Source of the DNA: Desulfatiglans anilini DSM 4660
GTDB taxonomy: Bacteria > Desulfobacterota > DSM-4660 > Desulfatiglandales > Desulfatiglandaceae
NCBI RefSeq assembly: GCF_000422285.1
Contig: NZ_AULM01000036.1
Coordinates: forward strand, 1 to 38,632
Direction: 5' to 3'
Length of the DNA: 38,632 nt
Position numbers and translations under genes: made by a program. Below the pieces are notes generated by a model. That model searched no databases and had not been told where the DNA came from. It saw only the letters and a list, made by a program, of their open reading frames with translations. Positions 1 through 38,632 of the stretch are shown in pieces. Each line of letters opens with the position of its first letter. Position 1 is the stretch's first letter.

Positions 1-1
1 C

Positions 2-430
2 CGCAAACCCTGCCATCGGACCCCCGACGGGCAATATCCACTCTCTCGCCTCATCTGGGTCGACTACAACTCCTCGGCCATCATCCCCCAGCATCTCTTC
101 CAGGCAATGACTCCGTCTTCCCCTCAACCCTTTCCCCCTCCACCCCCAGGGGGGGCGGTGTGCCTTTCTTCCCCTCCATCTCGCTCCAGATATCTGCGCG
201 CTACCGAATCCGAAACCGACTTCGCCTACGTCCTCGCCCTCCTCAGACGCGGGTACTCCGAACACGCCATCCGCTCCCTCCTCATCGAGCAACGGACCTC
301 CTGGGATCATCACCAGGGCGAACGGAGAAAAAATGCCTATATCAATAGAACCATCGCCAAGGCCAAGGCCATCATCCAAAATCCCTCTGGCCAGATTACC
401 CCGAAAATCACCACCAATCGTCCAGGATAA
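2..430 (+). CDS. RepB-type DNA primase, C-terminal fragment (runs in from left edge)
   Basis: The frame is open from the window edge to a TAA at 428-430, so the 5' end lies outside the window. The last 60 residues contain a segment of the form ETDFAYVLALLRRGYSE, then an NAYINRTIAKAKAII helix. This resembles the C-terminal helical region of plasmid/phage RepB-like primases (pattern DWAYxLxxLxRG ... YYxRTVxKAL). The first part (RKPCHRTPDGQYPL) fits the region after the primase catalytic core. A Pro-rich linker follows at about residues 38-52. Such primases normally sit on plasmids or integrated elements, which agrees with the transposase debris downstream. Family assignment rests on pattern memory only and is moderate. 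Confidence 0.45.
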   Translation, partial: RKPCHRTPDGQYPLSRLIWVDYNSSAIIPQHLFQAMTPSSPQPFPPPPPGGAVCLSSPPSRSRYLRATESETDFAYVLALLRRGYSEHAIRSLLIEQRTSWDHHQGERRKNAYINRTIAKAKAIIQNPSGQITPKITTNRPG

Positions 431-458
431 TCAGAAAAAAAACGTCAGATTATTGTGA

Positions 459-701
459 AAGACGACAACCGACAGCAAAATACACTGCCACCTCCTCACC
501 TGCGTCATCGCGCTTTCCTCCCTTCGCCTGCTTGAACTCAAGCTGGGCGGACCAGAGAGCGCCAAGACCATCATGGAAAAGATGACAGCCCTCAACTGTG
601 TTCTCACTTGGCATCAGGGCAGAAAAGCACCATCTGTCCAGATTGAGGAACCCAATGAGATCCAGGCCAAAGTGCTGGCCGCCTTTGGATATGAACAATA
701 G
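459..701 (+). pseudogene. IS1634-like (IS4 superfamily) transposase, C-terminal remnant
   Basis: The frame is open from just after a TGA at 456-458 to a TAG at 699-701. It has no start codon of its own in a sensible place. The peptide reads DSKIHCHLLTCVIAL, then LRLLELKLG, and ends with IEEPNEIQAKVLAAFGY. That is the usual tail of IS1634-type transposases (the region after the DDE core, with the IxxHxLxCxIAL helix and the EPNE-QA-VL-AFGY end). Only about 80 of roughly 500 or more residues remain, so it is a fragment. The flanking primase fragment and IS3 remnant suggest repeated insertion and deletion here. Confidence 0.6.
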
Positions 702-817
702 CTGACGGTTAGTTTCTACAACTCCGAGACTCAATTGTCTTTTAATTACAGGATATTGGAACTTCCTTCAACTTCAAACTCTGAAAGTCCTGTCTGAGGC
801 CCAGAAAGGGGGCAACG

Positions 818-1424
818 ATGGCGAAGCGACGGAGATTCACCTAGCAATTCAAGGCCAAGGTGGCGCTGGAGGCGATCAAGGGGCAACAGCCGATTCACGA
901 GCTGGCGAAAGAATTTGATGTCCATCCGAACCAGATCGGGCAGTGGAAAAAGCAGCTGTTGGAAAGTGCCTCGCAGCTTTTTGATCGTGGTCAGGACGCA
1001 GATACAGCCGCCCAGGCGGCTGAATTGGACCGGGCGTATCGGCAGGTCGGACGCCTTCACGTCGAAGTGGATTTTTTGAAAAAAAAGTCGGTCACCTGGA
1101 CTGACGGTTGCGGCTAAGCGGTCTATGGTTGAACAGGATCATCCGGACTTGAGCATCCGCCTGCAGTGCGGTCTGTTGAAACTGCACCGATCCAGCTACT
1201 ATCGCGGCCCAAGGGGTGAGAGCGAGGAGAATCTCAAGCTGATGCGGTTGATTGAAGAAGAATATCTCCGGCACCCGTTTTTCGGAACCCGTAAAATCGG
1301 GGATCATCTCCTACAGTTTGGGCATGGGGTCAACAGGAAGCGGGTTCGACGTCTGATGCAGCTAATGGGGCTTAAGTCCATCGCATACTTGGGGTTTACC
1401 TCACAGCTGCACCCACGCCGCTGA
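818..1424 (+). mobile_element. Truncated IS3-family insertion sequence (orfA + 5' part of orfB)
   Basis: OrfA starts at ATG 818 with MAKRRRFT and continues as QFKAKVALEAIKG with the HTH segment ELAKEFDVHPNQIGQWKKQL. It is interrupted by an in-frame TAG at 842-844. OrfB is in the -1 frame. It reads AAKRSMVEQDHPDLSIRLQCG, SSYYRGPRGES and the HPFFGTRKIGDHL block typical of IS3 orfB N-termini, and stops at 1422-1424 before the DDE catalytic core. The two frames meet at an A8 run (1079-1086), the usual slippage site for the OrfAB fusion. No terminal inverted repeats could be fixed. The element cannot move by itself because orfA has a stop and the catalytic domain is absent. Confidence 0.8.
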
Positions 1425-1428
1425 AAAC

Positions 1429-1617
1429 GTGAGAATCCCCGAGATCGACGCATTCCTCACCGAGATCGCCACAGTCTGCGAGAAGCACGGCCTGGTGCTC
1501 GCCCACGAGGATCTCGATGGGGACTTCCTGGTCGAGGACTATACACCCGATGCGCTCGAGTGGATCCTTCGCGCCAATGAGAACTTCCCCGGCCGGCTGA
1601 AGGAGATGGAGATTTAG
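1429..1617 (+). CDS. Small conserved hypothetical protein
   Basis: This 62-residue ORF starts at GTG 1429. It reads RIPEIDAFLTEIATVCEKHGL, then LAHEDLDGDFLVEDY and a tail DALEWILRANEN. The pattern (P-E-I-xx-FL-xx-I-xx-VC-xx-HGL, then HED-x-G-F-V-Y) resembles short uncharacterised proteins seen in many bacteria and phages, but I cannot name a function. The frame is also open upstream into the truncated IS3 orfB region, so the true start is uncertain and could have been lost to the insertion. There is no clear Shine-Dalgarno sequence. Its acidic, codon-balanced character suggests a real gene more than a chance ORF. Confidence 0.45.
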   Translation: MRIPEIDAFLTEIATVCEKHGLVLAHEDLDGDFLVEDYTPDALEWILRANENFPGRLKEMEI

Positions 1618-1769
1618 TGGCCGGGCAAAGCACACGCCACCGGCCATTCGTGAAAACCAGAGGGCGCGACTGCTCTGTGCTTCTCAAACGGATCCCCTGC
1701 CCTCTCCCCTAGCAGCGTGTTGGTATCCGCATTTGAAAGGCCCTGTTAAACCTCTCACTCGGAGACCCG

Positions 1770-2108
1770 TTATTTAGCGCAACAGGAAGAACTCTTGATG
1801 TCCTCGGCGAGCAGCTGACGCCAGTCGCCCAAAGCATCATGGGTCCAGCAGTCATCCCCGCCGGCAGCTTCCCTAAAAGTCAACGCCATGATGTAGGCCA
1901 ATTCCTGGACCGTTGCCCCTGCCTCAAGCGCCCCCATAAAATGCTTCAACAAACACGGCTTTGATCTGGCCTTGATTGCCAGAGCAAAACAAATGAACTG
2001 GTAGGTCTTTTCGTCTATAAGGCGCTTCTCCTTGTAAAGCGCATCGATCTTGTCCAGCGCATCCGCAAATTCCGGGAACCATTCCGCCAACAATCGCTCT
2101 CCAGCCAT
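1770..2108 (-). CDS. Carboxymuconolactone decarboxylase (CMD/AhpD-like) family protein
   Basis: This 112-residue protein starts at ATG 2108 behind a GAGGAGGGG ribosome site. The CMD core is visible: CFALAIKARSKPCLLKHFMGAL (C52, H56), then AYIMALTFREAAGGDDCWTH. The family's usual CxxC peroxidatic pair is reduced to a single Cys four residues before His. A second conserved-looking Cys (C87) lies in DDCWTH, and the protein ends with a CC pair (C109-C110). It is the most distal gene of the leftward arm of the arsenic divergon, after the CcdA/ArsG-like gene. A thiol-redox or arsenic-linked role is inferred from position only; the enzymatic reaction is not known. Confidence 0.75.
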   Translation of the reverse strand: MAGERLLAEWFPEFADALDKIDALYKEKRLIDEKTYQFICFALAIKARSKPCLLKHFMGALEAGATVQELAYIMALTFREAAGGDDCWTHDALGDWRQLLAEDIKSSSCCAK

Positions 2109-2183
2109 CCAAACCCCTCCTCTCGTTTGATCGTAAGATCGTCATCCCTCAGCCGCGCCCTATCGCGGGCCAAATTTGTTCTC

Positions 2184-2891
2184 TCAGAGCACGATAAACG
2201 GACTTCCTATGAAATAAACCCCCAAACACCCGATCAAAACGCCGGCACCCCTCCGAAACCATATCCCTGCCCCTTGCCGAACACTACTTTCAATCAACCT
2301 TCTGGCAGCGGCCGTCGAACTTCCCGCCACCAGGATCGGAAGGCAATGCCCGAGTGCAAAGAGGAAAATGAAAAAGACGCCTGTGCTGATGGCCTCCTGG
2401 ACCGTGATAATCGCCAGGATCGGCGCAATGAACCCGAAAGTACACGACCCGGACAAAACGCCGTAAGCTAACCCTAAGCCAAATGCCCCTCCCAAGCCCG
2501 AAAAGTTGAGCCGCTGGAGCCATCGCCCTGAAAACGTGCACCGTTCCACTCCCAGCATGCCGAGTGCTACCCAGACCAGGACGAGCCCCACCAGGATCTG
2601 CCAGTAATTCCCAATGTCTCCGAGCATCCGGCCGAGCCAGGCGCACAGCACGCCCACCAGTGCGATACTGGTGAACAGCCCCACGCTGAAGCTTCCGGAG
2701 AAGTACACGCCATCCCTCGGCTGCAGCACCCGCCGCTGACCGCCGACATAGGCGATGATCAAGGGTATGGAAGCCAGGTGACACGGGCTGAAAAGAACGC
2801 TGACCATGCCCCACAGAAAACACCCGAGCCCGCCAATGAGCACGCCTCCGCTCATCCATTGGTTAATGGTGAGAAAGATCTCCTCGAACAT
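2184..2891 (-). CDS. CcdA/DsbD-type membrane protein, ArsG-like arsenical efflux permease candidate
   Basis: This 235-residue polytopic protein has about six hydrophobic segments. Two cysteines sit in equivalent membrane contexts: C37 in LFSPCHLASIP and C150 in VLSGSCTFGFIAPI. This is the CcdA/DsbD-beta signature for passing electrons from the cytoplasm to periplasmic thioredoxins. The FSPCHLASIPLI form is also that of proteins annotated as ArsG-type aromatic arsenical efflux permeases, which are paired with thioredoxin-like ArsE/ArsF partners. Here the gene lies just downstream of a secreted thioredoxin and a thioredoxin fusion, so either role fits. Start ATG 2891 has only a weak GGGGAA ribosome site. 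Membrane placement is confident; the substrate is not. Confidence 0.7.
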   Translation of the reverse strand: MFEEIFLTINQWMSGGVLIGGLGCFLWGMVSVLFSPCHLASIPLIIAYVGGQRRVLQPRDGVYFSGSFSVGLFTSIALVGVLCAWLGRMLGDIGNYWQILVGLVLVWVALGMLGVERCTFSGRWLQRLNFSGLGGAFGLGLAYGVLSGSCTFGFIAPILAIITVQEAISTGVFFIFLFALGHCLPILVAGSSTAAARRLIESSVRQGAGIWFRRGAGVLIGCLGVYFIGSPFIVL

Positions 2892-2925
2892 CTGCGTTTC
2901 CCCGCGCGCGGAGTTCTCCGCCCAT

Positions 2926-3318
2926 TTAATGTACGCCCATCTTCTTCAGCTGAGCGACGATATCCGCCTCGGCCATAAAGCCCGTGTGCCGGTAAACTTC
3001 TTTTCCGTCCTCGTCAAAAAAGATCTGGGTCGGGATGGCCCGGATGCCGAAGCGTTTGGCAGGTGCCTGATCCTTCCAGACATCGAGGAAAACAATTGCG
3101 GCCCTTCCCCGGTAGGCTTCTTCCACACGTTTCAGAATGGGCGCCATCATCTTGCATGGTATGCACTTATCGGCTCCGAGATCCACCATGGTCACCATGC
3201 CCTCCACCGGCACCTTCTTGGAGGAAGATGCAGAAGCGTGGAACCGGGCGCTGGAACCCATCAGAACCGCCACTGCGAAAAACACGACCAGACCGACCTT
3301 GGCGTGAATCCCGTTCAT
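2926..3318 (-). CDS. Exported thioredoxin-family protein (CIPC active site)
   Basis: This protein has 130 residues. An N-terminal hydrophobic segment (residues 8-22, VGLVVFFAVAVLMG) acts as signal or anchor. The thioredoxin fold carries the active-site pair C52-I-P-C55 (DLGADKCIPCKMMAP), the cis-Pro segment RAIPTQIFFD and the closing GKEVYRHTGF. A longer frame opens upstream, but the AAGGGGG ribosome site is correctly spaced (8 nt) from ATG 3318 and too close to ATG 3324, so 3318 is chosen. It probably works in the periplasm as reductase partner of the CcdA/ArsG-like membrane protein encoded 34 bp downstream. Confidence 0.8.
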   Translation of the reverse strand: MNGIHAKVGLVVFFAVAVLMGSSARFHASASSSKKVPVEGMVTMVDLGADKCIPCKMMAPILKRVEEAYRGRAAIVFLDVWKDQAPAKRFGIRAIPTQIFFDEDGKEVYRHTGFMAEADIVAQLKKMGVH

Positions 3319-3448
3319 GTTCATAACCCCCTTTGATCCATCCCGCTCAAGCGGATGCGATTTTCCCTCTGGAATCCCCGTCACAAGGTGTCCCGATCCT
3401 GCCTCCCCGGCTTGTTCAGGGCACCGGGCGTCATGGGTCATTCCCTGA

Positions 3449-3950
3449 TCATTCACGTTCGGCCTTCTCAATGAGCGCCCGCAGCTTCACTCGCGGGAGC
3501 GCCGCGCCTACTGCAACAACACGCCCGTTGATGACAAGGGCCGGCATGCCCATGACGCCATAGCTCCCAATCTCCTTGATATCTCTGACATGCCGAAGAC
3601 TGGCGGAAAGATCGAATTCTGTCAGTACAGCCATGACTTCCCTCTCCATTTGATCGCACTGGGCGCAGCCAGGGCCAGGACCGCTATGTCCAGTTCTTGG
3701 CCACCGGGCTCGTCTTCATGAGGCAAGCCGCAATACTTTCTGTATTCGCGGAAAAACGCCTGCGCATAATCCCCCCGGGCCTTGGCAGGAATATAATTCT
3801 TCCTGCCCAGCCTCTGCATGAGTGCGGCCCTGATTTCCTCCTCCGACCCGTTACGAATTGCCCGCGCATTTCCACGAGGGCCGCCTCCAAGCCGATGGTG
3901 CCCACAGGTTGCCCCTTCACCCTGATCTGAAAAATGTTGTTCTCATCCAT
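3449..3950 (-). pseudogene. Thioredoxin fusion protein (N-terminal domain + small MTH895-type thioredoxin), broken by two frameshifts
   Basis: Three consecutive frames add up to one protein. From ATG 3950 (ribosome site GGAG) it reads MDENNIFQIRVKGQPVGTI and on to GLEAALVEMRGQF. After a missing base near 3847-3853 it continues in another frame as EEEIRAALMQRLGRKNYIPA and EYAQ-like helices (DYAQAFFREYRKYCG). After a second missing base near 3675-3680 it continues as GPGCAQCDQMEREVMAVL, then IKEIGSYGVMGMPALVINGR. The C-terminal part is a small thioredoxin with a CAQC site and cis-Pro. Inserting one base at each point restores a single ORF of about 165 codons. It is either a recent pseudogene or two assembly errors. 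It is first in the leftward arm, close to the promoter at 4075-4103. Confidence 0.7.
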
Positions 3951-4061
3951 CACTGTGCTCCATTGCCACTCCTCCTCGCCACCTTCACAAGCTCCTAGAC
4001 CTGTACTCAGAGTCGAAAGCCTCCTCTCCAAGCGCTGCGCAAGGATCATTGGAAGATTTCT

Positions 4062-4103
4062 GTATACGCATTTATGAATATAGCACTCGCTGGCTTCTGT
4101 CAA
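4062..4103 (-). promoter_or_regulatory. Leftward promoter of the arsenic divergon with ArsR-type operator
   Basis: On the minus strand TTGACA (4103-4098) is followed after 17 nt by TATTCA (4080-4075). The -10 lies inside an AT-rich element reading TATATTCATAAATGCGTATA. The same motif occurs at the rightward promoter (4381-4401), also overlapping the -10. Binding there would shut both arms at once, as ArsR/SmtB repressors do. The spacing and the duplicate are directly visible; ArsR binding is inferred. Confidence 0.55.
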
Positions 4104-4357
4104 TATCCGTGGTCATTCCCGTCACCAATCAGCATGCCTTCAATCCTTAAAGAGCACGACTCCCATCCTTTTCGAGCGCATCATGAAGACTGAGGGATGC
4201 AGCTGAAAAGATGGACCTGGGTGCCAAACCAACGATCGGCCATCCGGGAAGACCGATCATGCGCCGAATTCAGGCTAGCAGGCTATTGAAGGGGTTTTTT
4301 CAACACGCTGCTAAGACCGTCCAGATCGCACAAGAATCGACGCACGGATTTTTTTGT

Positions 4358-4401
4358 TTGACAGCGCTCTGAGGAAAGAATATATCTATAAATAGCGATA
4401 T
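4358..4401 (+). promoter_or_regulatory. Rightward promoter of arsR with ArsR-type operator
   Basis: A perfect TTGACA (4358-4363), a 17-nt spacer and a TATATC -10 (4381-4386) precede ATG 4411. The -10 is embedded in TATATCTATAAATAGCG followed by ATAT, which contains the inverted repeat CTAT-AA-ATAG. It matches the element on the opposite strand at 4062-4082 almost base for base. The position between -10 and start codon fits autorepression by the adjacent ArsR. Confidence 0.6.
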
Positions 4402-4410
4402 GGCGATGCA

Positions 4411-4750
4411 ATGAAGGATTTCATCAGAGTCGTCAAGGCCCTTTCCGAACCGGGTGAAAATCATCAAGATCCTGCAGCGGCGCGTGCTGTGCGTCTGTGA
4501 AATCCAGGCGGCACTGGGACTTGCCCAATCCACCACGAGCAAGCATCTTAAAATCCTCGAGGATACAGGTCTGATCAACTACACGAAAGACGGGCTGTGG
4601 GTCAATTATGAACTGGAGAAAACCCCTTCAAATCCGTATGCGGCCATCCTGCTCAAGCAGGTCTGCGACTGGATGGAGGACGAAGCCGATGTCTCGGAGT
4701 TGGTCGCCCGCCTACCCCGCATCCGCCGGGAGGACATCTGTGGAAACTGA
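4411..4750 (+). pseudogene. arsR: ArsR/SmtB-family arsenic repressor, frame disrupted near residue 13
   Basis: The N-terminus from ATG 4411 reads MKDFIRVVKALSEP and then leaves frame. The rest of a normal ArsR follows in another frame from about 4448: RVKIIKILQRRVLCVCEIQA, then LGLAQSTTSKHLKILED and a winged-helix end. The family usually has ALSDPNRVKIIK here, so a few bases (possibly five) appear to be missing. The As(III)-sensing CxC in helix 3 (LCVCEI) is kept, as is the recognition helix. An internal GTG at 4454 could start a shortened protein lacking helix 1. The gene heads the rightward arsenic arm behind the operator-bearing promoter. Confidence 0.7.
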
Positions 4751-4760
4751 TTTTTTTTGC

Positions 4761-4870
4761 GTTATTACGGGGAGCATCGTTCCTTTCCATTTCTACCATG
4801 TTATGGCTAGTAACTTTCGGCGAAAGGTCCCCCACCGGTAATGGAAACATTTGATACCCCCAGTAATAAC
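4761..4870 (+). repeat. Imperfect palindromic element (MITE/REP-like) between arsR and permease
   Basis: GTTATTACGGGG (4761-4772) is matched in reverse by CCCCCAGTAATAAC (4857-4870). Inside this, TTTCCAT..ACC (4784-4797) is matched by GGTAATGGAAA (4837-4847). The centre carries a small hairpin CTTTCGGCGAAAG. The whole 110 bp could fold as one long imperfect stem. It has no coding sense and interrupts what would otherwise be a short gap between two co-directional genes. Confidence 0.45.
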
Positions 4871-4952
4871 GTATCATGACACGGCCAACGGCCCGTCAGC
4901 GCCGCCGCCGTGACGCCTCTTCCTGGTTCAACACGCTGAAAAGGAGTTGAGA

Positions 4953-6124
4953 ATGAAGGAACGTACTAAACTCCTGCTGATCGCCGCGATCTTCCTGGCG
5001 GCCTACTATGTGCCCTGGGCCCATCCCACGATTCGACAATCCGGACTCGAGGCCTTCATGAAGCTGCAGGAATACGCCCGCGAACACGTGCTGACCTGCC
5101 TGATCCCCGCTTTCTTCATTGCCGGCGCCATCACGGTGTTGGTCTCGCAGGCCTCCGTGCTCAAATACTTCGGCGCACAGGCAAGCAAAATCCTCTCCTA
5201 CTCGGTGGCCTCCGTCTCGGGAACCATCCTGGCGGTGTGCTCCTGCACGGTCCTGCCGCTGTTTGCCGGCATCTACACGCGGGGCGCGGGGATCGGGCCT
5301 GCGACGGCGTTTCTCTACTTCGGACCGGCCATCAACGTGCTCGCCATTACCCTGACCGCGAAAATCCTCGGCTGGCAACTCGGCCTGGCCCGGGCCGTGG
5401 GAGCCGTGATTTTCGCGGTGGTGACAGGCCTGCTGATGGCCATCATCTTAAAAAAGGATGACGCCGCGCGCACCACCGGCCAGATCTACGTGCCAGAGGC
5501 CGAAGGAAATGAACGGACTCTTTTTCAGGACACCCTGTACATTGGGACCATGGTGCTGATCCTGGTCTTCGCCGCTTTCGCCAAGCCGGATCCCGGCTCG
5601 ACCGGGATCTGGCCCACTGTTTTCGCCGCCAAGTGGCACATCACCATCGGGCTGCTGATTTTACTGGGGCTCATGCTCAAGGCCTGGTTCACCAAAGAGG
5701 AGTACAAGTGCTGGCTGGAAGCCACCTGGGGCTTCATGAAATAGATCTTTCCCCTCCTTGCAGGGGAGTTCTCGTGGCCGGCTTCATGCTGGGCCGTCCC
5801 GGCCATGCCGCCCTGATTCCCGAGCAGTGGATCCAGTCGCTGCTGGGCGGGAACTCCCTCGGGGCCAACCTGATCGCCTCGGTGGCCGGAGCGTTGATGT
5901 ACTTTGCCACGCTCACCGAGGTCCCCATCCTGCAGGGCCTCCTCGGGGCCGGGATGGGCCAGGGGCCGGCTCTACCCCTGTTGCTGGCCGGACCGGCGCT
6001 TTCCCTTCCCAACATGCTCGTGATCGGAAGCGTGATGGGGGTCAAGAAGACAGCCGTCTTCTGTGCGATCATCGTGGTGATGTCCACCTTCGCCGGGATG
6101 ATCTATGGTGCGTGGTTTGCGTGA
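4953..6124 (+). pseudogene. Permease of the ArsP/DUF318 type (arsenical or metal efflux), broken by UAG and frameshift
   Basis: ATG 4953 has a good AAGGAG site 6 nt upstream. The first 264 residues show several membrane helices with LIPAFFIAGAITVLVSQ and the hallmark AVCSCTVLPLFAGIY, GPATAFLYFGPAINVL. The frame ends ..ATWGFMK-TAG at 5742-5744, where relatives would have Gln. The remainder, LVAGFMLGRPG, IPEQWIQSLLGGNSLGANL, MYFATLTEVPILQG, LPNMLVIGSVMG, resumes in another frame from about 5763 to TGA 6124. One missing G in the GGGG run near 5762-5766 explains the shift. Two lesions in 20 bp make a non-functional allele likely, unless both are sequence errors. The product would be an inner-membrane efflux pump of the arsenic operon. 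Confidence 0.7.
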
Positions 6125-6228
6125 TCCCTCCAGAGCAGCCGTTGGAGATTTGTTCGCGTCAGTTCGACACCGGCAGAAACGTGCCGGCTTTCGAAACATC
6201 GAAGGAATACAGAAAAGAGAAAGAAGAT

Positions 6229-6462
6229 ATGGACATCAAAGTGCTGGGTCCTGGCTGCCCCAAATGCCAGCAGACAGAAAAGGTCGTCAAGAAGGTGGTC
6301 GCCGAAACCGGCTTGGACGCCACCGTGGAGAAGGTCACTGATACCATGAAAATAGCGGGCTACGGCGTTTTCCTTACGCCAGCGGTGGTGGTCGACGGCG
6401 AGGTGAAAAGTGTGGGCAAGGTCCCTTCCAAGGACGACGTCAAGAAGTGGGTCTCCAGATAG
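6229..6462 (+). CDS. Small thioredoxin-like protein (MTH895/TM0996 type, CPKC site)
   Basis: This is an intact 77-residue protein. It begins MDIKVLGPGCPKCQQ with redox cysteines C10 and C13, then shows the cis-Pro segment YGVFLTPAVVVDGEV and ends SVGKVPSKDDVKKW. Start ATG 6229 lies behind a purine-rich stretch (AAGAGAAAGAAG) rather than a strong ribosome site. Such mini-thioredoxins regularly sit beside ArsP-type permeases and ArsR regulators. A role as electron donor or thiol carrier in arsenic handling is inferred from that neighbourhood. Confidence 0.85.
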   Translation: MDIKVLGPGCPKCQQTEKVVKKVVAETGLDATVEKVTDTMKIAGYGVFLTPAVVVDGEVKSVGKVPSKDDVKKWVSR

Positions 6463-6484
6463 CAGGCATCATGGAGGATTTTTC

Positions 6485-7297
6485 ATGCCGAAATGCAAAG
6501 ATGATGAAATCCGTGATCTCGTAAGGGAAAAATATGGTGCGGTTGCGGAAGGCAAAGAGGGGCTGGGAGGCTCCGCCTGCTGCGGCAACACGCCGACCAT
6601 GACAGAGATTCAAGCGAGGGGGAAGTTTCTGGATTACCGGGAGGAGGATCTTCTGCTTGCGCCCGGGACAGCCAACTTGGGGCTCGGCTGCGGCAACCCC
6701 ATCGGCATGGCGGGGTTGATGGCGGGGGAGGCGGTGGTTGATCTCGGGAGCGGCGCGGGCTTCGATGCCTTTCTGGCCTCCAGGCAGGTGGGTCACTCAG
6801 GACACGTGATCGGCCTGGACATGACCGCGGAAATGGTTCAGAAAGCCAAAGAAAACGCCGAGAAACTGGGGGTTCGGAACGTCGATTTCCGCCTCGGAAA
6901 GATCGAGGCCCTTCCGGTCGAAGACAACACCGTTGACGTGGTCATCTCCAACTGCGTCATCAATCTCTCTCCGGATAAGGGAAAGGTTTTCAGCGAGATC
7001 CACCGGGTGCTGAAGCCCGGAGGGCGCATAGTGATTTCCGACGTGCTCCGCTCCGGGGAGATCCCGGACTCCCTTCGGGACAACCCCGCCGCCTACACCG
7101 GGTGAGTGGCCGGGGCCATTTCACCCGGGGAGGTGGAAAAAATCCTTTGGAACGTGGGTTTCAAGGATATCAGGATCCACGAAAAAGAGCAGAGCCAAGA
7201 GATCATCCGTGGCTGGAATGTTGCGGAGGGGGCTGAGAAGGTCGTCTTTTCAGCCTACATCCTGGCGGTCAAGCCTTTCTCCGAACCGGGAGTGTGA
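6485..7297 (+). CDS. arsM: ArsM-type arsenite S-adenosylmethionine methyltransferase, putative selenoprotein (UGA at codon 207)
   Basis: Predicted to methylate As(III) in the cytoplasm. Start ATG 6485 follows GGAGG. The 270-codon frame shows C32-C33 (SACCGN), C69 in LGLGCGNPIG, SAM motif I DLGSGAGFDAFL (residues 86-97), ISNCVINLSPDK and LKPGGRIVISDVL. At codon 207 (7103-7105) a TGA replaces the Cys of the conserved YTGC-VAGA motif, the second arsenic-binding Cys of ArsM enzymes. The same frame then continues to a normal end: VAGAISPGEVEKIL, VGFKDIRIHEKEQ, VVFSAYILAVKPF, TGA 7295-7297. A SECIS-like hairpin begins 13 nt after the UGA. The alternative is a nonsense mutation, since neighbouring genes are damaged, but an exact hit on the catalytic Cys codon favours Sec. 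ArsM identity is firm; Sec is probable. Confidence 0.8.
7119..7138 (+). other. Candidate bacterial SECIS hairpin of arsM
   Basis: UUUCACC (7119-7125) pairs with GGUGGAA (7132-7138), giving seven base pairs with one G-U and a six-nt loop CGGGGA. The loop starts 20 nt after the UGA and has a G in its first two positions. Both features fit the published loose bSECIS consensus (loop 16-37 nt downstream). A second, tighter hairpin just after the UGA (UGGC-CGGG-GCCA, 7107-7118) is too close to act as SECIS. Confidence 0.45.
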
Positions 7298-7555
7298 CTG
7301 GAAATCCGGGCATGACTTGAATCAGCCGGCCATCGAAGCCAGCCAAGACTGGTTCTGCAGCATGTTCCATACGCCCTTAATCGGCGACAACTATCCGGTT
7401 TTATTCAGTCAATCGGAGACGCCCTGTCATGGTGGCCGCCAACGGCTGCCTGGCATGCTGGCCAGACTCATCCCAGGAAAACCCGAGATGCGCCTGAAAC
7501 ACCATCTCCCCCCTAGTGGCTTTTTTGAAGAGCTAAAGCACGGGAGTAAAACACC
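7298..7555 (+). other. Intergenic stretch between arsM and the BFD-like gene
   Basis: These 258 bp show no convincing gene, repeat or terminator. Short open frames cross it, but none has recognisable protein character. There is no clear ribosome site directly before ATG 7556 other than a weak GGGAG at 7543-7547. Confidence 0.4.
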
Positions 7556-7819
7556 ATGGCCGACAAAGCCCCCTTTACCGAAGATATCCGCAATGCACCC
7601 GACACGGAAACGGTCTGCTATTGCTCCAGTTTAAGCAAGGGAGCGATCCTCCAGGCGATGGAGGCAGGAGCCCGATCGCTGCAAGAGATAAAAGCAGCCA
7701 CAGGCGCCTGCACCCAGGGGCGGTGCCGGGAAACAAACCCGAGAAGACGTTGATGTTCGCGGGAAATCCGCCTTCTCCTCGGTGAGGAAATCGACCAACA
7801 AACACTGGCGATGCCATGA
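7556..7819 (+). CDS. BFD-like [2Fe-2S] protein, Csac_0668-type putative selenoprotein (UGA at codon 66)
   Basis: The small protein starts at ATG 7556 and shows the BFD-like iron-sulfur pattern: VCYCSSLSKG (C21, C23), GARSLQEIKAATGACTQGRC (C52, C57), then NPRRR. The family normally continues with a CC pair (NPxGRCCSxEI). Here codon 66 is TGA (7751-7753), followed by TGT and SREIRLLLGEE up to TGA 7817-7819, so the pair reads Sec-Cys. As I recall, this family is annotated by NCBI as a 2Fe-2S cluster-binding (seleno)protein, which supports the reading. A hairpin with a GGU loop lies 27 nt downstream of the UGA. It is the last gene of the rightward arsenic arm. Role: an electron-transfer or cluster-carrying partner, not established. 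Confidence 0.75.
7773..7790 (+). other. Candidate bacterial SECIS hairpin of the BFD-like gene
   Basis: UCCUC (7776-7780) pairs with GAGGA (7784-7788) around a GGU loop (7781-7783). The stem can be lengthened by U7774-A7789 and U7773-A7790 across one bulged C. The loop starts 27 nt after the UGA. A GGU loop on a short stem is reminiscent of the E. coli fdhF SECIS apex. Confidence 0.55.
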
Positions 7820-7884
7820 AGAAGCAGGAAAACATGCTGCTTACAGGATACACCCACGCTTGAGCCGTTCCCTTTATCTAGATC

Positions 7885-7938
7885 CATCCGGAAATGATGT
7901 CCCGATACAAGCCAGTTTCCAATCCGGAAATGAGGATT
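7885..7938 (+). repeat. Two copies of an ATCCGGAAATG repeat related to the element at 38232-38422
   Basis: CATCCGGAAATG (7885-7896) and a 25-bp unit at 7914-7938 containing TTTCCAATCCGGAAATG lie in direct orientation. The 25-bp unit is identical to the reverse complement of 38400-38424, the right end of the structured repeat near the end of the window. It sits immediately beyond the stop of the sensor kinase gene and looks like a solo end or remnant of that repeat family. Confidence 0.6.
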
Positions 7939-7943
7939 GGAAA

Positions 7944-8954
7944 TTATTGAGCGGTCGGCAGCCGGACAGAGAACGTGACGCCTCCTTCGGGATTTGAACT
8001 TAGGGAAATCGTTCCTCCATGGGCCTCCACGATTTTTTTGACGATGGAAAGCCCCAAACCGGTGCCGCCCTTCTTGGTGGAATAGAAAGGTTCGAATATC
8101 CTGGCGCGCTCCTCTTCCGTGATGCCGCAGCCGCAATCGGAAACCTCGAGCACCGTTTCCCCTTTTTCCACGCGGGTTCGGATCTGGACCGACTGCCCGG
8201 AGGGCGATGCCTGAATGGCATTCGTGAGCAGGTTGACGAGGACCTGTTTCATTCTGTTTCTGTCGAGAAGCTGGGGTGCGATCTTGGGGTCGAGGTCTGT
8301 TTCCAGGACTACGCCCCCCGCCTGAGCTACAGGTACGAGGGCCGCGGCGCATTCCTCCGCCAGGCCGTTGACGCTTTCGGGTTTCCTGTCGAGTTCGAGC
8401 GGGCGCCCAAAGTCCAGCATGTCTTTGACCATGGCTTCCAGCCGGGCTGTTTCGCTCACCGCGAGTTCGAGCTTCTTACGGCTCTTTTCATCTGCTTGCA
8501 GCCGCCTGGATACCTGGCTCACGAACCCCCCGATGGCCATCAGGGGAGACTTCATATCGTGGGCGATTTCGGCCACCGCCCGCCCTATAGCCGCGAGCTT
8601 TTCAGCCTCGAGTCGCGCGGCCTGCGCCTTCCTCTCCCGCTCGGCCAGGTACCCCAGCACCAAGGCGATGAAGACATACAGGGCGCCTTCGAAGAGGAGG
8701 TTGAAATCATAGGAAAAACTTCGCCACCGGTAGATGCCGTAGGGCAGGTAGAACAGGGTGGCGGCCGCCGAGACCAGCACCGCTCCCCGCAAGCCAAACC
8801 AGAAACTTCCCAGGATGAGGGGAAGATAAAAGAGCATCCGGTAGGCCGTGTGGCGGACCATCCGCTCGGGCGCCGTGAAATAATGGAGGGCGGAGATCGC
8901 CAGAATGAGGAAAACGATGGTGAAAATCTTGAGGTTCTTGTGCCGGAAGGCCAT
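7944..8954 (-). CDS. Membrane sensor histidine kinase
   Basis: This 336-residue kinase has four or so N-terminal membrane helices (residues 8-105), a short coiled coil, HisKA with phospho-acceptor H132 (EIAHDMKSPLMAIGG), and an HATPase with N box NLLTNAIQA, G1 DCGCGIT, F box FEPFYSTK and G2 GGTGLGLSI. ATG 8954 is chosen because GGGAGGTGA lies correctly upstream; an earlier ATG (8999) lies inside the preceding gene's end. No response regulator is adjacent. The multicopper-oxidase remnant ends at 8962, its stop codon overlapping this gene's ribosome site, so the two were co-translated. A signal linked to copper or envelope stress is inferred from the neighbours. Confidence 0.9.
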   Translation of the reverse strand: MAFRHKNLKIFTIVFLILAISALHYFTAPERMVRHTAYRMLFYLPLILGSFWFGLRGAVLVSAAATLFYLPYGIYRWRSFSYDFNLLFEGALYVFIALVLGYLAERERKAQAARLEAEKLAAIGRAVAEIAHDMKSPLMAIGGFVSQVSRRLQADEKSRKKLELAVSETARLEAMVKDMLDFGRPLELDRKPESVNGLAEECAAALVPVAQAGGVVLETDLDPKIAPQLLDRNRMKQVLVNLLTNAIQASPSGQSVQIRTRVEKGETVLEVSDCGCGITEEERARIFEPFYSTKKGGTGLGLSIVKKIVEAHGGTISLSSNPEGGVTFSVRLPTAQ

Positions 8955-8961
8955 CGGGTCT

Positions 8962-9576
8962 TCACCTCCCTGGCGATAGATTTGAGTCTTTCCGGGCATT
9001 CACCATCACGACGTTGGCCATCCCCGCCATCAAGTGTTAGAGGTTGTGGCAGTGCTGAAACCAGTGCCCGGGATTATCTGCCATGAAACCGATTTCCACC
9101 TGGCTCTTCGGGTTTACGAGAACGGTGTCCTTTTGGATCCATTCGCCAGGGGTTAGCCGCGGGTTCACCACCCTGAAGAAATCTCCGCATTTCTCGAGAT
9201 TTCGTAGACCTAGCATCTGAGCATTTTCCCGCAGCCTGTCAAAGGCGGATCTTTCAACACGCTGTCAGGGACTGGCACGCCGTGCCATTGAGTAGTGGAT
9301 TTTTCGGCGAGAGAGTTTTTCAGCACGATCTGGATCATCATCTTCTTCTCTGACGCGTATTTTTGACCCGGGAACCTTTCCATCGCAGGTCCACGCCCAG
9401 ATATCATCAGGCCGGGTCCCGAGACTAATTCTCACCCTGGAGGCGGAAAGTCGAAATCCCCGCTCCTTCGCCTTTGATGCAGCGCAGGAATGCTTCATGG
9501 TCCATGCGGACAGGATGGAAGCGGCTGTCGCCCCAACTCCAGCGGTCTTCAGGAACGTCCGCCTTGTAATGGCCAC
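8962..9576 (-). pseudogene. Multicopper oxidase (CueO-like), decayed remnant
   Basis: The 5' end (ATG 9576) encodes a Tat signal TRRTFLKTAGVGATAASIL and the first cupredoxin segment DDIWAWTCDGKVPGSKIRV. After a frameshift it continues MIQIVLKNSLAEKSTTQWHG, with the first type-2/3 copper motif HG, VPVPDSVL. The middle of the protein is gone. The 3' end appears near 9190-8962: KDTVLVNPKSQVEIGFMADN, PGHWFQHCHNL, an in-frame TAG where relatives have Glu, then HLMAGMANVVMVN, the C-terminal type-1 copper motif. About 200 codons of roughly 450 remain. A functional copper oxidase once sat between the SHOCT protein and the sensor kinase. Confidence 0.8.
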
Positions 9577-9606
9577 GCGTCTCCTCTCTCATTATTCATT
9601 CGGTGG

Positions 9607-9963
9607 TCATGACTGGATGTGCGTTTTCTTCTCTTCGAACTCCTGCCTGTCGATCTCCCCTCGAGCATAGCGTTCCTTTAGAATGTCCAAAGCGCGGGAA
9701 GGGCCATCCTCCGATGCAGGGCGGGACTCACTCCGGGTTTTGTGCACCAGCCACCGGATGAGAAAGATCAATCCGACAAGGATGAGAACCCATAATGCGA
9801 TCATAAAAATGCCTCCGAACCATCCCATGCCCCAGCCGTCCATCATCCCCGGCCCCATGTGCCAGTCGCTGTAACCTCTCCCTTGGGCAAAGGCCTCCCG
9901 GGAGATGAAGAACGCCGGGATGGCTCCCAGGGAACCCCGTAATGAAGATCTGCGGAATTGCAT
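9607..9963 (-). CDS. SHOCT-domain membrane protein
   Basis: This protein has 118 residues. An N-terminal hydrophobic leader with basic residues ([19 protein letters not shown]) is followed by a Gly/Met/Trp/His segment ([19 protein letters not shown]). One membrane helix follows ([20 protein letters not shown]), then a C-terminal SHOCT motif [25 protein letters not shown] proteins with such Met-rich linkers are common beside copper oxidases and CopB ATPases. The domain is thought to act in oligomerisation; no enzymatic role is known. Confidence 0.85.
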
Positions 9964-10359
9964 AGGTACCTCCTTGTTCTCTAAAGAATGGTTTTATCTC
10001 TAAAAACGCATAAAATCCGAAGCAGGGTATGCGAAAAACTGAAGCCGGCTTCGAGTTGAAGCCGCGGAATTGGTTGGAGGCTCAGGCCGGCAGAGGCAGG
10101 ACGCATTGGAGACCGGCCACGAACATGCCTGCCCCGGTGGCTTGGATAAATCCGCGGTGTGTCACCTGCCCGTTTCGGCGAATGGTGTGACCCGCGCCTA
10201 AACAAGGACGGCAGGCCATCAAAGAACGCCCATCTGCAGCGTTTGGCTTATTCCCCGCCCCTTTGGCCCTGCTCGCGCGCAGGCATCGTCACTCTTGCAA
10301 TTTTCGGGGGATCTTCGCATGTTGGAAACCCTTGAGCGGGGGAATGTTTCGACAGCATG
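9964..10359 (-). other. Gene-free stretch with a possible Tat-signal remnant
   Basis: No intact gene is visible between the SHOCT gene and the Spy-like gene. On the minus strand, around 10175-10095, one frame reads VTHRGFIQATGAGMFVAGLQ and then CVLPLPA before TGA. This looks like the N-terminal Tat signal of an exported oxidase and could be a second oxidase remnant. It lacks a clear start and is short. Confidence 0.3.
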
Positions 10360-11181
10360 CTACGGTTTTTTCAGATGGTTCCCGGATACTTCCGAACCCT
10401 GATCTTCCATCCTCTCGAGTTGCTCGGGGGTGAGAATTTCCTTCAAGCCGCGGATGTACTCGATGCCGGCCAGATACATCTCCGCCCGGGCCTCGGCCTC
10501 CTTCACGAAAGCATCCTTGACCTGCTCCGCGTCCAGGTTCCCTCCCCATTGAATGCCGGCCAGCTCGATCCTGAGCTTCATGTGACGGGCCCAGAGATCC
10601 GCCATCCGGTCGAGCTTCTCCTGTGCAAGTATCCGAACACGGCTCCATTGCTCGGCTGTCAGATCGAGTTCTTCGAGGTCGGCGATCATGCGCGCGCCAG
10701 CGTCCATGAGACACGGGCCCGCCATCCGTCTACAACCCGAAAGCGTCATCATTTCGTCCATGCCGCCCGGGCCGCCCATCATGTGGGACATCATGCCGCG
10801 CATCATTCCTGTGCCCATCATTCTGCGAGCGGCCATGCCGCCCTTGCCGGCCATCCGGCCCGCGCCTTGCCCTTCGCCTTCGCCGCTTTTCGTGCGGGCC
10901 ATCATTTCCCCGCCGCGTCCATCTCGGTTTTTCATCGCCTTTGCTTTGGGGCAGCCCTCGTCAGGGTACCCATCCTGCATGCCCATCCCGTGCCGGTGGG
11001 CAGCGTCGGATTCGGCGGAGGTCTGCTGCATGTGCCGGCCGGTCTGAGGCGCAACGGTAGCGTTCTGTTCGCCTTTCGTGGTCTGATCTTCCGCTGCGGT
11101 GGTGAGGCCGATCCCCCAAAAGCCGAAGGCCAGGGTCGCTGCGGTTAACAGAATGATCTTCGAGGTGTGAAGCGATAGCAT
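10360..11181 (-). CDS. Spy/CpxP-like periplasmic metal-binding protein, Met/His-rich
   Basis: This 273-residue exported protein starts at ATG 11181 behind a strong AGGAGG. A signal peptide (residues 8-30, ILLTAATLAFGFWGIGL) is followed by a His/Met/Gly-rich region (RHGMGMQDGY; MMGTGMMRGMMSHMMGG) that could bind copper. The C-terminal helical part carries two LTxxQ motifs (LDLTAEQWSRVRIL and ILTPEQLERM), the mark of the Spy/CpxP/ZraP group. The neighbouring CopB ATPase and oxidase remnant suggest copper buffering or chaperoning in the periplasm. Confidence 0.8.
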   Translation of the reverse strand: MLSLHTSKIILLTAATLAFGFWGIGLTTAAEDQTTKGEQNATVAPQTGRHMQQTSAESDAAHRHGMGMQDGYPDEGCPKAKAMKNRDGRGGEMMARTKSGEGEGQGAGRMAGKGGMAARRMMGTGMMRGMMSHMMGGPGGMDEMMTLSGCRRMAGPCLMDAGARMIADLEELDLTAEQWSRVRILAQEKLDRMADLWARHMKLRIELAGIQWGGNLDAEQVKDAFVKEAEARAEMYLAGIEYIRGLKEILTPEQLERMEDQGSEVSGNHLKKP

Positions 11182-11480
11182 GTTTGTTGCCTCCTGAAAG
11201 TTGATAGTTTGCTAGGCACACAAGGATTTATGAGGATGTTCGGGTGGCGAAAAGCGGCCAAGCGTGTAGACGTAATCGTATATATATGTAATTTATAACA
11301 TAATCGGCGGCTACGCGCAATGCGGTCAAGAATGGATTTCCCCGCCTGAGCACGCAACGGCACCGCGGACGCGAGCAGGCTCAGGAGGGGGGTTGCAAAA
11401 TCGTGCCGGCCATTCTGGCTCCAAGAGGAATCCCTTAGCCCTTCTTGAATCGCTCTTATCGAGGCGTGTCCTGCTCGATG
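11182..11480 (-). promoter_or_regulatory. Leader of the Spy-like gene with a possible promoter
   Basis: This stretch between copB and the Spy-like gene has no coding sense. On the minus strand, TTGCGC, a 17-nt spacer and TATAAA (around 11318-11290) form a modest sigma70-like promoter in a locally AT-rich patch (TTATAAATTACATATATATA). It would allow the Spy-like gene to be expressed apart from copB. Confidence 0.3.
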
Positions 11481-13562
11481 TCACTTCGATATTCTGAGGA
11501 ACCGCGCGTTAATGGCTACAATGACCGTGCTGAGTGACATGAGCACCGCCCCCATGGCTGGTGAAAGAAGAACCCCATAGCCATGAAGAACGCCTGCTGC
11601 GAGGGGAATGGCAAAAGCATTGTAGCCGGTTGCCCAAACCAGATTTTGGACCATCTTTCGAAAGGTGGCTCGTGACAGGACCAGGATGGCCACTGCATCG
11701 AGGGGGTTGCTGCGGACCAGAATAATGTCCGCGGTCTGGACCGCTACGTCGGTTCCTGCCCCGATGGCAATGCCCACGTCCGCCTGCGCAAGAGCCGGGG
11801 CGTCGTTGACGCCGTCGCCGGTCATGGCCGTAATCAACCCTCTGGATTGCACCTCCTTGACTTTCTCTGCCTTTTCCTTGGGAAGGACTTCTGCAAAGTA
11901 TTCGTCCAGCCCCACTTCTTCAGAAACCCATTTGGCAACCGCCTTGTTGTCGCCTGTAAGCATCATGCATCTGATCCCCATACCCTTCAATTTGGAAACG
12001 GCCTCCTTCGATTCATCCCTGATCATGTCGGCAAGTGCAATAGCGCCTTTCAGTTCATCGTCCACCATCACGAAGACGACGGTTTTGCCTTGTGAATTGA
12101 ATTTTTCTATACGTTCGTCAGCTGCCGAAATGCCGTTTTCTTTCAGGTAACCAGGGCTAACGATCTTGACGTTCTTTCCCTCAACCTTTCCCTGCGCTCC
12201 TTTCCCCGGGATGGACTTGAAATCCTCCACCTGAGGCGGGTTTTCGGTCGAAGCGGCAATGCCCCTGGCAATGGGGTGTTCCGAATGGGTTTCGATCGAA
12301 GCGGCATAGGCGAGCAATTGCTCCTCAGTCAAATCGCCTGAAAACACCAAAGTGTCCGTCACACCGAACTCACCTTTTGTCAACGTCCCGGTCTTGTCGA
12401 AGATGATGGCTTGAATGTTCCTCCCACGCTCGAAGGATGCGCGATCCCTGATCAACAACCCGTTCTTGGCGGACAAGGCCGTGGACACCGCCACAACCAA
12501 TGGTACGGCAAGGCCCAGGGCGTGGGGGCAGGTGATGACCATGACGGTGACCGTCCGCTCCAGGGAGAAGGCAAAATCCCTGTTGATGATCACGAGCCAC
12601 AGGAATAGGGTGAGCACCCCGCAGGAGAGGGCGATGATCGTCAACCACAATGCCGCCCGGTTCGCAAGGTCCTGGCTCCGAGACTTGCTTTTCTGAGCCT
12701 CCTCGACGAGACCAATCATTTGCGAGAGGAACGAATCCTTGCCGGTTTTCTGAACCTCGGCGGTCAGGGCGCCTTCTCCGTTGATAGCGCCACCTATAAG
12801 CTTGGCGCCAACACGCTTTTCGACCGGCTTGGATTCGCCGGTGAGCATAGCCTCATTGACTGAACTTTCCCCATCCACCACTTCGCCGTCCACGGGTATT
12901 TTCTCCCCCGGTTTGATGAGGACTTTGTCTCCCTCCTTTAACTCGGCAATGGGGATGTCTTCCGTACCACCATCGGGCATCATCTTGTGTGCGTCGGAGG
13001 GCATAAGTTTGGCGAGTTCTTCCAGGGCGCGGGATGCCCCCATTACCGATTTCATCTCGATCCAGTGGCCCAGGAGCATGATATCGATCAGTGTCGCCAG
13101 TTCCCAGAAAAAGACCTTTCCGCTCAATCCGAATACCACGACGCTGCTGTAGAGGTAAGCCGTGGTGATAGCTATGGCGATGAGGGTCATCATCCCTGGT
13201 TGTCTCTTCTCCAGTTCATTGAAGAGGCCCTTCAGGAAAGGCCATCCACCGTAAAAGAAGACCCCCGATGACAGTGCCCAGAGAAGATAAAGATCGCCCG
13301 GAAACCTCAATGCGGTCCGGATACCGAGGAAAGTTTGAATCATCGGGGAGAGAAGGAGGATGGGGATCGAAACAGCCAGGGAAATATAGAAACGCCGCTT
13401 GAAATCGGCTACCATGTGCGCGTGGTGGTCACCTCCCCCGCCGTCATGTTTTTGATGTTCAGCGTGTGCCCCATCTTCGCTGGGCTTTTTGTGGTTTTCA
13501 TGTTTATCGTGATTGCCTGCTTGAGAGTGGTGCTGATCATTCGGGGCATCAGGGCTTGACAT
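11481..13562 (-). CDS. copB: CopB-type copper-exporting P1B-3 ATPase
   Basis: This 693-residue inner-membrane ATPase pumps copper to the periplasm. It has a His-rich cytoplasmic N-terminus (residues 10-50, many H/D/K) instead of CxxC metal domains. Other marks are the actuator TGES (241-244), the membrane metal site C345-P-H (CPH, not CPC), the phosphorylation motif D389KTGT, the HP locus (SEHPIARG) and the hinge [16 protein letters not shown]. The CPH motif with a His-rich tail defines the CopB subgroup (Cu(II)/Cu(I) or silver). ATG 13562 follows AAAGGAGG. A weak promoter lies upstream at 13668-13696. The gene leads the leftward copper set. Confidence 0.93.
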
Positions 13563-14045
13563 GCGGTCCTCCTTTCATACATCGATTTTTTCGATGCAGC
13601 TTTTTTACTCTCGCCGGAAGATTGCAGGTCTAGTGTTTCTTGCCATGCAAATTTAAATAAAGATGTTATGATAGATTGTTTTTGTTTAAAACACAAAGAA
13701 CACTGATCCAAATATTATTTACATCGCAAAACCTTTCTCTAAATTATCCAAAAATTGATCAAAATGTGCTTTTTAGGTTTTATCGAAAAATTACGTTTTC
13801 CGAATGATAACTACACTAAATTTTCAAGGGGGGCGTGTCTCAGCCATATTGACACAGAGGGCATATGCCACACTTTTTCGTTGACATTTCCGACGAAATT
13901 TTTCATGTTAGAATTCGTTTTTCTTTTGTTCTTTCACCTCTATTTCGGAGGTGTCTATGATTCCGCCATCCCTTAAACTGCCTGCACCCCGCCTCCCTCT
14001 GGCTTCGCGCTTAGGGAGGCATCAAAGCATCCTAACTTTTTGAAA
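13563..14045. other. AT-rich divergent intergenic region
   Basis: No supported gene lies here. On the minus side copB has a weak promoter candidate, TTGTGT (13696-13691), 17 nt, TATCAT (13673-13668), and a small hairpin (CATCGA-AAAAA-TCGATG) just before its ribosome site. On the plus side a hairpin GCCTCCCT..AGGGAGGC lies near 13991-14021. Base composition from 13600 to 13980 is clearly more AT-rich than either flank. An open frame of 73 codons at 13755 has no protein character. Confidence 0.4.
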
Positions 14046-14167
14046 ACCAAACCCATTGAAAGATGGGGACGGAAAGCCACGGCTCTGGTTAGCTTTTTCT
14101 AGCTGTACTCTTTTTTTCTGCTTCCTGAACCGTTGAAGCTTAAAGACAGCCGAGCTACCGAGGGTGA
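14046..14167 (+). ncRNA. GEMM cyclic-di-GMP-I-class riboswitch
   Basis: The first half reads CAAACCCATTGAAAGATGGG then GACGGAAAGCCACGGCTCT (14048-14086). This is the conserved GEMM helix with a GAAA tetraloop and the GACGnAAAGCC ligand-binding strand. The closing half, AGACAGCCGAGCTACCGAGG (14145-14164), is the usual 3' strand. Between them is an unusually long variable arm of about 58 nt, including AGCT-TTTTCT-AGCT. The start codon of the downstream gene is 36 nt beyond. GEMM-I RNAs bind c-di-GMP, and some deltaproteobacterial variants bind 3',3'-cGAMP. Which ligand applies cannot be told from reading. Confidence 0.8.
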
Positions 14168-14203
14168 CTTCGTAAAGATCACCAAGGGCGGAGGCGAACA
14201 ATC

Positions 14204-16207
14204 ATGCAATCGAGAATTCGAAAAATCCTGCTCGCGTTGATCGCCTTGGCCGGCCTTGCCGGCTTCGCATCAACGCTGCATGCCGATTGCGACCAACCGG
14301 ATGCCCCGGACTGTGGATGCTTCAACAACAACGGGCCGTGGGATGCGGGCGGGCCATCCTATCCCGGCACGCTGTTCATCCAGGAAGTCGCCTATGACAC
14401 CGTCGGGGTTTTGGAATCCTGCAATTGCCCGCCCACGTTCGGTTGCGACTGGGACCCCAAGCCCACGGATCCAGACGTGAACTTCAGCCATGCCGGGAAA
14501 CCATACTACCAATTTACACTGGGGCAAAACTTGGAAGCCGGTGCTCTCTTCTTGGCGGAGTTGATGGCGTACAACCCTGTGGTTTCCTTTCATCCTCGTC
14601 AGAATTGGTGCTCTGAAGTGGTTTCGTATTGGCACCGCGAGACATCGCTGCCCTACCTCTACGGCTTTCGCACCGATTATCACCCGGATTGGCTGATCGA
14701 CAACGTGGCTGACCTGCGAGCATGGTACATGGCGGAAGAGAGATTAGTGGAGAGCGGCCATGGCGGGCGGGGCATCTGGATTTCATCCAGTGCGCTCGAC
14801 TACTCCGAATTCGAACCGGGGGTCAACGCCCCATTGCCCGGATCGTACATTGCGTTTGCGGATTACGATGACGGCATTCCGCCCGCGTTTGCCGGGCTGA
14901 AATACTCCCACAGCGCGATCATCGACGAAATGTGGGTCCACCGCAATGCTTACGGGAACGTCATCCGGGTGGCGGTTTCCCTGCTGGAGGGGAACGTGCA
15001 CACAGCGGGCGGACAAGCGGTCGTCGCCACGCCCGATACGAAAATCCCCGACCTGTATACCTACACGCCGAACGGATCTCAGAACCTCGGCCATTACAAG
15101 GGCCGCGATGATACATGGAACACCGCCGACGACGTCTATCGGCGAATCTACGGCTTTGGCATCGATCTCGATGAACACGGCCAACCCGTCTACGACCCTG
15201 ACCGGCTCCACGAAGTAGCGCACCCGGAAATCCTTTACGCGGTGGCCACCATACAGGTCCAGGTGGAGGACGAGGCCTGGAACCAGTACGCCCTGTTTAT
15301 GGAAGATCTGGTGGACTACGCCAAGGACCTCAGGCAGGTTGGAGGGCCGGTGGTCAAGTGGGGTGAAAAATCTTACCCACTTCCCGACGGCCAGTCCAAG
15401 AACGCGATGACCTTTCCGAAGGACTTCGTCGGAGAAGTCATCATCGATCTGATGGGCCCGCACCCCCTGCCGATTTGCGGCATCGAGTTGACTTGGAGCC
15501 CCGGCGCCCTGCCGCTGGGTTACACAGTGGAATTCTTTGGGGAGAGCCAGCAGTCCAGCATGGCAACCGTTCCTGACTACAGCCAGTTAGTGCCGCCGCC
15601 GAAACTGCCCACTCCCGTGCCGATTATGCTTGACGAGCCGTTTACCGGCGTGAATTGCGTGCGGCTGTTCTTCCCTGAAGGAAGCATCGCTGCTGATTCG
15701 GAACTCCTCTGCCTGAGCGTGCGGTTCGAGGGCTCACCCTGGGAGGATGCTCCGGGGGAATCCTTGGAGCAGGAGATCCCGGTGTTCGTCGACGTGAAGC
15801 CAGGGTCATGCCCCAACTCGCTTCGGCCGCGACAGGGAGGCGTCGTGCCCGTGGCGATCCTTGGAACCTGGAATTTCGACGTGACCGCTATCGACCCGGC
15901 GAGCGTGACACCGGTCGGGAGCGGGATCTTTCCGCTGCGCTGGGCTTACGAAGACGTGGCTACACCTTTCATCGGCCCCTCGAGGGAATGCCATTCGATG
16001 ACCAAGGATAGAATCCTCGACCTGACGTTGAAGTTCGACGCGAAGGCGCTGGCAGAATATCTCGAAATCGATGCTCACGCGGGGGAAACGATTCCTCTGC
16101 TTTTGGAAGGAGTGATCAAGGATGTCAACGATGTGACGATGATCCGTGGCCGGGATTGGATCCGCGTGCTCGGCGCCCCAAAGGGTCCCCAAAAGTTGGG
16201 TAAATGA
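14204..16207 (+). CDS. Large secreted protein, possible CHAP/NlpC-like cysteine hydrolase with C-terminal VKPGS domain
   Basis: This 667-residue protein starts at ATG 14204 after GGAGG. A signal peptide covers residues 1-27 (ILLALIALAGLAGFASTLHA). A Cys-rich stretch follows (C29, C37, C39, C73, C75, C81). Residues 136-264 then resemble a papain-like hydrolase: C136 in NWCSEVVSYWH, a PGSYIAFADY turn, H236 in KYSHSAIIDEM and E262/N264 in SLLEGN. That order and spacing (Cys, PGD-like turn, xHxAII, E/N) is the CHAP/NlpC pattern, so an amidase or peptidase role is inferred. The C-terminus (from about 525) begins VDVKPGSCPNS and contains VVPVAILGTWNFDVTAIDP and GVIKDVNDVTMIRGRD. This is a secreted-protein domain I know from archaeal and deltaproteobacterial surface proteins but cannot name. 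Expression is probably set by the GEMM riboswitch. Confidence 0.7.
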   Translation: MQSRIRKILLALIALAGLAGFASTLHADCDQPDAPDCGCFNNNGPWDAGGPSYPGTLFIQEVAYDTVGVLESCNCPPTFGCDWDPKPTDPDVNFSHAGKPYYQFTLGQNLEAGALFLAELMAYNPVVSFHPRQNWCSEVVSYWHRETSLPYLYGFRTDYHPDWLIDNVADLRAWYMAEERLVESGHGGRGIWISSSALDYSEFEPGVNAPLPGSYIAFADYDDGIPPAFAGLKYSHSAIIDEMWVHRNAYGNVIRVAVSLLEGNVHTAGGQAVVATPDTKIPDLYTYTPNGSQNLGHYKGRDDTWNTADDVYRRIYGFGIDLDEHGQPVYDPDRLHEVAHPEILYAVATIQVQVEDEAWNQYALFMEDLVDYAKDLRQVGGPVVKWGEKSYPLPDGQSKNAMTFPKDFVGEVIIDLMGPHPLPICGIELTWSPGALPLGYTVEFFGESQQSSMATVPDYSQLVPPPKLPTPVPIMLDEPFTGVNCVRLFFPEGSIAADSELLCLSVRFEGSPWEDAPGESLEQEIPVFVDVKPGSCPNSLRPRQGGVVPVAILGTWNFDVTAIDPASVTPVGSGIFPLRWAYEDVATPFIGPSRECHSMTKDRILDLTLKFDAKALAEYLEIDAHAGETIPLLLEGVIKDVNDVTMIRGRDWIRVLGAPKGPQKLGK

Positions 16208-16463
16208 GGAGGTCTCCAGACACGAGAGCATTTTTAGGAAATGTTGGTCCAAGAAACTGCCATGACGATCCCGCGAATCGCCAGGACGGGGGGTTGGCTT
16301 CGTCTGAATTCCACCAGACGAAACCGATCCCTTCAAACATCCGCTTTTCCAGTTGGACGATTCGTGTTTGATGAGTGGGGGTCGGTATCAGACCCCGTCA
16401 TGTCCTCTAAGCCTGCTCTTTATGGTGTATTGCCTGGGAATTTGACTCATTATGGTTTCCACG
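16208..16463 (+). other. Intergenic stretch after the secreted protein gene
   Basis: No gene is supported here. A hairpin GGGGTC-GGTATCA-GACCCC (16378-16396) is the only clear structure. It has no U-run after it, so it is either a weak stop or a short dispersed repeat. Confidence 0.4.
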
Positions 16464-16497
16464 AAAAAGGGGCTACGGTTCATCACCGTAACCCCTT
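16464..16497 (-). terminator. Intrinsic terminator of tRNA-Phe
   Basis: On the minus strand GGGGTTACGGT pairs with ACCGTAGCCCC around a GATGA loop, followed by a T5 run. It lies about ten bases past the tRNA 3' end. Confidence 0.75.
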
Positions 16498-16505
16498 GTT
16501 TTCGC

Positions 16506-16581
16506 TGGTGCCGAGACACAGAATCGAACTGTGGACACGGGGATTTTCAGTCCCCTGCTCTACCGACTGAGCTATCTCGGC
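16506..16581 (-). tRNA. tRNA-Phe (anticodon GAA)
   Basis: The 76-nt gene on the minus strand starts GCCGAGATAGCTCAGTCGG and ends with an encoded CCA. The acceptor stem GCCGAGA/TCTCGGC, D arm, T arm (TTCGATTC) and anticodon stem GGGGA/TCCCC with loop CTGAAAA can all be paired. The anticodon GAA reads Phe codons. It lies downstream of rnhA in the same direction. Confidence 0.97.
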
Positions 16582-16674
16582 GCGACAGTGAGAGCCATTA
16601 TAGGTTTGCGTGTGAGGCAGGTCAAGCTGAAATTTACGGCTGATCCGCTTCAGCCGGGTTTTTCCATCCGGGGG

Positions 16675-17130
16675 CTAAGCCTTGCCCGTGCACTGATCGA
16701 TGGCTGACCGGGCCAGGGCATCGCACCGCTCGTTTTCCGGATGGCCATGATGCCCTCTGACCCATCTCCATTCTATCTGGTGCTTCCGGCTCAAGGCCAG
16801 CAGCTCTTCCCAAAGGTCCCGGTTCTTGACCGGCTGCTTCAGGCTGTTCACCCAGTCTCTGCGGACCCAGCCGGGCAGCCACTCCGTCATGCCCCGTTTC
16901 ACATAATTCGAATCGGTCACCACCCGCACCCGGCAAGGTCGATCGAGAGCCTGCAGCGCCTCGATGACGGCCCGCATCTCCATTCGATTGTTGGTCGTCA
17001 TCTTTTCGCAGCCGGAGATCTCCCGGGTCACTCCTCGATATCTGAGAACGGCGCCGTAGCCTCCGGGGCCGGGGTTGCCCCTGCAGGCCCCATCCGTGAA
17101 GACTTCTACTATCTCCTCCCCTTCGGACAT
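16675..17130 (-). CDS. rnhA: Ribonuclease HI
   Basis: This 151-residue cytoplasmic nuclease removes RNA from RNA-DNA hybrids. All catalytic carboxylates are present: D13 ([16 protein letters not shown]), E51 ([13 protein letters not shown]), D73 (VVTDSNYV) and D137 (NERCDALA), with the His loop [11 protein letters not shown] before it. ATG 17130 overlaps the stop of the DUF1573 gene as TGATG, indicating translational coupling; a GTG one codon earlier is less likely. Length is normal for bacterial RNase HI. Confidence 0.96.
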
Positions 17131-18203
17131 CACTCTTTGCCCTGCAACTGTTTGGGAGGACCCTGCCGCCCCTCAGGGGGAAGCCCCTCGGTCTTGGATG
17201 CCGTCATCCCCCTGATCTGAATGACGATCTGAGGCATTTCAGCATAGTTTGTCTTGAGGAGGAGAAATCCGCCGAATCGCTCCTGTGCCTCGCCGGAAGC
17301 CGTAAAATGCAACCGGAATTTTTTGCCCTTCTCCAACTCCTCGATTCGGTAGGCGACCTTTCCTTCAAGGCTGAAGTTCGCCGGCGTCAGCGTGAGCGGT
17401 TTGTCGGGCGCGGCCTCGATATCGACGCTCTCCGAGATTTCGTTGCCCGCCTCACCCTGAAGCAAGACAAAGCGTTTGGAAATCTTCACAGGGGGAGCCA
17501 CCACGGCCGGCTGACGGCCGGCGACACGCCCTCTGATGCGAATGGGGATCTCCGGCCTTTCGGGGTAATTCGTCTTCAATTTCAAAACACCGTTGAAGCT
17601 TGCCGGGGTCTCGGGTGTGGTGCTGAAGGTCAGTTTGAATTGCTTCCCCTTTTCGACTTCTTCCATCTTGTACTGAACGATCTTATCCAGATCGAAAAAG
17701 ACGGGTTCGAGCGTAAGAGGCTTGTCCAACTCGGCCCGGATCTCGAGCTCCCGGGTCGCGGTTTCATCCTTATCGACCATCAGATAGACAAAACTGCTGG
17801 AGAGGTGAATGGGGACCTTCACGTCGGCCTTCATGGTCAGCTGAATCTGCTCGTTGGCGGGATCATCCGTCTGCACACGCGCAACCTTGCTGAACGCACC
17901 CTGATATCCCCTGGTATTGATCTTGAGAACCACTTTTCCTTCCCCGCCCGGGGGAACGGCCTTGTCGTAGCTGGCCACAGAGCAGCCTCAGCCGGTCTTC
18001 ACATCCAGAATGTTCAAGTGCGCCTCGCCTTCGTTCCGGATCACGAAAGCATGCTCCAGAACCGAGCCCTCGTCTACACCCTTGAAGTCGAATTCCCGCT
18101 CCGGAACCAGCGCCTTGGGCCTTTTGATCTCCTGTGCCCCGGCGGAAGCGACGCCAATTCCCATAAAGAGCAAAAGCATAAACACCATCCAAACCCTGCG
18201 CAT
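17130..18203 (-). CDS. Exported DUF1573-domain protein, putative selenoprotein (UGA at codon 72)
   Basis: ATG 18203 follows AAGGAGG. Codons 1-71 give a signal peptide ([19 protein letters not shown]) and the start of a DUF1573 domain ([35 protein letters not shown]). Codon 72 is TGA (17990-17988). The same frame continues [36 protein letters not shown] and on through two further beta-rich repeats to TGA at 17132-17130, 357 residues in all. The family motif here is KTxCGCTxAxY, so the UGA stands for the first Cys of CGC, giving Sec-Gly-Cys. A cut at codon 71 would leave half a domain, and the second half would have no signal peptide or ribosome site. Two repeats near residues 160-345 ([13 protein letters not shown] and [13 protein letters not shown]) are homologous to each other. 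It lies between rex and rnhA; its role is unknown, presumably in the periplasm. Confidence 0.8.
17938..17978 (-). other. Candidate bacterial SECIS region of the DUF1573 gene
   Basis: Two hairpins lie after the UGA. The first, GUGGCC (17978-17973) with GGCCGU (17961-17956), has an 11-nt loop AGCUACGACAA starting 16 nt after the UGA with G in its first two positions. The second, UUCCCC (17956-17951) with GGGGAA (17945-17940), has a CGGGC loop starting 38 nt after the UGA, at the outer limit. They share one base, so only one can be complete. The first fits the bSECIS rules better. Confidence 0.45.
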
Positions 18204-18261
18204 AAACCAAACCTCCTTGTTTCATCAAAGAATGCAGCCAGCTTTTTCACCCCCACCGGCT

Positions 18262-18903
18262 CTACGGATCGAGCCTGTGATGGAGCTTGTACGTCAGAAC
18301 ATCCAGTTTAACCGTAAAATCAATGTTTTCAACAAGACAGCATTCAGGGACCACAATGCGCGTCGGAGAAAAATTCAGCAGCGCGTGCACCTCAGCCTCC
18401 AGAAACTCGTCAGCCACCATCTGCGCCGCCGAAGCCGGTGTGGAGATCACGCCGATCTCGATCCGACGTTCCTTGACAGTCGTTTCGAGCTCTTTGATGT
18501 CCTGGATCTGAATCCCGCTCGGCGTAAGCTGTCCGATCTTTTCAGGATCGCTGTCGAAGGCCGCAACACATACAAAACCCCTCGCCGCGAGGCTTTCCTG
18601 CTGAAGAAGAGCCGAACCGAGGTTTCCGACGCCGGCCACGGCGATCTTCCAGTCTCGGTTGACAGCCAGAATCTTCTTGATGTGGGTCTGCAGGTCGATG
18701 ACGTCATAGCCGACCCCTCTCACCCCGAACTCACCAAAATACCCGAGATCCTTACGAACTTGAGCGGGATTCACCTGGCACAGCCACGCCAGCTTATCCG
18801 ACGAGACCATTCTGTAACCATCGAATTCCAGAAGCTCCAACTGCCGGTAATAGAGCGAGAGCCGTGTGATGGTGGCCTTGGGAATTTTAACCTGTTTTCG
18901 CAA
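18262..18903 (-). CDS. rex: Redox-sensing transcriptional repressor Rex
   Basis: Rex senses the NADH/NAD+ ratio and represses fermentative or respiratory genes. The 213-residue protein has an N-terminal winged helix (KIPKATITRLSLYYRQLELL; VNPAQVRKDLGYFGEFGVRG), the Rossmann motif VAGVGNLGSALL (G91-x-G93-xx-G96) and the dimer-swapping C-terminal helix. A longer frame exists upstream, but a TTG at 18903 has AGGAGA 7 nt before it, and the resulting MRKQVKIPKATI start matches the usual Rex N-terminus and length. The DUF1573 gene follows after 58 bp in the same direction. Confidence 0.93.
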   Translation of the reverse strand: MRKQVKIPKATITRLSLYYRQLELLEFDGYRMVSSDKLAWLCQVNPAQVRKDLGYFGEFGVRGVGYDVIDLQTHIKKILAVNRDWKIAVAGVGNLGSALLQQESLAARGFVCVAAFDSDPEKIGQLTPSGIQIQDIKELETTVKERRIEIGVISTPASAAQMVADEFLEAEVHALLNFSPTRIVVPECCLVENIDFTVKLDVLTYKLHHRLDP

Positions 18904-19143
18904 TGCATTGTCTCCTGAATTCTCCGACGTTCGGGCCGCCTGAGGTATTTTTACAGACGCCGAAAGAACTGTGAGTGTATGCTGAGAACCCACCCAAGTC
19001 AAGAACCTCAGCTTGGCGTGCCGGGCGGCCTCACCGCGCCCGTCCGGCATACGATTTGTAATGACAAGGCAGGGATTTTTTGTTTAGAATCATCTGGTTT
19101 GTTTTTTCAGTTTTCTCCTCTGCATCGAGACACCTGAGCACCT

Positions 19144-21552
19144 ATGAGAAAAAAAGCACCCGAAAAACCCTCCGCCTCCGGAAACGTGAAGAAAAAGAAG
19201 CTCTCCGAGTCCGAAGCGGCCTCCCAGGCCGGCACGGCCCCTGCATCCCCTGAGCCCCTGTCCAGTGAAAGATACCAGGCCTTTGTCGAGAACATCGGGG
19301 AAGGCGTTTACGAAATCGACATTCTGGGACATTTCACCTATTTCAACAACTCGCTTGCCAGGATTTTCGGCTACCCCCCCGAAGAAATCCTCTACAGAAG
19401 CTTTTCCATCTTCATGGATGAAGATTACGCCCGCAAGGGGTTTGATACCTTCAACAAGATCTATCGGACCGGCGAGGGCATCAATGACATGATCTGGGAA
19501 ATCCGCCGGAAGGATGGATCCACCCGGATCATCGAACTTTCCGCCAACCTCGTGGTCAACAAGGCCAGTGAAAAAACCGGTTTTCGGGGCATCGTCCGCG
19601 ATATCAGCGAGAGATACCGCGCCCGCGAGGCCTTGAAAAAGTCTGAACGGCGCTACCGCACCCTTCTCGAGTTCGCCCCCTATCCCATCGTGGTCTTCAA
19701 TCAGGAAGGATGCGTGGGGTATTTGAACCCGTCTTTCACCGAGGTTTTCGGCTGGACGCTCGATGAGCTCAAGGGAAAGGAAATCCCCTTCTACCCTGCG
19801 GAGCCGGGAGGCGAGACCGGAGAAAGCGTCCGGAGGCTGTTCCAGGAGAAGGGGCTCAAACGGTATGAAACCAAGCGTTTGACGAAGGACGGACGTTTGC
19901 TGGATGTCGTCATACGCGACACCGTACTCACAGACGAAGCGAACGGCACGTCCATGGAGCTGATGATCCTGCGGGATGTCACCCACGAGAAACGGCTGGC
20001 GAGAAACACCGAGGCCCTCCTCCGCATCGGCATGGCGCTGCCCCAGTATCCCGAATTGGAAGACCTGCTCGATTATGTCAGCAATGAGATCAAGAACATG
20101 GTCGACTCGGAAGGCGCGCTGGTGATTCTCCTGGACCATGAAAAAAACGAGCTCTTCTTCAAGTCCGGGGCCCATGACGATTCGGCCACCGAGCGGAAGA
20201 TCAAAGAAATCCGATATCCGGCCGACAAGGGTGTCTCAGCGGAGGTCCTCCGGACCGGGCAGCCGATTATCGTAAAGGATGCCTACAGCGATCCGAAGTT
20301 TTACACCATGGTCGACCGCCAGGCGGGGTTCAACACCCGCAGCCTCCTGGATGTCCCCTTGCGCGAGAAGGACCGGATCATCGGCGTCCTTTGCGCCATC
20401 AACAAAAAAAGCGGAGACTTCGACCAGACGGACATCGAACTCCTGAACATGATTGCCGGCACGGTAGCCCTTTCGATCGAGAACGCCCGCTTCGCAGAGG
20501 AGTTGAAGGAGGCTTACAAGGAGGTCACCGCTCTCAACCGCGCCAAGGACAAGGTCATCAATCACCTCTCGCACGAACTGCGTACACCTTTGTCGGTTCT
20601 TGCGGCATCTCTCACAATCCTCGAAAAGCGTCTGGCCCAGGTGCCCCCGGAGGCATGGAAACCCACCATGGGGCGGGCGGAGCGCAATCTGAACCGCATC
20701 CTCGAAATGCAGTATCAGCTGGATGACATCATCAGGGACTCCAATTACCAGATTCACCAGGTGGCAACGATTCTGCTCGAGTCCTGCACCGACCTCCTGG
20801 AAGCCCTGGCAGCCGAAAGGGTGGGTGAGGGTCCGCTCGTGGAGGCCATCAGAAAGCGGATCGATGATCTCTTCGTCCCCGAAGAACGTCCCGTGGAACG
20901 TATCCTGCCTCATGAGGTCATTCCCCGCATCCTCGATGAGATCGAACCGCGCTTTTCGCATCGCAGCCTGGATATCCAGCGCTATTTCACCCCGGCGCCC
21001 GCCATCGAGATCCCGATGGACGTCCTCGAAAAGGTGGTGACGGGTCTCGTCAAGAACGCCGTCGAGAACACCCCTGACCACGGACGCATCGAGCTGCGTT
21101 TGCACCAGCGGGGCAAAGGGGCCGAATTGGTCGTTCAGGACTTCGGCGTCGGGATCACCGAAGAAAATCAGCGGCGGATCTTCGAGGGGTTTTTCTCGAC
21201 CCAGGAAACGATGGCCTACTCATCCAAACACCCCTATGAATTCAATGCCGGCGGAAAAGGGGCCGACCTGCTGCGGATGAAGATCTTTTCCGAACGGTAT
21301 CACTTCAGGATCGATATGAACTCCACCCGCTGCCGCTTCATTCCGCTCAACACGGATGTCTGCCCGGGGGATATCGAAGCCTGCACCTTCTGCCGCCAAC
21401 GGGAAGACTGCCTCTCGTCCGGCGGCACCACCTTCCGCGTCTTCTTCCCCGCCGCCGACCAGGATTCCCTTTCCGGCGGAGATGGACCGCCGGATCGGCC
21501 CGACGCGACGCGAACCCGTTCGCACGAATTGCAGCAGAAAGGAGAATCATGA
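19144..21552 (+). CDS. Soluble PAS-PAS-GAF sensor histidine kinase with C-terminal Cys cluster
   Basis: This 802-residue kinase has no membrane segment. It has a Lys/Pro/Ser-rich start (1-40), PAS with PAC (about 42-160, NIGEGVYEIDILGHF; FRGIVRDISERY), a second PAS (about 165-285), GAF (about 290-460, DVPLREKDRIIGVLCAINKK), HisKA with H477 (NHLSHELRTPLSVL) and HATPase (GLVKNAVENTPDHG; VQDFGVGITEENQRRIFEGF). In place of the usual G2 box GTGLGL it has NAGGKGADLLRMKIF. After it come four cysteines, C740-x6-C747-x2-C750-x5-C756, just before the last strand. That spacing could hold a metal or Fe-S centre or a redox switch; this is inference. It is transcribed away from rex and overlaps the thioesterase gene in its stop/start. 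Confidence 0.88.
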   Translation: MRKKAPEKPSASGNVKKKKLSESEAASQAGTAPASPEPLSSERYQAFVENIGEGVYEIDILGHFTYFNNSLARIFGYPPEEILYRSFSIFMDEDYARKGFDTFNKIYRTGEGINDMIWEIRRKDGSTRIIELSANLVVNKASEKTGFRGIVRDISERYRAREALKKSERRYRTLLEFAPYPIVVFNQEGCVGYLNPSFTEVFGWTLDELKGKEIPFYPAEPGGETGESVRRLFQEKGLKRYETKRLTKDGRLLDVVIRDTVLTDEANGTSMELMILRDVTHEKRLARNTEALLRIGMALPQYPELEDLLDYVSNEIKNMVDSEGALVILLDHEKNELFFKSGAHDDSATERKIKEIRYPADKGVSAEVLRTGQPIIVKDAYSDPKFYTMVDRQAGFNTRSLLDVPLREKDRIIGVLCAINKKSGDFDQTDIELLNMIAGTVALSIENARFAEELKEAYKEVTALNRAKDKVINHLSHELRTPLSVLAASLTILEKRLAQVPPEAWKPTMGRAERNLNRILEMQYQLDDIIRDSNYQIHQVATILLESCTDLLEALAAERVGEGPLVEAIRKRIDDLFVPEERPVERILPHEVIPRILDEIEPRFSHRSLDIQRYFTPAPAIEIPMDVLEKVVTGLVKNAVENTPDHGRIELRLHQRGKGAELVVQDFGVGITEENQRRIFEGFFSTQETMAYSSKHPYEFNAGGKGADLLRMKIFSERYHFRIDMNSTRCRFIPLNTDVCPGDIEACTFCRQREDCLSSGGTTFRVFFPAADQDSLSGGDGPPDRPDATRTRSHELQQKGES

Positions 21553-21993
21553 ATGGCCCTGCGTGAATCGATCCGTTCCGCCATGTTCGCCCGGGTCCGG
21601 GAAGAAGGCTATGCAGATAAACTCGGCCTCCGCCTCGTCGACGTCGAGGAAGGATATGCCAAGGTCGAAATGAAGCCCGATACGACCAACGAGAATATTT
21701 TCGGGATGGTGCACGGGGGCGCGATCTTCTCCCTGATGGACGAGGCCTTCCAGATTTCCTGCAACAGCCACGGGACCGTCGCCGTAGCCCTTTCCGTCAG
21801 CGTGGTCTACCACCGGCCACCCGAGGCGGGGGCGACCCTCACGGCGGAATCCCGCGAAGTCCACCGCTCCGCCAAGACCGGGACCTACGACATCCATGTG
21901 CGGGATGAAAAGGACCGTCTCATCGCCTCCTGCCAGGCGCTCGCTTATCGCAAGAAGGATCGTCTGCCTTTCCTCCCGGTCGGGGATGCCTGA
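21553..21993 (+). CDS. Hotdog-fold thioesterase (PaaI family)
   Basis: This 146-residue protein has the hotdog signature NIFGMVHGGAIFSLMDEAFQ (Asn, HGG and the catalytic Asp/Glu on the long helix), followed by VALSVSVVYHRPPEAGATLT. Such enzymes hydrolyse acyl-CoA thioesters, often aromatic or medium-chain. ATG 21553 directly follows the kinase stop (TGAATG), with AAAGGAG upstream inside the kinase gene, so translation is probably coupled. The substrate cannot be told from sequence. Confidence 0.85.
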   Translation: MALRESIRSAMFARVREEGYADKLGLRLVDVEEGYAKVEMKPDTTNENIFGMVHGGAIFSLMDEAFQISCNSHGTVAVALSVSVVYHRPPEAGATLTAESREVHRSAKTGTYDIHVRDEKDRLIASCQALAYRKKDRLPFLPVGDA

Positions 21994-22047
21994 ACGACAA
22001 CATAACAAAGTAAGTCTATCCCTGAAACTCACTCGGGAGGTGCTGCG

Positions 22048-22494
22048 ATGGAATCCAGCCGGTCGGACGCCGGGTGCGGCAGTCCGGGCAAATCGGCTGC
22101 AGCGAAGCGGGCCATGGAAGACTGCGCCGAGCACATGGATGAACTGGTCGGCCTGATCTCCTGGCTCCAGATCGATCAGATCAGGAAAAGGGCCTTCAAA
22201 CACGAAAAACCTCTGGCACGGTTGGCCGATAGATGGTTCGTGCTCTGCAAGACATTCGAAGACCGCACCCGAAACCTCCTCGACAACGACACTGAAGAGG
22301 ACCCCGGCAAGCAGCGGACCCCATCCCTTCTCTCGCAGATCGAACGGACCGAAGCGACCCTGCAGGAGTTGAGCACAGAGCGGGCCATCGTTACGCAGCA
22401 GCATCTGGAAGTCCTCGACAACCTCCTCGAAACCATGGAAGCGGCACTCGGGATCCCCGGAAACCAGCCGCAGGGGCCATTGACAGATTTTTGA
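22048..22494 (+). CDS. Hypothetical helical protein
   Basis: This 148-residue protein starts at ATG 22048 behind GGGAGGTG. I do not recognise a family. It is mostly charged and helical: AMEDCAEHMDELVGLISWLQ, then RTRNLLDNDTEEDPG, and a heptad-rich segment SLLSQIERTEATLQELSTER to LEVLDNLLETME that is probably a coiled coil. There is no signal peptide or membrane helix. It lies between the thioesterase and hpt in the same direction, likely in one transcript. Confidence 0.7.
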   Translation: MESSRSDAGCGSPGKSAAAKRAMEDCAEHMDELVGLISWLQIDQIRKRAFKHEKPLARLADRWFVLCKTFEDRTRNLLDNDTEEDPGKQRTPSLLSQIERTEATLQELSTERAIVTQQHLEVLDNLLETMEAALGIPGNQPQGPLTDF

Positions 22495-22584
22495 GAGCGC
22501 ACTATCCTTTTGGCCGGTGACATTCTCATCCCGGCCGAGCTTGAACAGCCCTCAACACCGGGTCGGACCACACAGGAGAAAAAC

Positions 22585-23100
22585 GTGAAAAAAACCCTTT
22601 TTATCTCCAGGGACGCCATTGCTCAGCGAGTGGCGGAGCTGGCCCGCGAGATCGCCCGGGACTACGGCCAGGATAAGCCCATCTTGATCGGGGTCTTGAA
22701 CGGGTCCGTTTTTTTCTTCGCCGACCTGGTGCGCGCACTGGATCTGCCGTGTGAAATCGATTTCGTCCGCGCCGCCAGCTACGGCATGTCCATGGACAGC
22801 AGCGGCTGCATCCGGTTGACCAAGGAGCCGGAGATCCCGCTCGAAGGGCGCAGGGTCCTTCTGGTCGAAGACATCGTCGACACCGGGCAGACCATTTCGC
22901 TCCTGATCGAGACCCTGAGGCATCAGAATCCGCAAGAACTCAAGATCTGCGTTCTGATCGACAAACTGGAACGCCGTACCCAGGAGGTTCCGATCGATTA
23001 CTATGGATTCAGGGTGGAGGAAGGATTTCTCGTCGGCTATGGGTTGGACTACGCCGAGCAATACCGCCAGCTGCCGGAGATATTCACTTTGGAGCCCTGA
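22585..23100 (+). CDS. hpt: Hypoxanthine phosphoribosyltransferase
   Basis: The enzyme converts hypoxanthine or guanine and PRPP to IMP or GMP. It has 171 residues with the substrate loop GVLNGSVFFFADLVRAL, the PRPP-binding motif VLLVEDIVDTGQT (91-103), FVRAASYGMSM and the purine-binding end DYYGFRVEEGFLVGYGLDY. GTG 22585 is taken as start because AGGAGA lies 5-10 nt upstream and the resulting N-terminus MKKTLFISRDAI fits the family. The open frame extends further upstream without a good start. Confidence 0.93.
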   Translation: MKKTLFISRDAIAQRVAELAREIARDYGQDKPILIGVLNGSVFFFADLVRALDLPCEIDFVRAASYGMSMDSSGCIRLTKEPEIPLEGRRVLLVEDIVDTGQTISLLIETLRHQNPQELKICVLIDKLERRTQEVPIDYYGFRVEEGFLVGYGLDYAEQYRQLPEIFTLEP

Positions 23101-23132
23101 ATCCCGCAGCGGGAAAATGAGGGAGGATGCCC

Positions 23133-24080
23133 ATGATTATCCAGTGTGAGCGGTGCAAGAGCCGCTTCCGCGTCGATGAAACCCTGCTCGATCCGGGTGG
23201 CACACAGGTGCGATGCTCGATTTGCAGGCACATCTTCAGGGCCTTTCCCCCCGCCCCCCCGCCGGCACTCGCAGACGCAGACCAGGCCCTTGAGAGACCT
23301 GCAGAAGAGCGGACGAACCTCGAGGAAGCGCCGTATTTTCCTCTGGATGATGAGGAATCTACGCAAACCTCGAAAAGCGATGCCGAAATCGATTTCGACG
23401 CCCTGATCGAAAGCGTTTACCGTCACGATGACATCGAGCCGGAGGAGACAGCCGCAGAGGAAGAAACTCCGGACTTTCAACAGGAGGACGAAACAGCGTT
23501 AGGAACGGATGCCGGGTCGCAGGCGAACGAAGAGGGCCAGCCCGGGCGAAAAAACCGCATCTGGCTGTATCTGCTGATATTTTTCACACTGCTTCTCGCC
23601 GCCGGTGCGGGCGTCTGGTTTTTCGCGCCCGAGTACATCCCTTCCTCCATTCCATTCATCGAAAAGGCGAAGCCCACGACAGAAGACACAGGCGCCAGGC
23701 AGCTGCGCCTGGCCGAGATCAACGGACGATTCATGCCATCCGAGAAGGCCGGTTCCCTTTTCGTCATCAACGGCACGGTCATCAACCAGTACCCGGAAAA
23801 GCGAAGTTTTGTCCTTCTGCGGGCAAATCTGGTCGATGAACAAGGGCAGATCGTGCAGACGCGAGAGGCCTATGCGGGCAATTCCTTAAAGGACGAAGAA
23901 CTGAAAACGATGACCATGGAGGAAATCACGGCGCGGATGCAGAACCGTTATGGGGTGGCACGCAGCAACTTCAATATAGAACCCGGCGCCGCCCTGCCCT
24001 TCACGATCGTCTTCGGGCCGTTGCCCGGCAAACTGCGGGAATTCACCGTCGAAGCGGTCGAATCCTCCCCGGGGATGTAG
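23133..24080 (+). CDS. Zinc-ribbon (MJ0042) and DUF3426 membrane protein
   Basis: This 315-residue protein has an N-terminal zinc ribbon (C5, C8, C28, C31; MIIQCERCKSRFRVDE, VRCSICRHIF). A long acidic, probably disordered region follows (40-135), then one membrane helix (about 142-160, IWLYLLIFFTLLLAAGAGVW) and a C-terminal beta domain with LFVINGTVINQYPEKRSFVL, the DUF3426 signature. The type is common in Deltaproteobacteria and its function is unknown. ATG 23133 is better spaced from GGGAGG than ATG 23127. It converges on the nucleotidyltransferase gene with 50 bp between. Confidence 0.85.
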   Translation: MIIQCERCKSRFRVDETLLDPGGTQVRCSICRHIFRAFPPAPPPALADADQALERPAEERTNLEEAPYFPLDDEESTQTSKSDAEIDFDALIESVYRHDDIEPEETAAEEETPDFQQEDETALGTDAGSQANEEGQPGRKNRIWLYLLIFFTLLLAAGAGVWFFAPEYIPSSIPFIEKAKPTTEDTGARQLRLAEINGRFMPSEKAGSLFVINGTVINQYPEKRSFVLLRANLVDEQGQIVQTREAYAGNSLKDEELKTMTMEEITARMQNRYGVARSNFNIEPGAALPFTIVFGPLPGKLREFTVEAVESSPGM

Positions 24081-24130
24081 GGGCGAGGGCCGTTTGGCGG
24101 TCTTCGTCTCGGAGCCGGTTTGGACACCGT

Positions 24131-24943
24131 TCACCCCTTCTTTCGGCGCATGGCATAAATCTCCTGCGCCCGCCGCAGGCTTTCCGGATCGTCAACCCCC
24201 ATGACCTCGCTTTCGTCGCAGACCACGCGGCAGCCTACCGTCAAGCCCGCCTCGTTCAAGTAATCCACCAGATCCGTGATAAAATATTCCTCGATGGTTT
24301 TCATGGCGCCATTCACCCGCTTTTCCACCCGGTGGGGGCGCGATTCCAAAACCGGCAGGAACCTGCCAAGGACCTCTCTACGTACGGCGTAGATCCCGGC
24401 GTTGCATATCGTCAGGCGCTTCTGCGTCTCGGGGGGATAATCCTTCCAGTAAGTCCACTCCGTAATACGCATCACCCGGTCCTCCTCCATTTCCACCAGA
24501 CCGTAGCGGCGCTTTTCCCGGGGCTTAAAGCCGAGCACCATGAAGGGGTGCTGCACCAGACCGTCTACCAACGCCCCGTAAGTCGACGCCTCGACAAGAG
24601 GGACATCTCCCATGGTGATCAACAGGGCGTCAAAGGACGTTTTTTCAATGAAGGGGGCCGCCGCAATGAGCGCGCCACCGGTCCCGTTCAGCTCGGGCTG
24701 CCGGCAGTAGGTGACATCGAGATGCCGGGTCGCCTCCCTGACTTCCGCCTCTCGATGGTGGACCACGATCGCCTTCGGCCCGGCCGGGAGGTTTTTCACG
24801 ATTTCGAAAATCAACGGCTGACGGCCGACAAACGGCCCGCCTTCCGGCAGCAGGGGAAGAAGGGTCTTGTTGCCGGCGTAGCCTTCCATCCGGCTGCCGC
24901 GCCCCGCCGCCATCACCAAAGAGGCGGTCATCGATAGCGTCAT
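24131..24943 (-). CDS. Sugar-phosphate nucleotidyltransferase-like protein
   Basis: This 270-residue protein has the nucleotidyltransferase loop LVMAAGRGSRMEG with the following catalytic Lys (NKTLLPL), and PELNGTGGALIAAAPFI and LLITMGDVPLVEAST, where GD binds metal. It resembles the N-terminal domain of GlmU-like uridylyltransferases but lacks the acetyltransferase beta-helix. Start ATG 24943 has a modest AGGAAG site. There is no sugar-pathway gene beside it, so the substrate is open. Confidence 0.82.
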   Translation of the reverse strand: MTLSMTASLVMAAGRGSRMEGYAGNKTLLPLLPEGGPFVGRQPLIFEIVKNLPAGPKAIVVHHREAEVREATRHLDVTYCRQPELNGTGGALIAAAPFIEKTSFDALLITMGDVPLVEASTYGALVDGLVQHPFMVLGFKPREKRRYGLVEMEEDRVMRITEWTYWKDYPPETQKRLTICNAGIYAVRREVLGRFLPVLESRPHRVEKRVNGAMKTIEEYFITDLVDYLNEAGLTVGCRVVCDESEVMGVDDPESLRRAQEIYAMRRKKG

Positions 24944-25074
24944 TCAGCTTCCTTTCGAGTTCCTTTCAAGCCCCGCAAGGCCGGGTAGATCAGACCTTTC
25001 GAGCTGCATCTCGGGCCCCCCGGGCCCCTTCCCGAATTTTTCCGGCTGCGGCCGCGGCTCACCTGAACAAGACA

Positions 25075-25115
25075 ATCCCGCCGGATCACAGAATCATCCC
25101 GCGATCCGGCGGGAT
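25075..25115. repeat. Perfect 13-bp inverted repeat (REP-like hairpin)
   Basis: ATCCCGCCGGATC (25075-25087) and its exact reverse complement (25103-25115) enclose a 15-nt loop. It lies between the acyl-CoA dehydrogenase stop and the nucleotidyltransferase start, both leftward. Without a U-run on either side it is more like a REP element or mRNA-stability hairpin than a terminator. Confidence 0.6.
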
Positions 25116-25164
25116 AGAGCGACGGCCGCCCGGGGTGAACCAGGGGGTCCAACGCCTTGCCGAA

Positions 25165-26322
25165 TCAAAGGGTGGAAGAGATCACGACCTTCTGGATCTG
25201 GCTCGTCCCTTCGTAAATCTGCGTGATCTTGGCATCCCGCATCATCCGCTCCACCGGATATTCTTTGACATACCCATACCCACCCAAAAGCTGCACCGCA
25301 TCCGTCGTCACCTGCATGGCGGTGTCCGCCGCAAACACCTTCGCCATCGCCGAGTGGCGGATCAGTTCACGGGAGACCCTGTCGAGGTTTTTGGGCACCG
25401 CCTCGAAGAGTGCAGCGGCCTTGTAAGTCAACTGGCGCGATGCCTCGACCCGTGTCGCCATATCCGCCATCATCCACTGAAGACCCTGGAAAGAGAAGAG
25501 CGGCTTCCCGAACTGCTGGCGCTCCTTGGTGTACTGGATGGCATAGTCGAGCGCGCCTTGCGCTATCCCCACCGCCTGGGCCGCCACGGGAATTCGGGTG
25601 ATGTCGAGCGTTTTCATGATGATAGGGAATCCTGAGTTTTCTTCGGCGAGCAGGTTGGCCGCCGGAACGCGGACATCCTCCAGAACGACCTCCACGGTGG
25701 AAGAGGCGCGCAGCCCCATCTTCTTCTCGCGCTTCCCGATGCTGAGCCCGGAAGTCCCCTTGTCCACGATGAAAACGCCCGTCCCCTTGTGGCCGGGCAC
25801 CGTCGTATCGGTCCTGGCCGCCACGCAGATCACCTCCGCCACGTCCGCATGGGAGATGAAGATCTTGCTGCCGTTAAGGAGATAACCGTCGCCCTCTTTG
25901 ACCGCCCGAGTGCGGAGGCTCGAGACATCCGACCCGGCGTTCGGCTCAGTCAGTCCGAAGGCGATGAGCGCATCCCCGGCAGCCAGACGCGGCAGATACC
26001 GTGACTTCTGCTCGGAATTGCCCGCAAGAAAGATGGGCATAGTCCCGAGTTCGTGCACCAGAAGAATCACGGCGGTGGATGCGCACGCCTTGGCGAGTTC
26101 CTCGATCATCACGCAGAGCGCAAGCAGGCCCATCTCGGAGCCCCCATAAACCTCTGGAAAATCAGCCCCGAAAAGGGCGTTTTCTTTGAGGATCTCCACC
26201 ATGTCCCAAGGGAATTGCGCCTCCTCGTCGCGTTTCTCGGCCCCCGGCGCGACCTGCTCCCTGGCGATTCGGGCCACCGTCTCCTTCAGCATCAACTGCT
26301 CTTCCGTTAGATCGTACTGCAT
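25165..26322 (-). CDS. Acyl-CoA dehydrogenase
   Basis: This 385-residue FAD enzyme oxidises acyl-CoA to enoyl-CoA, passing electrons to ETF. N-terminal helices (MQYDLTEEQLMLKETVARIA) are followed by the FAD/substrate segment IAFGLTEPNAGSDVSSLRTR, the beta domain with KIFISHADVAEV, and the C-terminal helical domain with RQQFGKPLFSFQ and AVQLLGGYGY. The catalytic Glu is in YEGTSQIQ. ATG 26322 has AAGGAGG 7 nt upstream, which settles the start over a longer frame. The closest type is short- or branched-chain acyl-CoA dehydrogenase, but the substrate cannot be fixed. A TetR-like operator lies upstream at 26350. Confidence 0.93.
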   Translation of the reverse strand: MQYDLTEEQLMLKETVARIAREQVAPGAEKRDEEAQFPWDMVEILKENALFGADFPEVYGGSEMGLLALCVMIEELAKACASTAVILLVHELGTMPIFLAGNSEQKSRYLPRLAAGDALIAFGLTEPNAGSDVSSLRTRAVKEGDGYLLNGSKIFISHADVAEVICVAARTDTTVPGHKGTGVFIVDKGTSGLSIGKREKKMGLRASSTVEVVLEDVRVPAANLLAEENSGFPIIMKTLDITRIPVAAQAVGIAQGALDYAIQYTKERQQFGKPLFSFQGLQWMMADMATRVEASRQLTYKAAALFEAVPKNLDRVSRELIRHSAMAKVFAADTAMQVTTDAVQLLGGYGYVKEYPVERMMRDAKITQIYEGTSQIQKVVISSTL

Positions 26323-26349
26323 CACCGGCCTCCTTGAGGATGAAAATAA

Positions 26350-26363
26350 TGAATGGGCATTCA
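26350..26363. promoter_or_regulatory. Perfect inverted repeat, possible TetR/FadR-type operator of the acyl-CoA dehydrogenase gene
   Basis: TGAATG-GG-CATTCA is a 6-2-6 palindrome 28 bp before the start codon. TGAATG/CATTCA half-sites are those used by TetR-type fatty-acid regulators such as Bacillus FadR, though there the spacing is larger. The regulator is not in the window. Confidence 0.4.
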
Positions 26364-26492
26364 CTCACCCTATATACAGGATATCTTTCGGCGATACAAG
26401 CCGTTTTTCGGCACTTTTCAGTTGACCGGCGCGGAGCGAACTGGTAAATTCGAAGATATTCAGGGATATGCTCCGTATGAGAACAGGAAAGC

Positions 26493-27932
26493 CTACCCTT
26501 TGATGACTCCCAATGGAGTCAGTCGAGCGACTTTCCGGGCAAGGCCGGCGGCATGGACCACCTCTACGACTTGAGATGCGTCCTTGTACGCCTCCGGCAT
26601 CTCTTCCGCCAGTGTTTTTTTGCCTTTGGAGTGCACAACGATCCCCTTGTCGTCCATTTCCCGGCTAATCGACCTGCCTTTGGCCCGCTTGAGGGCCTGA
26701 GAGCGGCTCAACACCCGGCCGGCCCCGTGGCAGGTCGAACCGAAGGTCTCCGCCATAGCACCTTCAGCGCCGACCAGCACGTACGAGTGGGTTCCCATGT
26801 CCCCGGGGATCAGGACGGGCTGCCCGACAAGGCGGTAGATCTCGGGAAGAAGCGGATGCCCGGGCGGCAGAGCGCGTGTGGCGCCCTTTCGATGCACGCA
26901 CAGCTCCATGGTCCGCCCGCCGAAGCGGTGCGTTTCGTGTTTGGCGATGTTGTGGCACACGTCGAAGAGAAGCCGCATTCTCAAATCGCGGGGAGAAAGG
27001 CCCAGGGTCTTCATGAATGTTTCCCGCGTCAGATGCATGAGGATCTGACGGTTGGCCCAGGCATAGTTCGCTGCACAGGCCATGGCCGCGAGATAGCGGC
27101 GTGCCATCTCGGACTGAAGGGGCGCACAGGCAAGCTGCCGGTCGGGCAGGTCAAAGGGCAGCAGGTTGGATTTTTGGCTCATCATCTTCAGGAAATCGTC
27201 ACAGATCTGATGGCCGAATCCTCTTGATCCCGTGTGGAGGAAAACGGTCACCTGACCTTCTTGCAGACCAAAGGCCGCCGCGGTTTTCGGATCGTAAATC
27301 GTATCGACGACCTGAACTTCAAGGAAATGGTTGCCTGATCCGAGGGTGCCGAGTTGATCGACGCCCCGCTTCAGGGCTCGTTCGCTCAGGACGGAAGGAT
27401 CCGCTCCGGCCATGGTGCCGAGGTCTTCCGTTCTCTCCAGGTCCTCCGTCGTTCCGAAGCCCTGTTTGACGGCCCAAGCCGCACCTTCGAGCGCCACCCG
27501 GGCCTCCTCGGCCTTCGTGAGCACGACCGCCCCCGTGGATCCTACGCCGGTCGGGACATTCCTGAACAGGGAGAGTATCAGCTCTTTGATAGAGAGGCGT
27601 ACGTCTCCGATCGTGAGCGCCGTGGTCATGAGTCGGCAGCCGCAGTTGATGTCGTAACCGACCCCGCCCGGTGACACGACCCCGGTTGCCGGATCGAAGG
27701 CCGCCACCCCGCCGATCGGGAAGCCATAACCCCAGTGGATATCCGGCATGGCGAGCGAGTGCCCCACGATTCCAGGCAGGGTGGCGACGTTGGCAACCTG
27801 CTGCAGACTCTGGTCCCCCTGGACCTGCTTGATGAGTTCGTCGTTCGAAAAAATCAGCCCGTCGACACGCATCGGACCGGTCCTGGGAATCCGCCATCGG
27901 CAGTCGTCGACCTTTTCGAGTTTGATATCCAT
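26493..27932 (-). CDS. rtcB: RNA-splicing ligase RtcB
   Basis: This 479-residue GTP-dependent ligase joins 2',3'-cyclic-phosphate or 3'-phosphate RNA ends to 5'-OH ends. Conserved metal and guanylate motifs are all seen: GGVGYDINCGCRLMTT (Cys ligand), LGSGNHFLEVQVVD, HTGSRGFGHQI, HKGATRALPPGHP and the active-site His in STCHGAGRVLSRSQA. ATG 27932 follows GGGGAGG. The archease gene lies 74 bp upstream in the same direction, a common pairing because archease loads GTP and helps turnover. No RtcR regulator is present. Confidence 0.96.
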   Translation of the reverse strand: MDIKLEKVDDCRWRIPRTGPMRVDGLIFSNDELIKQVQGDQSLQQVANVATLPGIVGHSLAMPDIHWGYGFPIGGVAAFDPATGVVSPGGVGYDINCGCRLMTTALTIGDVRLSIKELILSLFRNVPTGVGSTGAVVLTKAEEARVALEGAAWAVKQGFGTTEDLERTEDLGTMAGADPSVLSERALKRGVDQLGTLGSGNHFLEVQVVDTIYDPKTAAAFGLQEGQVTVFLHTGSRGFGHQICDDFLKMMSQKSNLLPFDLPDRQLACAPLQSEMARRYLAAMACAANYAWANRQILMHLTRETFMKTLGLSPRDLRMRLLFDVCHNIAKHETHRFGGRTMELCVHRKGATRALPPGHPLLPEIYRLVGQPVLIPGDMGTHSYVLVGAEGAMAETFGSTCHGAGRVLSRSQALKRAKGRSISREMDDKGIVVHSKGKKTLAEEMPEAYKDASQVVEVVHAAGLARKVARLTPLGVIKG

Positions 27933-28006
27933 AGGGAAACCTCCCCTTTTTGCGTTGGCAGTCGAAGACAGGCATCGAGCCCAAGGCCTTCCGGCGGATC
28001 CTGCCC

Positions 28007-28444
28007 CTAGACGTCAAAAATGATGCGGGATTCCCAGCGGCCTGCTCGTTCGCGAACCTCTATCTGGTGGTAGGTCACCGCCTTGATCTCGCAGAGGACC
28101 TCGTGAACCTCGGCGTCGAAAGGGGTTTGCCTCACTACGGCCGAAAGAGAGCAGGGCGAGAGCGCCTCGATGCGGACCGAAGTGACGATCTGCCCCTCGC
28201 CCTCGAAAAGATAGAGGATCTCCCCCAGCCATCGGACCATCAGGTCCTCGAGGTCCGAGGCCTCGACCCGTATCGCGAAATCATGGCCGATCCCCTCTTC
28301 CAAGGGGGCGACCATCATCTGCATCATATACCCGGCCGCATCTTCGAAAAGGGTTTGAAGATCAGGACTCTTTACAATGATGCCTAGATCGGCCGTGTGA
28401 TCCAGCACCTGGATCTCCGAGCGTCTGTAAGCGATCGCCTGCAT
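28007..28444 (-). CDS. Archease (RtcB cofactor)
   Basis: This 145-residue protein has the archease marks: LDHTADLGIIVKSPDLQTLF with the metal-binding Asp/His, AAGYMMQMM, DLMVRWLGEILYLFEGE and EIKAVTYHQIEV near the end, where His/Asp complete the site. ATG 28444 lacks a strong ribosome site. Directly upstream of rtcB in one transcript; it activates and broadens RtcB ligation. Confidence 0.93.
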   Translation of the reverse strand: MQAIAYRRSEIQVLDHTADLGIIVKSPDLQTLFEDAAGYMMQMMVAPLEEGIGHDFAIRVEASDLEDLMVRWLGEILYLFEGEGQIVTSVRIEALSPCSLSAVVRQTPFDAEVHEVLCEIKAVTYHQIEVRERAGRWESRIIFDV

Positions 28445-28537
28445 GACGATATCCCGTGATCTGAAGATCGAAGCGGCGAAACATCCGATTGAAACACCTG
28501 ATTATCATAACGCAACGGTATCGATGGAGGATGGAAG

Positions 28538-28816
28538 ATGCGTTGTGCCTTCTGCAAAACGACCATCAAGACCCACGACAGGATCCTGCGCAGCGATACC
28601 TGCCCCCGATGCGGGCGGGATCTTCACTGCTGCAAACAGTGTAAATTTTATGACACCCATGCGTACAACGAATGCCGAGAGGTCTCGGCTGAACGGGTCG
28701 TGGACAAGGAGCGCGCAAATTTTTGCGAGTATTTTCTCCCCCGCGGCTCAAACCGGGAGTCTGTCAACCCCGTCACCGAGGCGCGCCGGGCCCTTGAGGC
28801 GCTGTTCAAAAAATAA
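28538..28816 (+). CDS. Small Cys-rich zinc-ribbon protein
   Basis: This 92-residue protein has nine cysteines: C3, C6 (MRCAFCKT), C22, C25 (TCPRCGRDL), C31, C32, C35 (CCKQCKFYD), C46 and C63 (NFCEYF). The first two CxxC pairs make one zinc ribbon; the rest may hold a second metal. It is a known conserved type (HCCxxCxFYDxxxxNxCRE...DKExANFCDYF) without assigned function. ATG 28538 follows GGAGG. Divergent from archease with 93 bp between, so both probably share a promoter region. Confidence 0.85.
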   Translation: MRCAFCKTTIKTHDRILRSDTCPRCGRDLHCCKQCKFYDTHAYNECREVSAERVVDKERANFCEYFLPRGSNRESVNPVTEARRALEALFKK

Positions 28817-28844
28817 GGGCGGTGGGCCCAGCTGCATCATGCAG

Positions 28845-29360
28845 CTAATAACCCTCCCAGGACCTTGCGCCGCGGTCGTAGGGATAACGGGGCCACAGTT
28901 TGTAATCCGCCGGCGGCGCCATCGCCCAGAGGTAGACATCTTCGGACTCGATCACGAGGCAGCCTGAGGCGCAGTAACTGCCGTCATTTTTCTCTAGCCC
29001 GATGATTTTCCCGACCGCCGTTATCTCCTGATCCGGCCTGCTCAGAGGTCCCAGGGGCTTCCCGTGGTAGGAGACCAGGAACACACCGCCTGAATCCGTT
29101 TTGCAGTGGGGGCGGCCTTCATGATTCAGGGGACATTGCTGCACGGTGATAAGGGTTCGAGCGGCTTCCGGCTGGATAGAAAGGACCTTCCCGCCCAAAA
29201 GAACGGTCTTTCCCTTATGGGCATCCGCTTCGGAAACCAGCGTCTCGAAGGGCACATCCACCTCGGACGAATGACGGAGCTGCGGTGAGATAGGCGAACA
29301 CGCTCCGAGCAGAAAGAGCGCCGCAACCAAAATCCACGTCGTTCCTGTCTTCTTTTTCAT
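28845..29360 (-). CDS. Slp-family outer-membrane lipoprotein
   Basis: This 171-residue protein has a lipoprotein signal ending LFLLGA-C21. The mature part contains VPFETLVSEADAHKGKTVLL, GGKVLSI, a four-Cys middle region (QQCPLNHEGRPHC; SYCASGC), and VGKIIGLEKNDGSY. These match the Slp (starvation-inducible lipoprotein) family, an OB-like outer-membrane lipoprotein of unknown function. ATG 29360 sits behind GGAGGAG; a longer frame upstream has no leader logic. It is divergent from the cobalamin riboswitch. Confidence 0.8.
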   Translation of the reverse strand: MKKKTGTTWILVAALFLLGACSPISPQLRHSSEVDVPFETLVSEADAHKGKTVLLGGKVLSIQPEAARTLITVQQCPLNHEGRPHCKTDSGGVFLVSYHGKPLGPLSRPDQEITAVGKIIGLEKNDGSYCASGCLVIESEDVYLWAMAPPADYKLWPRYPYDRGARSWEGY

Positions 29361-29555
29361 GGAAACTCCTCCATAAGGTCGATACGTACGGCCAAAAAAG
29401 CCCCCATTCAGCACCACACCACTTTTTAGAATGATACGTTTTATCAGCCGCTTTTTCAATCTTTCCCACATCGCCTTTGCTTGCCCGGAGACGGCGCCGG
29501 CTGCCTTTCGCTTCTATCTGCTTGACCTTCCAATCATCTTCTGATAGGAAGATTC

Positions 29556-29750
29556 GCACGTTCAGGTGCCCGCAAGGGCTTAAAAGGGAACTCCCTTGAA
29601 AACGGGGACGGACCCGCCGCTGTGACTCCGCTCCTTTTCCCCGCTCCCGCAGGAGAAGGAAACCTCCCGGCCTAGAGAAGCCACTGTCCGACGCCCTCGG
29701 ATGGGAAGGCCGCCGAGAGGGCGGAGGAGTCAGAAGACCTGCCTGAACAG
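29556..29750 (+). promoter_or_regulatory. Cobalamin (B12) riboswitch
   Basis: The canonical blocks appear in order: CAGGTGCCCGCAAGGGCTT, AAAAGGGAACTCCCTTGAAA, the core GGACGGACCCGCCGCTGTGA, AAGCCACTGTCCGA, GGGAAGGCCGCCGAGAGGGC and the closing GGAGTCAGAAGACCTGCCTG. It precedes a TonB-dependent receptor, the classical target. A terminator follows at 29811. Confidence 0.95.
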
Positions 29751-29810
29751 GGATACAAGACCTTCGTGGTACGGGGTCGCATCCCGGATCCCGTGGATAA
29801 AAAAGGGTCA

Positions 29811-29844
29811 TCCCCGGATCGCAAAGCGGTCCGGGGATTTTTTT
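29811..29844 (+). terminator. Attenuator of the cobalamin riboswitch
   Basis: TCCCCGGATCGC pairs with GCGGTCCGGGGA around an AAA loop, with a T7 run after it and 42 bp before the receptor start. The upstream segment ATCCCGGATC (29781-29790) can pair with the 3' arm of this stem, which would serve as antiterminator. This indicates B12-dependent transcription termination. Confidence 0.85.
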
Positions 29845-29886
29845 CTCCGGACGCCGACTCATTTTCTACAGCGAAAGGAGAATAGG

Positions 29887-31899
29887 ATGAAACCCTGGAT
29901 CAAGACATTTTACTGCAGTATGGCCGTCTTCGCTTTGGCGGCAGCCGGCAACCGCGCGCCGGCCGCCGCCGAGGATGCGGTCCGGATGGAAACCGTCGTC
30001 GTCACCGGAACGCGCACCGAGCAGGCCGTTCAGGAGGTCCCGGCCCATGTGACCGTCATCGACGAAGAAACGATCGAGAACGCCAACGCGGAAAACGTGC
30101 CGGATCTGCTCCGCTCGGAGGCGGCGGTTGTGGTAAGAGACCTCTACGGTAACGGAAAAACCGCCCAGGTCGACCTGCGGGGATTCGGCGAGACGGGGCC
30201 TTACAACACGCTCGTCTTGGTGGACGGCCGCCGTGTAAACGAGATCGATCTGAGCGGCGTCGACTGGACGCAAATCCCTCTCGACCAGATCGAACGGATC
30301 GAGATCGTCCGCGGGGCCGGAAGCGTCCTTTACGGAGACAACGCCTCGGGCGGCGTCATCAACATCATCACCAGGACTCCGGACAAGGGATTCAACGCCG
30401 CAGTGGGCGGCAGCGGCGGGAGCTACGGGCGCGCGAAAGGCTGGGCGCGTGCAGGCGGCGGCACGGAACGGCTGGCGACCCTTCTTTCCGCCAGCTATGA
30501 GTCGATGAACGGATACCGTGAAAACGGCTACCTGCGCACCCGGGACGTCGGGGCCAAGGTGGCCTATGACGCCACGGACTCCCTGAGCTTCAACCTGAGC
30601 GGAGCCTATCACTCGGACGACTATGGTCTGCCGGGGCCGCTGACCGAGGAGGCTTATGCCCTCGACCGCCGTCAGGCGAACGCCCCGGATGACGGCGCCA
30701 AGAACACGGACCAGTACCTCAAGCTGGACACACGGATCGATTTCGGCGCACTGGGGTATCTCGCCGCCGATTTAGGCTACCGGTACCGCGACACCGACGA
30801 GGCATTCGTCAGCTACACCTTCTCGGCGGAACGAAAACTCGACACGTGGTCCTTTACACCGCGCTACGTCCTCGAGAAACCCCTCTTCTCGCGCCCGAAT
30901 ACCCTGATCGCGGGGGCGGACTTCTATCGGGCCGAAATGGATCTCGACACCCTGTACGGCGCCCCGCCAGCACCGTCCAGCCGCTCGAACGTCTCCCGGG
31001 ACAGCTATGGGTTCTACCTCAACAACGACCTGTTCGTCCTCGACAACCTGATCCTGTCCCTAGGGGCGCGCCGGGAAGCGGTCGAATACGACATGAAGCA
31101 GGAGGACCTGACCGGCTACCTGGCCCCCCTGGACGATACGGTCGACGACCATGAGTACGCCTACAGCGCCGGACTGACCTACCTCTATCAGGGGGAATCA
31201 TCGGTCTTTGCGCGCGCCAACCGGAGTTTCCGCTTTCCGCTGACGGACGAACTGGTGGTTTACGATTTCTACTTGGGCACCATCAACATCAATCCGGATT
31301 TGCACCCGCAGCGCGGGGACCACCTCGAGGCAGGCATCCGCCATTTCATCACCCGGGACATCGAGGCAAACCTGACGATCTTTCAAGCGAAGATCAAAGA
31401 AGAGATCTTCTTCAACAAAGACACCTACACCAACGAAAACCACCCGGAGACACTGCACCGGGGCCTCGAACTCGGCGCGAAGGCACGCGTCCTGAAACAC
31501 CTGACGCTTTACGGCAACTACACCTATGAGAAGGCCACCTTCGAGAAAGACCCTTACGAGGGGCGCGACATCCCCGCCGTACCGCGCCACCGGGGGAACC
31601 TGGGTTTTCGTCTGCAGGATTTTATCACCGGCATGGTCTTCTCGGCCGACTACAACTATGTCGGCGAAAGCTACGCGATCAGCGACCAGGCGAACGCCTT
31701 CTCCAAACAGGGCAGCTACTACATCGTCAACGCCCGGCTTTCCTACACCTGGAACAACCTCAAGACCTTCGTGGGCGTCAACAATCTGACGAATCAGGAT
31801 TACTCGGAATACGTTGTCATAGGCGGGTTCCCGGACGCGCCCAACTACTACCCGGCGCCGGACCGGAATTACATCTTCGGTGTGGAGTGGGCCTTTTAG
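29887..31899 (+). CDS. btuB: TonB-dependent cobalamin receptor (BtuB-like)
   Basis: This 670-residue outer-membrane transporter has a signal peptide (residues 1-30), a TonB box near METVVVTGTR, a plug domain with VPDLLRSEAAVVVRDLYGNG, GFGETGPYNTLVLVDGRRVN and VLYGDNASGGVINIITRTP, then a 22-strand barrel with aromatic-rich strands ending in VEWAF. ATG 29887 follows AAAGGAG; the frame upstream runs through the riboswitch and is not used. The B12 riboswitch and the adjacent adenosyltransferase argue for corrinoid uptake. Its stop overlaps that of the adenosyltransferase by three bases. Confidence 0.93.
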   Translation: MKPWIKTFYCSMAVFALAAAGNRAPAAAEDAVRMETVVVTGTRTEQAVQEVPAHVTVIDEETIENANAENVPDLLRSEAAVVVRDLYGNGKTAQVDLRGFGETGPYNTLVLVDGRRVNEIDLSGVDWTQIPLDQIERIEIVRGAGSVLYGDNASGGVINIITRTPDKGFNAAVGGSGGSYGRAKGWARAGGGTERLATLLSASYESMNGYRENGYLRTRDVGAKVAYDATDSLSFNLSGAYHSDDYGLPGPLTEEAYALDRRQANAPDDGAKNTDQYLKLDTRIDFGALGYLAADLGYRYRDTDEAFVSYTFSAERKLDTWSFTPRYVLEKPLFSRPNTLIAGADFYRAEMDLDTLYGAPPAPSSRSNVSRDSYGFYLNNDLFVLDNLILSLGARREAVEYDMKQEDLTGYLAPLDDTVDDHEYAYSAGLTYLYQGESSVFARANRSFRFPLTDELVVYDFYLGTININPDLHPQRGDHLEAGIRHFITRDIEANLTIFQAKIKEEIFFNKDTYTNENHPETLHRGLELGAKARVLKHLTLYGNYTYEKATFEKDPYEGRDIPAVPRHRGNLGFRLQDFITGMVFSADYNYVGESYAISDQANAFSKQGSYYIVNARLSYTWNNLKTFVGVNNLTNQDYSEYVVIGGFPDAPNYYPAPDRNYIFGVEWAF

Positions 31900-32450
31900 T
31901 ACTCGATTCCTCTACGGGCGCGCACCCCTTTGTAATAAGGGTGCTTGACCTGGATCAGCTCCGTCGCGTAATCGGCGGCATCGATGATCTCAGGGGGTGC
32001 GTGCCTCCCGGTCAGAACCAGATCGACCCGCTCCCGGCAGCGCGTGATCAGGTCCATGATGGCTTCCTCCGGCAGGAGATTGAAGATCAGGGTGTTGAGG
32101 ATCTCGTCGCAGACCAGGATCTGGACGGAATCCTGAAGCGTGCCTAAGGCGTGCTCGAGCGACAGTTCCGCGTGCCGGTAGTGGACCGGCTCGGGGCCCC
32201 TGGCCAGGATGAACGGGTGCTTTCCAGGGCAGTAGTAGGCGATGTTCGGAATCTGCCGGAAGATCTTCACCTCGCCGGAGTCTCCGGATTTCATGAACTG
32301 AACGAAGGCCACCCTCAGGCCCTCGCCGGCCGCACGCGTTGTCAGCCCGATCGCCCGGGTGGTCTTGCCGACCCCTTCGCCGTAGTAAACATGGATATAG
32401 CCGAAGCGGTCCTCGGCAACAGGCCCTTCCGGTTTATGTTCGTAGTAAAT
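31896..32450 (-). CDS. cobO: Cob(I)yrinic acid a,c-diamide adenosyltransferase (CobO/BtuR family), probable AUU start
   Basis: The enzyme adds the adenosyl group to corrinoids. Coding reads ..GYIHVYYGEGVGKTTRAIG with the P-loop GEGVGKTT, then LRVAFVQFMKSGDSGEVKIF, LVCDEILNTLIFNLLP and VLTGRHAPPEIIDAADYATE. All are family motifs, including the region before the first GTG at 32312, so the protein must start upstream of that GTG. The frame is closed by TGA at 32459-32457 and has no ATG, GTG or TTG between there and the P-loop. The only well-placed start is ATT at 32450, nine nt after a strong GGGAGGTGA, giving 184 residues. AUU starts are rare (infC). A mutated ATG or a sequence error is possible. 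Confidence 0.88.
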   Translation of the reverse strand: MYYEHKPEGPVAEDRFGYIHVYYGEGVGKTTRAIGLTTRAAGEGLRVAFVQFMKSGDSGEVKIFRQIPNIAYYCPGKHPFILARGPEPVHYRHAELSLEHALGTLQDSVQILVCDEILNTLIFNLLPEEAIMDLITRCRERVDLVLTGRHAPPEIIDAADYATELIQVKHPYYKGVRARRGIEY

Positions 32451-32578
32451 GGCTTCTCACCTCCCTCTTCGCGTAGGCGTTCACTCCCGTCATGGGCCCT
32501 TTTCCGGGTCCTTTTCATTCTGCAGGGCTCGCTTCTTCGGCGGGCAAGAAGTGAGCGGGGCCGGCTCTCCCCGGTCTG

Positions 32579-33451
32579 TTATTCGCGGACCTTCTGCTCG
32601 CGGTATTGGTTGTAGGCATCCCGCATCGCCACGTAGGGGTCAAGGGCGCTCCGTTTGAAACTCTCATACTCGCCCAGAGAAAGCGACGTCTCATTCACCC
32701 GATCATACACGGAAACCCCCGCCCTTTCAGGCCAGTCCGAAAGGATGTAATTGGCGGGGTTCAGGAACCCGTCACCGACCCTCCCTATGGTGTCCCTGAC
32801 GCTCGAAGGCCCGAAAATCGGCCAGTTGATGAACAGCAGCGGTTTCATGCCGGCCCGCCCGAGCGTCTGCCCGAAGTCCTCATCCCCGGGTTCGAGGTCG
32901 AACACGATCTTTGCCGCATCCCCGAACCCGACTACGCCGATCGTGCTGTTTATAACGAATCGTGCGATTTCGTTGCCAAAATCCTTGAACCTGCCCTGGA
33001 GGAGACAGTTCACTGCCCGGATCGGCATCTCGAGATTCCTGAAGAAATTATCGAAGCTCGAACGCAACTCCTCCGGCAATGCATAATCATAGGCGGTCGC
33101 CAGCGGCTTGAAGACCCAGAAGTAGAGCTTGTCATTGACATGGAACATGGCACGGTTGAAGGGCTCCAGCGGGTCCGGTATGGGTTCGGGCTGAAGCGCC
33201 TCGCCCTCCTCTTTCTCCCAGGGGGGCAGATCGTTTCCGTCGAAGGACGGCTCCTCATTCGCTTCGACGACCGCCGCCTCAGTGGATCCGTCACCGGCCG
33301 GAAACTGAGCGGTCTGGTCGGAGAGCGCTGCGGCCGGCGGAAAGAGCAGAAATCCCAGCAGCAATAACACTCCGCCACAGTACAGCAGCCCTGTAAAGCG
33401 CGCTGATTCGGATGCACTTTTTTTCGATCCCCTCCGGAATAACCCGCTCAC
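32579..33451 (-). CDS. mlaA: MlaA (VacJ) lipid-asymmetry protein
   Basis: This 290-residue outer-membrane component removes mislocalised phospholipids. Motifs are DPLEPFNRAMFHVNDKLYFW, FFRNLEMPIRAVNCLLQGRF, FVINSTIGVVGFGDAAK, EDFGQTLGRAGM and LINWPIFGPSSVRDTIGRV. An N-terminal hydrophobic segment (about 20-42) is present, but there is no good lipobox Cys at its end, unlike E. coli MlaA. GTG 33451 overlaps the mlaC stop as GTGA. It is the last gene of mlaEFDCA. Confidence 0.93.
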   Translation of the reverse strand: MSGLFRRGSKKSASESARFTGLLYCGGVLLLLGFLLFPPAAALSDQTAQFPAGDGSTEAAVVEANEEPSFDGNDLPPWEKEEGEALQPEPIPDPLEPFNRAMFHVNDKLYFWVFKPLATAYDYALPEELRSSFDNFFRNLEMPIRAVNCLLQGRFKDFGNEIARFVINSTIGVVGFGDAAKIVFDLEPGDEDFGQTLGRAGMKPLLFINWPIFGPSSVRDTIGRVGDGFLNPANYILSDWPERAGVSVYDRVNETSLSLGEYESFKRSALDPYVAMRDAYNQYREQKVRE

Positions 33452-34059
33452 GAAAGCTCCTCCACTTTCTTTCTCAATTGCTTCAACAGATCATCGAAAG
33501 AAGACTTCGCCAGGATGCTGTTGAACTGGATCCGGTAGTTATTGACCAGGCTCACGCCCTGGATGGAGATGTCATAAACAAACCACCGGTCATCCTTCCG
33601 GATGAGGCGGTAGTCGACAGGGATATCGGTGCCTCGCGGGCTGTTGATCGTCACCTTGACCAGGCCGTATCTTCCATCGATCATCTCGTCGTCGTAAGAG
33701 ACTTCTTCACCGGAATAGTTTTCGACCTTGTCGAGATAGGTCCTTTCGAGCAGTTTGGCGAAAAGCTCGGTGAATTTAGCGCGCTGATCCTCCGTCGCCC
33801 TCGCCCAGTATCGCCCGACGGTACGCCGGGAGATCTCATCCCAATCGAAACGCTCGTCCACCGCGGCCCTGATCCGGCGCGCCCGTTCGTCGGACAGTTC
33901 TGGGTCTTTCAGCTCCGGGGCGCTCAAAATACGGATGATCTTGTCCGTCGTCGCCCTGATCTGTTCGGTCGCCTGGCCGGCCGGCGCCGGCGCGGGAAAC
34001 GCCAGAAGCACCGGAATCAATAGTAAAACCAGTCTTATCGCAATCCTGCCGAGACCCAT
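33448..34059 (-). CDS. mlaC: MlaC periplasmic phospholipid-binding protein
   Basis: This 203-residue protein shuttles phospholipid between the MlaA and MlaFED complexes. It has a signal peptide (IAIRLVLLLIPVLLAFPAPAPA), then the MlaC fold: DERFDWDEISRRTVGRYWAR, FAKLLERTYLDKVENY, DIPVDYRLIRKDDRWFVYDI, SIQGVSLVNNYRIQFNSIL. ATG 34059 is preferred over the frame start at 34113 because GAGGAG lies 7-8 nt upstream and the signal peptide then begins correctly. Confidence 0.93.
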   Translation of the reverse strand: MGLGRIAIRLVLLLIPVLLAFPAPAPAGQATEQIRATTDKIIRILSAPELKDPELSDERARRIRAAVDERFDWDEISRRTVGRYWARATEDQRAKFTELFAKLLERTYLDKVENYSGEEVSYDDEMIDGRYGLVKVTINSPRGTDIPVDYRLIRKDDRWFVYDISIQGVSLVNNYRIQFNSILAKSSFDDLLKQLRKKVEELS

Positions 34060-34113
34060 TTGCAAACGCTCCTCACCCAGGCAAAGGTCTTTGCTTCGCG
34101 CAAAGGCATCCAA

Positions 34114-34554
34114 TTAAACCTTGCCGAAAACGAAATTGGAAATCAATTCTTCGAAATCGAGGGCGGGCTGAGTGTCCCTGATGCGTCCGCCCGGCTCGAT
34201 GAGTGTTTCGGAGGCGCCGGGCGAGATTTCAACGAATTTTTCGCCGATCAGCCCCTTGGTCTTGATGGAAACGATGGCGTCGTCCTGCACAGCCAACCCC
34301 TTCGGCAATTGCATGACGACGCAGGCGAAGTAGTCCTCCAGTGCAATGGATTTCACACGGCCTACCTCCACGCCGCTGATCGTCACCGCCGCGCCGGTCT
34401 TGAGCCCGCCTGTATTGGTGAAACAGGCCTCGATTTCATAGCCTGATCCGCCTGTGATTTCCATCCGTGCCAATCGAACCGACAAATAGGCGAGGCAGAT
34501 GATCCCCGCGATGACAAATAATCCAACCGTGAACTCCAGATCAAATTTTTTCAT
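34114..34554 (-). CDS. mlaD: MlaD MCE-domain protein
   Basis: This 146-residue protein has a single N-terminal membrane helix (VGLFVIAGIICLAYLSV) followed by one MCE domain (ACFTNTGGLKTGAAVTISGV, EVGRVKSIAL, VSIKTKGLIGEKFVEIS). It forms the hexameric substrate ring of the MlaFEDB transporter in the inner membrane. The length is typical of short MlaD proteins. A 114-bp gap separates it from mlaF. Confidence 0.93.
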   Translation of the reverse strand: MKKFDLEFTVGLFVIAGIICLAYLSVRLARMEITGGSGYEIEACFTNTGGLKTGAAVTISGVEVGRVKSIALEDYFACVVMQLPKGLAVQDDAIVSIKTKGLIGEKFVEISPGASETLIEPGGRIRDTQPALDFEELISNFVFGKV

Positions 34555-34668
34555 GCCTTATCCTGATGCTGCCGCACCTGAACCCGATGGACCCAGGAAA
34601 GGTATCCACGAACCGGGTAAAAAGCTCACAGCAAGTGCCAATTCGTTTCCGTCCGGGCTTGGGCCGAT

Positions 34669-35433
34669 TCAGGAGCCCTCGCTCCCTGTGGGAGTATCCT
34701 CCACCCCCTCCAGGCTGTGACCGACAAACGCCTGCACCAGCGGATCCCCTGATTCCATGAAATCCTTGGGCCGGCCCTCGAGTTTTATCCTTCCCTCGTG
34801 AAGCATGACGACCTTGTCGACGATCGCGAATACCCTCGGGACGGCGTGGGTCACGATGATGCCGGTAAAATGAAGCCGCTTCCGGCACGCATCGATCAGG
34901 CGGATGATATTCAATCCCGTGACCGGATCCAGACCCGTGGTCGGTTCATCGAACAGCATGATCTCCGGATCGGTGACCAGGGCCCGCGCAAGGGCCGCGC
35001 GCTTGGCCATCCCGCCGCTGATCTGGGAGGGGAACTTGTTCTCCGCACCGGCGAGCCCGACGTTCTCGAGTTCTTCCAACACCCGCGCCTCGACCCGCTT
35101 CTCGCTCAGGCGGAACTTCTCCTTGAGGGGGAAGGCAACGTTCTCGTAAACCGTCATGGAGTCGAAAAGGGCGCCGCCCTGGAAAAGGAAGCCCAGGCGG
35201 GCCCTCAGCGCGATCCGTTCCTTGCCCTTCAGCGCCGCCATGTTCTTGCCGTCGACCGAAACAGCTCCGCGGTCGGGCTTCAGCAGGCCTGCCACATGCT
35301 TGATCAAGACGCTCTTTCCGGACCCGCTGCCCCCGATCAAGGCCACGACCTCGCCCTTGCGGATCTCCAGATCGATCCCCTTCAGAACGGCATGCCCATC
35401 GAAGGACTTATGTAAATTTTCGATCCTGATCAT
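34669..35433 (-). CDS. mlaF: MlaF ABC-transporter ATPase
   Basis: This 254-residue ATPase drives phospholipid transport. It has Walker A GGSGSGKS, Q-loop LGFLFQGGALFDSMTV, ABC signature ISGGMAKRAALARAL, Walker B EIMLFDEPTTGLDP and the switch His (GIIVTHAVP). The FQGGALFDS segment is characteristic of the MlaF subfamily. It follows mlaE by 16 bp. Confidence 0.95.
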   Translation of the reverse strand: MIRIENLHKSFDGHAVLKGIDLEIRKGEVVALIGGSGSGKSVLIKHVAGLLKPDRGAVSVDGKNMAALKGKERIALRARLGFLFQGGALFDSMTVYENVAFPLKEKFRLSEKRVEARVLEELENVGLAGAENKFPSQISGGMAKRAALARALVTDPEIMLFDEPTTGLDPVTGLNIIRLIDACRKRLHFTGIIVTHAVPRVFAIVDKVVMLHEGRIKLEGRPKDFMESGDPLVQAFVGHSLEGVEDTPTGSEGS

Positions 35434-35449
35434 CCTTTATATCGCCGCA

Positions 35450-36229
35450 TCAGAACAACAAGGCCGTCATGAAGTAATCCCATACCAGGATCAGGACGGA
35501 GGACAGGACGACGGCCTCCGTTGTGGCGCGGCTGACGCCTTCGGCCCCAAAACCCGTATAGATGCCCGTATAAAACCCTTTGAAACAACAGACCCAGACG
35601 ATGATGACGCCGAAGCTCAGGGATTTGTAAAGCCCTTCGAGGACATCGGAGGCCTCCACATAGGCGCTCATCTCTCCGAAATAGGTCCCGGCGCCTACGC
35701 CGAGAAGCTTCCCACCGACGGCATATCCGCCGAAGATACCGACGACGTCGAATATCGCTGTCAAAAGGGGCATGGCGATCAGGCCCGCCAGCAGATTCGG
35801 GACGATCAGGTAGCGAAAAGGGTTCAGGCCCATCAATTCGAGCGCGTCGACCTGCTCGGTCAGGCGCATGATGCCGATCTCCGCCGCGATGGCGGATCCC
35901 GCGCGCCCGGTGACCATCAGGGCCGAAATGACCGGCCCGAGTTCCTTGATCAGCGCCAGCCCCACCATGGGCCCCAGAAACGCCTCCGAGCCGAAACGGC
36001 TCAGGCTGTAATAGCCCTGGAACCCAAGCACCATCCCGGAAAACGCCCCGGTCAGAATAATCACGAGCATCGACTGAAAGCCGATAAACCGGATCTGCTT
36101 CATGACGCGCCGCAGCTTGATAGGCGGAATGAAGCAGAAGAGGACGGCTTCCAGCAGAAACAGGAGCATAACCCCCATCCGCCTCACGTATTCGATGCTC
36201 CTGCCCCCTATTGCACGGATTGCCAACAT
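35450..36229 (-). CDS. mlaE: MlaE permease
   Basis: This 259-residue inner-membrane permease has about five to six helices and the family core: FRYLIVPNLLAGLIAMPLL, VGLALIKELGPVISALMVTG, RAGSAIAAEIGIMRLTEQVD and ALELMGLNP. The open frame begins with a TTG at 36265, but ATG 36229 gives the usual MLAIRAIGGRSIEYVRR start and length. Neither has a clear ribosome site. It is first in the leftward mlaEFDCA operon. Confidence 0.94.
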   Translation of the reverse strand: MLAIRAIGGRSIEYVRRMGVMLLFLLEAVLFCFIPPIKLRRVMKQIRFIGFQSMLVIILTGAFSGMVLGFQGYYSLSRFGSEAFLGPMVGLALIKELGPVISALMVTGRAGSAIAAEIGIMRLTEQVDALELMGLNPFRYLIVPNLLAGLIAMPLLTAIFDVVGIFGGYAVGGKLLGVGAGTYFGEMSAYVEASDVLEGLYKSLSFGVIIVWVCCFKGFYTGIYTGFGAEGVSRATTEAVVLSSVLILVWDYFMTALLF

Positions 36230-36389
36230 GGGCGCAAGTCTCGCAAAACTTGCGCTGGAAGTCAAAAAAATTTAAGGTACCAGAAAGGTGCGGAACCGGA
36301 AAACGAGCCCGGAAAAGCGTGCGGCTTTCAGAGCGGATACAGGGCATGGGCCCGCATAGTGTAAACATCGCAGAAAGGGAGGGATATCT

Positions 36390-37127
36390 ATGGACCTGTT
36401 ATGGAGCAGGCGCGAAATGATGAAAGGCATCGGCATGGCTACGCTGGCCCTCGGGCTTCCTGGCATTTACGGCAAGGCGTTCGCCGGCACGGCGGAGGAG
36501 GCCAAACCGGCGCAGGGCGGCGCCTGCATGCTGCCGCCGCTGCCCTATGCCTACGATGCCCTCGAACCCTACATCGATGAACAGACCTTGAGAATCCACC
36601 ATGACAAGCATCATGCCGGCTATGTGAAAGGCTTCAACCTTGCCATGGAAAAACTCGCGGAAGCGCGGAAATCGGGCGACTACAGCCTGATCAAGCACTG
36701 GTCCCGCGAATTCGCGTTCAACGGCGCGGGGCACGTCCTGCATGCCCTGTACTGGGGCAATCTCGCGAAAGAGGGCGGCGCGCCCGGAGGCGAATTCCTG
36801 CAGGCCGCCGTACGGAGTTTCGGCTCCGCTGACGCCATGCTCGCCCAGTTCGCGGCCGCAACCAAGGCCGTGGAAGCAAGCGGCTGGGGAATCCTCGCGT
36901 ACGAGCCCTACATGGGGCACCTCGTCATCCAGCAGGCCGAAAAGCATCAGGACCTGGCGATCTGGGGCGTCTATCCCCTCCTGGTGTGCGATGTCTGGGA
37001 GCACGCCTATTACCTGAAATACCAGAATAAACGAGGGGATTACGTCGATCAGTTCATGAAAATTATCAACTGGAAGGTCGTCGAGGAACGCTACGCAAGG
37101 GTCAAAGACATCCGCGGCTATCGCTGA
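36390..37127 (+). CDS. sod: Exported Mn/Fe superoxide dismutase
   Basis: This 245-residue enzyme dismutates superoxide. It begins with a Tat-like leader (WSRREMMKGIGMATLALGL), so it is probably exported folded with its metal. Predicted metal ligands are H70 (LRIHHDKHH), H118 (HVLHALYW), D201 and H205 (CDVWEHAYY). Gly at 114 and Gln at 187 (EKHQD) are the Mn-type arrangement of the outer-sphere residues, rather than the Fe-type Gln at the first position; metal use could still be cambialistic. ATG 36390 follows GGGAGGG. Periplasmic SODs are used by anaerobes against oxygen exposure. Confidence 0.92.
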   Translation: MDLLWSRREMMKGIGMATLALGLPGIYGKAFAGTAEEAKPAQGGACMLPPLPYAYDALEPYIDEQTLRIHHDKHHAGYVKGFNLAMEKLAEARKSGDYSLIKHWSREFAFNGAGHVLHALYWGNLAKEGGAPGGEFLQAAVRSFGSADAMLAQFAAATKAVEASGWGILAYEPYMGHLVIQQAEKHQDLAIWGVYPLLVCDVWEHAYYLKYQNKRGDYVDQFMKIINWKVVEERYARVKDIRGYR

Positions 37128-37251
37128 ACGGCCGGCACCCGGTAACACGGGCTAAGGGATGAACCGCTTCACTTGAGAAAGGCCGTCAACCCCCGTCAGG
37201 GGAACAGGGGAAACGGTTAGGCGACTGGCGCGGCAAGAGCCGCACGCATGT

Positions 37252-37293
37252 GAAAAAACCCGCATCTTCTGCGCAGAAGATGCGGGTTTTTTC
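37252..37293. terminator. Perfect palindromic bidirectional terminator between sod and hsp20
   Basis: A 42-bp perfect palindrome (arm GAAAAAACCCGCATCTTCTG, centre CGCG-like GC) has an A6 run on one side and a T6 run on the other. It can stop transcription of sod from the left and of the leftward hsp20 genes from the right. Confidence 0.85.
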
Positions 37294-37328
37294 GCTCCCG
37301 GCTCAGAGAGACGGCGCACCCGATGTCA

Positions 37329-37727
37329 TCAGCCGGCTTTTACGGCGATTTGACGCGGTTTTGCGGTTTCGGCCTTCGCCAAAGTCAGCTTCAACACTCC
37401 ATCCTTGATCGCCGCTTCGATCCGGTTCTGATCGATCAGATTGGAGAGGGTGAAGGACCGATAGTAGTCACCCGTCCTGTATTCGCTGTAGACCACGTCC
37501 TTGTCCACAGCTTCCTCCGCGACTTTTCCGCGGATCGTGAGCATGTTCTCCTCGAGATGGATATCTACGCCGCTCTGATCCACTCCCGGCATATCGGCCA
37601 GCACGACGAGGGCGTCTTTGGTTTCATAGATATCGACAGCCGGCGTGAACACCGGACGGGAGTATGTCAGTTCGGCCTTCGGCTCGACCTGTTTCTTGAC
37701 GGTGCTCTGAAGTTCCATATCTGCCAC
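37329..37727 (-). CDS. Hsp20/alpha-crystallin small heat-shock protein (second of two)
   Basis: This 132-residue holdase chaperone has the alpha-crystallin domain: FTPAVDIYETKDALVVLADM, PGVDQSGVDIHLEENMLTIR, then the YRSFTLSNLIDQNRIEAAIK block and DGVLKLTLAKAE. The C-terminal I-x-I anchor reads RQIAV. The start is taken as GTG 37727 with AAAGGGGG upstream; ATG 37718 is possible. It lies 20 bp after the first hsp20 gene. Confidence 0.92.
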   Translation of the reverse strand: MADMELQSTVKKQVEPKAELTYSRPVFTPAVDIYETKDALVVLADMPGVDQSGVDIHLEENMLTIRGKVAEEAVDKDVVYSEYRTGDYYRSFTLSNLIDQNRIEAAIKDGVLKLTLAKAETAKPRQIAVKAG

Positions 37728-37747
37728 TGCGATCACCCCCTTTGCTC

Positions 37748-38203
37748 TCAGGAAAGCTTGATTTCAATCTTCTTGGGTTTGACCTCTTCCGCCTTCGGCA
37801 AAACCAGCTTCAACACTCCGTTGCGCGTTTCGGCCGCGGCCTTGTCCGCAACGACCCGGACCGGCAAAGCGATGGTGCGGCTAAAGGATCCTGCCCCTCT
37901 CTCCCGCCGGTGATAGCTCACATCCGGCTCGGCCACATCGGTCTTGCGATTGCCCTTGAGGATCAGGTTGTCGTCCTCGATGGTCACATCGATGTCGCCG
38001 GGAGCCATTCCGGGCAGCTCAGCCTTCAGATAGATATGGTCGCCGTCCTGGGTCATGTTGATCGGGGGGTAGACGCCTGCTGCCGAAACGGCGGAGCCCT
38101 TTCCGAAAAAGCGGTCAAACAACGTGTTCATCTCTTCCTGCAACCGGCTCAGCTCCCCGATAGCGGGCATCTCCGAGGGATAACGCCATCTGATGATCGC
38201 CAT
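37748..38203 (-). CDS. Hsp20/alpha-crystallin small heat-shock protein (first of two)
   Basis: This 151-residue protein has an N-terminal arm IIRWRYPSEMPAIGELSRLQ with FDRFF, then the alpha-crystallin domain (YPPINMTQDGDHIYLKAELP, PGDIDVTIEDDNLILKG, SFSRTIALPVRV) and DAAETRNGVL-like end NGVLKLVLPKAEEVKPKKIEI with the C-terminal I-x-I. ATG 38203 has GAGGAGG 8 nt upstream. Tandem with a shorter paralogue, so mixed oligomers are possible. Confidence 0.93.
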   Translation of the reverse strand: MAIIRWRYPSEMPAIGELSRLQEEMNTLFDRFFGKGSAVSAAGVYPPINMTQDGDHIYLKAELPGMAPGDIDVTIEDDNLILKGNRKTDVAEPDVSYHRRERGAGSFSRTIALPVRVVADKAAAETRNGVLKLVLPKAEEVKPKKIEIKLS

Positions 38204-38231
38204 AGATATCACCTCCTCGAAACATCCTTGG

Positions 38232-38422
38232 TTTCCATCCGGAAATGGTCTTTTTGGCCAATCTCGGCGTCAATCTGCACGTTTGCTTGTGCGGCGACCT
38301 GCAGGTCGCCTCCGCGCGAACGCTTGATTTCCTTGATATTGGCCAAACCGGGACCCGCCGCGAAGCGGTGGGACTGAGCACCCGCAGGGTGTGAAGAAAA
38401 ATCCTCATTTCCGGATTGGAAA
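38232..38422. repeat. 191-bp structured repeat with nested inverted repeats (MITE-like)
   Basis: The ends are TTTCCATCCGGAAATG (38232-38247) and CATTTCCGGATTGGAAA (38406-38422), imperfect inverted copies. Inside are GGCCAAT/ATTGGCC (38256-38262, 38338-38344), CGTTTGC/GCGAACG (38280-38286, 38316-38322), a perfect 18-bp palindrome GGCGACCTGCAGGTCGCC (38293-38310) and a CACCC..GGGTG hairpin (about 38379-38391). The last 25 bp recur in reverse at 7914-7938. No protein is encoded. Confidence 0.65.
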
Positions 38423-38461
38423 CTCCTTAGTAAATCTTTGTCCTGCCCATTTCCACCCTTG

Positions 38462-38536
38462 GCCCGTTCGCGATCCCGGGACTCGCAAACGGGCGAATTT
38501 ATGAAGAATATTTAAGTCGCAAATCCTTTTTGTCAA
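38462..38536 (-). promoter_or_regulatory. Putative promoter region of the hsp20 pair
   Basis: On the minus strand TTGACA (38536-38531), 16 nt, TAAATA (38514-38509) gives a plausible promoter. Downstream of it, over 38463-38493, lies an imperfect inverted repeat CCGTTCGCGA..TCGCAAACGG around CCGGG that could be an operator or a 5'-UTR hairpin. The MITE-like repeat then separates it from the first gene. Confidence 0.4.
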
Positions 38537-38632
38537 GGGGCGATAACTCCGATTTCGCGCTCAGAGGCTGCGAAACGCTTCACGCCACCACCACAAGGCT
38601 GTCCGGGGACCGGGAGGAACCAACCGTGCGGT

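Follow-up and report, generated by a model that had tools for sequence, protein, structure and literature searches.

The stretch of DNA that we analysed (the window) is 38,632 nucleotides of a Desulfatiglans anilini contig, and it carries an ars gene cluster with the following features on the forward strand.

4412..4750, +, arsR repressor (PF01022) with a frameshift near the N terminus (near codon 15); body 4454-4750
4953..5744, +, N-terminal part of an ArsP_1 permease (PF03773), ending at TAG 5742-5744
5741..6124, +, C-terminal part of the ArsP_1 permease (PF03773), in another frame (frameshift)
6229..6462, +, intact arsE-type small thioredoxin-like protein (GPGCPKC; TIGR00412 4.1e-31, PF13192), directly upstream of arsM
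6473..6478, +, ribosome-binding site GGAGGA before the arsM ATG, read from the sequence
6485..7297, +, arsM coding sequence, 270 residues with Sec207, predicted arsenite S-adenosylmethyltransferase (NF008823 match; in-frame TGA shared with 17 homologues)
7103..7105, +, in-frame UGA, codon 207, predicted Sec at the position of CmArsM Cys224 and hAS3MT Cys206
7119..7138, +, bacterial SECIS-type hairpin, seven pairs, loop CGGGGA (pairing and covariation, 18 sequences)
7556..7753, +, small BFD-like [2Fe-2S] protein (PF04324 1.3e-7), downstream of arsM

A sequence-only reading of this DNA had proposed an arsenite methyltransferase whose arsenic-binding cysteine is replaced by an in-frame UGA, with the rest of the protein continuing in the same frame. 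Both parts of this proposal held up. The read-through product matched NF008823 (1.6e-98, 329.5 bits, above the curated cut-off of 263), with the methyltransferase domain at residues 81-220 and the SAM motif VDLGSGAGFD. From the ATG at 6485 the frame runs through TGA 7103-7105 and then unbroken to the end codon, TGA 7295-7297. The UGA lies in the context YTG-U-VAGA. Alignment with solved ArsMs (5evj, 4kw7, 4fr0/4fs8/4fsd) predicted Cys69 (GLGCGNP), Cys157 (SNCVINL) and UGA207 as the arsenic ligands; codon 207 falls on CmArsM Cys224, or hAS3MT Cys206, as had been claimed. Mutants have identified CmArsM Cys72, Cys174 and Cys224 (hAS3MT Cys61, Cys156 and Cys206) as arsenic-binding, and both methylation steps require CmArsM Cys174 and Cys224 (hAS3MT Cys156 and Cys206) (PMC3877260). 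The window's Cys69, Cys157 and Sec207 correspond to the three CmArsM ligands, and Cys32/33, Cys69 and Cys157 are common to the Sec and Cys ArsM clades.

The same reading had warned that neighbouring genes are damaged and that a nonsense mutation must be excluded, and in the assembly arsR and arsP are indeed broken. Closer relatives carry, in open frames, the order arsR, arsP permease, one or two small ArsE/thioredoxin-3 proteins and Sec-arsM; the arsE-type gene occupies the same place in them, and arsR homologues are intact in three relatives' loci (L074-L076). In the window, TAG 5742-5744 replaces a Gln codon of intact relatives, and about ten codons past it arsP (4953-6124, +), one continuous frame in relatives, is frameshifted. 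The pN/pS of the window's arsP against relatives was 0.20-0.25, compared with 0.10-0.17 between relatives, and at columns where five relatives are invariant it had 16 changes unique to it, compared with 1-11 in each of the five. This indicates that, by its sequence, the arsP remnant evolves faster than in relatives and shows relaxation. The damage reflects either real decay or an assembly error; with arsR and arsP both broken and arsP evolving faster, the operon may be decaying in this host. The BFD-like gene was not found near ArsM in relatives. At about 3170-4100 on the reverse strand, fragments of a longer protein of the thioredoxin-3 type (GPGCAQCDQME..., QPVGTIGLEAAL...) lie over several frames; in relatives this protein is unbroken and shares its strand with arsM (L074, reverse-complement 2502-3032, is an example), and the fragments look like another broken copy, inverted in the window.

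The broken neighbours and the many unusual arsP changes would fit a reading in which UGA207 is itself a nonsense mutation of a decaying ars operon, leaving an inactive protein that ends at residue 206. We therefore consider the homologues with this reading in mind, following the suggestion that ArsMs of the phylum be searched for Cys/Sec pairs. That search yielded 18 ArsM genes with TGA at codon 207: the window's own and 17 more, which are 53-75% identical to it and come from other genomes of the order and phylum, spread over several families. In a first set of 61 related genomes, 19 carried genes resembling arsM (E no higher than 1e-40), and in 12 of these, window included, codon 207 was TGA, the others having TGC or TGT. 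Sampling 395 genomes from the phylum added at least six more genes with TGA; the remaining fetched loci, which the residue-by-residue reading covered, were Cys forms. Every other, more distant ArsM examined residue by residue had TGC or TGT at this position, and a scan of genome contigs for ArsM returned Cys forms only. A TGA shared at this codon by 18 of 18 clade members is not a product of chance. When the tree was built with the trait residue left out, one side of a single branch consisted of the 18 Sec forms (SH-aLRT 98). The Sec/Cys label changed once on this tree, against a shuffle mean of 14.4, and none of 500 shuffles gave a count as low.

Constraint was similar on the two sides of the UGA, as the sequence-only reading had expected of a codon that is read through. 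Among 12 Sec forms, mean pN/pS was 0.28 upstream of the UGA and 0.33 downstream, and amino-acid identity was 70% and 66%, respectively. The same codon was used for the same residue at a frequency of 0.58 across the 11 codons that follow the UGA, compared to 0.42 upstream of the UGA and 0.43 beyond those 11 codons, and the 8-codon windows with the highest same-codon use in the whole of arsM start at codons +4 to +6. The relaxed selection or further lesions after codon 207 that would speak against read-through did not appear: arsM is intact, and its pN/pS against relatives (0.22-0.34) was the same as that between relatives (0.19-0.34). At invariant columns, no more than 4 amino-acid changes were unique to it, alongside 11 unique synonymous changes; with another comparison set the count of unique changes at such columns was 10, most of them conservative, and relatives had 0-13. 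Judged by sequence, the damage to the neighbours thus does not visibly extend to arsM. The 17 other genomes with the identical UGA, together with the similar constraint on both sides, led us to reject the nonsense mutation, which we regard as very improbable; conservation of the protein downstream, and of the hairpin described below, and the few unique changes in arsM also count against it. For the UGA as such, the 18-member clade settles the caveat raised earlier.

A seven-pair hairpin with a CGGGGA loop had been reported 20 nt behind the UGA. The pairs and the loop were as described (UUUCACC 7119-7125, loop CGGGGA 7126-7131, GGUGGAA 7132-7138); the distance of 20 nt is correct for the start of the loop, and the stem begins 13 nt after UGA207. 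The hairpin was kept in 18 of 18 Sec-ArsM genes, with 99.2% of cells paired, compared to 52-60% in slid controls, and the second loop base (column 25) was G in all 18 sequences. Two pairs showed compensatory change, with seven cells altered on both sides, a level reached by none of 500 shuffles. In two of the genes (L054 and L055) a Ser codon changed from TCA to TCG and a Val codon from GTG to GCG (Ala), an exchange that, at the level of sequence, preserves the stem at the expense of a protein residue. The fold energy of the hairpin in the window sequence alone was not below that of shuffles (z 0.24). The conservation and covariation of the hairpin are unusual, although its single-sequence energy is not.

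Absence of Sec machinery from the host had been named as a finding that would count against selenocysteine. The host genome (98.7% complete) contains the full set: tRNA-Sec (71.7 bits, anticodon TCA (UCA)), SelA (627 bits), SelB (387.5 bits) and SelD (367 bits). The selD gene likewise contains an in-frame TGA, and SelD is itself a selenoprotein.

L045, G000:C18:45500-46420, -, host selD, selenoprotein SelD (GSG-U-ASK)

Fifteen of the 17 other Sec-ArsM genomes have SelA, and the remaining two have SelB and tRNA-Sec. SelA is also present in most Cys-ArsM genomes of the phylum, so the machinery alone cannot separate Sec from Cys forms. One of the genomes with a Sec-ArsM and a covarying SECIS stem (G323, locus L054) is 99% complete and gave no SelA match, with SelB and tRNA-Sec present; this reflects either an assembly gap or another Sec synthase.

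The frame would be open under any decoding of the UGA as an amino acid, and this is the sole point in favour of a reading other than by Sec-tRNA, such as reassignment to Trp or Cys or leaky read-through. We consider such decoding exceedingly improbable. The same genome has the complete Sec machinery with a Sec-type SelD, a conserved hairpin lies right behind the codon, the alignment column at 207 is Cys and not Trp, and arsM itself ends with UGA; the machinery, the Cys column and this terminal UGA led us to reject a reassigned UGA.

Taken with the Sec/Cys pairs, the covarying hairpin and the similar constraint on both sides, the complete machinery makes selenocysteine the most likely reading of UGA207. 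By these sequence comparisons, arsM is almost certainly a genuine selenoprotein gene, in which the hairpin that starts 13 nt after UGA207 would guide SelB with Sec-tRNA-Sec in decoding this codon, to give a 270-residue SAM-dependent arsenite methyltransferase. In this enzyme Cys69, Cys157 and Sec207 would hold As(III), and methyl groups derived from SAM would pass to the bound As(III), as in the homologous enzymes.

It could also be that the Sec codon was inherited and that operon function has since been lost in this host, with arsM no longer expressed. The broken arsR and arsP would be in line with such a loss, as would the long end branch of the window's ArsM (0.25, compared to 0.08-0.16 for its tree neighbours). 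Against this, arsM and arsE have no lesions, arsM pN/pS is no higher than between relatives, and the GGAGGA before arsM is a good ribosome-binding site. We believe loss of function to be unlikely, though a modest chance of it should be allowed for.

The selenoprotein that we favour is not new in kind: selenocysteine at this place in the ArsM family has been in the literature since 2007, and the window's arsM is the host's member of the known Sec-ArsM family. A 2026 review of the prokaryotic selenoproteome cites Fomenko et al. (2007) for the Sec-type arsenite methyltransferase. That review places arsenite methyltransferase (NF008823, motif UxxG) among the experimentally verified families (PMC13188914), and the Sec-type enzyme also appears in a 2022 review (PMC9312934) and in a 2008 ocean (GOS) survey (PMC2398784). 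The window's protein falls under the same family model as the known bacterial enzyme (NF008823 / PRK11873, UxxG, representative WP_011987699.1); its U207-V-A-G is the UxxG of that family, the position being matched to WP_011987699.1 by motif. Nothing differs in principle from known Sec-ArsMs, and the window's gene sits in an arsR-arsP-arsE-arsM neighbourhood. The Cys-type enzymes (CmArsM 4FS8, human AS3MT) align with it at the three arsenic-binding residues and the SAM motifs; it differs from them in having Sec rather than Cys as the third ligand and in a shorter C-terminal region. The fused selenoproteins NF041536 (ArsM/DUF2284) and NF041537 (ArsM/AhpD) likewise have Sec in their ArsM part, with UxxG, whereas the window's ArsM ends at residue 270 and has no fused second domain. 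Membership in these two families was rejected, as the protein is too short and scored 161-167 bits against cut-offs of 510-575.

With these genes, a selenoprotein family that was already known gains members and an operon context. A gene caller that takes the UGA as a stop would end the protein at residue 206, with one arsenic-binding residue lost. The Sec and Cys forms make a clean pair set in an enzyme family whose structure is known. The atom exchanged between them coordinates arsenic directly, and such pairs would permit testing of what selenium contributes to arsenic chemistry. In the papers that we consulted we found no description of the role of selenium at the arsenic ligand. The sequence-only reading had held that Sec would change binding and methyl-transfer chemistry; we infer that it may do so: arsenic handling might be tighter or faster, or re-reduction easier, perhaps involving the adjoining ArsE-type thioredoxin. 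It is a tentative and rather doubtful suggestion that the Sec ligand has been kept in at least 18 species, many of them with the gene beside an arsP-arsE operon, for chemistry that Cys-ArsM lacks; the selenolate might, for example, affect As(III) affinity or how far methylation proceeds, or allow ArsE to carry out re-reduction directly.

Elsewhere in the window, at 26496-27932 on the reverse strand, lies an RtcB-like gene. Among NCBIfam families its product best matches the C-terminal part of NF038162, an intein-containing RtcB family, and the protein is apparently without an intein.
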